Assembly (NCBI GenBank): GCA_947504185.1
Contig: CANNGJ010000013.1
Span: 1-64,000, forward strand
Source of the DNA: an uncultured Tenacibaculum sp.
GTDB taxonomy: Bacteria; Bacteroidota; Bacteroidia; Flavobacteriales; Flavobacteriaceae
Length of the DNA: 64,000 nt
Direction of reading: 5' to 3'
Every line of letters begins with the position of its first letter. Positions within the stretch are counted from its first letter, which is position 1. This document shows, one piece after another, positions 1 to 64,000 of the stretch. Under the pieces are notes generated by a model, which was given only the letters and a program-made list of their open reading frames with translations, was not told where the DNA came from and made no database searches. The position numbers and the translations under genes were made by a program.

Positions 1-113
1 TTGTTGATTGTCAAGGCAATTTAGACCATTTTGAAACATAAAAAATGGCCGGAATTTCTTCCGACCATGACTAACCATTTGGTTGCCTTTTTTGTTTTTA
101 TACTAAGAATGGT

Positions 114-1973
114 TTAATTCTTTAACCAAGCATTTCTTAAAATTACTTTAGCATCAGTTGCAAGTAATTCTTCAAGTACTAAAGCAGAGCTTTCATACGT
201 AGGTTGTGTAAAATCACCTTCTAATTTTACTAAGTTTCCATTTCTAGTAACTTCCATTGTTATTTTATCGCCAGCTTTCCATTGCATTGTTTTTCCTATG
301 ATTGGACGAGCATTTGCTAAAGATACTTTTTCTCCATTTACAGATTCTAAAACATCTCCTGCTTTAATTCCTAAAGCAACTAACCCTGAGTTTGCTCTTG
401 GAGTGAAAAAGATTTTTTTATCATTATTTACTGAAATAAAAGGTTGTCCTTTAGCATCAATAAAATATGCTGAATTAGTTGTCTTTGTTTCTTTTTTAAT
501 TCCAACTTTATCAAAATAAACAGAATAATCAATTGGTGTACTTCCTTCTACGTGGTTTGCGAAAAATGCTCCAATTTTAGGGTTTGTCATTTTTACAATC
601 TCAGCAATAATCTCATCGTCTTTAAAAGGTTTATGCGCTCCATATTTGTTAGATAAATCTCTCATTAAATCAACTAAACCATAAGTTCCTTTAGTTTCAT
701 CACGTAAAATAATATCTAAACACATTCCTATTAAAGCTCCCTTCATATATACGTTAGAATAATTAGAAGCGTATTCTTTATCTAGAATATTTTTACTCAT
801 TTCGGTAAAAGACATATCATCTTTAAAACGTTTAGAAGTAGCAATTTTTCCTTGCATTTTAGCAATAAATGCCTCAGAAGTAATTAAATCTTGATTTACT
901 TGAAATAAGTTCGCAAAGTATTCAGTAATTCCTTCATACATCCATAAGTGCTTAGACATATCAGGCTCATTAAAATTAAAATTATGAATCTCTTCAGAGT
1001 GCACTGATAATGGAGATACGATATGGAAGAATTCATGAGAAACAGTTCCGTTAATCATTCCGTCTGCTAATTGCTTTTTAGAATATGATTCAGGATATAC
1101 AACAGTAGTTGAAGATAAGTGCTCTAAAGCACCAAAACTTTGCCATTTGTATACTGCAGGATCAAATAGATATAATAAAATATTATACTCTTTGGTAGTT
1201 TTAAAACCTTTTAAGAAATTACTCTGAGCTTGCACCATTTTCTTTAAGTCAGCTTCCATATCTTTTGCAGAGTGCACTCCGTTAGGAGAATATACAGCTA
1301 ACGTAACATCAATTCCGTCTACATTAAAACTTACGTTGTTTAATGGAGCGTACATAATTGGATTGTCAGAAATTTCATCATATCTAGAAGCTACAAATAC
1401 ATCTTTAGTATTGTCTTCTTTAGTTGTGTTTTTATTAATTAAAGAAGTAGTTTCGTATAAGTTAGCAGGATGTAAAACATTAATTTTATAAGGTGTTTCT
1501 TTCTTTCCAGTAAAGTATCCTACAAAACCTGGAAGGTTTAAGAAAAAGTTTTTATCTTTTTCGATGTTTGTACCTGCCATTACATAAATTCCGTGTTTTA
1601 CTTCAGAATCGAAAGTGTCATCCACTTGGTATGATAACTTATCCATTTTTGTGGCGTTGTTAATTTTCCAAGAATTTTGATCTAACTTTTCAACAGTTAA
1701 TTCATTTCCATCATAATCAAAAGCTTTAAAGTTAGACACAAATTGTCCGTAATTACTCATGGCGTAAGTACCAGGAACAATTGCAGGAATGTTATAAACG
1801 ATGGTAGCTTCTTTAATCTTATGAGGATTAACTTCAACAGTTACTTTGTCATCTACAACATTATTAATGTCGATAGTTGTTTCGATTAAAGGAGTTTCTT
1901 TTGTTAAGTTTTTAGAAGAGGAACAACTTCCTAAAACAGCAATAGCAGCAATAGCTACAATTATTTTTTTCAT
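114..1973 (-). CDS. M61 family metallopeptidase (glycyl aminopeptidase-like) with C-terminal PDZ domain, lipoprotein
   Basis: ORF; lipobox VLGSCSSS; HEFFHIVSP zinc motif; PDZ-like GIKAGDVLESVNGE. Confidence 0.85.
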   Translation of the reverse strand: MKKIIVAIAAIAVLGSCSSSKNLTKETPLIETTIDINNVVDDKVTVEVNPHKIKEATIVYNIPAIVPGTYAMSNYGQFVSNFKAFDYDGNELTVEKLDQNSWKINNATKMDKLSYQVDDTFDSEVKHGIYVMAGTNIEKDKNFFLNLPGFVGYFTGKKETPYKINVLHPANLYETTSLINKNTTKEDNTKDVFVASRYDEISDNPIMYAPLNNVSFNVDGIDVTLAVYSPNGVHSAKDMEADLKKMVQAQSNFLKGFKTTKEYNILLYLFDPAVYKWQSFGALEHLSSTTVVYPESYSKKQLADGMINGTVSHEFFHIVSPLSVHSEEIHNFNFNEPDMSKHLWMYEGITEYFANLFQVNQDLITSEAFIAKMQGKIATSKRFKDDMSFTEMSKNILDKEYASNYSNVYMKGALIGMCLDIILRDETKGTYGLVDLMRDLSNKYGAHKPFKDDEIIAEIVKMTNPKIGAFFANHVEGSTPIDYSVYFDKVGIKKETKTTNSAYFIDAKGQPFISVNNDKKIFFTPRANSGLVALGIKAGDVLESVNGEKVSLANARPIIGKTMQWKAGDKITMEVTRNGNLVKLEGDFTQPTYESSALVLEELLATDAKVILRNAWLKN

Positions 1974-2082
1974 GATGTGATTTATTAGTTTCTAGTATTT
2001 GTACTGATTAAAGACGATTTGTTACAAACTATGTAACATATTTAACATCTTTTTAAGAGATACAACCTACGTTAAAACGTTG

Positions 2083-2090
2083 TACCTTTG
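2083..2090 (+). promoter_or_regulatory. Bacteroidetes-type -7 box TACCTTTG, 7 nt upstream of the ygiQ ATG
   Basis: Matches TAnnTTTG; no clear -33 TTG at 19 nt. Confidence 0.5.
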
Positions 2091-2097
2091 CAGCGGC

Positions 2098-4068
2098 ATG
2101 AGAATAAGACGAGTTTCAGATTGGTTACCTACTACAAATAAGGAGGTTAAGTTAAGAGGATGGGAAGAATTAGATGTAATTCTTTTTAGTGGAGATGCAT
2201 ATGTAGATCATCCATCATTTGGTCCTGCAGTAATTGGACGTATATTAGAAAGTTATGGACTTAAGGTTGCTATTGTACCGCAGCCTAGTGTGCATGATAA
2301 TTTACAAGATTTTGAAAAGTTAGGTAGACCGCGATTGTTTTTTGCTGTTACTGGCGGATGTATGGATCCTATGGTTAGTAATTATACGGCAAGTAAACGA
2401 CGTAGAGATAAAGATGCATATACGCCAAATGGTGATAAAGGATTTAGACCTGATTACGCAACTTCAGTATATTCAAAGATCTTAAAGGAGAAGTTTCCTG
2501 ATGTTCCTGTATTAATTGGAGGTATTGAGGCTTCATTACGTAGAGTAACGCATTATGATTATTGGTCTGATAAGTTATTGCCAACTATCTTAGAAACATC
2601 TAAAGCAGATATGTTGGTGTATGGAATGGGTGAGCAACCTTTACGAGAAATTGTTGAGTTATTACAAAAAGGTGTTCCGTTTTCGAGTTTAAAAACAATT
2701 AAACAAACGGCTGTTTTTGTTGATGAAGGAGAGAAAATTCCGAAGAATAAAAATTGGGATGATATTGAAATCAATTCTCATGAAGCTTGTTTAAAAGATA
2801 AAAAGACGTTTGCGTCTAACTTTAAAGTAATAGAGCAAGAGTCGAATAAATTACATGCGCGTCGTATATTTCAGCAAGTAGGAGATAAGAAATTAATGAT
2901 AAACCCTCCTTTTCCAACAATGACAGAAGAAGAGATAGATGCTTCTTTCGATTTGCCTTTTACACGTTTACCACATCCGAAATACAATAAGAGAGGGCCG
3001 ATTCCAGCGTTTGAAATGATTAAGTTCTCTATAAATATTCACCGTGGATGTTTTGGAGGATGTAGTTTTTGTACCATTTCTGCACATCAAGGAAAATTTA
3101 TTGCGAGTCGTAGTCAAGAATCTGTATTAAAAGAGGTTGATGCTGTTGCTCAAATGGATGACTTTAAAGGATATTTATCTGATATTGGTGGGCCATCTGC
3201 GAATATGTATAAGATGAAAGGTAAAATACAATCTATTTGTGATAAATGTGTTGCACCGTCTTGTATTTCACCAGTGATTTGTTCTAATCTAGATACTTCT
3301 CATAAACCATTAACAAAATTATATCAAGCAGTTGACGCACATCCAAAAGTGAAAAAATCATTTATAGGAAGTGGAATTCGACATGATATGTTGGTGCCAG
3401 AGTTTAATAAAAACGCAGACCCAAAAGAGCTAGATGCATATACGGAAGAGGTAATGACAAATCATGTTTCTGGACGTTTAAAAGTAGCTCCAGAACATAC
3501 TTCTGATCCTGTTTTAAAATTAATGCGTAAACCATCGTTTAAATATTTCCATATGTTTAAAGATAGGTTTGATCGTATTAATATAAAGAAGAAATTAAAA
3601 CTGCAATTAATACCCTATTTTATATCGAGTCACCCAGCTTGTGAAAAAGAAGATATGGCAAACTTAGCAGCCGAAACTAAAGATATGGGTTTCCAGTTAG
3701 AGCAAGTACAAGGGTTTACACCAACACCTATGACGGTTGCTACGGTAATTTATTATAGTGGATATCACCCATATACTTTAAAGCCTACTAAAACTCCTAA
3801 AACAGCTAAAGAAAAAGAAGAGCAACATCGTTTTTTCTTTTGGTATAAAAAGGAAAACAGAAAGTGGATTAAAGATACGCTTACTAAAGTTGGACGTAAT
3901 GACTTACTAAAAAAGTTATTGCCTGAAGATAATTCATGGAAGAAAAATAAAGCTGGTAAAGCTAAAAATACTTTTGATGATACGGTAACTGCTTTTAACC
4001 CGAAATCTAAAGGTTCAAGAAATAAATCTAAAAGTAAGGGTACAGGTTTTAAGAAGAAAAGGAGGTAA
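2098..4068 (+). CDS. YgiQ family radical SAM protein
   Basis: ORF 2080..4068, ATG chosen at 2098; HRGCFGGCSFCTISAHQG radical SAM Cys motif; C-terminal basic tail. Confidence 0.88.
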   Translation: MRIRRVSDWLPTTNKEVKLRGWEELDVILFSGDAYVDHPSFGPAVIGRILESYGLKVAIVPQPSVHDNLQDFEKLGRPRLFFAVTGGCMDPMVSNYTASKRRRDKDAYTPNGDKGFRPDYATSVYSKILKEKFPDVPVLIGGIEASLRRVTHYDYWSDKLLPTILETSKADMLVYGMGEQPLREIVELLQKGVPFSSLKTIKQTAVFVDEGEKIPKNKNWDDIEINSHEACLKDKKTFASNFKVIEQESNKLHARRIFQQVGDKKLMINPPFPTMTEEEIDASFDLPFTRLPHPKYNKRGPIPAFEMIKFSINIHRGCFGGCSFCTISAHQGKFIASRSQESVLKEVDAVAQMDDFKGYLSDIGGPSANMYKMKGKIQSICDKCVAPSCISPVICSNLDTSHKPLTKLYQAVDAHPKVKKSFIGSGIRHDMLVPEFNKNADPKELDAYTEEVMTNHVSGRLKVAPEHTSDPVLKLMRKPSFKYFHMFKDRFDRINIKKKLKLQLIPYFISSHPACEKEDMANLAAETKDMGFQLEQVQGFTPTPMTVATVIYYSGYHPYTLKPTKTPKTAKEKEEQHRFFFWYKKENRKWIKDTLTKVGRNDLLKKLLPEDNSWKKNKAGKAKNTFDDTVTAFNPKSKGSRNKSKSKGTGFKKKRR

Positions 4069-4182
4069 TTTCATTAGGGAATCAACCGTTGGTTAATACT
4101 TTTATTTTGATATGGACAAAATTACAATGAATTACAACCATTGTTGCCTTTAAGCTGCTTTTTTGTTTTTTACCCTCATTTA

Positions 4183-4788
4183 CTAATATGGAAGATATTC
4201 CGAATTGTCAACTTTTGTCTTAACACATTTTGAAAACCCTTTCCCAAAATATCTATCATAAGATTGTTTGTAAAAACCCTCGTAATTAAATAATTTCCAA
4301 ACTTTATCTTTGTCATAAATTAAAATACTTTCTTTTCTTAACCTAGTTTGTAAAATATTTGAATTTGGATTAAAATATACATTTTCTTTTCCATAACTTT
4401 TATAATTTCGTTCTAGTGCTGTAGAATCCAAATAGGGGGTCATTTGCGCTTTGTCAACTAAGTATTTAACTTTATAAAAATAAGTAGAATTACATTTATT
4501 TATATCTTGAACTTTTAAGTCTCCTATTTCATTAAATATAATTGGATACTTGTTTTTCTTTTTTGATTCGGAAATCTTTAGAAGTTTCTTTCTAAAACCG
4601 TCTTCTCCATATTCCTTTAGATATTTTACAGGAATATTGTTATATTCATACTCCATATCATTTTTGTTAAAAGCGATATATTTTTTATTTACGCTTTCCT
4701 CTATTTTTGTTAAAGTCAGTTTTGGTGTGCAACTTATTATTATTTGAAATATTATTATTAAAAAAATCAGTTGATATTTATTATTCAT
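4183..4788 (-). CDS. Hypothetical lipoprotein
   Basis: Signal peptide and lipobox IIISCTP; start chosen at MNNKYQ. Confidence 0.5.
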   Translation of the reverse strand: MNNKYQLIFLIIIFQIIISCTPKLTLTKIEESVNKKYIAFNKNDMEYEYNNIPVKYLKEYGEDGFRKKLLKISESKKKNKYPIIFNEIGDLKVQDINKCNSTYFYKVKYLVDKAQMTPYLDSTALERNYKSYGKENVYFNPNSNILQTRLRKESILIYDKDKVWKLFNYEGFYKQSYDRYFGKGFSKCVKTKVDNSEYLPY

Positions 4789-4909
4789 GTTGAATTTCAG
4801 TTTCAAGGTTTTTTCTCGCAATTAAATGCAGCAGTTTCAGGAATATGACCTTTTTTAATGATTTATATTCAACGTTAGCGAAATTAAAAGAGTTAAGAAT
4901 GAAGATAAA

Positions 4910-5362
4910 TTAATTCCCGTTCTCTTCAAGTCTAAGTTCTTTCCATTTAAAATTTCCTTTACTAACAATCGATTGAAAATCTTTATGAATTTGATTAATA
5001 TAATCATCACTAACTTTTTCTTCTTCAGAAGCTAATTTGGTTTTTAACTCAAGCTCTTTTAAACGATCTCGGGTTTCTCCGTAGATAACCCATAATTCTT
5101 TATGGCTATAAAACCCATCCCAAGCGGCAAATATTGCACTTGAAGCACTAAAAAATAAAGTTAAAACTTTAATAAGAGTTTTATAGTTAGGAAAATCATC
5201 ACCAATAGCTACCAGAAAAGTAATTAGTGCCGATGAAATAGCAATACAGATGTATATACGAAATGATTTTTTCTTGTTTTGTTTGGTACGGCAAGAGGTA
5301 AATTCAATCATTTTTGAAATTTCTTCTTGTAAAATTTCAAATCGAGAAGGGTTATTGTTCAT
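4910..5362 (-). CDS. Two-TM protein resembling SLATT/DUF4231 domain proteins
   Basis: Two hydrophobic helices followed by FAAWDGFYSHKELWVIYGETRDRLKELE, similar to the SLATT pattern. Confidence 0.5.
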   Translation of the reverse strand: MNNNPSRFEILQEEISKMIEFTSCRTKQNKKKSFRIYICIAISSALITFLVAIGDDFPNYKTLIKVLTLFFSASSAIFAAWDGFYSHKELWVIYGETRDRLKELELKTKLASEEEKVSDDYINQIHKDFQSIVSKGNFKWKELRLEENGN

Positions 5363-5434
5363 AGCATATTAATTCTTGACCAAACATATTTAAAAAAAGA
5401 AAAACAACAAAATAAAAGATTAAAGTTCTATAAA

Positions 5435-5974
5435 TTAATTACAAACTTTACAATCGTCTTTGTCTTGAACTTCACCAACGAGTTTTCCTTCCTCGTTTAA
5501 AACAAATCCACAGCAATCCATAAATCCTTTTGCAATTAGTTTACGAGCACGTTGAATTTGAGATTTAGTTGTTGGTAAACTCTGCTTTAATGTGTCAGCG
5601 ACTTCTTGTTGTTTTAATCCTTTAATATCTGATAAAAATAAAGGGTCTCTGTATTTTTTAGGGAGACTTTGTAGAATACCACGTAAACAGTCTCTTTCTG
5701 TATGTTTGTGTTCTTCTATTTTAGTTTCTGTCTCAAAATTAGCTAATTCAAATGTTTGGTTTGTATTTTTAAAATGATCCATTATAGAATTACGAGCAAT
5801 AGTAAAAATCCATGGTTTTAACTTCGTGATATCTTTTAGTGTATGAAGTTTTGTGTGGATTTTTATAAAAGTGTCTTGTAAAATATCGTCCGTAACAGTT
5901 TTATCTTTTACTTTACTTAAAATAAAAAATTGAATATCGGTAGCGTATTTTGTCCAAACTTGATTTGTAGTCAT
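5435..5974 (-). CDS. sigZ: RNA polymerase sigma factor, SigZ-like ECF family, with Cys-containing C-terminal tail
   Basis: Sigma-70 region 2 (DDILQDTFIKIHTKL, KPWIFTIARNSIMDHFKN), region 4 (LPKKYRDPLFLSDIKGLKQQEVADTL), tail DCCGF...DDCKVCN. Confidence 0.8.
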   Translation of the reverse strand: MTTNQVWTKYATDIQFFILSKVKDKTVTDDILQDTFIKIHTKLHTLKDITKLKPWIFTIARNSIMDHFKNTNQTFELANFETETKIEEHKHTERDCLRGILQSLPKKYRDPLFLSDIKGLKQQEVADTLKQSLPTTKSQIQRARKLIAKGFMDCCGFVLNEEGKLVGEVQDKDDCKVCN

Positions 5975-5989
5975 TTTAATACAGAATAA

Positions 5990-6031
5990 AACAGAAATTA
6001 TTCTTTTATAAATTTAAGGATAATTTCTGTT
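5990..6031. repeat. Perfect 12-bp inverted repeat AACAGAAATTAT-N18-ATAATTTCTGTT upstream of sigZ
   Basis: Arms 5990-6001 and 6020-6031 read directly. Confidence 0.7.
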
Positions 6032-6051
6032 ATAGTTAACAAATATTCTAT

Positions 6052-6156
6052 TTAGCAATTGCAATTATTACAAGAACAATTTTCGCATGTGCAGTTAGCA
6101 CAACTTCCTGTTTTACATCCGTCACAATTACAAGTACATTGGTTTTTATATTTCAT
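6052..6156 (-). CDS. Tiny Cys-rich metallothionein-like peptide, MKYKNQCTCNCDGCKTGSCANCTCENCSCNNCNC (34 aa, 11 Cys)
   Basis: Manual translation with ATG at 6156 and TAA at 6052; CxC and CxxC repeats; below the ORF-track length cutoff. Confidence 0.75.
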   Translation of the reverse strand: MKYKNQCTCNCDGCKTGSCANCTCENCSCNNCNC

Positions 6157-6183
6157 CTTATTTAATCTTTAAGTTCATATAGT

Positions 6184-6211
6184 AGACTTTAAAAAGACTA
6201 AAAAGATGCAA
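6184..6211 (-). promoter_or_regulatory. Candidate ECF (SigZ) promoter TTGCATCTTTT-N12-AGTCT upstream of the Cys-rich ORF
   Basis: AAAAGATGCAA at 6201-6211 and AGACT at 6184-6188 on + strand; same elements and spacing upstream of DUF3703. Confidence 0.55.
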
Positions 6212-6553
6212 TTATTTTGAAAAATATTTTTGTAATTCTTCTCTAACAGGAATAGATTTAATAGGAGAGATGTTTGCACCTCCAGTATTTCCTTTGGGTA
6301 CCCAAATATTTGTAAAAAAAACAGAAGCTATAATTCGAGTAATTTGCCCAAAAACTTCTTTGATGTTTTTAGTTTTTATACCATGAATCAACATCCAATA
6401 GTGAGATGCTATATGTCTGTATAAATGCTTTTGCCCTAAAATATGAGCATTTTCTAAATGATAAAATGACATTTCGAAACGATGGTTTCTCAATGGCATT
6501 TTACCTAATTCTAATTGAATTTTAAATTCTTTTTTACGTTGTGATTTGGTCAT
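6212..6553 (-). CDS. DUF3703 family protein
   Basis: FYHLENAHILGQKHLYRHIASHYWML and WVPKGNTGGANISPIKSIPV are typical DUF3703 motifs. Confidence 0.8.
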   Translation of the reverse strand: MTKSQRKKEFKIQLELGKMPLRNHRFEMSFYHLENAHILGQKHLYRHIASHYWMLIHGIKTKNIKEVFGQITRIIASVFFTNIWVPKGNTGGANISPIKSIPVREELQKYFSK

Positions 6554-6567
6554 TTTTTTTACAAAAC

Positions 6568-6595
6568 AGACTAACTTTTATATGAAAAGATGCAA
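6568..6595 (-). promoter_or_regulatory. Candidate ECF (SigZ) promoter TTGCATCTTTT-N12-AGTCT upstream of DUF3703
   Basis: AAAAGATGCAA at 6585-6595 and AGACT at 6568-6572 on + strand. Confidence 0.55.
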
Positions 6596-6596
6596 G

Positions 6597-8210
6597 TTAG
6601 TTTACTTTTTCTCCATTAACATAAGTAGCTATTACTTTTGTATTTGGAATTTTATTACCGTCAATAGTCATAATATCATTTTCTAGAATAATAAAATCGG
6701 CCAATTTACCAACTTCAATACTCCCTTTTTCATTTTCTTCAAAATTAGCATAGGCATTCCAAATAGTCATTCCTTTTAAGGCATCTTTTCTTGATAAAGC
6801 ATTATGAGATTGAAATCCTTTTTCAGGATATCCTTTTAAATCTTTTCGAATAGTTGCTGCATAATATGTATACAGCGGACTTACATTTTCAATAGGGAAA
6901 TCGGTTCCTAAAGCAACTTTACCGTATTGTTTTAATAAATCATTATAAGCATAAGCTCCTTTTATCCTTTCTGAACCAACACGATCTTCGGCCCAATACA
7001 TGTCTGAAGTTGCATGCGTTGGTTGAATAGATGGTAATACATTTTTAAAATGATGAAAGTCGTTTAAATCAACTATTTGTGCATGTTCTATACGCCAACG
7101 TCTATCTTTTTTGTTTTTTAAAACTTCATCATATGTTTTTAACATTACATAATTAGCAGAATCTCCAATAGCATGGGTATTCATTTGATATTCTGAATCA
7201 GCTATTCTTTTAGCTAAACTTTGAAGATCATTGTATGAGTTTACTAAAGCACCAAAGTGCCCTTTTTTATCTGAGTATTCATCTTTTAAAGTTGCTCCAC
7301 GAGACCCTAAGGCTCCATCTGAATAAACTTTTACTGAACGTACATTTAAACGATCGTTTTTTATAATTCCTTTATTTAAGTAGTAATCTAAATTTTCTTT
7401 GTTGTTAGAAATCATAGCATACATACGGATTTTTAAATCTCCTGTTTGTTGTAAGCTATCTACTAATTCGATTACTTGTTTATCTAAACCAGCATCGTCA
7501 ACAGTTGTTAAACCTAGGTCGAAACAGATTTTTTGAGCATCTTTTAATGCTTGAATTTGTTCTTTTTTACTTGGTTTAGGAACTTTAATAAAGTTCATGG
7601 CATTATCAATTAAAACTCCAGTAAGTTTTCCGTCTTTTTTTAAGAACTCTCCGCCATTAACTTTTGAATCTAAGGTAATTCCTGCTAAATCAATTGCTGC
7701 TTGATTCGCTAACATTGCATGACCGTCAATTCTACGAACAGCAACGGGGATTTTAGGAAAAAGTTTGTCTAATTTTTCTTTAGTAGGAAACTCTTTTACT
7801 TCCCAGTCGTTTTGATCCCAACCACGCCCAGTTATGAAAGATGTGTTTTTTTCTTTTTGAAAAGCAACTAATCTATTTAATACTTCATCGTAACTTTTAG
7901 TACCCGTTAAATCTACTTTTTGTTGTTGTAAACCTAATCCGTAAAAATGACAATGTGCATCTATAAAACCTGGATATACTGCTTTGTTTTTAGCATCAAT
8001 AGTTTTTAGAGTAGCATATTTGTTTTGAATTTCTTTATTGCTACCTACGGCAATAAATTTCCCATCTTTAATGGCAAAACTTTCAGCTTTATCGAAACTT
8101 GGGTTTACCGTATAAGCATTTGCATTTATAACAATTACATCTGCTTTTTCTTGCTTTTTACATGAAAATAAAATTCCAATTGATAAAAGAGTAATGAATG
8201 TTTTTTTCAT
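6597..8210 (-). CDS. Amidohydrolase (YtcJ-like), lipoprotein
   Basis: AVYPGFIDAHCHFYGLG; GTDFPIENVSPL; lipobox LFSCKK. Confidence 0.85.
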   Translation of the reverse strand: MKKTFITLLSIGILFSCKKQEKADVIVINANAYTVNPSFDKAESFAIKDGKFIAVGSNKEIQNKYATLKTIDAKNKAVYPGFIDAHCHFYGLGLQQQKVDLTGTKSYDEVLNRLVAFQKEKNTSFITGRGWDQNDWEVKEFPTKEKLDKLFPKIPVAVRRIDGHAMLANQAAIDLAGITLDSKVNGGEFLKKDGKLTGVLIDNAMNFIKVPKPSKKEQIQALKDAQKICFDLGLTTVDDAGLDKQVIELVDSLQQTGDLKIRMYAMISNNKENLDYYLNKGIIKNDRLNVRSVKVYSDGALGSRGATLKDEYSDKKGHFGALVNSYNDLQSLAKRIADSEYQMNTHAIGDSANYVMLKTYDEVLKNKKDRRWRIEHAQIVDLNDFHHFKNVLPSIQPTHATSDMYWAEDRVGSERIKGAYAYNDLLKQYGKVALGTDFPIENVSPLYTYYAATIRKDLKGYPEKGFQSHNALSRKDALKGMTIWNAYANFEENEKGSIEVGKLADFIILENDIMTIDGNKIPNTKVIATYVNGEKVN

Positions 8211-8232
8211 TTTAGTTTGATTCGTTTTTGTT

Positions 8233-9669
8233 TTACGGTTTTAAAGTTTCGTTGTTATATAAATATTTATCCATTAAATAAACGATACTAGCCATAGAAG
8301 CACTACCTAGTTCTAGCTCGCGCTTATTTACTTTGTCAAAAGTATCGGTTACAGCATGATGGTAATCGAAATATCGCTGCGAATCTGGACGATATCCTAC
8401 TAAAGTAACGTGGTCATCTTTTAAAGGACCAATATCAGCACCACCACCTCCAGCAGTAATATCATGTAAGCCATATGGAGCTAGGAGTTTTTTCCAGCTT
8501 TGTAATAAGACTCTATTTTTATCATTAGCGTCAATTGAAAAACCTCTAGGAGTATGTCCTCCTGCATCAGATTCTAAAGCGCTAATATGTAATTCGCCAT
8601 TTTCTTTTGCTAAACGAGCATATTCGGTAGCGCCACGCAAACCATTTTCTTCATTCATGAAAAATACAATACGAATGGTGTTTTTAGGTTTAATGTTGTT
8701 CTTTTTTAGTAAGTAAGCTACTTCTAAAGATTGTACGATTCCTGTTCCGTCGTCATGAGCCCCTTCACCTAAATCCCACGAATCTAAGTGTCCACCGATA
8801 ACCATAATTTTATTTGGATATTCACTTCCTTTTATTTCTCCAACTACGTTATGAGAAGGTGCGTCTGGTAGTGTTTCACAACTTTGTTTGAAATAGAATT
8901 GTAGGTTAGGATTTTCCTTTAAGTGTTTGCTTAAGTTTTCTGCTGCTCTTGAACTAATTGCGGCTGTTGGTATATGTTCTGATTTCGGAATTTCTCCATA
9001 ACCCATAGATCCGGTATGCGGATAATCGTCAATTCCATTAGTCATAGAACGAACAATTACTGCTTTTGCTCCAAATTTACCTACAGTAGCTGCGCCACCG
9101 TAACGTTGTCCTACACAACCTCCGTAAGCTTTAAATGTATTGATTAATGTATTGTCAAAAGCTCCATTGAAAAACACAATTTTTCCTTTGGCTTTATCTC
9201 CTAATTTTTTGGCTTCGTCTAAGCTTTTTACTTCAATAAGTTCTGCGGTAATGCCCTCTTTAGGAGTCGCGATTGAACCACCTAATGCGCAAATAGGAAC
9301 ATTGATTTTTTCTCCATTGAATTCATAGTTTGCAACTTCCTTTTCTCCACGTACCCAATGCGAAACCATTACAGGTTGTAGCCAAACAGAATCTAGCCCA
9401 ACTTCTTTCATTAGTTGCTCTCCCCAAATAACAGATTTTGCCGCTCCTTCTGAACCCGATAATCGACTTCCGATATTTTGCGTTAAATCTCGAAGCCATT
9501 CATAGGATTTTCCTTCGGTTAAAGCTGCATTAAAAATTTGCTTTATTTGAGTTGAATCTACTTTCTCTTCATTAGAAAGTCCAGCAAATGTTGTACTTGT
9601 TTTTTTCTTTTCTAACTGGCAGGATATTAAAAATAACCCTGTAATTAATAGGAGGGATGTTCTTTTCAT
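8233..9669 (-). CDS. M28 family peptidase, lipoprotein
   Basis: VIGGHLDSWDLGEGAHDDGTG, MNEENGLRG; lipobox LISCQ. Confidence 0.88.
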   Translation of the reverse strand: MKRTSLLLITGLFLISCQLEKKKTSTTFAGLSNEEKVDSTQIKQIFNAALTEGKSYEWLRDLTQNIGSRLSGSEGAAKSVIWGEQLMKEVGLDSVWLQPVMVSHWVRGEKEVANYEFNGEKINVPICALGGSIATPKEGITAELIEVKSLDEAKKLGDKAKGKIVFFNGAFDNTLINTFKAYGGCVGQRYGGAATVGKFGAKAVIVRSMTNGIDDYPHTGSMGYGEIPKSEHIPTAAISSRAAENLSKHLKENPNLQFYFKQSCETLPDAPSHNVVGEIKGSEYPNKIMVIGGHLDSWDLGEGAHDDGTGIVQSLEVAYLLKKNNIKPKNTIRIVFFMNEENGLRGATEYARLAKENGELHISALESDAGGHTPRGFSIDANDKNRVLLQSWKKLLAPYGLHDITAGGGGADIGPLKDDHVTLVGYRPDSQRYFDYHHAVTDTFDKVNKRELELGSASMASIVYLMDKYLYNNETLKP

Positions 9670-9698
9670 TTATGGTTCGTTTTACAGAACCATAAATG
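9667..9698 (-). promoter_or_regulatory. Perfect 12-bp stem hairpin whose 3' arm includes the M28 peptidase start codon
   Basis: CATTTATGGTTC-N8-GAACCATAAATG. Confidence 0.6.
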
Positions 9699-9711
9699 TA
9701 AGTTTTATAAT

Positions 9712-11496
9712 TTAGAAAAGAGAATCAAATTTCCAAGTTAATCCACCAAGAGCTTGAAACCCTTGTACGTTAAAGTTGGTAAACCTTTGGTAGTCGTTGT
9801 TTAATACATTATTTAAGTTTAAAAAGACAGAGAATGAGTCGTTAAAATGATAACCACCATTAAAATTAACATCGAAATAACTTTTTAGACTAATTGTATT
9901 TGGCGGAGTAACAGAAGGTACCGCTTCATATTCTTTTCCTTTTCGTTCTCCAACAAAAAAGAAGTTGGCACCAGCAAACCATTTGTCAGTTTTATAGGTT
10001 CCAAAAAGTTCACCTTTTATTTTTGGAGCATTCCAAGGCTCTTGTAGGTTTGTTAACGTGAATTTATTGAATTGCGCATTCATACCTACCGTTAAGTTTT
10101 TAATTCCATTAAAGGCAGCTTCACCAAAGAATGACATTAACTTTATGTCGTCATATTCTGTTTTAAATGAATTTCCGAATTCATAACCAAAGAAGGTAAA
10201 AGCATCTGTACCTGCGACATTATTTCCGTTAGATTTTGATTGATTTAAACTAAAAAACGGATTGTTTTCTATCTCAGCATAACTTGCTTTGAAATTGTAA
10301 CTAAACTGCGCATCTAATTTTCCTCTTATACCAGCAAAAGCATTGTATTTTTTATTGGTTTGTAATATTTGTTGAGTTGGCGAAATGTATGGATTTTTAT
10401 CAGCAAGTGATTGATAAGAATTTGTTTCTAAATCTCCAGAAGCTCCTATAAATACATTTGCAAAATCTTTTACGATTGGATATGAGATTTCTACATCGGG
10501 ATATATAAAGAAGTTATTGTCTTTATTTTCTAAATCTAAAGAGAAGTATGCTTTAGCTCCAAGTTGAATCGCTAAATCTTGTACAACGAATTTATATGTT
10601 GGGTGCAATCCAACAGTAAAAAAACTATGTTTTAATTGATTTCGAGCTTCGTAAGAATTTTCGAATTTACCTCCTAAATAGCTTAAAGTTGTATTGATAT
10701 ATAAATCATTTAATTGACGATGGAAGTTGTCTAACGGAAATTTAAAGGTAGCATCGGCATCAATTAAAAACTCACTACTACTTAGAATATCAGAAAAATA
10801 GTTTAACGAACCATTTGCTTCTTCTAAATATGAATCATCAAAATTAATGTTACCAAATATTTTAAACGAATTATAAGCTTGCTCTTCTTCAATAGCACTT
10901 ATGGTAGCATCAGTAAAAGAAATATTTGTTGGTAAACCATACCAGTTACTTTTATTACGTTCCGCATTTAAACCCGCTTTCCAATCAAAATAGCGCTCTT
11001 GTTGTGCATAAAATAAATTCAAATTAGCATTATAGAAGGTACTGCTAAGTTTTGTATTTTCAACTGGATCTATCGATAATAGAAATTTTAAATGTGCGCC
11101 CAACTCACTATTATAACTCTCATTACGTCTTATGTAGGCTTCTAAAAAAGGAGTAATTTTATTACCAAGTCCTAAAGAAAGGTAATTAGGGTAAAGTCTT
11201 TCGCGCTTTCCTAAATCAACCTTTTTCATAGTACCACTTTTTGGAATAAAAGTAGAAGCAACAGGAACAGAGAAAATTTGATATTCTAACTCCTTTTTTT
11301 GAGTTTCTTTGGTGTGCTGAATTATTGGTTTTTGCTTTATTTTAAAGGCATCTGTAATTTTAGGAACATATGATGTTACTACATTTACGACTTCAGTTTT
11401 TATTATAGTGTCTTTTGCTTTTTCTGGAGCTTTCTTTTCTTGCGAATTCGCAATTAATGTTACTAATACAGCAAGTAAAACTATGTGCTTTTTCAT
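9712..11496 (-). CDS. Outer-membrane beta-barrel (TonB-dependent-receptor-like, no obvious plug)
   Basis: Alternating aromatic strands, C-terminal GGLTWKFDSLF; signal peptide MKKHIVLLAVLVTLIANSQ; start adjusted from the 11532 ORF. Confidence 0.65.
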   Translation of the reverse strand: MKKHIVLLAVLVTLIANSQEKKAPEKAKDTIIKTEVVNVVTSYVPKITDAFKIKQKPIIQHTKETQKKELEYQIFSVPVASTFIPKSGTMKKVDLGKRERLYPNYLSLGLGNKITPFLEAYIRRNESYNSELGAHLKFLLSIDPVENTKLSSTFYNANLNLFYAQQERYFDWKAGLNAERNKSNWYGLPTNISFTDATISAIEEEQAYNSFKIFGNINFDDSYLEEANGSLNYFSDILSSSEFLIDADATFKFPLDNFHRQLNDLYINTTLSYLGGKFENSYEARNQLKHSFFTVGLHPTYKFVVQDLAIQLGAKAYFSLDLENKDNNFFIYPDVEISYPIVKDFANVFIGASGDLETNSYQSLADKNPYISPTQQILQTNKKYNAFAGIRGKLDAQFSYNFKASYAEIENNPFFSLNQSKSNGNNVAGTDAFTFFGYEFGNSFKTEYDDIKLMSFFGEAAFNGIKNLTVGMNAQFNKFTLTNLQEPWNAPKIKGELFGTYKTDKWFAGANFFFVGERKGKEYEAVPSVTPPNTISLKSYFDVNFNGGYHFNDSFSVFLNLNNVLNNDYQRFTNFNVQGFQALGGLTWKFDSLF

Positions 11497-11535
11497 CGAT
11501 TTAATCATTGAGCTTTCTTTTGTTTTCAACAAATT

Positions 11536-14500
11536 TTAGTTTTGGTTAGTTACTGATTCGTTTGTTTTCGCTTCTTTGTTTTTAATGTTTCGAAGCTCGT
11601 TTTTAGCTTCTTCTAACACATCTTTATATTGCGTAAAGTTTTTAATAATATTCTCTAAAATATATGTTGCTTGGTATGCATCTTTTAAAGCATAATAGTT
11701 TTTAGCCATTACTATATAACTCTTAACTCCCCAATATTTATAAGATGAGTAGTTTGCAATTAAATCTTGAATCGCTTTGTTTGAAGTTTCGTAATCTTTG
11801 TGTTCATTTAAAAAGAAAGCATTGTAGTATAAACTTTCAGCTTTTAATTCGCCAGTAGCTTTTTTACTTACTTCGTTAAAAAACTCTTCAGCGGTTATAA
11901 AATCATCACTTTTAAACGAAGAACGAGCAATGATAACTTTAGCATCCTCGATAACCTTAGTGTCAACTTTACCATTGCTTAATACTTTTTCTGCATATGA
12001 AATTGCATTTGCATAATCTTTATTATTGTAATGACCTTTCATTAAATTACTTTGCGCAAAAATGATGTTTTGAGGATAATTAGCTTCTTTTTCTAATTGC
12101 TCAAGAACTTGCATTCCGTTATTCCAATCTTCTTTTTCTAAATATATTTTAGCTAGTTTGGCTAAAGATTCTTCGGAGAACTCGCTTTTATCTTGACTAA
12201 TAACATAGGTGTAATGCGGAACAGCATTGTCAAATTTATTAGTATTATTATAGGATTGTGCTAAATAAAAATGAGCCTTTAAAGCATTGATTCCTGAAGG
12301 GAAGGTTTGTAGATATTTATTAAATCCTTCAATAGCTCTAGCTGTGTTATTTTCTAAAAATTTGTTTTCAGCAGATTGATAAGTTGCGTTATCAAGTTCA
12401 GCATCTGTAACATTTACAAATTTTACATTTTTAACCCAAGCAGCATATTCATCTACCTTACCAATATCTATATATACATTTTTAACATTGGAAACAGCTT
12501 GTTTTGCTTCGTTTGAATTTGGGTGTTTAGCAACAATTTCTTTGTATTTTTCTAAAGCTTTTTCATTGTTATTATTATTGTAGTATAACAATCCTTGGCG
12601 TAAAAGTACATTAGGTACGTAGTTACTTTTTGAATGCTTTGATAATAAGTTATTATAAGTTTCTTGGGCCTTAGTAATATTGTTCGTAGTTGTATATGTC
12701 GTCGCTAGTTGAAATAAAGCATCGTCTTGTAACTGTGAATCAACATAATCATTAATCAGTGTTTTTAAACTTTCGATTTTTGATTCATTATTACCCATAT
12801 AACCTTTACTCATAGCTATTTGATATTGCGCATAATCAGCACCAACACCACCTTCTTGTACTACTTTATTATAAGCTTCAATAGCTTTAGTATAGTTTTT
12901 TGTAGCATAGAAAGAATCGCCTAAGCGATTAGAAGCATCATCGTTTAAATCATTATCATCTATTTTTTTGTCTAAAAACTGTTGAAAATGCTTTGCAGCA
13001 TCGTCATATTTTTTAAACTTAAAATAGGTATAAGCAATATTGTAATCTAATTTTTTTATCTCTTCAATATCGTCTTTCGTTATTAATAGAAAACTAGCTA
13101 AAGCGTCTTCGTAATTTCCAAGTAAGTAGTCTGTTTCTGCTAGCCAAAAAGTACCTTTATTACTTACCGAAGCATTTTCTGCTAAAGTGGCATTGTAAAA
13201 ATATGGTTTCGCTTCTTTTAGTTTATCTTCATTAAAAAGCTGAATTCCTCTATACAATGAAACTTCATTTGCTAACCTTTTGTTTTTAGGAGAATTTGTA
13301 GTGTTTAAAAAATCTAAAGCTCCTTGATAATCTTGTTGATGTAAATAAGAAGTAATTAATAAATTACTTATTTCGGCTGTGTTAGGTGAAGTAGGGTATT
13401 TTGCTAAAAAACCTTTTAAAACATCAGGAACACTTTCATATGGATTACCTTGTTCATAGCTTAATTTTGCATAGTTTAACGAAGCACCTTCAGTAATTTT
13501 AGGATCAAACTCCATTTCACTAGCATTTTTAAATGCATTTAGAGCTTCTGGTTTTTTCTTTAATTCTAAATAACATTCTCCTAAATGATAATAAGCATTT
13601 TGAGCAACTTTATTATTTCCGCCAATAATTTTATTGAAATTGCTAATTGCACTTTCATAATCTTTTTGCTGGTAATAAGCGTATCCTAAATAATAATAAT
13701 CCGTATTAGTCCATTTACCTCTTTTACCTTTATATGCTTTTAAATAAGGAATTGCCTCTTCGTATTTAAGAAGATTAAAATAACTCTCTCCAATAATCTT
13801 TGAAATTTGAGAAATTTCTTTTTTGTCTTTTGTTTCTTTTAGAAGTTTCTCTCCGATTTGAACGGACTTATCAAAACGTCCTGCTTTAAAACTAATATCT
13901 AGAATATAATAATTTGCTTTTGCTTGGTAAGTAGCATCGTTAGCCAGTTGACTTAAATTATCTTCAGCCTCCCCAAAATTTTCTTGTTTGTAAGCTATAA
14001 AACCATAATAATAACGAGCATCGTTACCATAAATAGGATTTCCTAATAAGGTTTGAAAACGAGACTTAGCATCTTTTAAATAGTTTGACACTAACAGTGC
14101 ATATCCCATTTTATAATTCAACTCATTTTTTTCTTTTTGAGTTAATAGCTTTTCATTTACTTTTTGATACCATTTTAAGGCATGTGCAGCTTTTCTGTTC
14201 GCAAAATAATAGTTTCCAACGTTTAAAAAAGCTTTCTCAGTCTTATTGTTATAAGGATGATTTTTAACGAAATCAATTACTTTTTCATCAGCATTGTCTT
14301 GAATTAATTTAACAGCAGCCATGGCGTCGTAATAATCGGCATCAGCTTTTAAATTTTGATGATTATCAGATTCATTAGAAACCTTTATAAACAATTGCTG
14401 TGCAGCTGCATAAGCTTTGTTGTTGTATAATCGCGTGGCTTTATGGAAGTCTGAACTAAGATCAGAATTAATAGCGGTTTTTTGCGCTATTATTGATGTT

Positions 14501-14556
14501 GAAAAGGCTAATAAAAATAATAAATAGCAGCTTTTTTTATAACAAATAAATCTCAT
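11536..14556 (-). CDS. Large tetratricopeptide repeat protein (1006 aa)
   Basis: Multiple TPR units (YYLGYAYYQQKDYESAISNFNKII, AYYHLGECYLELKKKPEALNAF); signal peptide. Confidence 0.85.
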   Translation of the reverse strand: MRFICYKKSCYLLFLLAFSTSIIAQKTAINSDLSSDFHKATRLYNNKAYAAAQQLFIKVSNESDNHQNLKADADYYDAMAAVKLIQDNADEKVIDFVKNHPYNNKTEKAFLNVGNYYFANRKAAHALKWYQKVNEKLLTQKEKNELNYKMGYALLVSNYLKDAKSRFQTLLGNPIYGNDARYYYGFIAYKQENFGEAEDNLSQLANDATYQAKANYYILDISFKAGRFDKSVQIGEKLLKETKDKKEISQISKIIGESYFNLLKYEEAIPYLKAYKGKRGKWTNTDYYYLGYAYYQQKDYESAISNFNKIIGGNNKVAQNAYYHLGECYLELKKKPEALNAFKNASEMEFDPKITEGASLNYAKLSYEQGNPYESVPDVLKGFLAKYPTSPNTAEISNLLITSYLHQQDYQGALDFLNTTNSPKNKRLANEVSLYRGIQLFNEDKLKEAKPYFYNATLAENASVSNKGTFWLAETDYLLGNYEDALASFLLITKDDIEEIKKLDYNIAYTYFKFKKYDDAAKHFQQFLDKKIDDNDLNDDASNRLGDSFYATKNYTKAIEAYNKVVQEGGVGADYAQYQIAMSKGYMGNNESKIESLKTLINDYVDSQLQDDALFQLATTYTTTNNITKAQETYNNLLSKHSKSNYVPNVLLRQGLLYYNNNNNEKALEKYKEIVAKHPNSNEAKQAVSNVKNVYIDIGKVDEYAAWVKNVKFVNVTDAELDNATYQSAENKFLENNTARAIEGFNKYLQTFPSGINALKAHFYLAQSYNNTNKFDNAVPHYTYVISQDKSEFSEESLAKLAKIYLEKEDWNNGMQVLEQLEKEANYPQNIIFAQSNLMKGHYNNKDYANAISYAEKVLSNGKVDTKVIEDAKVIIARSSFKSDDFITAEEFFNEVSKKATGELKAESLYYNAFFLNEHKDYETSNKAIQDLIANYSSYKYWGVKSYIVMAKNYYALKDAYQATYILENIIKNFTQYKDVLEEAKNELRNIKNKEAKTNESVTNQN

Positions 14557-14681
14557 ATATTTTAGTTATCTAGAAACTATAACGTTCGTTTTTTATTTTT
14601 GTTGGGAGACTTTATATCAAAAGTAAGAAATGTTATAGAATTACATAATAAAATTTTAGATTTGTAAAAACGAATAGACCT

Positions 14682-15365
14682 ATGGCAAACCCTGTTTTAC
14701 ATCTTGAAAATGCAGATATTTATCAGCAAGATAGTTTAGTGTTATCAAAAGTAAATTTCACTTTAAATAAAGGAGATTTTTATTATTTGATTGGAAAAAC
14801 AGGAAGCGGAAAAAGTAGTTTGCTTAAAACCTTGTATGGAGATTTAAGATTACAGCGTGGTTTGGGTACTATCGTTGATTTCGATTTAAAAAAAATGAAG
14901 GAAAAAGACATTCCTTTTTTAAGAAGAAAATTAGGAATTGTTTTTCAGGATTTTAAATTATTGAATGATAGAAATGTTTTTGAAAACTTAGAATTCGTTT
15001 TAAAAGCTACTGGATGGAAAAATAAAACAGATATGAAAAATAAGATTCATGAAGTTTTAGATAAGGTAGGAATGAAAGAGAAATACTATAAAAAGACTTT
15101 CGAACTTTCAGGAGGAGAACAACAGCGTGTAGCTATTGCAAGAGCTTTATTAAACGATCCTGAATTAATTTTGGCAGATGAACCTACAGGGAATTTAGAT
15201 CCAAAAACTTCATTGGAAGTTATGGAGTTGCTAAATGAAATTCATAAAAGTGGAAAAACCATTTTAATGGCAACTCACGATTATCAACTAATAGTAAAGT
15301 TTAAACAAAAAACTATTAAGTGTGAAGGAGGGGAGTTATTTGAAGTAGTACAACAAGCAGTTTAA
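14682..15365 (+). CDS. ftsE: FtsE-like ABC transporter ATP-binding protein
   Basis: Walker [10 protein letters not shown], signature LSGGEQQR, Walker [14 protein letters not shown]. Confidence 0.75.
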
Positions 15366-15521
15366 AATAATAATAACCCACTCCAAATAAATGAAGTGGG
15401 AAAATTGCTATGAAAAACTATGAAAGAGAAACACTGCTGATGTTTCTCTATATTAAAGACGTTTTTTTTAAGGAAATCTTACACTAAAAAATAACTTTAA
15501 CAAATTTTTATAAAAAACAAA

Positions 15522-15545
15522 AATCCTGAGTCGAAACTCAGGATT
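15522..15545. terminator. Bidirectional terminator between the ftsE-like gene and mdh
   Basis: AATCCTGAGT-CGAA-ACTCAGGATT with T-rich flank on the - strand. Confidence 0.75.
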
Positions 15546-15579
15546 CTTTATATAGTTAGTATAAATACAGTTACCTTTT

Positions 15580-16506
15580 TTATAAATTTAAAGAAGCATT
15601 GTTATTTTTAACAGCTTCTGCAGAGGCAGCTAAATGTGCTTTTTCTGCATCAGATAAATTAATACTTACGATTTTTTCAATTCCGTTTTTACCTAAAACT
15701 ACTGGCACACCGATACATAAATCAGATAAACCATATTCTCCATCTAATAAAGCAGAACAAGGGAATATTTTCTTAGTATCACAAGCAATTGCTTGAACCA
15801 TTCCAGAAACAGCAGCACCAGGTGCATACCAAGCAGAAGTTCCTAACAATCCAGTTAAGGTAGCTCCACCAACTTTAGTATCTTGTTTAACTTGTTCTAA
15901 ACGCTCTTCTGATAAAAATTCAGAAACAGAAACAGAATTACGAGTCGCTAAACGAGTTAAAGGAACCATTCCTTTATCTGAGTGACCACCGATAACCATT
16001 CCGTCTACATCAGAAATTGGAGCTTCTAATGCTTCCGCTAAACGGTACTTGAAACGAGCAGAATCTAAAGCTCCACCCATACCGATAATTCTATTTTTAG
16101 GTAAACCAGTTGTTTTATGTACTAAATAAGTCATTGTATCCATTGGGTTAGAAACAACGATGATGATCGTGTTTGGAGATTGCTCAATTAAACTAGCAGA
16201 AACCATTTTTACAATACTAGCATTGATACCTAATAACTCGTCACGAGACATACCAGGTTTACGAGCAATACCAGAAGTAATTACACACACATCAGACCCG
16301 GCAGTTTTGCTATAATCTCCAGTAGTTCCAGTAATTTTAGTATCGAAACCATTTAAAGAAGAAGTTTGCATTAAATCCATAGCTTTACCTTCAGCGAAAC
16401 CTTCTTTAATATCTACTAATACAACTTCTGATGCGAAATTTTTAATAGCAATGTACTCTGCACAACTTGCACCTACAGCACCTGCTCCTACAACTGTTAC
16501 TTTCAT
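15580..16506 (-). CDS. mdh: Malate dehydrogenase
   Basis: MKVTVVGAGAVGASCAEYIA; VSNPMDTMTYLV; GMGGALDSARFKYRLAEAL. Confidence 0.92.
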   Translation of the reverse strand: MKVTVVGAGAVGASCAEYIAIKNFASEVVLVDIKEGFAEGKAMDLMQTSSLNGFDTKITGTTGDYSKTAGSDVCVITSGIARKPGMSRDELLGINASIVKMVSASLIEQSPNTIIIVVSNPMDTMTYLVHKTTGLPKNRIIGMGGALDSARFKYRLAEALEAPISDVDGMVIGGHSDKGMVPLTRLATRNSVSVSEFLSEERLEQVKQDTKVGGATLTGLLGTSAWYAPGAAVSGMVQAIACDTKKIFPCSALLDGEYGLSDLCIGVPVVLGKNGIEKIVSINLSDAEKAHLAASAEAVKNNNASLNL

Positions 16507-16583
16507 TTTATATTTTTTTAATTGTGATGATTAATTTAAGATGCACAAAAATAGCGATTTGGCTATGGATATAAAAAGAAAAC

Positions 16584-16603
16584 CCCATCGAAATTTCGAT
16601 GGG
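16584..16603. terminator. Palindromic terminator CCCATCGAAATTTCGATGGG
   Basis: Perfect 20-bp palindrome, T-rich on the - strand. Confidence 0.75.
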
Positions 16604-16614
16604 ATTTAAATCTG

Positions 16615-18537
16615 TTAATTATAACTAAATATTTTTAAATCTTTACCTTTTCTAAAATAAATCTTTTTAGCTGGTTTGTCTATTTTGTATTTAGGTTTGT
16701 CTATTCCAAATTCATAAGTTTCAATAGTATCACCAGAGTCTTTATTAACCTGTACTAAAACCTTCTTTCCACCTTTGTTCGCATAGAAAAAAGCATTATT
16801 TTTAGTAGCTTTAAAAGCATTATGTCTATTTGTATCCCAAATTTTTTCTGCAACAGAATTCATCAATGCTCCTTGGTTATATTGGTCATAACCTTTATGG
16901 AATTTAGATTCACCTTCTCCTTTCTTTAACATGTTTTGCTCTCCAACAAAGTGCTCAGATACATGTAATCCAGCCCCCGCAGACATATTATAAGCACCAG
17001 CTAAATGCATAGCTGAACCTGTCATACCTAATGCAAAAGCACCAACGTTTTTTAAATGACGTAAGCCTTCTCCTGGTTGTTTAAAGTATTCTTTTTTGAT
17101 AAGATTCCCCTGAAGGTCTACCATAACATATTCCCAATTTCCATTAATAAAATAGCCTTTTTCTCTTCCTTCAATAAGGTTAATATCATTTTTATTATGA
17201 AAATCAATTTTTTGTACTTGATCTTTTCCAAGTCCTTTATCAGGATTTAAAATATATAATTTTTTTCCGCTTAAAAGAATTAGGTTGTTATTCTTTTTGT
17301 CAAAAGTAAGTTTGTCATTTTTTTCGTCTAGACCTATTCTATAAACTCTTTTTTCTTTTCCATTTTCGTAATATTCAATTCTATAAGGAGTTACAAAAAC
17401 AGTACCTTTATCATAAGAAAAAGTAGTGAATTCTTCTTCATCATCTACTTCGAAATCTACATTTTTAATTACTTTTTGAGATTTTTTCCAAATCTTTTTA
17501 CCTGTATTATCAACTAAGTGTTTTTTGTTCTTGTAATAAACAATATATCCATCATCAGTTTTTTCTACACCTTTTACCTTTTTTCTTTTAAATTCTTTTT
17601 TCCAAGATTCTTTACCTGTATGGTAGTCATATAATTTAGCTCCATCTTCATGAATTAGGAATAATTTCCCGTCTTCAAATTGATAGTCTACAAAGCCTTC
17701 ATCTAGTTTTATAGATTTTTTCCATACTTCATCACCAGAGTTATTATCAAAAGCAATTAATTCTTTACCAATAACTTTTTTTCCAAGTAATGATAACCCC
17801 ATTGTAAAACCAGCTTTTATAGCGCCTCCAATTAAAGAGCTACTTTTATTTTCTACGGCGATTAGAGACTTGTTATCTTCTGTAAAGAATAACTTACCAG
17901 CATCGTATTTTTCTGATAAAATAATATTACCATCTTCTTTATTGATTAAGAAAACAGTTTTACCAGCTGTAAAAGCAATTCTATTGTTGTTTTGAATAAA
18001 ATTATGAATTGTTCCACCACCTAATAAACTTCCTAATTTTTTGTTTGTTTTTATATCATTTTGCCAAAAAATATTATCATTTTCTATACTAACTAAAAAA
18101 AGTTTTGCTTCAGTTTTAGCAGTTTTGGTAGTAAATAAAATAGCGTTTTTTCCAAATACAAATTTGGTAGAAATAATATCTTTATAGCCATTGTTTTTTT
18201 TATCCAAAATTTTATGACCAGTTTTAATATTAAAAACTGTTTGGTTAAATTCACCAAAAGGAGACAAAGGGATTTCTTTAAAAGATGACCCGCCATCTTG
18301 ACCAAGAGCATTTAAACTTTTTACAAATCCAGTTTCTTTGAACTCCCATATCTTATTGCCAGTTTCACCATTGATTCCATATACAGCTCCGCCAGTTGTA
18401 ACTACAGGAATACCTGTAAGCTTGTGTAAAGAGATGTCGCTGATTTTACTATCTAAAGAAATTGAATGATCTGGTTTTTTTTGAGAATGAACCCAAAGAG
18501 AGGTTAGAAATAATAAAATAAAAATTTTTGTTTTCAT
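16615..18537 (-). CDS. PQQ-binding-like beta-propeller repeat protein
   Basis: Repeated GxxxW motifs (GNKIWEFKE, GDEVWKKSIKL, GKESWKKEF); signal peptide. Confidence 0.7.
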   Translation of the reverse strand: MKTKIFILLFLTSLWVHSQKKPDHSISLDSKISDISLHKLTGIPVVTTGGAVYGINGETGNKIWEFKETGFVKSLNALGQDGGSSFKEIPLSPFGEFNQTVFNIKTGHKILDKKNNGYKDIISTKFVFGKNAILFTTKTAKTEAKLFLVSIENDNIFWQNDIKTNKKLGSLLGGGTIHNFIQNNNRIAFTAGKTVFLINKEDGNIILSEKYDAGKLFFTEDNKSLIAVENKSSSLIGGAIKAGFTMGLSLLGKKVIGKELIAFDNNSGDEVWKKSIKLDEGFVDYQFEDGKLFLIHEDGAKLYDYHTGKESWKKEFKRKKVKGVEKTDDGYIVYYKNKKHLVDNTGKKIWKKSQKVIKNVDFEVDDEEEFTTFSYDKGTVFVTPYRIEYYENGKEKRVYRIGLDEKNDKLTFDKKNNNLILLSGKKLYILNPDKGLGKDQVQKIDFHNKNDINLIEGREKGYFINGNWEYVMVDLQGNLIKKEYFKQPGEGLRHLKNVGAFALGMTGSAMHLAGAYNMSAGAGLHVSEHFVGEQNMLKKGEGESKFHKGYDQYNQGALMNSVAEKIWDTNRHNAFKATKNNAFFYANKGGKKVLVQVNKDSGDTIETYEFGIDKPKYKIDKPAKKIYFRKGKDLKIFSYN

Positions 18538-18652
18538 AACTATTTAATGTTAAGAGGTTGATTTTAATAAATAAAGCCCGAAAATATAAAATAAAAAAGA
18601 ACCTTACATGGAAAGTAAGATCCTTTTTTTAAGATTTTTTTAACAATAGTAC

Positions 18653-19708
18653 TTATCTGAAACTGAAAGCGATTCCACCAGAAATAGTATTGTATTCTCT
18701 TAAAGTATAATCTGCAAATATTTTAAAAAAGCCTAAGCTTAATCTAGTACCTATAGTTGTACTAAATCCATTAGCGCTAAAACTTGCATTTAATGGGTTT
18801 ACTAAAGGTTCCGTGCTAATCGTTGTTCCTGTAGCGTTTGTATAATCTAAATTATAGGTTCCTTTTAAGTTTAAATCAGAAGTACCTCCTCCATATCCGA
18901 TACCTGCATATACGTTTATGATTGGAAAATTTAGTGAAGCAATAGCTTGTATGGTGTAAGAGTTTAATTTAAACTCAGCTTCTTGCCCTGAACCAGAAAT
19001 TGAACTATCGTTTTGTAAATCGTAAGTAACCTTCATGTTTGTGTAGGCTCCTAGTAAGGAAACATGTAAAGGAAGCTTATCTAAAGGACCAAACCAACTT
19101 GTAATTTCTTTTTTTATTCCTAGCCCCAATAATTCTCCTTTTACATCATCAGATCCTACTTTAGGAACTAAACGTAACATTGCATCTATTTTATAAGGTA
19201 AGCCTATGTTGAACTGAACTACAGGTGCAGGAACTGCATTTAAAGGTAAATCATCTTTTATACCATCAGGCATTCTAAAAGTAGCTGAAATTTCTTCATT
19301 AATAGTAGCTCCACTTTGGTCTTTTAAAGTCCCCGCTGGAATGGTGATTTCTACTTCGTCACCATTTGGAACTTCTCCACCGGCAACAGTTGGTGACGTA
19401 CCAGGAGATGAACTAACAGTACTTAAACCTAAGTTAGCAAAGCTAAAAACTTCATCCTTTGTAGGAATTGAAGCTAAGTTAGCTCCTATGGTGATGTCAA
19501 AACCAAATTTTTTATGAACTTTTGCTGTATGGTACCAACCTCCGTTCATACTATAAATCAACCCTTTCATAGCTGGGTTAACATAAGCTTTGGTCAGTTT
19601 AGAAGCATCATCTTTTCCTGCTAATAAAATAGCTTCAAGACCATCTTGAGCTTTTAAATTAATAGAAAGAAAAAGTATACTTAATGTTATTAAAATTCGT
19701 GTTTTCAT
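18653..19708 (-). CDS. DUF6588-like secreted/outer-membrane protein
   Basis: Signal peptide; NPAMKGLIYSMNGGWYHTAKVHKKFGFD; beta-barrel-like C-terminus. Confidence 0.6.
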   Translation of the reverse strand: MKTRILITLSILFLSINLKAQDGLEAILLAGKDDASKLTKAYVNPAMKGLIYSMNGGWYHTAKVHKKFGFDITIGANLASIPTKDEVFSFANLGLSTVSSSPGTSPTVAGGEVPNGDEVEITIPAGTLKDQSGATINEEISATFRMPDGIKDDLPLNAVPAPVVQFNIGLPYKIDAMLRLVPKVGSDDVKGELLGLGIKKEITSWFGPLDKLPLHVSLLGAYTNMKVTYDLQNDSSISGSGQEAEFKLNSYTIQAIASLNFPIINVYAGIGYGGGTSDLNLKGTYNLDYTNATGTTISTEPLVNPLNASFSANGFSTTIGTRLSLGFFKIFADYTLREYNTISGGIAFSFR

Positions 19709-19794
19709 TTCAACTTTTATTGGTTAAACTTTAGCTAAAATAGTATATAAAACATAAATATTAATACTTAAATATAGTGATTTACTGAAAAAAT

Positions 19795-19822
19795 AAAACC
19801 TCAACAAATTTGTTGAGGTTTT
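19795..19822. terminator. gyrB terminator, 28-bp perfect palindrome
   Basis: AAAACCTCAACAAATTTGTTGAGGTTTT. Confidence 0.8.
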
Positions 19823-19854
19823 AAAAACTGTTTTAATTAAAAAAACAATGCTTG

Positions 19855-21855
<2,001 letters not shown>

Positions 21856-22054
21856 TTACAAATTTACGAAATTTTAAAGGGAGTAGAAAGTTTTTAAGCG
21901 ATTTACGGTATAAATTATTAACATTTGTTGAAAAGGTAAAAGTGGCTTAAAACTCCTGAAAATAAGGCTATGATGTATTTTGGTTGTTTTTTTGTTTGTT
22001 GATAAAGATTAAACTATACAAAACCTCTCAGAAGCGATATTTTAATTTTCTAAT

Positions 22055-23487
22055 TTATTGTTTGAATCGTTTTCTTAGGCCTAAAATGATAAAAGTTAGA
22101 AGAATTGTACTAAAAAATATTTGAAAGGATCTCAAATGCCAGTTTTGATAAATAATATTTTTGCTCTCTTTCAAAAAAGGAAAAGAATTTGCCATACTCT
22201 TTTGAAATGAGTTTGATAAGTTGTTTGTAATTGTAGGTTCATAAAAATAATAAATGAATGGAAAAATAATAAAGTTTAAAATAATAAACCAAAAAGTAGG
22301 TTTTAAAAAATTTTGTGTATAACCGCCAATTAAATAGTAAAATTGATAAAATATCCAACTGAAATATTTTTTCTCTTTCCAAAGGATCTTTTTTCTCATT
22401 TCCATTTCGCTTATATAAAAAATGCCTGAATATTCCCAGTTTTTAAGATTGTCAAAATTTCTTTTAAACTCTCTATAGACATTTAGGTATTTTTCTTCAT
22501 TACCTTTCTCTTCTTTTAGGACAATTCTTTCCTTATTAATCTTCCATTTACATTCGTGAAAATTAACGTTATCTAAGTATGTGCTTTCTATCTTAGTTTC
22601 AGAAAAATTAATTTTTTTGAAACTAAAGCCTTTAGGAAGAGAAACTGAATTTAAGATTAGATAAGGAACCAATTGAGTGAAACTTCTGTCAAATAGTATT
22701 TTGAAATGTTTAATGGTTTTATCATTAATGTTTTCAGAAATATTTGGATATTCTTTTTGTTTAGTAAGAAAATCTTTTATAAAGCTGTATGATGTTTTTA
22801 TTTTTTTAGTAAGCTTCTCATAATCGGATTTATATTCTTCTGAAAACTTTAAAATATCGACTAAATACTCAAGCTCTAAATGTAAATTAGTTTCTATGTC
22901 ATTTAAATCAACCCTATAAATATTTTCAATACTAGATAAGTTGCCATTGGAGTATTTACAATTATAAAGAGAGAAATTATTGTTGATAAAATTATTCTGT
23001 ATTAAAAAGTTGTTTTTAAAAGAGCAATCGGAAAAAGAAAGATAATTGTAAAAAAGGTATTAGCTATTATTGTTGAATCTTTGAAATAACATGACATTAT
23101 TTCTAAACCATTGACACAGTATGAATGGTCTATGGTTAAAATATTAATATTACAATTCCAAAACCAAAGTGTTTTTTTAAAAGTAGACCATATTATTGTT
23201 ACTTCTTTTGAGAAGTTTACTCCCCAAAAATTTAACTCATCATTAAATAAGCAATAATCCATTCTGACTTCTACATCAATTGAGTTTTTTCCTTCAGGAT
23301 GCCAGTAATTTGAGTATTTATCTTTTAGTTTTTTACCATTAAAAGAAGGGAATTCATAACCCAAAAAATGAAAATTTTCTTTATTAATTTTTTCTTCTTT
23401 TAGAACCTCCCAAAATTCTAAAGACTGCTCTTCATTCCAGTTGAATTTATCACATTGAAAATACTCATCTAGTTTTTGTTCATTCAT
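22055..23487 (-). pseudogene. Pentapeptide-like/C-terminal TM protein split by a 1-nt frameshift at A6 23050-23055
   Basis: ORFs 23002..23487 and 22055..22672 join in one frame if A6 were A7 (NTFFYNYLSFSDCSFKNN...TQLVPYLILNSVSLPKGFSF). Confidence 0.7.
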
Positions 23488-23512
23488 GTTAGCTAATTTT
23501 TTAAGTAAAAAT

Positions 23513-23541
23513 AAAAAATCCCACCAAATGGTAGGATTTTT
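23513..23541. terminator. asnB terminator
   Basis: AAAATCCcACCA-aa-TGGTaGGATTTT with one internal mismatch. Confidence 0.65.
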
Positions 23542-23567
23542 ATCGATTTTTAAATTTAAAACTTTTT

Positions 23568-25232
23568 TTAATAAGAATCGTCATGTACGTTAGTAATGGC
23601 TCTTCCAGAAGGTTCGTTCATGTTTTTAAACGCTTCATCCCATTCTAAAGCTGTAGCAGTACTGCAAGCAACACTTGCTTCTTGAGGTACACTTAATGCA
23701 GCAGTATCACTTGGAAAGTGTTCTTCAAAAATAGTTCTGTAATAAAACTCTTCTTTGTTTTGAGGAGTTTGTATTGGGAATCTAAACTTAGCATTTGCTA
23801 ATTGTTCATCTGTTACTTCTTTATCAACTACTTCTTTTAAAGTATCAATCCAACTATAACCAACACCATCGCTAAACTGCTCTTTTTGTCTCCAAGCTAC
23901 GCTTTCAGGCAGCATATCTTCAAAAGCTTTACGAATTACCCATTTTTCCATGCGTTCTCCATTAATCATTTTGTCTTTTGGATTGATGCGCATAGCAACA
24001 TCCATAAATTCTTTATCTAAAAAAGGTACACGACCTTCAATTCCCCAAGCCATTAAACTCTTATTTGCTCTTAAGCAATCGTACATATGTAACTTATCTA
24101 ATTTACGAACAGTTTCTTCATGGAATTCTTGCGCGTTTGGTGCTTTATGGAAATATAAATATCCTCCAAAAATTTCATCGGCTCCTTCACCAGATAATAC
24201 CATTTTAATTCCCATAGATTTAATTACACGAGCCATTAAATACATTGGTGTAGAAGAACGGATTGTAGTAATGTCGTAAGTTTCGATATTGTAAATAACA
24301 TCTTTAATAGCGTCTAAACCTTCTTGAATTGTAAATTTAATTTCATGATGAATCGTACCAATGTAGTCAGCAACTTTTTGTGCTGCCGCTAAATCAGGTG
24401 AGCCATCTAAACCAACAGAAAAAGAATGTAATTGTGGATACCAAGCTTCTGACTTGTCATCAGATTCAATTCTCATTTGAGAATATTTTTTAGCAATAGC
24501 TGAAGTTACTGAAGAGTCTAATCCACCAGAAAGTAACACTCCGTAAGGAACATCTGACATTAATTGTCTGTGCACAGCAGCTTCTAAAGCTTCTTTCACT
24601 TCTTGAATACTTGTTTCGTTTTCTTTTATAGCTTCATAGTCAGACCAATCTCTTTTGTACCATTGTACAAATTCTCCGTCTTTACTTGACATATAATGTC
24701 CTGGAGGGAACAGCTCTATCTTAGCACAAATACCTTCTAAAGCTTTTAATTCTGAAGCAACATAGAAAGTTCCGTTTTGATCCCATCCAATATATAGAGG
24801 AATAATTCCCATATGATCGCGAGCAATAAAATATTCATCTTTTTCAGCATCGTACAAAGCAAAACCAAAAATTCCATTTAAATCATCAACAAAATCAACT
24901 CCTTTTTCTTTATATAAAGCTAGGATTACTTCACAATCTGATTCAGTTTGAAATTCATAGTCAAAATCAAACTCTTTTTTCAATTCTCTATGGTTGTATA
25001 TTTCTCCATTGGCAGCTAGAACTAATTTTTTATCAGCGCTAAATAAAGGTTGTTGCCCAGAAGCAGGGTCAACAATAGCCAAACGCTCATGAGCCATAAT
25101 TACCTTTTCATCACTGTAAATTCCGCTCCAGTCTGGGCCACGATGACGAATTTTTTTAGCCATTTCTAATACTTGAGGTCTTAAACTTTCAGAAGATTGT
25201 TTTAAATCAAACGCACATACAATTCCACACAT
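23568..25232 (-). CDS. asnB: Asparagine synthase (glutamine-hydrolysing)
   Basis: MCGIVCAFD N-terminal Ntn; VLLSGGLDSSVTSAIA; SGEGADEIFGGY. Confidence 0.93.
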   Translation of the reverse strand: MCGIVCAFDLKQSSESLRPQVLEMAKKIRHRGPDWSGIYSDEKVIMAHERLAIVDPASGQQPLFSADKKLVLAANGEIYNHRELKKEFDFDYEFQTESDCEVILALYKEKGVDFVDDLNGIFGFALYDAEKDEYFIARDHMGIIPLYIGWDQNGTFYVASELKALEGICAKIELFPPGHYMSSKDGEFVQWYKRDWSDYEAIKENETSIQEVKEALEAAVHRQLMSDVPYGVLLSGGLDSSVTSAIAKKYSQMRIESDDKSEAWYPQLHSFSVGLDGSPDLAAAQKVADYIGTIHHEIKFTIQEGLDAIKDVIYNIETYDITTIRSSTPMYLMARVIKSMGIKMVLSGEGADEIFGGYLYFHKAPNAQEFHEETVRKLDKLHMYDCLRANKSLMAWGIEGRVPFLDKEFMDVAMRINPKDKMINGERMEKWVIRKAFEDMLPESVAWRQKEQFSDGVGYSWIDTLKEVVDKEVTDEQLANAKFRFPIQTPQNKEEFYYRTIFEEHFPSDTAALSVPQEASVACSTATALEWDEAFKNMNEPSGRAITNVHDDSY

Positions 25233-25444
25233 AACTTTATATTTTTATACTTTGAGTAATTTTTTGTTTACTATTCTGGTACAAATAACTGAATGATGTT
25301 TGTATTTGAAAACTAAATATTAAATTATGGTTATATATTTTAATTAACATCTTGTTATTTGTATTGATATGAAAGTTGTTTTGCAGTAAACTACTTATAA
25401 AGCTTATTGTTTTTTGTTTTTAAAGAAATAATTGAAATAAAAAT

Positions 25445-25474
25445 TTGGATTCCAGAAAATCTATTTTACATTTG
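25445..25474 (+). promoter_or_regulatory. trp leader promoter TTG-N19-TACATTTG
   Basis: TTG 25445-25447, 19-nt spacer, TACATTTG 25467-25474; exact Bacteroidetes consensus. Confidence 0.75.
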
Positions 25475-25481
25475 TACCATA

Positions 25482-25535
25482 ATGATGAAACAATTATTAA
25501 ATAACTGGTGGTGGAGAACTCATAACTTACGTTAG
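25482..25535 (+). CDS. trpL: trp operon leader peptide MMKQLLNNWWWRTHNLR
   Basis: Manual translation; three consecutive Trp codons, immediately before a terminator and trpE. Confidence 0.85.
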   Translation: MMKQLLNNWWWRTHNLR

Positions 25536-25567
25536 TGAGACCATACCGTTATATCTATAATACAACG

Positions 25568-25597
25568 AAAAGGCTTATCTCATGATAAGCCTTTTTT
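25568..25597 (+). terminator. trp attenuator terminator
   Basis: AAAAGGCTTATC-tcat-GATAAGCCTTTTTT, 12-bp stem and T run. Confidence 0.85.
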
Positions 25598-25615
25598 GTT
25601 ACAATAAATTTAAAA

Positions 25616-27007
25616 ATGAATAAAGTAAAGTTTACAACAATATCTAAGCAACAATTGGCTGATACCGTTACACCAGTTAGTTTATACTTGCGAACGCGAG
25701 ATAAATATGCGAATAGTTTATTGTTAGAAAGCTCAGATTATCATAGTAAAGAAAATAGTTATTCTTTTTTATGTATTGAGCCTTTAATAACTATTAAAGC
25801 TGATGAGAACGATATTTCATTTTCATATAAAAAAGTAGAATTAGATAGAAAAACGATAGGTCGTAATTTTTATACACAGTTTGATAGTTATAGTAATTTA
25901 ATAGATGTTGATTGTTCAAGTGAAATTAAATTATTCAATGGATTGTATGGATATACAACTTTTGATGCCGTTCAGTATTTTGAAACAATACAATTTGATT
26001 CAAAGAAATCACCATCAGCAATTCCAATGTTACAATACAGTTTTTTTAGATTTATTGTTGCGATCAACCATTTTAAAAATGAACTAATTTTAATTGAAAA
26101 TATTCCTAAAGGAGAAAATTCTCGATTATCTGAAATTCAAAACTTAGTAAACTCTCAATCATTTGCTAAGTATCAATTTAATTTTGAAGGAAGTGAAACT
26201 TCTAATATTACAGATGAGGAGTTTAAACAAAACGTTGCTAAAGCAAAAGAACACTGTAAAAGAGGAGATGTTTTTCAATTAGTATTGTCACGTCAATTTC
26301 AACAACAATTTAAAGGAGATGAATTTAATGTGTATAGAGCATTACGTTCTATAAATCCATCACCATATTTGTTTTATTTCGATTATGGTAGTTTTAAATT
26401 AATGGGGTCTTCACCAGAAGCACAAATTAAAATCAATCAAGCTGAGGCAATTATAAATCCTATTGCGGGTACTTTTAGACGAACTGGAGACGATGAAAAA
26501 GATAGAGAGTTAGCAAAAGAATTGGCTAACGATCCGAAAGAAAATGCAGAACATGTAATGTTGGTAGATTTAGCACGTAATGATTTAAGTAAACATGCTA
26601 CTAATGTTACTGTTGAAACCTATAAAGAAGTGCAATACTTTAGTCATGTTATCCATTTAGTATCTACAGTTACAGGAAAAATTACTGGGAATCCAATTGA
26701 AATTATTGGAGATACTTTTCCTGCAGGTACCTTAAGTGGAGCTCCAAAATATAAAGCAATGGAGTTAATTGATGCATACGAAAACCAAACTCGCGGGTTT
26801 TACGGAGGGTGTGTAGGTTTTATTGGGTTAAACGGAAACGTTAATCAAGCAATTGCAATACGTTCGTTTGTAAGTAAAAATAATACTTTGTACTACCAAG
26901 CAGGAGCAGGGATTGTTATTAATTCGAAAGAAGAAAACGAATTACAAGAAGTTAATAATAAATTAGCAGCATTAAAGAAAGCTTTAGTGTTAGCAGAAGA
27001 GATATAA
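25616..27007 (+). CDS. trpE: Anthranilate synthase component I
   Basis: Chorismate-binding motifs FQLVLSRQF, PIAGTFRRTGDDEKDRELA; first gene of trp operon. Confidence 0.93.
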   Translation: MNKVKFTTISKQQLADTVTPVSLYLRTRDKYANSLLLESSDYHSKENSYSFLCIEPLITIKADENDISFSYKKVELDRKTIGRNFYTQFDSYSNLIDVDCSSEIKLFNGLYGYTTFDAVQYFETIQFDSKKSPSAIPMLQYSFFRFIVAINHFKNELILIENIPKGENSRLSEIQNLVNSQSFAKYQFNFEGSETSNITDEEFKQNVAKAKEHCKRGDVFQLVLSRQFQQQFKGDEFNVYRALRSINPSPYLFYFDYGSFKLMGSSPEAQIKINQAEAIINPIAGTFRRTGDDEKDRELAKELANDPKENAEHVMLVDLARNDLSKHATNVTVETYKEVQYFSHVIHLVSTVTGKITGNPIEIIGDTFPAGTLSGAPKYKAMELIDAYENQTRGFYGGCVGFIGLNGNVNQAIAIRSFVSKNNTLYYQAGAGIVINSKEENELQEVNNKLAALKKALVLAEEI

Positions 27008-27008
27008 G

Positions 27009-27581
27009 ATGAAGATATTACTATTAGATAATTACGATTCGTTTACGTATAATTTGGTCCATTATGTAGAAGATATCACAGGTAAATTGCCAGATGTATA
27101 CCGTAATGATGAAATTTTAGTTGATGAAATTAAAAACTACGATGCAATTATTTTATCACCAGGACCTGGAATTCCTGATGAAGCAGGAATTTTAAAAGAA
27201 GTGATTAAAACGTATGCAGGTAAAATTCCAATTTTCGGAGTGTGTTTAGGTTTACAAGCAATCACTGAAATTTTTGGAGGAGAACTTGAAAATTTAAACG
27301 ATGTATTTCATGGAGTTGCAACAGAGATGAAAGTGCTTAAGAGTGATACAATTACTTTTAAAGATATTCCAGAAACTTTTGAAGCAGCTCGTTATCATTC
27401 TTGGATTGCTTCTCATAATAATTTTCCGTCAGAATTAGAAGTTACCGCAATTGATGATGCTGGAAGTGTAATGGCGTTACGTCATAAAGAATATCATATC
27501 GAGGCAGTACAATTTCATCCAGAAAGTATCTTAACTCCAGATGGAAAAAAGATGATTCAAAATTTTATAGAAAGCATCTAA
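27009..27581 (+). CDS. trpG: Anthranilate synthase component II (glutamine amidotransferase)
   Basis: LLLDNYDSFTYNLVHY; FGVCLGLQAI; VQFHPES. Confidence 0.93.
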   Translation: MKILLLDNYDSFTYNLVHYVEDITGKLPDVYRNDEILVDEIKNYDAIILSPGPGIPDEAGILKEVIKTYAGKIPIFGVCLGLQAITEIFGGELENLNDVFHGVATEMKVLKSDTITFKDIPETFEAARYHSWIASHNNFPSELEVTAIDDAGSVMALRHKEYHIEAVQFHPESILTPDGKKMIQNFIESI

Positions 27582-28567
27582 TGAAAAAAATATTAAATAC
27601 ACTTTTCGAACAGAAAAGATTAACTAAAGATCAATCGAAAGAAGTCTTAATAAATATAGCGCAAGAAAAATATAATGCTTCTCAAATAGCAGCTTTTATA
27701 ACGGTGTTTTTAATGCGTCCGGTTTCGGTTGATGAACTATCTGGATTTAGAGAAGCATTATTAGAATTAGCTGTAAAAGTAGATTTATCAGACTTTAATA
27801 CGATTGATTTATGTGGAACAGGAGGAGACGGAAAAAACACATTTAATATTTCAACACTAACATCTTTTGTTGTTGCTGGAACTGGAAATAAAGTTGCTAA
27901 GCATGGTAATTACGGAGTGTCATCAGCTTCAGGTTCTTCAAATATGTTGGAGTTTTTAGGTTATAAATTTACCAATGACGAAAGTATTTTAAAACATCAG
28001 TTAGAAGAAGCAAATATTTGTTTTTTACATGCGCCTTTATTTCATCCAGCAATGAAAGTTGTTGCGCCTATTCGAAGAGAGTTAGGTGTAAAAACATTTT
28101 TTAATATGCTAGGGCCTTTGGTAAATCCAAGTTCACCACAAAACCAATTAGTAGGTGTTTTTAATTTAGAAGTAGCTAGAGTTTACAACTATATATTACA
28201 ACAATCTAAAGTTAATTACGGAGTAGTACACGCGTTAGATGGCTATGATGAAATTTCGTTAACAGGAGATTTTAAATTATTTACAAAAGAATCAGAACAA
28301 CAAATTTCACCATCAGATTTAAATCAAAAACAAATTTTACAATCAGATATTTTTGGAGGTGATACTGTAGTTGAAGCTGCTAAAATTTTTGTAAATATTA
28401 TCAACGGGAGCGGAACAGAACAGCAGAATAATGTAGTTTTGACAAATACTGCATTTGCATTAAAAACGTTTGATGAAAATAAGAGTTTTGAAACTGCTTT
28501 TGAAGAAGCAAAAGATTCTCTTTTTGGATTAAAAGCAAAAAAATCATTAGAAAAATTAGTAAGTTAA
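27581..28567 (+). CDS. trpD: Anthranilate phosphoribosyltransferase
   Basis: DLCGTGGDGKNTFNIST; KHGNYGVSS. Confidence 0.95.
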   Translation: MKKILNTLFEQKRLTKDQSKEVLINIAQEKYNASQIAAFITVFLMRPVSVDELSGFREALLELAVKVDLSDFNTIDLCGTGGDGKNTFNISTLTSFVVAGTGNKVAKHGNYGVSSASGSSNMLEFLGYKFTNDESILKHQLEEANICFLHAPLFHPAMKVVAPIRRELGVKTFFNMLGPLVNPSSPQNQLVGVFNLEVARVYNYILQQSKVNYGVVHALDGYDEISLTGDFKLFTKESEQQISPSDLNQKQILQSDIFGGDTVVEAAKIFVNIINGSGTEQQNNVVLTNTAFALKTFDENKSFETAFEEAKDSLFGLKAKKSLEKLVS

Positions 28568-28568
28568 A

Positions 28569-29357
28569 ATGACCATTTTAGATAAAATAATCGCGTTTAA
28601 AAAAACAGAAATAGCAAAGATAAAAGCTGAAGTTCCTGTTAAGAAATTAGTTGAAAGTCCTAATTTTAAAAATGCTCCTTTTTCGTTAAAGAAGTCGTTG
28701 TTACAAGTTGGTTCAACAGGTATTATAGCCGAATTTAAACGTCAATCTCCTTCAAAAGGAATTATTAACGATAAGTCTACTATTGTTGAGGTTACAGAAG
28801 GTTATTTAGACGCCAATGTAGCAGCACAATCTATATTAACAGATACTTCGTTTTTTGGAGGAACAATGGCTGATTTATTAGAGGCTAGAACAGTGAATCA
28901 ACTAAAGCCAATTTTAAGAAAAGACTTTATTGTTGATGGTTTTCAAATTGTAGAAGCTAAAGCTATTGGAGCAGATGTAGTTTTGTTAATCGCTGCTTGT
29001 TTATCAGCCCAAGAGTTGAAAAATTACGGACAATTAGCGAACGATCTAGGTTTAGAGGTTTTATATGAGGTGCATACTCAAGAAGATTTAGATAAGATTA
29101 ACGATTTAGATAATAAAATAATCGGAATTAATAACCGCAATCTTAAAACATTTGAGGTTGATTTAGAGCATTCGATGAAATTAGCAAGTCAAATTCCAGA
29201 TTCGGCACTTAAAGTTTCAGAAAGTGGAATTTCTGACCCAAGAATTATTACTGGATTGAAAGAGCATGGTTTTCAAGGGTTTTTAATAGGTGAGACTTTT
29301 ATGAAAACTGATAATCCTGGACAAGCTTGTAAAGAATTTATAGATCAAATTAGATAA
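28569..29357 (+). CDS. trpC: Indole-3-glycerol phosphate synthase
   Basis: IIAEFKRQSPSKG; IGINNRNLKTFEVDL; VSESGI. Confidence 0.95.
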   Translation: MTILDKIIAFKKTEIAKIKAEVPVKKLVESPNFKNAPFSLKKSLLQVGSTGIIAEFKRQSPSKGIINDKSTIVEVTEGYLDANVAAQSILTDTSFFGGTMADLLEARTVNQLKPILRKDFIVDGFQIVEAKAIGADVVLLIAACLSAQELKNYGQLANDLGLEVLYEVHTQEDLDKINDLDNKIIGINNRNLKTFEVDLEHSMKLASQIPDSALKVSESGISDPRIITGLKEHGFQGFLIGETFMKTDNPGQACKEFIDQIR

Positions 29358-29359
29358 CG

Positions 29360-30022
29360 ATGAAACTAAAGGTTTGTGGAATGAAGTATATAGAAAACAT
29401 TCAGCAAGTAGCTGAATTGAATCCTGATTATTTAGGATTTATTTTCTATGATAGATCACCAAGAAATTTTGAAGGGATCATTCCTGAACTACCAAAAGAA
29501 ATAAAAAAAGCTGGTGTTTTTGTAAACGAAATTCCAGAAATATTAGTTTCTCTTGTAGAAGAATATGGGTTGAAAATGGTGCAATTGCATGGAGATGAAT
29601 CACCAGATTATATTCTTCGATTAAAAGAAATGTTTAAAGAAAGTATTGCAGAAAAGCATCAAAGATCAAAATATAAAATACCAGAACTGGTAAAGGTTTT
29701 TAGTATTAAAGATGATTTTAATTTTGAAACAGTAAAGTCATACGAAGAACTAGTTGATTACTTTTTGTTTGATACTAAAGGAAACGAAAGAGGCGGAAAC
29801 GGTATAACTTTTAATTGGAAGCTCTTAGAGAATTATAATTCTACTAAACCATTTTTTTTAAGTGGAGGAATAGGGTCAAATGAGGTAACAGCGATAAAAG
29901 AATTACAAAAAACTAGCTTGCCTATTTACGCTTTAGATATAAATAGCAAGTTTGAAACAGAGGCTGGTTTAAAATCAGTAAAAAAAATAAAGAAATTTAG
30001 AAATGAAATTTCAACCAACTAA
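29360..30022 (+). CDS. trpF: Phosphoribosylanthranilate isomerase
   Basis: [29 protein letters not shown]. Confidence 0.93.
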
Positions 30023-31181
30023 AGAAGGATATTACGGACAATTCGGAGGCGCATTTATTCCAGAGTTATTATATCCAAATGTAAAAGAGTTAGAAGATAA
30101 TTATTTAGATATTCTTGCTTCAGAAGCTTTTCAAAATGAGTATAAAGATTTGTTACAGCATTATGTTGGTCGCCCAAGTCCGTTATATTTAGCAAAACGA
30201 TTGTCTGAAAAATATGGGGCAATTATTTATTTAAAACGCGAAGATTTAAATCATACTGGAGCTCATAAAGTAAATAATACAATTGGGCAGATTCTAATAG
30301 CGAAACATTTAGGTAAAACTAAAATTATTGCTGAAACCGGAGCTGGTCAACATGGAGTTGCAACTGCAACCGTTTGTGCGTTAATGGATTTAGAATGTGT
30401 TGTTTTTATGGGAGAAACAGATATTAAACGTCAAGCACCAAACGTTGCTCGTATGAAAATGTTAGGAGCAAAAGTGGTTCCTGCTACAAGCGGAAGTAAA
30501 ACTTTAAAAGATGCAACTAACGAAGCAATTCGCTATTGGATTCAAAACCCAGAAACGTATTATTTAATTGGTTCTGTAGTAGGCCCACATCCATATCCAG
30601 ACATGGTTGCACGTTTGCAAGCGGTGATTTCAGAAGAGATGAAGAAGCAATTAAAAACGCAAACGGGTAAAGAAAATCCAGATACGATTGTTGCTTGTGT
30701 TGGAGGAGGTTCTAATGCGGCTGGTGCTTTTTATCATTATTTAGAGGATGAAGATGTTGAATTAATAGCTGTAGAAGCTGCTGGTTTAGGAGTTGATTCC
30801 GGAGAAAGTGCAGCAACTTCTCAATTAGGGGAAGTAGGAGTAATTCATGGAAGTAAAACTATTTTAATGCAAGATGAATATGGGCAAATTGTTGAACCAT
30901 ACTCTATTTCAGCTGGATTAGATTACCCAGGAGTTGGCCCTTTACACGCATATTTACACGAAACAAAACGTGCAAAGTTTATGAATGCAACTGATAAAGA
31001 AGCTTTGCAAGCGGCTTATGAATTAACGAAGATAGAAGGGATTATCCCTGCATTAGAAAGCGCGCATGCATTAGCTGTTTTACCAAAAATGGATTTGAAA
31101 AAAGACCAAGTTGTAGTAATTAACTTATCTGGTAGAGGGGATAAAGATTTAGAAACGTATATCAATCATTTAGAAGAATAA
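30003..31181 (+). CDS. trpB: Tryptophan synthase beta chain
   Basis: [36 protein letters not shown]. Confidence 0.96.
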
Positions 31182-31183
31182 AA

Positions 31184-31954
31184 ATGAATTCGATTAAAAA
31201 AATATTTCAAGAAAAGAGTCAAAATTTATTGTCTATTTTTTTTACAGCTGGTTTTCCAAAATTGAATGATACTACGGCTGTAATTAATAACTTAAGTTCT
31301 AGTGGAGTTGATTTTATTGAAGTAGGATTGCCATATTCTGATCCTTTGGCAGACGGACCAACTATTCAGCATAGCAGTTCGGTAGCTCTTGATAATGGAA
31401 TGAATTTAGATGTTGTTTTTGAGCAATTGTTTTCAATAAAAGAAACTAATAAGACTCCTTTAGTTTTAATGGGGTATTTAAACCAAATTATCAAATATGG
31501 AGAGCACGAGTTCTGTCAAAAAGTAAAAGAATGTGGAATTGATACAGTAATTATTCCAGACTTACCAATGATTGAATTTAAAAACCATTACCAACAGTTG
31601 TTTAAGAATTATGGAATCGTAAATGTCTTTTTAATTACTCCTCATACTTCGGAAGAACGAATTCGAAAAATTGATTCGTTAACGGAGGTATTTATTTATG
31701 TAGTAGCCTCAGCTTCAATTACAGGAGCAAAGGGAGAAATTTCACAACAACAAGTCGACTATTTTAATAGAATAAATGCGATGAATTTACACAGTAAGTT
31801 AATTGTTGGTTTTGGTATTTCTGATCACAGAACATTTAGTACTGCATGTAGACATATGAATGGAGCTATTATTGGTTCAGCTTTTATAAAAGAGTTAGAC
31901 GAAAATGGAGTTAATAAAATTGATACTTTTATTAAAAGTATAAAGAACTGTTAA
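31184..31954 (+). CDS. trpA: Tryptophan synthase alpha chain
   Basis: FIEVGLPYSDPLADGPTIQ; TPHTSEERI. Confidence 0.94.
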   Translation: MNSIKKIFQEKSQNLLSIFFTAGFPKLNDTTAVINNLSSSGVDFIEVGLPYSDPLADGPTIQHSSSVALDNGMNLDVVFEQLFSIKETNKTPLVLMGYLNQIIKYGEHEFCQKVKECGIDTVIIPDLPMIEFKNHYQQLFKNYGIVNVFLITPHTSEERIRKIDSLTEVFIYVVASASITGAKGEISQQQVDYFNRINAMNLHSKLIVGFGISDHRTFSTACRHMNGAIIGSAFIKELDENGVNKIDTFIKSIKNC

Positions 31955-31997
31955 GGTATTCCTAATTTTTCTTAAATGAAGTTTGAAAAAAGTATTT

Positions 31998-32015
31998 TAG
32001 TAGTTTAAACTACTA
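31998..32015. repeat. Perfect 18-bp palindrome TAGTAGTTTAAACTACTA just upstream of the tricorn-like gene
   Basis: Read directly; ends 6 nt before the ATG at 32022. Confidence 0.7.
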
Positions 32016-32021
32016 TTTATA

Positions 32022-35000
32022 ATGACTTCAAAAAAAATACTTATTGTAATTGCTATAATTACAAGTAATTTTCTGCTGGCTCAAAATAATTTAATTCGTA
32101 AACCAGCTATTAGTCCAGATGCTACTCAAATGGCATTTTCTTATCATGGAGATATTTGGATCTATAATTTTACTACACAACAAACAAGCCGATTAACAAT
32201 TCATAAAGGGTACGAGAGTAATCCAGTTTGGAATGCAAGCGGAACAGCTATAGCATTTTCATCTAACCGAAAGGGAAATGATAATGTGTTTACAACTTCT
32301 TTAAACGGAGGAGTTCCTAAGCAATTAACATATTATCCTACTGCAAATACTCCAACAGATTGGACAAAAGGTGGAGAGATAATTTTTACAACAAGGAGAG
32401 TGTATCGCGGTCCAGAGTGGGACGCACAAATGTATAGTGTTAATGATAATGGAGGTACTCCTCAACGATTATTAACTGCTTATGGAGAGATGGCTTCGGT
32501 TTCGCCAAATGGTAAGTTTATTGCATTTACAAAAGGAGCTTGTCGTATTGCGCGTGAAGATTATTCTGGTTCTGCGCAACGTGATATTTGGATTTATAAT
32601 ACACAAACAAAGCAATATCATCAAATTACAACTAGTAGTAAAAATGATCATTCACCAATATGGGATGCTTCAGGTAATTTATATTATGTAGGAGCTAAAA
32701 GTGGAAGATACAATGTATATAAACAGGTAATTTCTTCGAATGGAACTACTAATGGAACTGCTACTCAATTAACATCAGAGAAAAAAGATGGAGTGCGTTC
32801 TTATTCGGTAAGCGATAACGGAATTATTATTTATTTGACTGGAGTAAACTTATTTAAAGTTGAAAATGGGTCAAAACAAAAAATCAATTTAAATATTTCT
32901 TCTGACAATCGTTTTGAAGAAGAAGAGACAAAAACAGTTTCTAACGGAATTAGTAGTTATGCAGTTTCACCTGATGGAAAAAATATAGCTTTAGAAATTA
33001 ACGGAGAGATATTTGTTAAGCAAAATAATAAAGAGAAAAAGCGCTCTAACAATGTAAGTAAGCATTCGTTTAGAGATCGTAATCCACAGTGGGTTGATAA
33101 CAAAACTGTTGTTTTTTCTTCAGATAGAGATGGAGTTTATCAATTGTACAACGCAGTTTCAACAGATACATTAGTTGGTTTACACCGTAGTTTGAAAACA
33201 AAAGTTACGAAACTAACGAAGAGTAAAGAAGATGTTGAAGGTTCATTAGTGTCACCAAACGGAAAGAAAATCGCGTACCAAGTTGGTAGAGGAATTTTAA
33301 TGGTTGCTGATTTAAAAGATGGGGAAATAGTAAACGCTAAAGAGTATTCTAATTCTTGGGCAGCTGCCGAAGGTGTGTCTTGGAGTCCAGATAGTAAATA
33401 CTTAGCCTACTCTCAAGAAGATTTAAATTTTGATAGTGAGATTTTTATTCAATCAATCAAGGATCCTTCAGTAAAAATGAATGTGTCAATGCATCCACGA
33501 AGCGATCGTAACCCTGTTTGGAGTGCTGATGGTAAAAAATTAGCTTTCTTATCTAACAGAAGTGGAATTAATTATGATGTTTGGATGGTTTGGTTAGAAA
33601 AATCTGATTGGGAAAAATCTAAAAGAGATCACGAAGAAGGCGCTTATTATCCAGAAAAGAAAGAGGAAAAGGAAGAAGGGAAAAAAACAGAAAAGAAAGA
33701 CAAGAAAAAGAAGAAGAAAAAAGTTATAGTTAAAATAGATGAAGATAAAATCTATGATCGTTTAGTACAGGTTACTTCTTTACAAGATAATGAGTATAGT
33801 CCTGTGTTTAGTGCAGATAGTAAGTTTATTTATTTCTCAGCTACAAATCCAGCAAGTAAAAAAAGAAGTACTTATAAAGTAAAGTGGGATGGAAGCAAAC
33901 CTAAAGCTATCAAAGGAGTTAGTGGAGCAAGAAGAATCTCAGAGAATAAAGGGAAAGTTTATTTTACTTCTAAAGGAAGCTTAAGTCAGTTAGATACAAA
34001 ATCTGATAAAGTAACCAAATTACCTCATTCGGCAACCTATACTAAAAATAGTAAGAAAGAATACGAGCAAATTTTTAACGAAGGTATAAGAGCATTAACA
34101 GCTGGTTTTTACGATCCAGAATTTCATGGGTATGATTGGAATGCATTGGTTAAAAAGTATAAACCTTGGGTGTTGTCAGCAACCACGCATCAAGATTATT
34201 CATATATGTATAATTTGTTGTTAGGACAGTTAAATGCGAGTCATATGGGGTATCGCGGAACTGCACCTAAGACTATAGATGAAAAAATTGGATTATTAGG
34301 TTTAGATGTAATTAATGTTAAGGATGGGGTAAAAGTAAATTTTGTATTGCCAAATACAGTTGCTGATAAATCGAAAAGTAAATTAAATGTAGGAGATGTT
34401 ATTACCGCTGTAAATGGAAATATAATTGATAAAAACACTAACTTCTATAAACTGTTAAAGCAAACTCAAGGAAACGAAGTATTGTTAAGTCTAAAGAATG
34501 GAAAAGATGTTGTGATCCGTCCACAAAAATCAATTAGAAGTCAACAATATGAAGAATGGATAGATTCTCGAAAGAAATTAGTTGATGAATATTCAAATGG
34601 GCAATTGGGGTATATACATATCCAAGGAATGAATCAACCAAGTTTTGAGCGTTTTGAACGTGAATTAAAAGCAAGTGGATACGGTAAAAAAGGAATCGTA
34701 ATCGATGTTCGCTATAACGGAGGAGGTTGGACTACCGATCGTTTAATGGCTGTTTTAAATGTAGATCAACATGCATATACGGTTCCTAGAGGTGCGACAA
34801 AAAGCTTGAAAAATCATAAAAAGTATAGTAAGAATTACCCGTTTAATGAACGTGCTATTTTATCAGTAAATACAAAGCCAGTAGTTGCTTTATGTAATGA
34901 GAATAGTTATTCAAATGCTGAAATTTTTTCACATGCATTTAAAAACTTAGGATTAGGTAAATTAGTTGGTCAACCTACCTTTGGAGCGGTAATTTCTACA

Positions 35001-35198
35001 GGTGGTAAAAGATTACAAAACGGATATATTCGTATGCCTTTTAGAGCTTGGTTTGTTAAAAAATCAGGAAAAAATATGGAAAATGATGCTCCAGCAGTAC
35101 CAGATTATTTAGTTAAAAATGCTCCAGGATGGAAAGAAAGAGGTGAAGATGGACAACTTAAAAAAGCAGTTGAGGTATTGTTACAAGACATTAAATAA
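32022..35198 (+). CDS. Tricorn-like S41 family peptidase (beta-propeller, PDZ, tail-specific protease)
   Basis: WD40/PD40 repeats (ISPDATQMAFSYHGDIWIYN), PDZ, S41 core NSYSNAEIFSHAFKNLGLGKLVGQPTFGA. Confidence 0.88.
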   Translation: MTSKKILIVIAIITSNFLLAQNNLIRKPAISPDATQMAFSYHGDIWIYNFTTQQTSRLTIHKGYESNPVWNASGTAIAFSSNRKGNDNVFTTSLNGGVPKQLTYYPTANTPTDWTKGGEIIFTTRRVYRGPEWDAQMYSVNDNGGTPQRLLTAYGEMASVSPNGKFIAFTKGACRIAREDYSGSAQRDIWIYNTQTKQYHQITTSSKNDHSPIWDASGNLYYVGAKSGRYNVYKQVISSNGTTNGTATQLTSEKKDGVRSYSVSDNGIIIYLTGVNLFKVENGSKQKINLNISSDNRFEEEETKTVSNGISSYAVSPDGKNIALEINGEIFVKQNNKEKKRSNNVSKHSFRDRNPQWVDNKTVVFSSDRDGVYQLYNAVSTDTLVGLHRSLKTKVTKLTKSKEDVEGSLVSPNGKKIAYQVGRGILMVADLKDGEIVNAKEYSNSWAAAEGVSWSPDSKYLAYSQEDLNFDSEIFIQSIKDPSVKMNVSMHPRSDRNPVWSADGKKLAFLSNRSGINYDVWMVWLEKSDWEKSKRDHEEGAYYPEKKEEKEEGKKTEKKDKKKKKKKVIVKIDEDKIYDRLVQVTSLQDNEYSPVFSADSKFIYFSATNPASKKRSTYKVKWDGSKPKAIKGVSGARRISENKGKVYFTSKGSLSQLDTKSDKVTKLPHSATYTKNSKKEYEQIFNEGIRALTAGFYDPEFHGYDWNALVKKYKPWVLSATTHQDYSYMYNLLLGQLNASHMGYRGTAPKTIDEKIGLLGLDVINVKDGVKVNFVLPNTVADKSKSKLNVGDVITAVNGNIIDKNTNFYKLLKQTQGNEVLLSLKNGKDVVIRPQKSIRSQQYEEWIDSRKKLVDEYSNGQLGYIHIQGMNQPSFERFERELKASGYGKKGIVIDVRYNGGGWTTDRLMAVLNVDQHAYTVPRGATKSLKNHKKYSKNYPFNERAILSVNTKPVVALCNENSYSNAEIFSHAFKNLGLGKLVGQPTFGAVISTGGKRLQNGYIRMPFRAWFVKKSGKNMENDAPAVPDYLVKNAPGWKERGEDGQLKKAVEVLLQDIK

Positions 35199-35217
35199 TA
35201 GTTAAGTTTATATAATT

Positions 35218-35249
35218 AAAAAGCGAAGATTTTAAAATCTTCGCTTTTT
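35218..35249. terminator. 32-bp perfect palindromic terminator
   Basis: AAAAAGCGAAGATTTTAAAATCTTCGCTTTTT. Confidence 0.8.
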
Positions 35250-35256
35250 TTATTTT

Positions 35257-35264
35257 TACTTTTG
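35257..35264 (+). promoter_or_regulatory. -7 box TACTTTTG, 4 nt upstream of the recQ ATG
   Basis: TAnnTTTG match. Confidence 0.5.
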
Positions 35265-35268
35265 TCAC

Positions 35269-37383
35269 ATGATGCAGATTACTGAAAAAGACTTACTAGG
35301 AAAACTAAAAATTAATTTCGGATATGATAGTTTTCGATTAGAACAAAAATCAATTATTGAAAATATTTTAGCTAAAAAAGATACCTTGGTTATTATGCCA
35401 ACAGGTGGAGGTAAATCTATTTGTTTTCAGCTACCATCATTATTTTTTGAAGGAATTACCTTGGTTATTTCTCCGTTGATTGCATTAATGAAAGATCAGG
35501 TTGATAGTTTAAAAGCAAACGGAATTCCATCAACATATTATAACAGTAGTCAATCATCTGACGAACAGCAGCAAGTCTTTGATGCGATAGCAAATAAATC
35601 GATTAAGTTATTATATGTTGCTCCAGAGAGTTTGCCATTGCTTCAAAATATTTTAAATCAGAATTATATAAGTTGTGTTGCAATTGATGAAGCACATTGT
35701 ATTTCTTCTTGGGGCCATGATTTTCGACCATCATACAAGCAATTAGCTTTCTTAAAAAAGACGTTGCCAGAAACACCAATAGTAGCTTTAACTGCGACTG
35801 CTGATAAAGCTACGCAAGAAGATATTCTAGAGCAATTAGCAATTCCGAATGCAACACGATTTTTGAGTTCTTTTAATAGAGAAAATATCGCTTTAGAGGT
35901 TCGTCCTGCAAACGACAGAGTAAAACAGATTATAAAGTTTATTAATAAAAGACCTAACGATTCTGGAATTGTGTATTGTTTAAGTAGAAAAGCAACTGAG
36001 CAATTAGCAAGCAAATTAAAACAAAACGGAATAGATGCTAAATCGTATCATGCTGGTTTAACTTTTGATGAACGTGCAAAAACACAGGAAGATTTTATTA
36101 AAGATGAGACGCAAATTATTTGCGCAACTATTGCCTTTGGTATGGGAATCGATAAATCGAATGTACGTTGGGTGATTCATTATAATATGCCTAAAAATAT
36201 TGAGGGATATTATCAGGAAATTGGTCGTGCGGGTCGTGACGGATTACCATCGCAAGCATTATTGTTTCACAGTTATGCAGATGTAATTCAGTTACGTCAG
36301 TTTATTGCAAATACTGGAAATAGAGAAGTGCAAGAAGCGAAGTTAGATAGAATGAAGCAGTTTTCTGAAGCTACAGTTTGTAGACGAAAAATACTGTTAA
36401 GTTACTTTGGTGAGTTGATTGAAGAAAATTGTGGTAATTGTGATGTTTGTGATAATCCACCAAAGTTTTTCGACGGAACTGTGATTGCTCAAAAAGCATT
36501 ATCTGCTATTTATCGTTTACAACAAAAAGAAGCGATGGGTACTGTTATTGATGTGATTAGAGGTGCTAAAAATGCTGCAGTTTATGATAAAAATTATCAA
36601 ACTTTAAAAACATACGGAGTTGGAAGTGATACTTCATGGCAACATTGGCAGCATTATATTATTCAGTTAATCAATCAAGGATATTGCCAAATAGCTTTTC
36701 ATTTAAATAATACATTACAGTTAACTGACTTCTCTAAAAAAGTATTGTTTGATGGTGAAAAAGTTGAACTAACAACACCTACTGAAATTAAAAAAGAAGT
36801 TAAGATTGCTGCTAAAGAGAAAAAGGTGAAAACGAAAGCAGCAGCAAAAGATACCCTGTTTGAACGTTTACGTAAATTACGTTATCGTATTGCCCAAGAA
36901 GAAGATATTGCAGCATATTTAGTTTTTAGTGATGCAACTCTTAAAGAGTTAGAAAATGAGCGTCCGCAAACAGATAATGATTTTTTAGCGATTAGTGGAG
37001 TAGGGCAGCGTAAGTTAGAAGTATATGGAGGTGAATTTATGGAAGAGATAAAAACCTTTATTAACGAAAAAAAGCGAGGAAGAAAAGATACTACTTTAGA
37101 AACCTTTCAATTATATAAAGAAGATTTTACAATTGATGAAATTGCTGATAAGCGAAATTTAAAAGCACAAACAATTTTTTCGCATTTATCTAAATTATAT
37201 TTAGAAGGAAAAGACGTGAGTTTAGATGAGTTTATTGAAGCTGATACTTTAAAGTTAGTCGCAAATGCTAAAAAAGTATTAAAGAATGAATCAACATTAA
37301 AACCTTATTTTGAGTTTCTAGGAGAGAAGGTTCCGTATGAGCAAATAAGAATTGGATTGACTATTCTACAGAAGAAAAGATAA
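35269..37383 (+). CDS. recQ: ATP-dependent DNA helicase RecQ
   Basis: MPTGGGKSICFQLP; DEAHCISSWGHDFRP; QEIGRAGRDG; CGNCDVC; HRDC. Confidence 0.93.
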   Translation: MMQITEKDLLGKLKINFGYDSFRLEQKSIIENILAKKDTLVIMPTGGGKSICFQLPSLFFEGITLVISPLIALMKDQVDSLKANGIPSTYYNSSQSSDEQQQVFDAIANKSIKLLYVAPESLPLLQNILNQNYISCVAIDEAHCISSWGHDFRPSYKQLAFLKKTLPETPIVALTATADKATQEDILEQLAIPNATRFLSSFNRENIALEVRPANDRVKQIIKFINKRPNDSGIVYCLSRKATEQLASKLKQNGIDAKSYHAGLTFDERAKTQEDFIKDETQIICATIAFGMGIDKSNVRWVIHYNMPKNIEGYYQEIGRAGRDGLPSQALLFHSYADVIQLRQFIANTGNREVQEAKLDRMKQFSEATVCRRKILLSYFGELIEENCGNCDVCDNPPKFFDGTVIAQKALSAIYRLQQKEAMGTVIDVIRGAKNAAVYDKNYQTLKTYGVGSDTSWQHWQHYIIQLINQGYCQIAFHLNNTLQLTDFSKKVLFDGEKVELTTPTEIKKEVKIAAKEKKVKTKAAAKDTLFERLRKLRYRIAQEEDIAAYLVFSDATLKELENERPQTDNDFLAISGVGQRKLEVYGGEFMEEIKTFINEKKRGRKDTTLETFQLYKEDFTIDEIADKRNLKAQTIFSHLSKLYLEGKDVSLDEFIEADTLKLVANAKKVLKNESTLKPYFEFLGEKVPYEQIRIGLTILQKKR

Positions 37384-37413
37384 AAATAGGCTGCCTTTTT
37401 AAGCAGCCTATTT
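37384..37413. terminator. Bidirectional terminator
   Basis: AAATAGGCTGC...GCAGCCTATTT between convergent genes. Confidence 0.75.
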
Positions 37414-37419
37414 CATAAT

Positions 37420-38037
37420 TTATTTTTTTAATTCTTCCATTTCTTTGATAATACTGTCTAATTTAGAAATATGAGTTCCATATAATATTTTAGTTGAAAT
37501 TGTGTAAACGATTATTCCAATAACAGAAACTATAAGAGCTACGATAAAACCGATTCCTATAACCTCTATAAAAGAAGTATCAGAAGAAATAAACTTTGAT
37601 AAAAAGCTTTTTTCTTTAATACTAAATGCAAGTGCGAAAATTGATAAAACAGCTAATGGTATTGCAAATATAAATAGCTTTTTTGAGGCTTTTATAACAG
37701 TATTTATCACAGTTTTATATTCTTTTAAATATGTTAAGTTATCGGATTTTACATCAATATTATTAAACTGACTTAATAATCTCGTATTAAAAAAGTACAA
37801 GCATAAGATTAAAAAGGCACCGTAAAATCCTATGATCGCTTCAGAGAAAAGAGTCATTCCAACAGCAACTAAAATAGCCATAGGAATCAATCCTTTATTA
37901 TCTGTCTCGTAGGTTCTTTTTATTTTGTTAATTAATGATTGAGATTTTTGATTGTATAAATTATTTATTTTCGGAGCTATTAACGATTGCTCGTCAATAA
38001 AAGCTTCATTCCATATTTTTTCAATTGATTTTTCCAT
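37420..38037 (-). CDS. Membrane protein overlapping and downstream of an ECF sigma gene (possible anti-sigma)
   Basis: Four hydrophobic segments; 17-nt overlap with the sigma ORF. Confidence 0.5.
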   Translation of the reverse strand: MEKSIEKIWNEAFIDEQSLIAPKINNLYNQKSQSLINKIKRTYETDNKGLIPMAILVAVGMTLFSEAIIGFYGAFLILCLYFFNTRLLSQFNNIDVKSDNLTYLKEYKTVINTVIKASKKLFIFAIPLAVLSIFALAFSIKEKSFLSKFISSDTSFIEVIGIGFIVALIVSVIGIIVYTISTKILYGTHISKLDSIIKEMEELKK

Positions 38038-38503
38038 CTAATAATATTTTTAATTGTTTTTTAACTCTGTTAATTCGTACCGCAATATTGTTAGCACTGG
38101 TTCCAATAATTGTGGCAATTTCTTTGTGCGGATTTTCTTCTAAATGCAATAAAATTATCGCTCTGTCGACTTCAGATAATTTTTTAATAGCATCATACAA
38201 TAAGTTTAAACTCTCATCTTTAAAAGCAGTGTTTTTTTCAGATTGTTCATGAAGAATTTCGACGTTATTACCTCTTCTTTTTTTCTTTTTAGAAAGCGTT
38301 AAACAAATGTTTAAGGTAATTCGATAAATCCAAGTACTCCATTTCGATTTATTTTGAAAAGCATCTCTACTTTTCCAAATTTGTAAACAAGCCTCTTGAT
38401 AAAAATCTTCAAAATCTTCTTGAGAATCAGTATATGCTCTGCATATTTTAATAATAATACCTGCATGCGGTAGTATTGATGATGTGTAAAAATCGTTACT
38501 CAA
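38021..38503 (-). CDS. ECF RNA polymerase sigma factor (apparent TTG start)
   Basis: DSQEDFEDFYQEACLQIWKSRDAFQNKSKWSTWIYRITLNICLT; region 4 LSEVDRAIILLHLEENPHKEIATIIGTSANNIAVRINRVKKQL. Confidence 0.85.
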   Translation of the reverse strand: MSNDFYTSSILPHAGIIIKICRAYTDSQEDFEDFYQEACLQIWKSRDAFQNKSKWSTWIYRITLNICLTLSKKKKRRGNNVEILHEQSEKNTAFKDESLNLLYDAIKKLSEVDRAIILLHLEENPHKEIATIIGTSANNIAVRINRVKKQLKILLDGKIN

Positions 38504-38577
38504 AATTGTTTTTTATTGATTAGTAATCGCAGAGTTAAATATATTACAAGGAAATTTAAAAAAATGTATTATTTTAT

Positions 38578-38595
38578 TTTCAATAATTATTGAAA
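38578..38595. promoter_or_regulatory. Operator-like palindrome O1 TTTCAATAATTATTGAAA
   Basis: Perfect 18-bp palindrome overlapping the -33 element of the GbsR-like gene; same half-sites as 39142-39167. Confidence 0.6.
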
Positions 38596-38619
38596 GTTTT
38601 AAAAGATGTTGTATATTTG
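38590..38619 (+). promoter_or_regulatory. Consensus promoter TTG-N19-TATATTTG for the GbsR-like gene, 4 nt before its ATG
   Basis: TTG 38590-38592, TATATTTG 38612-38619. Confidence 0.7.
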
Positions 38620-38623
38620 TTGC

Positions 38624-39127
38624 ATGAAATTAGATGAGGCAAAGATAAAATACATTCAAACCTGGGGAAGTTTAGCAACAAGTTGGGGCATTAATAAAAC
38701 GATGGCGCAAGTACATGCTTTGTTATTAGTTTCTACAAAACCACTTTCTGCCGAAGATATTATGGAGACTTTACAAATTTCTCGTGGTAATGTTAATATG
38801 AATGTTAGAGCTTTAATTGATTGGGGAATTGTTAATAAAGAGTTTGTAATTGGAGAGCGTAAAGAATTTTTTTCTGCAGGAAAAGATATTTGGGAACTCT
38901 TTAAACAAATTACTAAAGAGCGTAAGAAGAGAGAGATAGAGCCAGTTATTAAAATTTTGGATGAGTTACAATTAATAGATGATAATTCTGAAGAGGCACA
39001 ACAATTTAAAAAGGTTTTGGGAGATTTATCTTCTGTTACAAATACTGTAAACGGAATTTTAGATAAAGCCATAAAAGCGGATGAACATTGGTTATTATCA
39101 AACTTTACAAAAGTTATTAAGAAGTAA
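38624..39127 (+). CDS. GbsR/MarR family transcriptional regulator
   Basis: GSLATSWGINKTMAQVHALLLVSTKPLSAEDIMETLQISRGNVNMNVRALIDWGIV winged helix; ATG chosen at 38624. Confidence 0.85.
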   Translation: MKLDEAKIKYIQTWGSLATSWGINKTMAQVHALLLVSTKPLSAEDIMETLQISRGNVNMNVRALIDWGIVNKEFVIGERKEFFSAGKDIWELFKQITKERKKREIEPVIKILDELQLIDDNSEEAQQFKKVLGDLSSVTNTVNGILDKAIKADEHWLLSNFTKVIKK

Positions 39128-39141
39128 AAAAATTTGAACAC

Positions 39142-39167
39142 AAACTTTCAAAAATTATTGAAAGTTT
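39142..39167. promoter_or_regulatory. Operator-like dyad O2 AAACTTTCAA-AAATTA-TTGAAAGTTT
   Basis: Perfect 10-bp arms, 12 bp upstream of the DoxX-like ORF. Confidence 0.6.
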
Positions 39168-39178
39168 TAAATTAATAT

Positions 39179-39553
39179 ATGAAACTGAATAAAATAGTAA
39201 TTTATATAATCTCATTAGTCTGGTTTATCAATGGATTTTTTTGTAAAATATTAAACCTTGCTCCAAGACATCAAGAAATTGTTGCTAGAATTTTAAATGA
39301 AGAATATTCTAGAGAAATTACAATAATAATTGGAGTTTTAGAAGTGTTTATGATAATTTGGATTTTATCAGGTTTTAAATCAAGACTGAATAGCATTACA
39401 CAGATATCAATTATAATTACAATGAATATTATTGAATTCTTTTTGGCAAAAGACTTATTAATGTGGGGTAAACTAAATATAATTTTCGCTTTTCTTTTTG
39501 TAGCAATTATATATTATAATGAATTTGTAATTAAGAATAAAAACTATGTTTAA
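39179..39553 (+). CDS. DoxX-like small membrane protein
   Basis: Four hydrophobic helices; WFINGFFCKILNLAPRHQEIVARI. Confidence 0.6.
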   Translation: MKLNKIVIYIISLVWFINGFFCKILNLAPRHQEIVARILNEEYSREITIIIGVLEVFMIIWILSGFKSRLNSITQISIIITMNIIEFFLAKDLLMWGKLNIIFAFLFVAIIYYNEFVIKNKNYV

Positions 39554-40283
39554 TAAAATAAAAAATCATCCATTTGCAGTTGAAGCTTTCTTTGAGAGTT
39601 CTATAGTGTTCACGTTTGCAGTTCCTAAAGAACAATTAGAACCTTTAATTCCTGAACGTTTAACATTAGATACTTTTCAAGATAAATGGGCTTTTATAGC
39701 GATTGCAATGGTGCAAACAAAAGATTTAAAACCAAAAGGCTTTCCTAAATTTATGGGAAATGATTTTTTCTTAATTGGTTATAGAGTATTTGTTCGTTAT
39801 ACAAATAATAAAGGTAAAAGATTAAGAGGATTGTATATTTTAAAGTCAGAAACTGATAGTAATAAAATGACTTTTAGAGGAAATATCTTCACACATTATA
39901 ATTATAAAACTACAGACATATCTATAAATAGAGAAGAAACTACAATAGAAATATTCTCTAAAAAATCTAACTTTAATATTAAGGTAAATAAAACAGATGA
40001 AGAAATAGAGTTGCCAACAAATTCGCCTTTTATAAATTGGAAAGAAGCTAGAAAATTTGCTGGTCCTTTACCATTTACATTTACTTATAATAAAGAAACA
40101 AAGGAAGTTTTAATTATTGAAGGTGTTAGACAAAACTGGAAGCCAAAGCCTTTAAATGTTGAAGATTATCATTTTAATTTCTTAAATGAATTACAATTAA
40201 AAAATTATGTTTTAGCAAATAGTTTTATAATTGAAAACATTCCATATCAATGGAAAAAAGGGAAAATTGAATTATGGAAATAG
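39546..40283 (+). CDS. DUF2071 (YqjF-like) protein
   Basis: FAVPKEQLEPLIPERLTLDTFQDKWAFIAIAMVQTKDLKPKGFP. Confidence 0.7.
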   Translation: MFNKIKNHPFAVEAFFESSIVFTFAVPKEQLEPLIPERLTLDTFQDKWAFIAIAMVQTKDLKPKGFPKFMGNDFFLIGYRVFVRYTNNKGKRLRGLYILKSETDSNKMTFRGNIFTHYNYKTTDISINREETTIEIFSKKSNFNIKVNKTDEEIELPTNSPFINWKEARKFAGPLPFTFTYNKETKEVLIIEGVRQNWKPKPLNVEDYHFNFLNELQLKNYVLANSFIIENIPYQWKKGKIELWK

Positions 40284-41029
40284 AAAGAAAAAAGTTTCAG
40301 GGAGTACTAAATATTTTAAGTTTTAATAGACATTTTTATGTAATAGGTTTACTCATTTTATTTTTAATCATTACCATTTGCTCATTCTTTAATGTATCAG
40401 ATTTAATTATTTGGTTGATAATTGGTACATTTTTATACGGATTTTTAATGCCTTTAATTGTTTCTGCCTATGTTTATGATTTTTCAGGATATTATAATTT
40501 TAATTGGCTAAATCAATTTAAAATTTCTGATTCAACAAAAAACACTTTTGTAAATATAAATGCAGGTTTTGATGAAACAAGTTTTATTATAAAAGATAAG
40601 TTTCCGAAATCGGATTTAAAAGTTTTTGATTTCTACAATTCAGAAAAACATACTGAACCAGCAATAGTTAGAGCAAGAAAAGTAACTGTAGAATATCCTA
40701 AAACTAAGCAGATAAAATACAATCAAGTTCCTTTAAAGGATAATTCTGTGGATATTATATTTTTATTATCGGCTGTACACGAAATAAGAAATAATGAGGA
40801 AAAAATTGAGCTTTTAAGCGAGTGTAAAAGAATTTGTAAAACAAACGGAAAAGTAATTATGGTTGAACATTTAAGAGATACTTCAAATTTCTTTGCTTTC
40901 TCAATTGGATTTACTCATTTTTTCTCAAGTAAAGTTTGGCAAAATGTTTTTAAAAAAGCTGGTTTTTCATCTACTACAGAAACAAAATTTACACCTTTTA
41001 TGTCAATTTTTAATACTATAAAAAATTAA
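40274..41029 (+). CDS. Membrane-associated class I SAM methyltransferase-like protein
   Basis: N-terminal hydrophobic helices, then NINAGFDETSF...DLKVFDFYN...VPLKDNSVDIIFLLSAVHEIRNNEEKIELLSECKRICKTNGKVIMVEH. Confidence 0.7.
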   Translation: MEIERKKFQGVLNILSFNRHFYVIGLLILFLIITICSFFNVSDLIIWLIIGTFLYGFLMPLIVSAYVYDFSGYYNFNWLNQFKISDSTKNTFVNINAGFDETSFIIKDKFPKSDLKVFDFYNSEKHTEPAIVRARKVTVEYPKTKQIKYNQVPLKDNSVDIIFLLSAVHEIRNNEEKIELLSECKRICKTNGKVIMVEHLRDTSNFFAFSIGFTHFFSSKVWQNVFKKAGFSSTTETKFTPFMSIFNTIKN

Positions 41030-41035
41030 AATTAA

Positions 41036-41431
41036 ATGGAACTACACCTTAAAATTATAGGAACTCTTTTATCATTATTGGCTTTTATACATATTGGTTT
41101 TCCAAAATATTTTAATTGGAAAACAGAATTAAAATCTTTGAGTTTGATAAATAAACAAATGATGGCAGTTCATACATTTTTTATTGCATTGGTTGTTTTT
41201 TTAATTGGTTTACTATGTTTAACTTCTTCAAATGAATTGGTTCATACAAGTTTAGGAAAGAAAATTTCTTTGGGATTAGGTGTTTTTTGGATTTTAAGGT
41301 TAGTATTTCAACTCTTTGTGTATTCTCCAAAATTATGGAAAGGGAAAAAATTTGAAACAACGATGCATATAGTGTTCACTTTTTTTTGGATATACATGAG
41401 TACATTATTTTTCATGATTTATTTAAAATAA
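41036..41431 (+). CDS. Small membrane protein, hypothetical
   Basis: Four predicted TM segments; within the operon. Confidence 0.55.
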   Translation: MELHLKIIGTLLSLLAFIHIGFPKYFNWKTELKSLSLINKQMMAVHTFFIALVVFLIGLLCLTSSNELVHTSLGKKISLGLGVFWILRLVFQLFVYSPKLWKGKKFETTMHIVFTFFWIYMSTLFFMIYLK

Positions 41432-41437
41432 ACAAGT

Positions 41438-42148
41438 ATGAGTTTCTTAACAGCAGAATGGCGAAAATTAGTAATGGTTAATTACGAGGTAGATCCATCA
41501 ATTTTAAAACCGTATGTTCCTTACGGAACAGAACTAGATTTTTTCAAAGATAAATGCTATGTAAGTTTAGTTGGTTTTATGTTTTTAAATACAAAATTAT
41601 TAGGTTTTAAAATTCCGTTTCATAGAAATTTTGAAGAAGTAAATCTTCGTTTTTATGTAAAACGAAAGACGGATAATGGCTATAAAAGAGGTGTCGTCTT
41701 TATAAAAGAAATTGTGCCAAAACCTGCAATTACATTTGTAGCTAATACTTTTTATAATGAGAATTACGAAACCTTACCAATGAAGCATTCTTGGAATGTA
41801 AATGAAGAAGGTTTAAAAGTAAAGTATCAATGGAAAAAGAATAAAAACTGGAATTTAATAGAAATTGATGTTGAAAATTCAACGAATGAAATACAAGAAA
41901 ATTCAGTAATAGAATTTATATCAGAACATTATTGGGGTTATGCAAAAGAAACTAAAAGTAGAACTACAGAATATGAAGTAAAACACCCAAAATGGAAATA
42001 CTATTCAATAAAAAATTATACCATTTTAGTAGACTTTGAGTCGAATTATGGTGCTGATTTTAGCTTTTTAAATTCAAGAAATCCAAATTCGGTAATGCTT
42101 TTAGAAGGCTCTGAAATTTCTGTAGAGAATAAAAAGATTATAAAATAG
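41438..42148 (+). CDS. DUF2071 (YqjF-like) protein, second copy
   Basis: MSFLTAEWRKLVMVNYEVDPSILKPYVPYGTELDFFKDKCYVSLVGFMF. Confidence 0.82.
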   Translation: MSFLTAEWRKLVMVNYEVDPSILKPYVPYGTELDFFKDKCYVSLVGFMFLNTKLLGFKIPFHRNFEEVNLRFYVKRKTDNGYKRGVVFIKEIVPKPAITFVANTFYNENYETLPMKHSWNVNEEGLKVKYQWKKNKNWNLIEIDVENSTNEIQENSVIEFISEHYWGYAKETKSRTTEYEVKHPKWKYYSIKNYTILVDFESNYGADFSFLNSRNPNSVMLLEGSEISVENKKIIK

Positions 42149-42174
42149 ATTTATAGGGAAATTGCTAAAAAAGA

Positions 42175-42201
42175 AAATCTGCACAGATTCTGTGCAGATT
42201 T
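42175..42201. terminator. Bidirectional terminator
   Basis: AAATCTGCACAG-att-CTGTGCAGATTT between convergent genes. Confidence 0.8.
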
Positions 42202-42226
42202 ATTATTTATATGCAAACATTGTTTG

Positions 42227-45200
42227 CTACATATTCCTTCTATATTGTCCACCTACTTTAAATAAAGATTCGGTGATTTGACCTAAAGAACAAAATTTTG
42301 TTGCTTCCATTAATTTGTCAAATAAGTTTTCATTCTGAACAGCGGCTTCTTGTAAAATAGCTAATTGTTCTTGCACTTTTCCGTCGTTGGCTTTGTTCAA
42401 TAATTCTTTAGTTTTTATTTGAAATTGTTTTTCTTCTTCCGTTGCTCTGATTACTTCTGCAGGTTGAACTGTTGGAGATCCTTTAGAACTTAAGAAGGTG
42501 TTAACACCAATAATTGGGAACTCTCCTGTATGTTTTAACGTTTCATAATACAAACTTTCTTCTTGTATTTTAGAACGTTGATACATGGTTTCCATAGCTC
42601 CTAAAACGCCTCCACGTTCTGTAATTCTATCAAACTCTTGTAATACAGCTTCTTCTACTAAATCGGTTAATTCTTCAATAATAAATGCACCTTGAATCGG
42701 ATTTTCATTTTTAGCCAATCCTAATTCTTTGTTGATAATCAACTGAATTGCCATCGCTCTACGTACTGATTCTTCTGTAGGTGTAGTAATAGCTTCATCA
42801 TATGCATTGGTATGTAAAGAATTACAGTTATCGTTAATTGCGTATAAAGCCTGAAGTGTTGTACGAATGTCGTTAAAATCAATTTCTTGTGCGTGTAAAG
42901 AACGACCAGAAGTTTGAATGTGGTATTTTAACATTTGCGCTCTTGGATTTGCTCCGTATTTGTGCTTCATCGCTTTAGCCCAAATTTTACGCGCAACTCT
43001 ACCTATTACAGAATATTCTGGGTCAATTCCGTTTGAGAAAAAGAAGGATAAGTTTGGTCCAAACTTATTAATATCCATTCCTCTAGATAAATAGTATTCG
43101 ACATAGGTGAATCCGTTTGCTAAAGTCAATGCTAGTTGAGTAATTGGATTTGCCCCTGCTTCTGCGATATGATATCCAGATATAGAAACTGAATAAAAAT
43201 TACGGACTTGTTTGTTTATGAAATATTCTTGTACATCTCCCATTAAACGCAATGCGAATTCTGTTGAGAAAATACAAGTATTTTGCGCTTGATCTTCTTT
43301 TAAAATATCAGCCTGTACAGTACCACGAACTTGTGCTAAGGTAGTGGCTTTAATTTCGGCATATACATCGGCAGGTAAAACCATATCACCAGTTAAACCT
43401 AATAGCATTAAACCTAACCCGTTGTTTCCTTCAGGTAAACCACCTTGGTAAACAGGTCTGTCTAATCCTTTAGAATCGTAAACTTCTTTAAATTTAGCTT
43501 CAACTTGTTTTTCTAATTTATTTTCTTTGATGTATTTCTCACAATTCTGATCGATAGCTGCATTCATAAAGAATCCTAATAACATAGGAGCTGGACCATT
43601 AATTGTCATTGACACTGAAGTCATAGGGTGACTTAAATCGAAACCTGAGTATAATTTTTTAGCATCATCTAAACAGCAAATAGACACTCCTGCATTACCA
43701 ATTTTACCGTAAATGTCAGGTCGATGCCCAGGGTCATTACCATATAAAGTAACTGAATCAAAAGCTGTAGATAAACGTTTTGCTGGCATTCCTAAACTTA
43801 CGTAGTGAAAACGTCTGTTGGTTCTTTCCGGACCTCCTTCACCAGCAAACATTCTTGTTGGGTCTTCACCAGTACGTTTAAAGGGATATAATCCAGAAGC
43901 ATATGGGAATTCTCCCGGAACATTTTCTTGTAAATTCCAACGTAATAAATCTCCCCAAGCTTGATATTTAGGTAAAGCTACTTTTGGGATTTGTGAATGT
44001 GAAAGAGACTCAGTATGAGTTGCTATTTTAATTTCTTTATCACGTACTTTAAACGTGTAAATTGGGTTTTTGTATTTCTGAACTTTCTCTTGCCAGTTTA
44101 AAATAACTTCCCAGTTATGGTTGTCAAGATTTAGTTTTACTTTGTCAAATTGAGCAATTAATAACTTTACGAAATCTTGTTCATCATTTTGAACTTGTTT
44201 CAGAATCTCATCTTCATTTAAACCAGTTTTAATAATTTCAACTGGCGAATTTGTTATTGATTCTATAGTTTGGTGAATACCATATAGTTTTTGAGCAACA
44301 ATAACTTGGTCATCTACCTTTTTATCATAAGCTCTATTGTTTTCTGAGATTTCAGATAAATAACGAACTCTACTCGGTGGAATTACAAATATCTTTTCAG
44401 ACATTTCTTTGGTAATTTCCATATTTGATTTCAAATCAGCTCCTGTTTTTTCAACCAACTTATCCATAATACGTTTGTACAACGTATTCATTCCAGGATC
44501 GTTAAATTGAGAAGCAATCGTACCAAAAACAGGCATATCATCCATATGAACATCCCAAAGATTATTGTTACGCATGTATTGTTTCTTTACATCGCGAATA
44601 GCATCTAAAGCACCACGCTTGTCAAATTTATTGATGGCAACTAAATCAGCAAAATCTAACATGTCGATTTTTTCTAATTGAGTAGCAGCACCAAATTCTG
44701 GAGTCATTACATATAATGAAGTATCAGAATGCTCTATAATTTCTGTATCAGATTGTCCGATACCAGAAGTTTCTAATATGATTAAATCAAACTCAGCAGC
44801 TTTTAAAACTTCTACAGCTTCGTTTACATATTTAGATAAGGCTAAATTCGATTGACGAGTAGCTAAAGAACGCATATATACACGTTCGTCATTAATAGCA
44901 TTCATACGAATACGGTCGCCTAATAATGCACCACCTGTTTTACGTTTAGATGGATCTACAGAAATTAATCCAATAGTTTTATTTGGGAAGTCGATTAAAA
45001 AGCGACGAACTAACTCATCTACTAAACTCGATTTACCAGCACCTCCAGTACCTGTAATACCTAATACAGGAGTTTTAGAATTTTTATTTTTCTCATGAAT
45101 AATATCTAAACTTTCTTTGGCAATTTCAGGGAAATTTTCAGCAGAAGAAATTACACGAGCGATGCTACCAATTTCTTTTTTAGCTAAATGATTTACTTCT

Positions 45201-45658
45201 CCGTTCAATACATCACCAATTGCAAAATCAGATTGTTGTACCAAATCGTTAATCATTCCTTGTAATCCTAATTCACGACCATCATCAGGAGAGTAAATAC
45301 GTGTAATTCCGTAATCCATTAATTCCTTAATTTCTTCAGGAAGGATTACTCCGCCACCTCCACCAAATATTTTAATATGTTCTGCACCTTTTTCTTTCAA
45401 AAGATCATACATGTATTTAAAATATTCATTGTGTCCACCTTGGTACGATGTCATTGCAATAGCATTGGCATCTTCTTGAATTGCACAGTTTACTACTTCT
45501 TCAACACTTCTATCATGTCCTAAGTGAATAACTTCAACCCCAGTAGATTGTATAATTCTACGCATTATGTTAATGGCAGCATCGTGTCCATCAAAAAGAG
45601 ATGCAGCAGTTACAATTCGTACTTTATGTTTTGGTTTATATGGTGCTATTTGTTCCAT
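42227..45658 (-). CDS. icmF: Fused isobutyryl-CoA mutase (B12-binding domain, G-protein chaperone, mutase)
   Basis: [48 protein letters not shown]; 1143 aa single polypeptide. Confidence 0.88.
44184..44209. repeat. Dispersed-repeat-like segment in icmF coding sequence
   Basis: tcattttgaacttgtttcagaatctc; imperfect dyad ATTTTGAA-CTTGT-TTCAGAAT; encodes EILKQVQND. Confidence 0.6.
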
Positions 45659-45728
45659 TCGTAAATTTTAAAGAAAATTGGGTGTGCAATTTACGAATTT
45701 CTTAAAAGATATAAGAATTCTTTAGAGA

Positions 45729-46052
45729 TTATAAATAGTTAAGAAAAGTCCAAAACTTTCTCTTCTCTAAATAATATAGATTATTTTCATTCATATATGC
45801 TTCACGCTCAAAGCTTAAGTTTTTATATGCAAGAAAACCGTTTTTGTATTTGATAAGCTTAATAGACCATTCAAGTCCATAAAAAAGATAAAAGAAAATG
45901 ATCAACAACTCTTGTTGCTGCTTTAAATGAATCTTTTCATGATTTATTAGTTCTGCATTGTGCTTTAAATCTTTTCGTTTTAAAAAGATAAAAGGAAATA
46001 AAGTTAAGCCTACAAAGCCTTTAGGAACGATATGTTTAGAAATTAAAATCAT
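45729..46052 (-). CDS. Small membrane protein with HEXXH, M56-like minimal gluzincin candidate
   Basis: LINHEKIHLKQQ, hydrophobic helix, SFEREAY. Confidence 0.5.
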   Translation of the reverse strand: MILISKHIVPKGFVGLTLFPFIFLKRKDLKHNAELINHEKIHLKQQQELLIIFFYLFYGLEWSIKLIKYKNGFLAYKNLSFEREAYMNENNLYYLEKRKFWTFLNYL

Positions 46053-46107
46053 AGAAATTACGATGTAAAAATAACCATTTCTATTTAAGTGTTATTTATA
46101 CCGAGTT

Positions 46108-46992
46108 TTATGAGTTGATTTTTTCTAAAAGTGAAGCTAATATCGGATTTCTATTATTCTTGTCCCAAACTACTGATAAAGTAGTTCTTTGTGATATGTT
46201 GTTGAGCTCTATAAATTTTACATTCATGTCATATCCTTTTTGTAATGATTTAGGTACAATAGATAAACCAAAGCCATTTTCAACAAGTTTGTATATAGAA
46301 GCAGCATGAATCGTGTTATGAGAAACTATAGGAGTAAAATTATGCTCATTAAAAATCTGCATTATTTTTTCATAATAAGATGGGCTGTAGGATGGATCGA
46401 ATAAAATAAAAGGTTCATCTTTTAGTTGTTCTAAACTTTTAAAGGTTGAAGAGTTTATGAAATGATTTTTAGGTAAAACTAAACAAAAAGATTCTTTTAA
46501 AATTGGTTTTATAGCTAGACCTCTAGGGACTTTGTCTAAGCGAACAAAACCTACATCAATATCATGAGATAATAAATTATCAATTTGTTTTTGATTGTCC
46601 ATTTCTTTTAACCCAAACTGAGCATTTGGATGCTCTTTTTTAAATTGAATTAACAAGTTGGGAATGATGTCTTGCATAGCGGAACCTACATAGCCAAACT
46701 CTAATCTTCCTTGTTTTCCTTCTTGTAATAATTTAGCATAATCTAAAATATTATCTAGCTTTTTTAGGTTTCGAGTAAGTTCATTTTTAAGATACACTCC
46801 TGCGGGAGTTAATTGCACTTTTCGGTTGTGTCGGATAAATAATTGAATGCCTAAATCTTCTTCCATTTGTTTGATTTGTCGGCTTAATCCTGGTTGAGAA
46901 ATAAACAAACGTTCGGCAGCTTTTCTAAAATGTAAATCTTCAGCTACTGCTAAAAAATATCGAAAATGTCGTAATTCAATTTGATAACTCAT
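46108..46992 (-). CDS. LysR family transcriptional regulator
   Basis: ELRHFRYFLAVAEDLHFRKAAERLFISQPGLSRQIKQMEEDLG. Confidence 0.93.
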   Translation of the reverse strand: MSYQIELRHFRYFLAVAEDLHFRKAAERLFISQPGLSRQIKQMEEDLGIQLFIRHNRKVQLTPAGVYLKNELTRNLKKLDNILDYAKLLQEGKQGRLEFGYVGSAMQDIIPNLLIQFKKEHPNAQFGLKEMDNQKQIDNLLSHDIDVGFVRLDKVPRGLAIKPILKESFCLVLPKNHFINSSTFKSLEQLKDEPFILFDPSYSPSYYEKIMQIFNEHNFTPIVSHNTIHAASIYKLVENGFGLSIVPKSLQKGYDMNVKFIELNNISQRTTLSVVWDKNNRNPILASLLEKINS

Positions 46993-47033
46993 GGTTATTA
47001 ATTGTTAATAATAATGATATTGTTGGTTATCAA
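46981..47033. promoter_or_regulatory. Candidate LysR operator, inverted repeat TTGATAAC...GTTATCAA with an internal ATAAC-N5-GTTAT
   Basis: Arms 46981-46988 and 47026-47033 in the LysR/hutH divergent region. Confidence 0.5.
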
Positions 47034-47042
47034 AAATAAAAA

Positions 47043-47050
47043 TAACTTTG
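47043..47050 (+). promoter_or_regulatory. -7 box TAACTTTG for hutH
   Basis: TAnnTTTG; TTG at 17-nt spacing. Confidence 0.5.
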
Positions 47051-47070
47051 TAAAAAATGAAATAAAAGAC

Positions 47071-48558
47071 ATGTTTAAATACGGAATAGATCAATTAACG
47101 GTAGATAAAGTAATTGCCATTGCAGATGGAACTTTAAAAGCGGAGATTACAGCAGAAGCTCAAGAGAAAGTGAATGTATGTAGGAAGAAAGTAGAAGTAA
47201 TGGCAAATTCAGATGCTGCTGTTTACGGAATCAATACAGGATTTGGGCCTTTATGTGATGTGCAAATTACACCAGAGGAGACTAGTAAGTTACAAGAGAA
47301 CTTATTAATTACACATGCAGTAGGGGTAGGAAACCCTATAGATAAGAAACTTTCTAAAATCATGATGATTTGTAAAGTACAGGCATTATGTCAAGGATTT
47401 TCGGGAGTGCGGTTAGAAATGATTAACCGTATAATATATTTCATAGAGAACGATTTATTGCCAGTAGTTCCTGAACAAGGATCCGTTGGTGCTTCAGGAG
47501 ATTTAGCGCCTTTATCGCATCTTTTTTTACCATTATTAGGAGAAGGAGAATTTTGGGTAGGTGATAAAATTGAGCCAGCAAAAGAAGTATTAGCAAAAAA
47601 CAATTTAGAACCATTAGTGTTAGAGGCTAAAGAAGGTTTAGGTTTAATTAACGGAACACAATTTATTCTAGCACATGCTATCTTAGGATTGAAAAAAATG
47701 GAATATCTATTAAACTTAGCTGATGTTGCAGGAGCTATGACTTTAGAAGGCTATTCAGGAAATGTATCGCCATTTAAAGAAGAATTGCATAAAATTCGTC
47801 CATTTAAAGGAAATTTAAAAGTAGCTGAGCGCATGCGAATGTTATTAAAAGATTCTCAAAATGTAGAAGATGCAAGTTTTCCAAGAGTGCAAGATCCGTA
47901 TTCAATTCGTTGTATGCCACAAGTGCATGGAGCTTCAAGAAATGCCTATGCGCATTTAAAAGAATTAGCAGAAATAGAAATGAATTCTGTTACCGATAAT
48001 CCAATTGTATTAAGTGAAACCGAAGCAATATCTGGAGGTAATTTTCATGGCCAACCTTTAGCAATGGCTTTAGACTATGCTTCAATCGCAGCATCTGAAT
48101 TAGGAAATATTGCAGACAGACGTTGTTATTTATTGTTAGAAGGAAAGTATGGGTTGCCTAGGTTACTTACTGAAGCAGGAGGATTAAATTCAGGTTTTAT
48201 GATTCCTCAATACACTACAGCGGCATTGGTGACTGAAAATAAATCATTGTGTTTCCCGCCGTCGGCAGATAGTGTTCCAACATCATTAGGGCAAGAAGAT
48301 CATGTTTCTATGGGAAGTATTTCGGGACGTAAATTCAATCAAATCCTAGGAAATATAGATAAAATATTTGCAATAGAGTTTATGTATGCAGCACAAGCTA
48401 TGGATTTTAGAAGACCAAATACATTTTCACCTATCATAGAAGGTAATTTTAAGTTAATTAGAAATAAAGTAGCTAAATTAGAAGAGGATCGTATACTTAA
48501 AGATGATATTAATACATTGGTGAATATGGTTAAAAATCAAAAGTTTAAAGTAGCTTAA
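47071..48558 (+). CDS. hutH: Histidine ammonia-lyase
   Basis: GSVGASGDLAPLSH MIO motif; ATG chosen at MFKYGIDQLT. Confidence 0.93.
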   Translation: MFKYGIDQLTVDKVIAIADGTLKAEITAEAQEKVNVCRKKVEVMANSDAAVYGINTGFGPLCDVQITPEETSKLQENLLITHAVGVGNPIDKKLSKIMMICKVQALCQGFSGVRLEMINRIIYFIENDLLPVVPEQGSVGASGDLAPLSHLFLPLLGEGEFWVGDKIEPAKEVLAKNNLEPLVLEAKEGLGLINGTQFILAHAILGLKKMEYLLNLADVAGAMTLEGYSGNVSPFKEELHKIRPFKGNLKVAERMRMLLKDSQNVEDASFPRVQDPYSIRCMPQVHGASRNAYAHLKELAEIEMNSVTDNPIVLSETEAISGGNFHGQPLAMALDYASIAASELGNIADRRCYLLLEGKYGLPRLLTEAGGLNSGFMIPQYTTAALVTENKSLCFPPSADSVPTSLGQEDHVSMGSISGRKFNQILGNIDKIFAIEFMYAAQAMDFRRPNTFSPIIEGNFKLIRNKVAKLEEDRILKDDINTLVNMVKNQKFKVA

Positions 48559-48571
48559 AAAAGATAATAAA

Positions 48572-50566
48572 ATGACATTTAAAGAGCAAATAAAACAAGG
48601 TATTCCTAACGAGTTACCAGAAATGCCAGTTTACGATTCCTCGATAAACAGAGCGCCAAAACGTAAAGAAATTTTAACTGCTGAAGAAAAAAAATTAGCG
48701 TTAAAAAATGCACTTCGTTATTTTGATAAAAAACACCACGAAGTTTTATTACCAGAATTTGCTAAGGAATTAGAAGATTACGGTAGAATATATATGTATA
48801 GATTTAGACCAACATATAGAATGTATGCAAGAGATATTGCTGAATATCCAGGTAAATCTGAGCAAGCAAAATCAATTATGTTGATGATTCAGAATAATTT
48901 AGATTATGCAGTAGCGCAACATCCTCATGAATTAATTACCTATGGAGGAAATGGAGCGGTTTTTTCTAATTGGGCACAATATTTATTAACGATGCAATAT
49001 TTATCTGAAATGACAGATAAGCAAACGTTAACCATGTATTCTGGTCATCCAATGGGATTGTTTCCTTCTCATAAAGATGCACCAAGAGTTGTGGTAACAA
49101 ACGGAATGGTAATTCCTAATTATTCGCAGCCAGACGACTGGGAAAGAATGAACGCTTTAGGAGTTTCTCAATACGGTCAAATGACTGCGGGGAGTTATAT
49201 GTACATTGGTCCACAAGGAATTGTACATGGAACAACAATTACCGTTTTAAATGGTTTTCGAAAAATTAAAAAAGAACCTAAAGGAAACTTATTTGTAACT
49301 GCTGGTTTAGGTGGTATGAGTGGAGCGCAACCAAAAGCAGGAAATATTGCAGGTTGTATTACGGTGTGTGCTGAGGTAAATCCGAAGATTACGCAAATTC
49401 GTTTAGAGCAAGGTTGGATTGATGAAAAAATTACTGATTTAGATGAATTAGTTGATCGAGTAAAATCAGCAAAAGAAAACAAAGAAACAGTTTCAATCGC
49501 TTATTTAGGAAACATTGTTGAGGTTTGGGAAAAGTTTGATGAAGCGAATGTGCATATCGATTTAGGATCAGATCAAACATCATTACACAATCCATGGGCT
49601 GGTGGTTACTATCCGGTTGATATTTCGTTTGAAGATGCTAATGAAATGATGGCAAATAAACCTGAATTATTCAAGGAGAAAGTACAAGAAACGTTGCGTC
49701 GTCATGCAAAAGCAATAAACAAGCACACAGCAAAAGGAACGTATTTCTTTGATTATGGAAATGCATTTTTGTTAGAAGCAAGTAGAGCAGGAGCAAATGT
49801 AATGGCAGAGAACCCTACCATTGGTAGAGAGTTTAAATACCCATCTTATGTACAGGATATCATGGGGCCAATGTGTTTTGATTATGGTTTTGGACCATTC
49901 CGTTGGGTTTGTACTTCAGGGGATCCGAAAGATTTAGCTAAAACAGATGCGATTGCTTGTAAAGTATTAGAAAAAATAAAAAAGAACTCACCAGAGGAGA
50001 TTCAGCAACAAATGGCTGATAATATTCAGTGGATTAAAGGAGCGCAAGAAAATAAATTAGTAGTAGGTTCACAAGCACGTATTTTATACGCAGATGCTGA
50101 AGGACGTATGAAAATTGCTGAAGCTTTTAATAAAGCCATTAAAAAAGGTAAAATAGGAAATGTAGTATTAGGACGTGATCATCATGATGTATCTGGAACG
50201 GATTCACCGTATCGTGAAACATCAAATATTTATGATGGTTCTCGTTATACTGCTGATATGGCTATTCATAATGTAATCGGAGATAGTTTTAGAGGAGCTA
50301 CTTGGGTCTCAATCCACAATGGTGGTGGAGTAGGTTGGGGAGAAGTTATTAATGGAGGATTTGGCATGCTTCTTGATGGTTCTAAAGATGCATCAAGACG
50401 CTTAAAATCAATGCTTTTCTGGGATGTGAATAACGGAATTTCACGACGTAGTTGGGCAAGAAATGAAGGAGCAGTATTTGCTATTAAAAGAGCAATGAAA
50501 ACTGAAAAGAAATTAAAAGTAACAGTTCCTAATTTAGTGGATGATGCATTGTTAGATAATGTATAA
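48572..50566 (+). CDS. hutU: Urocanate hydratase
   Basis: YGGNGAVFSNWAQYLLTMQYLSEM; DQTSLHNPWAGGYYPV; VSIHNGGGVGWGE. Confidence 0.93.
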   Translation: MTFKEQIKQGIPNELPEMPVYDSSINRAPKRKEILTAEEKKLALKNALRYFDKKHHEVLLPEFAKELEDYGRIYMYRFRPTYRMYARDIAEYPGKSEQAKSIMLMIQNNLDYAVAQHPHELITYGGNGAVFSNWAQYLLTMQYLSEMTDKQTLTMYSGHPMGLFPSHKDAPRVVVTNGMVIPNYSQPDDWERMNALGVSQYGQMTAGSYMYIGPQGIVHGTTITVLNGFRKIKKEPKGNLFVTAGLGGMSGAQPKAGNIAGCITVCAEVNPKITQIRLEQGWIDEKITDLDELVDRVKSAKENKETVSIAYLGNIVEVWEKFDEANVHIDLGSDQTSLHNPWAGGYYPVDISFEDANEMMANKPELFKEKVQETLRRHAKAINKHTAKGTYFFDYGNAFLLEASRAGANVMAENPTIGREFKYPSYVQDIMGPMCFDYGFGPFRWVCTSGDPKDLAKTDAIACKVLEKIKKNSPEEIQQQMADNIQWIKGAQENKLVVGSQARILYADAEGRMKIAEAFNKAIKKGKIGNVVLGRDHHDVSGTDSPYRETSNIYDGSRYTADMAIHNVIGDSFRGATWVSIHNGGGVGWGEVINGGFGMLLDGSKDASRRLKSMLFWDVNNGISRRSWARNEGAVFAIKRAMKTEKKLKVTVPNLVDDALLDNV

Positions 50567-50577
50567 ACCCTAAGAAA

Positions 50578-51123
50578 ATGAAAATAACGAAATTACTTTT
50601 TTTACCAATTATTACTTTGTTGATGATTTCTTGTAGCTCTATACGAGTGGCAACAGATTATGATACAAAAGCAGATTTTAATCAATACAAAACATTTGCG
50701 TTTTACAAAACGGGAATAGATAAGGCATCTATTTCTGATTTAGATAAAAAACGAATTATGCGTGCTGTTGAATCTGAATTATTAGCAAAAGGAATGACAA
50801 AATCATCTACGCCAGATGTATTGGTTAGTCTTTTTACAAAGAGTAGAGAACGAGTTAATATTACCGATAACAATTGGGGATATGGTTATGGTTGGGGCTG
50901 GAATCCATGGATGTGGAACGGAGCTAATCGTTTAAATGTAAACCAATATACTGAAGGTACTTTGTTTATAGATATTCTAGATGCTAAAAAGAAAGAATTA
51001 GTATGGCAAGGAATTGGTACTGGAGCTTTAAAAATGAGTAATGTAGAGAAAAGAGAAGCTCGTATAAAAGAATTTGTTGGAGAAATAATGTCGAAATACC
51101 CTCCAGGAAGCGAGAAAAAGTAA
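50578..51123 (+). CDS. DUF4136 family lipoprotein
   Basis: Lipobox MISCSS; VATDYDTKADFNQYKTFAFY. Confidence 0.8.
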   Translation: MKITKLLFLPIITLLMISCSSIRVATDYDTKADFNQYKTFAFYKTGIDKASISDLDKKRIMRAVESELLAKGMTKSSTPDVLVSLFTKSRERVNITDNNWGYGYGWGWNPWMWNGANRLNVNQYTEGTLFIDILDAKKKELVWQGIGTGALKMSNVEKREARIKEFVGEIMSKYPPGSEKK

Positions 51124-51146
51124 TTTTAAAGAATATTTAGATTATA

Positions 51147-51183
51147 AAAAAACGTCAAGCTAATTTTAAGCTTGACGTTTTTT
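51147..51183. terminator. Terminator hairpin
   Basis: AAAAAACGTCAAGCT-N7-AGCTTGACGTTTTTT, 15-bp stem. Confidence 0.85.
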
Positions 51184-51269
51184 ATTAAAAAATGTTAAAA
51201 AAAATGTAACGAATTGCTTTTTTTTTCATCTGATAGTCAATTAATAAAATCAACAAAAATCAAAATACT

Positions 51270-52157
51270 ATGAGATTAGTTATAGAAAATTTAACTAAAA
51301 CCTATAAAAATGGTGTAAGAGCTATTGATAATTTAAATTTAGAAATAGGAACAGGAATGTTTGGGTTATTAGGACCTAACGGAGCAGGGAAATCATCTTT
51401 AATGAGAACGATTGCAACATTGCAAAGTCCAGATAGCGGTTCTATTACTTTTGATGGAATTAACGTACTAGAAAACCCAATGGAGTTTAGAAAAATTTTA
51501 GGATACTTACCACAATCATTTGGTGTATACCCTAAGATGTCAGCAGAAGAGTTGTTAGATTATTTTGCAACTTTAAAAGGAGTAAGTTCAAAAGATGACC
51601 GCCAAAAATTAGTAAAAGAAGTACTTGAAATTACAAATTTATATGAGGTTCGTAAAAAATATGTAGCAGGCTATTCTGGAGGAATGAAACAACGTTTCGG
51701 AATTGCTCAATTACTTTTAAATAATCCTAAATTAATTATTGTTGATGAGCCTACAGCAGGTTTAGATCCAGCAGAGCGCCATCGTTTTTTAAATGTATTA
51801 CGTGAGGTAGGAACAAATTCAACAGTTATATTTTCAACTCATATTGTAGAAGATGTGAAAGAGTTGTGTAATGAAATGGCAATTTTAAATGGAGGAAAAA
51901 TTTTAAAGCATACAACTCCAATAGAAGCAACAGAAGAAGTTAAAGGTCATATTTGGACCAAGAAAATTGATCGAGATGATTTAGAGAGTATGGAAGCAAC
52001 ATACAATGTATTGTCTTCAAATTACAATCAAGATAATTCGTTAAATATTAGAGTATATGCTCAAGAGAAACCAGCAGAAGACTTTGTAGTTACAGAGCCG
52101 CAGTTAGACGATGTGTATTTTATTGCTTTAAAACAAGATGAACCAGCAACGGTTTAA
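51270..52157 (+). CDS. ABC transporter ATP-binding protein
   Basis: LLGPNGAGKSSLMRT; YSGGMKQRFGIAQ; LIIVDEPTAGLDP. Confidence 0.93.
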   Translation: MRLVIENLTKTYKNGVRAIDNLNLEIGTGMFGLLGPNGAGKSSLMRTIATLQSPDSGSITFDGINVLENPMEFRKILGYLPQSFGVYPKMSAEELLDYFATLKGVSSKDDRQKLVKEVLEITNLYEVRKKYVAGYSGGMKQRFGIAQLLLNNPKLIIVDEPTAGLDPAERHRFLNVLREVGTNSTVIFSTHIVEDVKELCNEMAILNGGKILKHTTPIEATEEVKGHIWTKKIDRDDLESMEATYNVLSSNYNQDNSLNIRVYAQEKPAEDFVVTEPQLDDVYFIALKQDEPATV

Positions 52158-52195
52158 TCAGTTTTAAAAAAAATTAACTTAAAAAAATAAAACAC

Positions 52196-55100
52196 ATGTT
52201 TTCAACAATATTTAATCACGAATTAAAATACTGGTTTAAGAAACCATCATTTTATGTTTTTATGGCAATATTTTTTGTATTGGCCTTATTATTTTCAGCA
52301 AGTTCAGCAGGTTTTTTTGACTTCTTAACAACAAGTACAGGTTCTTCACGAATTGTAAATTCACCAATAGGAGTTAACGGAATGTTTAGTGGCTTAGCTT
52401 TAATAACTTACTTTTTCTTTCCGTCTATAATAGGAGTTTCTATTTATAGAGATTATAAAAGTAATATGCACTCTATTTTGTATTCATATCCATTTACAAA
52501 AGCAAATTATTTATTAGCAAAGTTTTTTAGCTCATTAATAATGGTGTCACTAATTATTTTAGTAATTGGAATCGGAATTTTTATTGGATATAGATTACCT
52601 GGAACTAACTCAGAAATTGTAGGAGGTTTTAATATCATGGTATATATTCATAGCTATGTAGTGTATTTATTGCCAAATATATTATTATTCGGAGCTATTG
52701 TTTTTGGTGTAGTAACTTTTACAAGAAATATAGCAGCAGGTTTTATAGCTGTATTATTATTAATATTTATTCAAGGATTAGCAGATGGAATGTTAGCGAA
52801 TCCAGATAATAGATTTTGGTCAGCATTATTTGACCCATTCGGAGGACAAGCTGCAAGTTATTATACGCGTTATTGGACAGTAGCAGAAAAAAATGAATTA
52901 CTATTGCCAGTTAAAGGAGTAATATTATATAACAGGTTATTGTGGTTAGGGATAGCATTTTCAATATTTGCTTTGGTATATAAATTTTTCTCATTCAGTC
53001 AAAATGCAATCTCGTTTAGTTTTAAGAAAGAAAAAGGGGAGCGTATGATCAAAAGTAACTTTGGAGGGATAACAAGAGTTAACCTGCCTAAAGTGAAGTA
53101 CGATTTTTCTTTTTGGCAAAATTTAAAAACTTCATGGAAACTGTCAAATATAGATTTTAAGTACATTGTAAAAAGCTGGCCATTTATAAGTATTTTATTA
53201 GTAGGGTTAATTTTTTTATTACTTTTTGCAATTACTTCTACCCAATATATGGGGACAAAAACTTACCCAACAACAGCAAAAATGCTGTCTTTACCAGGAG
53301 GAACATTCGCATTATTTATTAATATTCTTACTTTTTTATATGCAGGAATGTTAATTCATAGAGCTAAAATAGCTAGTACGAATCATATTGTAGAAGCGAC
53401 ACCAATCCCTAACTGGACATTATGGTTATCTAAGTTATTGGCATTATTAAAAATGCAAATAGTATTACTGTTTGTAATTATGGTAGCAGGAGTATTATTC
53501 CAAATTTATAACGGATACTATGATTTTGAAATAGGACATTATTTATTTGAATTATATGGGTTAAACTTTATTCATTATGCAATATGGGCATTGTTAGCTT
53601 TATTTATACAAACCTTGGTAGGGAATGCATATTTAGGATTATTCATTTTGTTACTATTAAATATAGGATTACCATTTTTACGATTTGCAGGAATAGAACA
53701 AGCCATTTTTAAATATAACCAAGGACCAAACTTTAGATACTCTGATTTAGATGGATACGGAGCTACCTTAGCAAGGTATTTTACTTATAAAACATATTGG
53801 TTCTTAGGAGGATTAGTACTGTTAGTATTAACAGGGCTATTTTGGACTAGAGGAATTACAAATTCATTTGCAGAAAGAATTTCAATAGCTAAATCTAGGT
53901 TTAAAGGAAAAACAGTTATTGCATTCTCAGTATTTTTAATAGGGTTTTTAGCTCTTGGAGCTCGAATATATTATGAAAATAATATTTTAAATGAAAGAAG
54001 GTCTTCAAAAGAAAGAGAGTTAGGACAAGTAGAGTGGGAAAAAAAATATAAAAAGTTCCAAGGAAAAGCACAACCGAGAATTGTAGCAGTAAATGTTGAT
54101 CTGAACCTCTTTCCAAAGAAAAGAGATTTTAATGCAACAGGAGTGTATAAAATGATTAATAAAACAGAAGAGACTATAGATAGTATTTTCTTAAACCATA
54201 ATCAATATCCAAGTACTTTTGAATTTAGTAAAACAAATACTTTAGTGTTAGAAGATACAATTCAAAACTTTGATATATATCAGTTAAAAGAACCACTTCA
54301 GCCAGGTGATAGTTTAACGTTAACATTTACGGTAAAAAACAAACCAAATACGTTTATAAAAAGTCACTCTCCAGTTAGAGAAAACGGAACGTTTATAAAT
54401 AGCTTTCAGTTATTCCCATCATTAGGATATTCAGATGGAAGTGAATTAAAAGATGATAAAACACGTGAAAAATACGGTTTAGAAAAAAATGAATTAAAAT
54501 CACATCCTTCGGATAGTACAGCTTTAGGGAATACTTATATTTCTGGAGATTCAGATTGGATAGATTTTGAAACAACTGTAAGTACTTCAGAAGATCAAAT
54601 AGCTATTGCTCCAGGGTACCTACAAAAAGAATGGGTAAAAGACGGAAGAAGGTACTTTCATTATAAAATGGATAGTAAGATTCTGAATTTTTATGCATAT
54701 AATTCAGGAAGATATGAAGTAAAAAGAGATAAGTGGAATGATGTAAACTTAGAAATTTACTACAAAAAAGGACACGAGTATAATCTAGATAGAATGATGA
54801 AAGGAATGAAAGCATCATTAGATTATAATACTAAAAACTTTAGCCCATATCAGCACAAACAAGTACGTATAATAGAATTTCCTCATGGAAACTTTGCCCA
54901 ATCATTTCCAAATACAATTCCATTTTCAGAAAATGTAGGTTTTATAGCAGATATAGATGATACTGATGAAGGAGGAGTAGATTACGGATTTGCAATAACA
55001 GTACACGAATTAGCACATCAATGGTGGGCACATCAAGTAATAGGTGCAGATGTGCAAGGAGCTACAATGTTATCAGAAAGTCCATCAGAATATGTAGCAC

Positions 55101-55846
55101 TAAAAGTGTTAGAACATCAACATGGAAAAAGTAAAATGCGTAAGTTTTTAAAGAAAGCATTAGATGGTTATTTGGCAAATCGTTCTATGGAGCGAAAAAG
55201 AGAAAAACCATTAATGTATAATGACGGACAAGGCTATATTCGTTATGAAAAAGGCTCATTAGTATTTTATGCACTAAGTGACTATATTGGTGAAGACAAG
55301 TTGAATGGAGCCTTAAAAAAGTATGTAGAAAAGGTGAAGTTTCAAGAAGCTCCTTATACTACGACTATTGATATGATGGATCATATTAGAGAAGTAACAC
55401 CAGATAGTTTGCAGTATGTTTTAAAAGACATGTTTGAAACCATTACCTTATATAGAAATAGAATTGTAGATGTTTCTTCGACGGAATTAGATAATGGAAA
55501 ATATAAAGTAGATATAGAGTTTAACGTAAGTAAGTATAGAAATAATGATAAAGGAAAACGTTATTATGGAGAGAAAGCAGGTGATACTATAAGTTATAAA
55601 ACAGATAAAATGAAGAAACCTATTTTATCAGTTCCATTGGCAGATTATATTGATGTTGGAATTTTTGGAGAAGAAGAAATTGATGGTGTTAAAAAAGAAG
55701 TTGAACTTTATTTAAAGAAACATAAAATTACTCAAATCAATAATAAAATATCTTTAATAGTAGATAAAAAACCAGTAGAAGTAGGGGTTGACCCTTATAA
55801 TAAGTTGATAGATACAAAATCTGATGATAATAGACGGAAGTTGTAA
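52196..55846 (+). CDS. ABC transporter permease fused to M1 family aminopeptidase
   Basis: N-terminal multi-TM region; C-terminal AITVHELAHQWWAHQV zinc motif. Confidence 0.9.
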   Translation: MFSTIFNHELKYWFKKPSFYVFMAIFFVLALLFSASSAGFFDFLTTSTGSSRIVNSPIGVNGMFSGLALITYFFFPSIIGVSIYRDYKSNMHSILYSYPFTKANYLLAKFFSSLIMVSLIILVIGIGIFIGYRLPGTNSEIVGGFNIMVYIHSYVVYLLPNILLFGAIVFGVVTFTRNIAAGFIAVLLLIFIQGLADGMLANPDNRFWSALFDPFGGQAASYYTRYWTVAEKNELLLPVKGVILYNRLLWLGIAFSIFALVYKFFSFSQNAISFSFKKEKGERMIKSNFGGITRVNLPKVKYDFSFWQNLKTSWKLSNIDFKYIVKSWPFISILLVGLIFLLLFAITSTQYMGTKTYPTTAKMLSLPGGTFALFINILTFLYAGMLIHRAKIASTNHIVEATPIPNWTLWLSKLLALLKMQIVLLFVIMVAGVLFQIYNGYYDFEIGHYLFELYGLNFIHYAIWALLALFIQTLVGNAYLGLFILLLLNIGLPFLRFAGIEQAIFKYNQGPNFRYSDLDGYGATLARYFTYKTYWFLGGLVLLVLTGLFWTRGITNSFAERISIAKSRFKGKTVIAFSVFLIGFLALGARIYYENNILNERRSSKERELGQVEWEKKYKKFQGKAQPRIVAVNVDLNLFPKKRDFNATGVYKMINKTEETIDSIFLNHNQYPSTFEFSKTNTLVLEDTIQNFDIYQLKEPLQPGDSLTLTFTVKNKPNTFIKSHSPVRENGTFINSFQLFPSLGYSDGSELKDDKTREKYGLEKNELKSHPSDSTALGNTYISGDSDWIDFETTVSTSEDQIAIAPGYLQKEWVKDGRRYFHYKMDSKILNFYAYNSGRYEVKRDKWNDVNLEIYYKKGHEYNLDRMMKGMKASLDYNTKNFSPYQHKQVRIIEFPHGNFAQSFPNTIPFSENVGFIADIDDTDEGGVDYGFAITVHELAHQWWAHQVIGADVQGATMLSESPSEYVALKVLEHQHGKSKMRKFLKKALDGYLANRSMERKREKPLMYNDGQGYIRYEKGSLVFYALSDYIGEDKLNGALKKYVEKVKFQEAPYTTTIDMMDHIREVTPDSLQYVLKDMFETITLYRNRIVDVSSTELDNGKYKVDIEFNVSKYRNNDKGKRYYGEKAGDTISYKTDKMKKPILSVPLADYIDVGIFGEEEIDGVKKEVELYLKKHKITQINNKISLIVDKKPVEVGVDPYNKLIDTKSDDNRRKL

Positions 55847-55865
55847 TCAATAGAGTTAAAAAAGA

Positions 55866-55890
55866 AAGACTGTCAATTTTGGCAGTCTTT
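55866..55890. terminator. Terminator hairpin
   Basis: AAGACTGTCA...TGGCAGTCTTTTT. Confidence 0.65.
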
Positions 55891-55906
55891 TTGTATTTAA
55901 AAAGAA

Positions 55907-55914
55907 TACTTTTG
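55907..55914 (+). promoter_or_regulatory. -7 box TACTTTTG, 5 nt before the DUF5522 ATG
   Basis: TAnnTTTG match. Confidence 0.5.
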
Positions 55915-55919
55915 CAGTT

Positions 55920-56084
55920 ATGTATAACAAAAGAGTAGAGCTAACAGAAGAAGATTATTATATAAACGAGCAAGGCTATAAAGTTTTTATAGAAAAATTT
56001 CATTTAAAAAGAGGATACTGTTGTAAAAGTGGTTGTAAGCATTGCCCTTATGGATATGATAAAAAAACAGATAGTTTTAAATAA
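55920..56084 (+). CDS. Small DUF5522-like Cys-rich protein (54 aa)
   Basis: Manual translation MYNKRVELTEEDYYINEQGYKVFIEKFHLKRGYCCKSGCKHCPYGYDKKTDSFK; GYCCxxGCxHCPYG motif. Confidence 0.8.
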   Translation: MYNKRVELTEEDYYINEQGYKVFIEKFHLKRGYCCKSGCKHCPYGYDKKTDSFK

Positions 56085-56133
56085 TGTGACAATTATTAAT
56101 TAATTGTTTCTAAAAAGTATAAATCAAACAAAA

Positions 56134-56844
56134 ATGAAAAAAATTATAGCATTAGCATTTGTAGTTATGTTAACTGGATGTGCTGAATTACAAAAAGTAG
56201 TAAATCAATTACCAACAACAGGTGGAGTTTTAACTCAAGATCAAATAGGTGGAGGTTTGCGTCAAGCATTAGATAACGGAATTCAACACCAAGTAACTAA
56301 ATTAACATCTAAAGACGGTTTTTATCGCAACGAATTAGTAAAAATATTATTACCAAAAGAATTACAAACGGTTGATAAAGGTTTACGTAAAATAGGCTTA
56401 AGTAATTTAGCTGATGAAGGAATTAAAGTACTAAACAGAGCTGCAGAAGATGCTGTGAAAACTGCTACACCAATTTTTGTAAATGCAGTAAAAGATATTA
56501 CTTTTACTGATGCTAAAAACATTTTATTAGGAGAACAAAATGCAGCTACTTCTTACTTAGAAGGAAAAACATCGCAAGCATTATACAACCAATTCAATCC
56601 AGTAATTGAAAAGTCGTTTGCCAAAGTAGGAGCTGATCAAATATGGTCTAACCTAATTAATAAATACAATAGTATTCCTTTTGTAAATAAAGTAAACCCA
56701 AATTTAACCGATTATGTAACAACCCAAGCATTAGATGGTGTTTTTACAATGATCGCTGTTGAAGAAAAAGGAATTCGTGAAAAAGTAGGTTTAAGAAATA
56801 CTGATTTATTACGTAGAGTTTTTGCGTTGCAAGATGGTAGGTAA
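56134..56844 (+). CDS. DUF4197 family lipoprotein
   Basis: Lipobox MLTGCAEL; GLRQALDNGIQHQVTKL; start chosen at 56134. Confidence 0.8.
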   Translation: MKKIIALAFVVMLTGCAELQKVVNQLPTTGGVLTQDQIGGGLRQALDNGIQHQVTKLTSKDGFYRNELVKILLPKELQTVDKGLRKIGLSNLADEGIKVLNRAAEDAVKTATPIFVNAVKDITFTDAKNILLGEQNAATSYLEGKTSQALYNQFNPVIEKSFAKVGADQIWSNLINKYNSIPFVNKVNPNLTDYVTTQALDGVFTMIAVEEKGIREKVGLRNTDLLRRVFALQDGR

Positions 56845-57564
56845 TTATAGCTGATTATCAGTTATTTTTTCGAAAAAGAGTTTTCTATAGGTATTTCCAA
56901 TAGGAAGCTCTTTTTTATTTATCCAAACTGAATCGTTATCTATTTTGTCAATAGATTTTATAGCTATAATATACGATTTATGAGTTTGTATAAAGTTATC
57001 TTTAGGAAGGTTCTCTTTTAAGCTTTTTAACGTACTGTATGTAATTATTCGTTCGTTTTTTAAATAGATAGAGACATAGTTCTTTAAACCTTCTATATAT
57101 AAAATATCATTTAAAAATACCTTAGAGAATTTATTTTTCCCATCTGTTTTAAAGAAGAAAAATTCCTCTTTTGAAACTATTGATTTTTTTTGAGTGTCAG
57201 TATTGTTTTTCTGCTGAATTTTTAAAACAGCTTTATAAAATCTGTCAAACTCAATAGGTTTTAGTAGATAATCAGTAGCAGAAACCTCATAGCTTTCTAT
57301 AGCAAATTGTGGATAAGCAGTCGTAAAAATAATATTAGTTTTACCGTTAATGATTTTAGAAAGCTGAATGCCAGTAATTTCTGGCATTTGAATATCTAAA
57401 AAAACTAAATCAATTTTCTCTTTTTCAATAAATTGTAAAGCCTCTAACGGATTTGTAAATGTGTTTTTCAATTCTAAAAATGAAACTTTAGAAGCATACT
57501 TTTCCAATAATCTAATTGCTGGTGGTTCGTCATCAACAATAACACAAGTTAGTTGTTTATTCAT
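56845..57564 (-). CDS. LytTR family response regulator
   Basis: CVIVDDEPPAIRLL; LVFLDIQMPEITG; LytTR DNA-binding domain. Confidence 0.92.
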   Translation of the reverse strand: MNKQLTCVIVDDEPPAIRLLEKYASKVSFLELKNTFTNPLEALQFIEKEKIDLVFLDIQMPEITGIQLSKIINGKTNIIFTTAYPQFAIESYEVSATDYLLKPIEFDRFYKAVLKIQQKNNTDTQKKSIVSKEEFFFFKTDGKNKFSKVFLNDILYIEGLKNYVSIYLKNERIITYSTLKSLKENLPKDNFIQTHKSYIIAIKSIDKIDNDSVWINKKELPIGNTYRKLFFEKITDNQL

Positions 57565-58583
57565 AAAGGCAATTTTAAATAGGCTTTAAAAATATCATTA
57601 TTTTTTTCATATTCTAAAGTGAATTTATTTTTATATAAAACTGCTAAACGCTTTTTTATGTTTTCGGTGCCAATTCCAGCTTCCATATATTTTTCAGAAG
57701 AGTTAATGTTATTTTCTGTAATAATTTCTAACCAGTTTTCTGTTATATTAAATCCGATTTTTGCAGGATAGTTTTTATTATTAATAATTCCATGCTTACA
57801 AACATTTTCAACAAAATGAATTAAAATTAATGATGGAATTTTATGATTTTCAATGTTTCCGTTAATGTTTAAATATACATGAAAATCTGCTTCGTATCTA
57901 CGTTTGTAAAAATGTAAATAATCTTTAATAAATTGAATTTCTTTTTCTAAGAAAACAAAATCTTCTGAAGCTTCATAAGTAACGTATCTTAATAATTGTG
58001 ATAACTTTAAAATATCGTTAGCTGTCTCTGGTTTATCGTCATACAATTCTATATAAAAATTATTGAGTGTGTTAAACAAAAAATGCGGACTTATTTGTGC
58101 TTTTAAAGTTGCTAATTGAGCTTCTTGATGTTCTAGGCTTAGTTGATGTAGCTTATTTTTATTTTCATAATTCTTATACAATAAATACACAATCGTACTA
58201 TATAAACAGGCTTTAAACGCATATATAAAACTATCATATAAATATATAAATATGATATCGTCTTGTTCTAAATTGTAATTGTTAATCTTAAAAAGAAGAG
58301 GCGAAACAATTTCTTCTAATAGAAAGCGAATTCCAGCAAAAATGAAAACCAATAGTATTATTGAAATTCCAAATAATACATATTTCTTTTTATCTAATAC
58401 TTGAGGTAGTAATATATAATAGTTTAATAAGTAAACGGTAAAAAAACTGATACTAAAGGTTGTTGTAAATAATAAGGCATAAATAAATGATATTGATTTG
58501 TTTGGACTAAAAATATCCCAAGCTAAATCAGTCATAATAAGTAATGCAATAACAAATATGTTAAATCGTAATTCTTTAGTCAT
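57561..58583 (-). CDS. Sensor histidine kinase (LytS/YehU-type)
   Basis: LKAQISPHFLFNTLNNFYIEL; N-terminal TM helices; 4-nt overlap with the response regulator. Confidence 0.9.
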   Translation of the reverse strand: MTKELRFNIFVIALLIMTDLAWDIFSPNKSISFIYALLFTTTFSISFFTVYLLNYYILLPQVLDKKKYVLFGISIILLVFIFAGIRFLLEEIVSPLLFKINNYNLEQDDIIFIYLYDSFIYAFKACLYSTIVYLLYKNYENKNKLHQLSLEHQEAQLATLKAQISPHFLFNTLNNFYIELYDDKPETANDILKLSQLLRYVTYEASEDFVFLEKEIQFIKDYLHFYKRRYEADFHVYLNINGNIENHKIPSLILIHFVENVCKHGIINNKNYPAKIGFNITENWLEIITENNINSSEKYMEAGIGTENIKKRLAVLYKNKFTLEYEKNNDIFKAYLKLPL

Positions 58584-58792
58584 ATTTCAAAAATATGACT
58601 AAAACTGTTACTGATATTCGAATTAGGACAGAACCAAGATTTTTTTATATAAACCATTGTTATCAACCAACAAAAAAATGAAATGCTTAAAATATTATGA
58701 GTTGATATAATAAATTTCTAAGATGGTGTAATAAAAAATAATAGCTTGATTTTGTACTGTAATCTTGTAATGAATTTAAAATCATTCAGTAA

Positions 58793-59659
58793 ATGAAAAA
58801 ATATATCATAATCGCACTTGGAATTTTAGTAATTCTTTCTTGTCAAAAAACAGAAGAGAAAAAATCGCTAGAAAAAGAAATAATTTTAAAGCCATATTCA
58901 TCTTATTATCCAAAAGAAAAAACAAAAATTCTGGTGGTTGGTACATTCCATTTTTCGTACCCTGGACTAGATGCTACAAAAACTAATAACGATGATAAAA
59001 TAGATGTTTTAAAAGAACCTAAAAAATCTGAAGTAACAGAATTGGTTGAGTATATAAAACAATTTAAACCAACGAAAGTAGCAATTGAAGCCAAACCAAG
59101 TTGGAATATGAATAAAGATTATAAAGAATATAGAAAAGGAAAACATAGAGATGTTAGAAATGAAAGTTATCAGTTAGGAATGCGTATAGCAAATGATTTT
59201 AATTTAGATACTATTTATTCTGTAGACGCAAAATCTTTTGATGAAGATTTATCTAAGGTTAATCCTAAATTAATAGAAGAATTAGGAAAAGACTATGATT
59301 TTAAATCTGAAGATCCATTTTACAAGATGGTAAAAAAATCTTTTGATGAATCTACTGCGTTTCCTGCAAAAGAAAACTTGTTAAAGTTTATGAAGCATAT
59401 GAATACGATTGAAGGTCATCGAAATAATTATGGAGCTTACCTTATTGGAGATTTTAAGTTAGATGATACAAGAGGAGCCGATTTTTTATCTATTTGGTGG
59501 TATAATCGAAATTTGAGAATTTTTAGAAAAATTCAACAAATCGATCAAACAAAAGAAGATAGAATATTAATAATTATGGGTAATGGTCATGCATCAGTTT
59601 TAAGACATCTAATTGAGTACTCACCAGAATATGAATTTGTAGAATTTAATAGTTTATAA
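58793..59659 (+). CDS. DUF5694-like lipoprotein (TraB/Tiki-like fold)
   Basis: Lipobox ILSCQK; VVGTFHFSYPGLD; IMGNGHASVLRHLIE. Confidence 0.72.
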   Translation: MKKYIIIALGILVILSCQKTEEKKSLEKEIILKPYSSYYPKEKTKILVVGTFHFSYPGLDATKTNNDDKIDVLKEPKKSEVTELVEYIKQFKPTKVAIEAKPSWNMNKDYKEYRKGKHRDVRNESYQLGMRIANDFNLDTIYSVDAKSFDEDLSKVNPKLIEELGKDYDFKSEDPFYKMVKKSFDESTAFPAKENLLKFMKHMNTIEGHRNNYGAYLIGDFKLDDTRGADFLSIWWYNRNLRIFRKIQQIDQTKEDRILIIMGNGHASVLRHLIEYSPEYEFVEFNSL

Positions 59660-59660
59660 A

Positions 59661-60932
59661 ATGAAAAATTACATTGTACTTATAATAATCATTTTGATTT
59701 CATCTTGTCAAAAATCCGAAGAGAAAAAGAATATAATCAATAACATACCGGTAGAAATAGATTCTGCATATGTAAAAAGTAAACTAGCATATTTTAAAGT
59801 TAAGAACAACATAATAGAAGGAAAAGGAAAACAATTGATAGAAAAAATAGTAAACGAGTCACAATTTATTGTGTTTGGAGAAAATCATTACTCTAAGCAA
59901 ACTTCTATTTTAACAAAGGCTTTAATTCCTTTATTAAGCAAAGCTTATTTTACTAATTTTTTAGCAGAAGTAGGACCAAGTACAGCTGAAAAATTAATAG
60001 AGTTATCTACACCTTATGAAAAAACAGTAGAAAATTTAAAAGAATTCACCACAAAATATAAGCACGATGAGTTTGGTAATACAGGTGATCCTATTCCGTT
60101 TTTTGCAGGAGTAGAAGATGCTGAATTTTTACAATTAATTAGAAAGTATAATATTAATTTTCATGGAATAGATCAAGAATATATATACTCAGCCCTATTT
60201 TTTATGGATGAATTATTAAAAGAAGCGAAAAGTAAACCCAATTATGAAGAAATAAAACAATTAAAAGAGAAAGTAGATAAGCTTATATATAATCGCTTAA
60301 AAGATGATAAGAAAGGAAAAACAGTAAGAGCCATGGAAGCTTTTGAAACAAATAAAAATATAATTACTTTTTTTAATCAATTTGAAGAAGGAGACACAAA
60401 AGCAAGAAAAATCATAAACGACTTAAGATTTAGTTGGGATATTTATAAACGTTGGAGAAAAGGATCACATTTTGACAGGGTAAGTTATATGAGAAATAAT
60501 ATATTGAAAGTTTATAAAAAACAAAAAGATGCTAAACTATTTATAAAAGTAGGGAGCTTACACGCTGCAAAAAATATTTCAAACTCTTCTTATGACATCG
60601 GTTATTTAACAGAAGAACTAGCTCAAAAAAAACATACAGTAAGTTCTAGTATTAACTCATGGCGACCATTTTATATAGATGGAGATTCTATAGTAAATGC
60701 AATCGAAAAATATAAAAGATACTATAGACGACTGGGTGTTTTTACACAATTTGCTAAGAAAAATAAATGGACAATAATTGATTTTAAATCTATTAAAGAA
60801 GATATTAAATCAAACAAAGTAAAACTGCCAATTAATGGAGATTACCATGCGTTAAAAAAGCTATTAGATGGATATGATTATCAATTAATAATTCCGGTAG
60901 ATGATAACATTACCTATAATTTAAAAAAGTAA
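59661..60932 (+). CDS. Erythromycin-esterase/Tiki-like lipoprotein
   Basis: Lipobox ISSCQK; IVFGENHYSKQTSILTKAL; KVGSLHAAKNIS. Confidence 0.6.
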   Translation: MKNYIVLIIIILISSCQKSEEKKNIINNIPVEIDSAYVKSKLAYFKVKNNIIEGKGKQLIEKIVNESQFIVFGENHYSKQTSILTKALIPLLSKAYFTNFLAEVGPSTAEKLIELSTPYEKTVENLKEFTTKYKHDEFGNTGDPIPFFAGVEDAEFLQLIRKYNINFHGIDQEYIYSALFFMDELLKEAKSKPNYEEIKQLKEKVDKLIYNRLKDDKKGKTVRAMEAFETNKNIITFFNQFEEGDTKARKIINDLRFSWDIYKRWRKGSHFDRVSYMRNNILKVYKKQKDAKLFIKVGSLHAAKNISNSSYDIGYLTEELAQKKHTVSSSINSWRPFYIDGDSIVNAIEKYKRYYRRLGVFTQFAKKNKWTIIDFKSIKEDIKSNKVKLPINGDYHALKKLLDGYDYQLIIPVDDNITYNLKK

Positions 60933-60934
60933 AT

Positions 60935-61080
60935 CTGAAAATAGAAAAAAAGTATATAGAAGTTATTTATAAGGACAAAAAGCAAAAATAGGTTTTGAAA
61001 ATAATGAACTTCAGTTGTTAGCTTTTGAAGTGGGAAGTTTAATTCATGAGTTAGTTTCGTTGATAGACTATTTAAAGTAA
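60935..61080 (+). pseudogene. Relic of a small gene with CTG in place of ATG and a 1-nt frameshift
   Basis: KIEKKYIEVIYKDKKQK|IGFENNELQLLAFEVGSLIHELVSLIDYLK is restored if A5 in gcAAAAAtagg were A6. Confidence 0.5.
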
Positions 61081-61176
61081 TATAGGAAAAACACCTAAAA
61101 TTCAATAGTGGTTAATTCTATGTACTTGTAAACCAAATATTTGTGTATATTTATAATCCGTTTAACCAAAGTAAAA

Positions 61177-61374
61177 ATGACACGAATTAATCAACTACAT
61201 AGATATAAGAATCATCTTGAGGAGAGGTATCGTAAGTTGGTTGAAAGAGCGAATGATTATAAATATGTGGATGAATGTAAGAGTGATTGCTCAGCATTTA
61301 AAGCAATGAAAGTGTTAGAAAAAATTAATAGAATAAAATACTTAGATAAGGACCTCTCAAATTCTATTGTGTAA
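61177..61374 (+). CDS. Hypothetical small charged protein
   Basis: ORF with ATG at 61177; 3' end overlaps the convergent gene by 18 nt. Confidence 0.5.
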   Translation: MTRINQLHRYKNHLEERYRKLVERANDYKYVDECKSDCSAFKAMKVLEKINRIKYLDKDLSNSIV

Positions 61375-62142
61375 TTCTTTAAAATAATCAAAAGCCTTTA
61401 GTAGCCTACTACCGTACCAAGAAAATAATTCCCCATCTACTAATAATATTTTAGAGTTAGGATTATGCTCTTGTATTTCTTGAATATGAGTTTCTTTAAA
61501 AGGATAAGGTTCTGATGAGAGTAAAATCAAATCAGGGTAGTTTACTTGTCTCATTTTTTTAATATCTATCTCTGGATATCGCTCTTGGTTAGCATAAATA
61601 TTTTCAAAATTATTTAATTGAAGTAAGTGATTTATAAAAGTGTTATTAGCGGCAACCATCCATGGATTTCTCCAAATAAAATAAGTAACTCTTATAGTTT
61701 TTTGATTTTTAATAAACTGTTTAAAATCATTTATTTTAAACTCTAACTCATTATTTATTTTTAAAGCAGATGTTTTACAAGAAAGCATTTTTCCATATTG
61801 ACTTATAAGTTCTTTAGCATCATCAAGATTATAAATGTCGGAAACATGAGTCGGAGCAATTTGCTCACAAACTTCAACTATTTCTTTAGTGTTTTCTTCT
61901 TTGTTGCAAAGAATGATATCAGGCTTTAAAGCTTTTATCTTTTCAATATTAATATTCTTTGTTCCGCCAACAACAGTTTTGATTTTTTTTAATCCAATAG
62001 GGTGAATGCAGAATTTGGTAATGCCTACAATAGAATCCATTAATCCTAAGTCGACTAGTAATTCAGTTTGACTAGGGACTAATGAAATAATTCTTTTTGG
62101 GGTTTTATTTGTTGAAATATTTCGTTCTATTTGGTCTAGCAT
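61357..62142 (-). CDS. Helical-backbone metal receptor (BtuF/FecB-like periplasmic binding protein family), no signal peptide
   Basis: RIISLVPSQTELLVDLGLMDSIVGITKFCIHP; KPDIILCNKEENTKE; PDLILLSSEPYPF. Confidence 0.8.
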   Translation of the reverse strand: MLDQIERNISTNKTPKRIISLVPSQTELLVDLGLMDSIVGITKFCIHPIGLKKIKTVVGGTKNINIEKIKALKPDIILCNKEENTKEIVEVCEQIAPTHVSDIYNLDDAKELISQYGKMLSCKTSALKINNELEFKINDFKQFIKNQKTIRVTYFIWRNPWMVAANNTFINHLLQLNNFENIYANQERYPEIDIKKMRQVNYPDLILLSSEPYPFKETHIQEIQEHNPNSKILLVDGELFSWYGSRLLKAFDYFKELHNRI

Positions 62143-62201
62143 TTAAAGTAATTGTTAATGAATTGTAAGAAAAGTTTATTGGTGTAAAAAAATGGTATAA
62201 G

Positions 62202-62243
62202 TATCAAAAAAACACTCCCTTTTAATTAAAAAGAAGTGTTTTT
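62202..62243. terminator. Terminator-like hairpin
   Basis: AAAAACACTcccTTTTAATTAAAAagaAGTGTTTTTT. Confidence 0.6.
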
Positions 62244-62270
62244 TAGTGTAAATTTAATTACATACTTACT

Positions 62271-63518
62271 TTATTGTTTAAGGTTTTTTATAGCTTCGCC
62301 ATCTTTTTTGTAAGGGTACCCTCTCCAGAAAAAGCCACTTCCGTTATATTGCCAAACTAATTCTTTGTTTTGAGTTACTTCCCAATAACCGAAATCACCT
62401 TCTGTAATTAACGTGTTTCCATTTTCTATTCTATAAGCTCCAGATACTTTAGCAGAGAATAAGTTAGAGTCGGTAAAAGACCAAACAATATTTGGCTGAT
62501 TGTTAAAGTCAAAAATAGTTGGAATTTGTAATTCGTAAACAATAGATTGCATATTGTTTGACCCATTATTATATATCAACATATTTCCAGCTCCAGGCAA
62601 ATTATTGTCAATGATATTACAGTTGTGGTTGTTTGAGAATAATTGATTGCCAGGGTTTTTGAAAGCAGAAGGGTTTCCAAAACGATACAATAGATTACCT
62701 CCTTTGTTGTAGTTACCACCTAAATTAGTTTTAGCTTCTTCTGTACTAGTGCTATGATCAATTACCCAAACTTCGTGATAGAAATTTACACTAATATAAA
62801 TAAGATCATTCTTTTCATCATATTCTATAGCATTAGCATGCATTATATCACCATTATCGAGATTGTTAAAATTAATATCGATGAGTTGAGGGTTGTTAGA
62901 AACAGAACCATGATTCATTTTAGTGTCATCTTTATCTTGTATTAAATGGTTCCAAGAGCTCCATTTCCAAACAATTTGATTTGTTGATGGGTTAATTTCA
63001 ATTACAGATTCGATGTAAATATCTTTGTCTAATTGATAACCTCTTTCTTGAGCTTCAGTAGCTGTTTTCTTTTCCCAGACTAAGGCAATAATATTTCCAT
63101 TTGGTAAACGTTCAATATCGTGATGTAAATTGTACTCTTCAGTAGAGTAAACAAATTTCCAGTCAATTGAATTATCTGGATTTATAACTTGAATTTGCCC
63201 ACCGTTACCTCCAAAAGTAATTTTATCATCATCAGTTTTTAATAGAGCTAAAAGTTTACCGTTTTCCTCTAAAACAACGTCGTTTCCTAACCTATTAGTT
63301 AATTGCCATTCATGGTACTTTTGCCCGTCTTTTTTTAATAAGTAAACTTCTGCGTTACCAGCATCATTTACTAAAACTAAATTATCACTAATTTTTTCAG
63401 GCTCATATATTAAAACTTCATCTGTTAATTCTGGTATGATAGGTTCTTTTTCAGGGTCGTTGGAACAAGACCCTAATAAAAAAATTGCAAATAGGGTAAA
63501 TAAGATATTTTTTTTCAT
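62271..63518 (-). CDS. Arylsulfotransferase (ASST)-like lipoprotein
   Basis: Lipobox LLGSCSND; LHHDIERLPNGNIIALVWE; beta-propeller-like repeats. Confidence 0.7.
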   Translation of the reverse strand: MKKNILFTLFAIFLLGSCSNDPEKEPIIPELTDEVLIYEPEKISDNLVLVNDAGNAEVYLLKKDGQKYHEWQLTNRLGNDVVLEENGKLLALLKTDDDKITFGGNGGQIQVINPDNSIDWKFVYSTEEYNLHHDIERLPNGNIIALVWEKKTATEAQERGYQLDKDIYIESVIEINPSTNQIVWKWSSWNHLIQDKDDTKMNHGSVSNNPQLIDINFNNLDNGDIMHANAIEYDEKNDLIYISVNFYHEVWVIDHSTSTEEAKTNLGGNYNKGGNLLYRFGNPSAFKNPGNQLFSNNHNCNIIDNNLPGAGNMLIYNNGSNNMQSIVYELQIPTIFDFNNQPNIVWSFTDSNLFSAKVSGAYRIENGNTLITEGDFGYWEVTQNKELVWQYNGSGFFWRGYPYKKDGEAIKNLKQ

Positions 63519-63531
63519 TTAAAGTAATTTG

Positions 63532-64000
63532 TTACAAATTTAAAATATTCTCCATTTGTAGTTGAAGTTTTGTGGCTTTTTCTGACGCTTTTTTTGCAAA
63601 ATCCTTACAATTACTTGCATAAATAATTCCACGAGAAGAATTGATCAATAATCCGACGTTTTCAGATAATCCATATTTACAAACCTCTTGTAAATTACCT
63701 CCTTGAGCTCCAACTCCAGGAACTAATAAAAAAGAGTTTGGAATTATTTTTCTGATTTCAGCAAAGTACTCGGCTTTGGTAGCTCCAACAACATACATTA
63801 GGTTTTCTGAATTTTGCCAAGATTTAGAAGTTTCTAAAACTTGTTTATATAACTCTTTTCCTTCAACGGTTTTTGTTTGAAAATCAAAAGCACCTTGGTT
63901 AGAAGTTAATGCTAACATAATAGTGTGTTTATTTTCAAAAGCTAAAAAAGGCTCAACAGAATCCTTGCCCATATACGGGGCTACAGTAACGCTATCAAAA
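63532..64000 (-). CDS. pyrF: Orotidine 5'-phosphate decarboxylase, N-terminus beyond window
   Basis: FDSVTVAPYMGKDSVEPFLAF; VVGATKAEYFAEIRKIIPNSFLLVPGVGAQGG. Confidence 0.88.
   Translation of the reverse strand, partial: FDSVTVAPYMGKDSVEPFLAFENKHTIMLALTSNQGAFDFQTKTVEGKELYKQVLETSKSWQNSENLMYVVGATKAEYFAEIRKIIPNSFLLVPGVGAQGGNLQEVCKYGLSENVGLLINSSRGIIYASNCKDFAKKASEKATKLQLQMENILNL

Follow-up and report, generated by a model that had tools for sequence, protein, structure and literature searches.

A candidate metallothionein family in a predicted SigZ-run metal-resistance regulon of Flavobacteriaceae

A 34-aa peptide with 11 cysteines, encoded in an uncultured Tenacibaculum sp., is likely a member of a new metallothionein family that operates within a regulon for resistance to divalent metals (probably Zn/Cd), under the control of a SigZ-like sigma factor (hereafter SigZ). 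The best reading of the sequence comparisons is that the peptide founds a family missing from all of the libraries searched. Somewhat less securely, we consider it probable that the two genes form an undescribed, self-contained circuit, in which an ECF sigma factor of the SigZ kind senses metal as a single protein, with no anti-sigma factor, and has its own metallothionein and a TGYRTC-N17-GTCT promoter code. Genes as short as that of the peptide are easily skipped by gene callers. By 2020, only two bacterial metallothioneins had a physiological role that had been worked out (PMC7387436). The new family comes with a regulator, a sharply defined promoter and a list of targets, which makes metal sensing by SigZ-type sigma factors directly testable in a large marine group. 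A search of the open-access literature found no paper describing the peptide-SigZ system. Positions below are those of the window, i.e., the whole 64,000-nucleotide stretch of DNA that was analyzed (Table 1).

Table 1. Features of the peptide-sigZ locus and its surroundings, with window positions.
Feature	Position	Strand	Basis or remark
SigZ-like ECF sigma factor (179 aa), 3' of peptide gene	5435..5974	-	NF007215 E=2.1e-49, TIGR02959 E=3.3e-45, both under curated cut-offs
Cys tail of sigma factor, residues 154-179 (CC...DCKVC), predicted metal-sensing element	5438..5515	-	Alignment
Hairpin in peptide gene/sigZ gap, 12-bp core stem AACAGAAATTAT then TTATT	5987..6029 (approximate)	-	Possible partial terminator or mRNA stabiliser
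11-Cys peptide gene (metallothionein candidate)	6052..6156	-	34 aa, ATG...TAA; first gene after SigZ-type promoter
SigZ-type promoter of peptide-sigZ operon, TGCATC-N17-GTCTA (TGCATCTTTTTAGTCTTTTTAAAGTCTA)	6183..6210	-	In 73/73 SigZ-linked regions, 0/9 orphans
DUF3703 protein (113 aa), predicted second SigZ-regulated unit	6212..6553	-	PF12487 E=1.6e-34; promoter
Second SigZ-type promoter, TGCATC-N17-GTCT, 5' of DUF3703	6567..6594	-	Like arrangement in seven relatives

An earlier, sequence-only reading of this DNA had placed a complete ORF of 34 aa and 11 Cys at 6052-6156. Its coordinates were exact from ATG to TAA, and the strand, which it had left unstated, proved to be the minus strand: the ORF (6156..6052) encodes MKYKNQCTCNCDGCKTGSCANCTCENCSCNNCNC (34 aa, 11 Cys, no His), and translation of the plus strand gives an unrelated peptide. 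The CxC and CxxC clusters that had been described were likewise found, as a strictly conserved spacing of CxCxCx2Cx4Cx2CxCx2CxCx2CxC. At the AT-rich base composition of the window, chance would produce exactly this arrangement of 11 Cys ~8e-13 times per 64 kb. The runner-up among 34-codon open stretches elsewhere in the six frames contains 7 Cys. A chance ORF was ruled out by the expected frequency of the spacing together with purifying selection on the gene.

We gathered 81 distinct homologues, mostly from Flavobacteriaceae. The peptide was found in 29 of 151 same-family genomes in a genome search, and a phylum-wide profile search matched 5 genomes out of 398, all of its own family. When named genomes were scanned for the pattern, 36 clean loci emerged, all in records labelled as Bacteroidota groups. 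These were from Tenacibaculum soleae (which has the most similar named peptide), T. piscium, Polaribacter, Winogradskyella, Gelidibacter, Olleya, Kordia, Bizionia, Lutibacter, Seonamhaeicola and others, plus one Saprospiraceae and one Cytophagales MAG. Many exact DNA pattern matches in distant phyla (Vibrio, Xanthomonas, Bacillus, and others) turned out to be simple-sequence repeats read in a poly-Cys frame and were rejected as artefacts.

None of the 11 Cys varies in an alignment of 32 diverse homologues (A1), and they are near-invariant across the 81, with rare exceptions (e.g., one core in which the first Cys is substituted). Core positions other than Cys are also conserved, namely Gly at 11, Thr at 17 and Asn at 27. 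Cys codons alternate between TGT and TGC across the 81 coding sequences, and nearest-neighbour pairs had 174 changes at the third position of these codons and 0 at the first two. Among scorable pairs that include the window copy, the closest had dN/dS values of 0.01-0.03; the median for all usable pairs was 0.18. The sequence-only reading had called the peptide metallothionein-like and had named conservation of the Cys pattern and dN/dS as the check; at orthologous loci the pattern proved to be strictly kept and the reading frame under purifying selection, which supports that view. Comparative sequence data of this kind give strong indirect evidence that the peptide is translated. One degenerate copy (L063; MKSKECICTCESCTNGQYQNCTCENYTFSGCNC) has 8 Cys only and is possibly decaying.

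That the peptide could not be placed in a named metallothionein family was also upheld, as no family or solved structure homologous to it was found in Pfam, NCBIfam or PDB. Scanning of the 32 alignment members against profile libraries gave no match to PF02069. In a PF02069 search, 0 of 101 family genomes scored above the cut-off and the peptide's own genome had no match; four control genomes, including Synechococcus elongatus, did match, one of the four above the cut-off. SmtA-type metallothioneins combine 9 Cys with His ligands around a zinc-finger-like fold. The window peptide has 11 Cys and no His and does not match the PF02069 profile, so that comparison with the SmtA/BmtA profiles agrees with the absence of a named family. 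It does have the class trait of metallothioneins, a very high Cys content in conserved CxC/CxxC arrays. Like SmtA, BmtA and PmtA (PF02069), the new peptides are small, Cys-rich and predicted to be cytosolic metal-thiolate proteins tied to metal stress, but they are shorter (about 30-37 aa), have 11 Cys, mostly have no His and have no zinc-finger-like segment. Regulation differs as well, as the new peptide is under a predicted SigZ promoter, whereas SmtA is controlled by the repressor SmtB (PMC7387436).

The metallothionein reading is strong because of three features that the sequence-only reading did not include: an adjacent SigZ-like sigma factor, a dedicated promoter and a metal-export regulon. 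The peptide gene comes first, with a gene for a SigZ-like ECF sigma factor next in nearly every case (linkage was scored where the downstream gene was in view, and a few named loci end before it), and the other neighbours differ between genera. A SigZ of at least 46% identity occurs in 23 of the 151 family genomes, and all 23 carry the peptide directly upstream, including one (G078) that was missed by the peptide search and whose peptide is visible in locus L024. Seven family genomes have a peptide match but no SigZ that reaches 46% identity (one of the seven has the promoter and a SigZ of 37% identity); SigZ is therefore not strictly required for the peptide. Copies without a recognized SigZ neighbour or promoter include L055, L058, L061, L065, L066, L079, L130 and L143, several of them in small genomes. 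A search of plasmids for the sigma factor returned distant SigZ relatives only, none of at least 60% identity, and no Cys peptide was near the two that were inspected. On the Arenibacter algicola plasmid pSMS7 (L291), a SigZ-like sigma factor lies by thioredoxin, permease and oxidoreductase genes without a Cys peptide.

The SigZ models are the best models for the sigma factor (168 bits against a cut-off of 212, and 154 against 168.65), and sigma70 regions 2 and 4 both pass Pfam. It appears to belong to the same sequence family as SigZ ECF factors (TIGR02959/NF007215), with matches covering nearly the whole protein, but it differs in scoring under both curated cut-offs and in being linked to a Cys peptide and a set of metal-export promoters. 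Sigma factors linked to the 11-Cys peptide have in common a tail with four Cys, CC-x(about 19)-CxxC. The linker that joins sigma2 to sigma4 contains Cys96, which does not vary in the alignment. In the AlphaFold model, which has modest confidence for the tail (pLDDT about 62-78), the last helix ends in the CC pair and leads into a short beta-hairpin, and Foldseek matches of the model were ordinary ECF sigma factors. On the other side of sigZ, 3' of it, the window encodes a lone SLATT_1-domain protein (4910-5362, minus strand; NF033634 E=1.6e-22) with no obvious partner gene in view.

A bipartite promoter, TGC(A/G)TC-N17-GTCT, was present in 73 of 73 non-redundant SigZ-linked regions examined, with a spacing of exactly 17 and mostly 24-30 nt 5' of the peptide ATG; shuffles gave an expectation of 0.005 loci per shuffle. 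It was absent from all nine peptide copies without a recognized SigZ neighbour, one of which (L125) is in a sequence that ends soon after the peptide, so that its SigZ neighbour is not in view. A strict form of the promoter was found in 16 of the 151 family genomes, all 16 with a SigZ at least 46% identical, and in 0 of 128 others (Fisher p=1.6e-16); a control pattern gave zero sites in the 151. Five nt after GTCT, 51 of the 73 peptide leaders (6157-6182, minus strand, in the window) contain a conserved ATGAAC-type block. Its frame is not conserved, and inspection of CDF and DUF3703 sites did not reveal it there. The block resembles either a mini start codon or a leader element of RNA or DNA.

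The promoter also marks further genes. In 60 genomes of the genus there were 56 strict sites, as compared to 1 for a reversed-pattern control. Based on inspection and SigZ adjacency, 38 of the sites belong to peptide-sigZ, 7 to DUF3703 and 6 to CDF exporters, and the remainder to 1 ZntA/CadA-type ATPase, 1 CusA/CzcA pump and 2 TonB-dependent receptors, with 1 site that is probably chance. Within the peptide's own genome, searched by pattern, sites additional to those in the window precede a CDF exporter (C5:114506) and a TonB-dependent receptor by a small His-rich protein (C32:22692). A further promoter-like match there (C16:2292) was set aside as chance, having a spacing of 18 and lying inside a coding region. 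The CDF target was seen again in another genus (L299), a CDF-like gene is found about 1 kb away from the orphan peptide L055, and DUF3703 genes elsewhere in the family are often, as judged by eye, by an efflux-adaptor-like protein and a Fur-type regulator. These independent links implicate divalent metal export in the function of the system. DUF3703 has the SigZ-type promoter in eight genomes, which gives this domain a likely role in metal resistance; open-access literature on SigZ or DUF3703 with metals in Bacteroidetes yielded nothing relevant. DUF3703 was rejected as a general, fixed partner of the peptide, since, among the loci collected, the two are neighbours mainly in the nearest relatives and other genes take its place elsewhere.

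Building on what was computed (ORF conservation, selection, sigZ linkage, promoter co-occurrence and promoter targets), we hypothesize that the peptide is a small cytosolic metallothionein that would be produced under an excess of divalent metal, most likely Zn2+ or Cd2+. The SigZ-like factor would sense the metal by its own Cys, i.e., Cys96 and the CC...CxxC tail, for which CorE and CorE2 offer a precedent, and would then direct RNA polymerase to TGCATC-N17-GTCT promoters. Predicted targets are its own peptide-sigZ operon (autoregulation), DUF3703, CDF exporters, CzcA/ZntA-type pumps and a TonB-dependent receptor. Metal would be bound and buffered by the 11 thiolates of the peptide and expelled by the pumps. 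A four-metal (M4Cys11) cluster is plausible because the peptide has 11 Cys in about 30 residues, as does the mammalian metallothionein alpha domain, given as Zn4Cys11 (PMC10243857), although the Cys spacing of the peptide differs, with no CC pairs, and no homology to any solved structure was detected.

CorE and CorE2 are metal-responsive ECF sigma factors (PMC8999054), and CorE has a 38-residue C-terminal extension with 6 Cys (PMC3107203). These factors (former ECF44, now ECF238) resemble the window sigma factor in having no known anti-sigma factor and in their Cys-containing C-terminal extension and linker Cys. The window protein differs in being SigZ-like by profile, in its tail of about 26 residues with 4 Cys and in its single linker Cys, as compared to the Cys-rich C-terminal domain and linker CxC of CorE-like proteins. 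By analogy, it would work like CorE without being a CorE member. Overall, the system appears to function as a metallothionein would under a CorE-like sensor, with both parts elsewhere in sequence space.

Zn/Cd is favoured over Cu because of the pump types, with an assignment that rests on exporter families whose substrates overlap (Zn, Cd, Co, and Ni). It is unlikely that the peptide is instead a Cu(I) thionein or a general thiol/redox buffer. CxC-rich short peptides suit Cu(I) too, MymT serves copper detoxification (PMC7387436), the pump families do not fully fix the metal, and the SigZ Cys residues could be redox-sensitive too; however, the CDF exporters, ZntA/CadA-type ATPase and CzcA-type pumps of the predicted regulon are divalent-metal systems, and the promoter targets examined included no gene specific to copper.

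Near-obligatory adjacency to sigZ, in a window with no anti-sigma gene next to sigZ, is what would be expected if the peptide mainly regulated SigZ, whether by acting as a small anti-sigma factor loaded with metal or by donating metal to the SigZ tail. We regard this as improbable, since the peptide persists in small genomes without a recognized SigZ neighbour or SigZ promoter and its composition, nearly all Cys and small polar residues, offers no obvious conserved interaction surface. Very improbable indeed is that the ORF is a sigZ leader peptide or attenuator that senses cysteine starvation and has no functional product. It is a short Cys-rich ORF 5' of a regulator, and 51 of 73 linked loci have a stem of 9 bp or longer after the peptide gene, as compared to 21% of shuffles, but these hairpins vary in sequence and size from locus to locus, non-Cys positions of the peptide are conserved too, and there are copies without SigZ. 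Under the metallothionein reading, the hairpin may favour peptide mRNA over sigma mRNA.

Paralogous circuits may exist. Distant SigZ homologues (37-41% identity) come after a different peptide with 14 Cys (e.g., MKNCQCTNCECTNCNCGNCLESKCPCTKCECKNCTCC), in relatives at loci L031 and L033-L037, where the promoters are TGTATC-N17-(G/A)TCT. The peptide's own genome has a second SigZ paralogue (C16:1071-1562; L002/L242) with a CC...CxxxC tail and a TGCGTC-N17-GTCT promoter. Distinct promoters at the 14-Cys loci and at the second paralogue are expected if each sigma factor regulates itself. The second paralogue adjoins a gene for arsenite methyltransferase (ArsM) and is perhaps part of an arsenic-responsive sister system.
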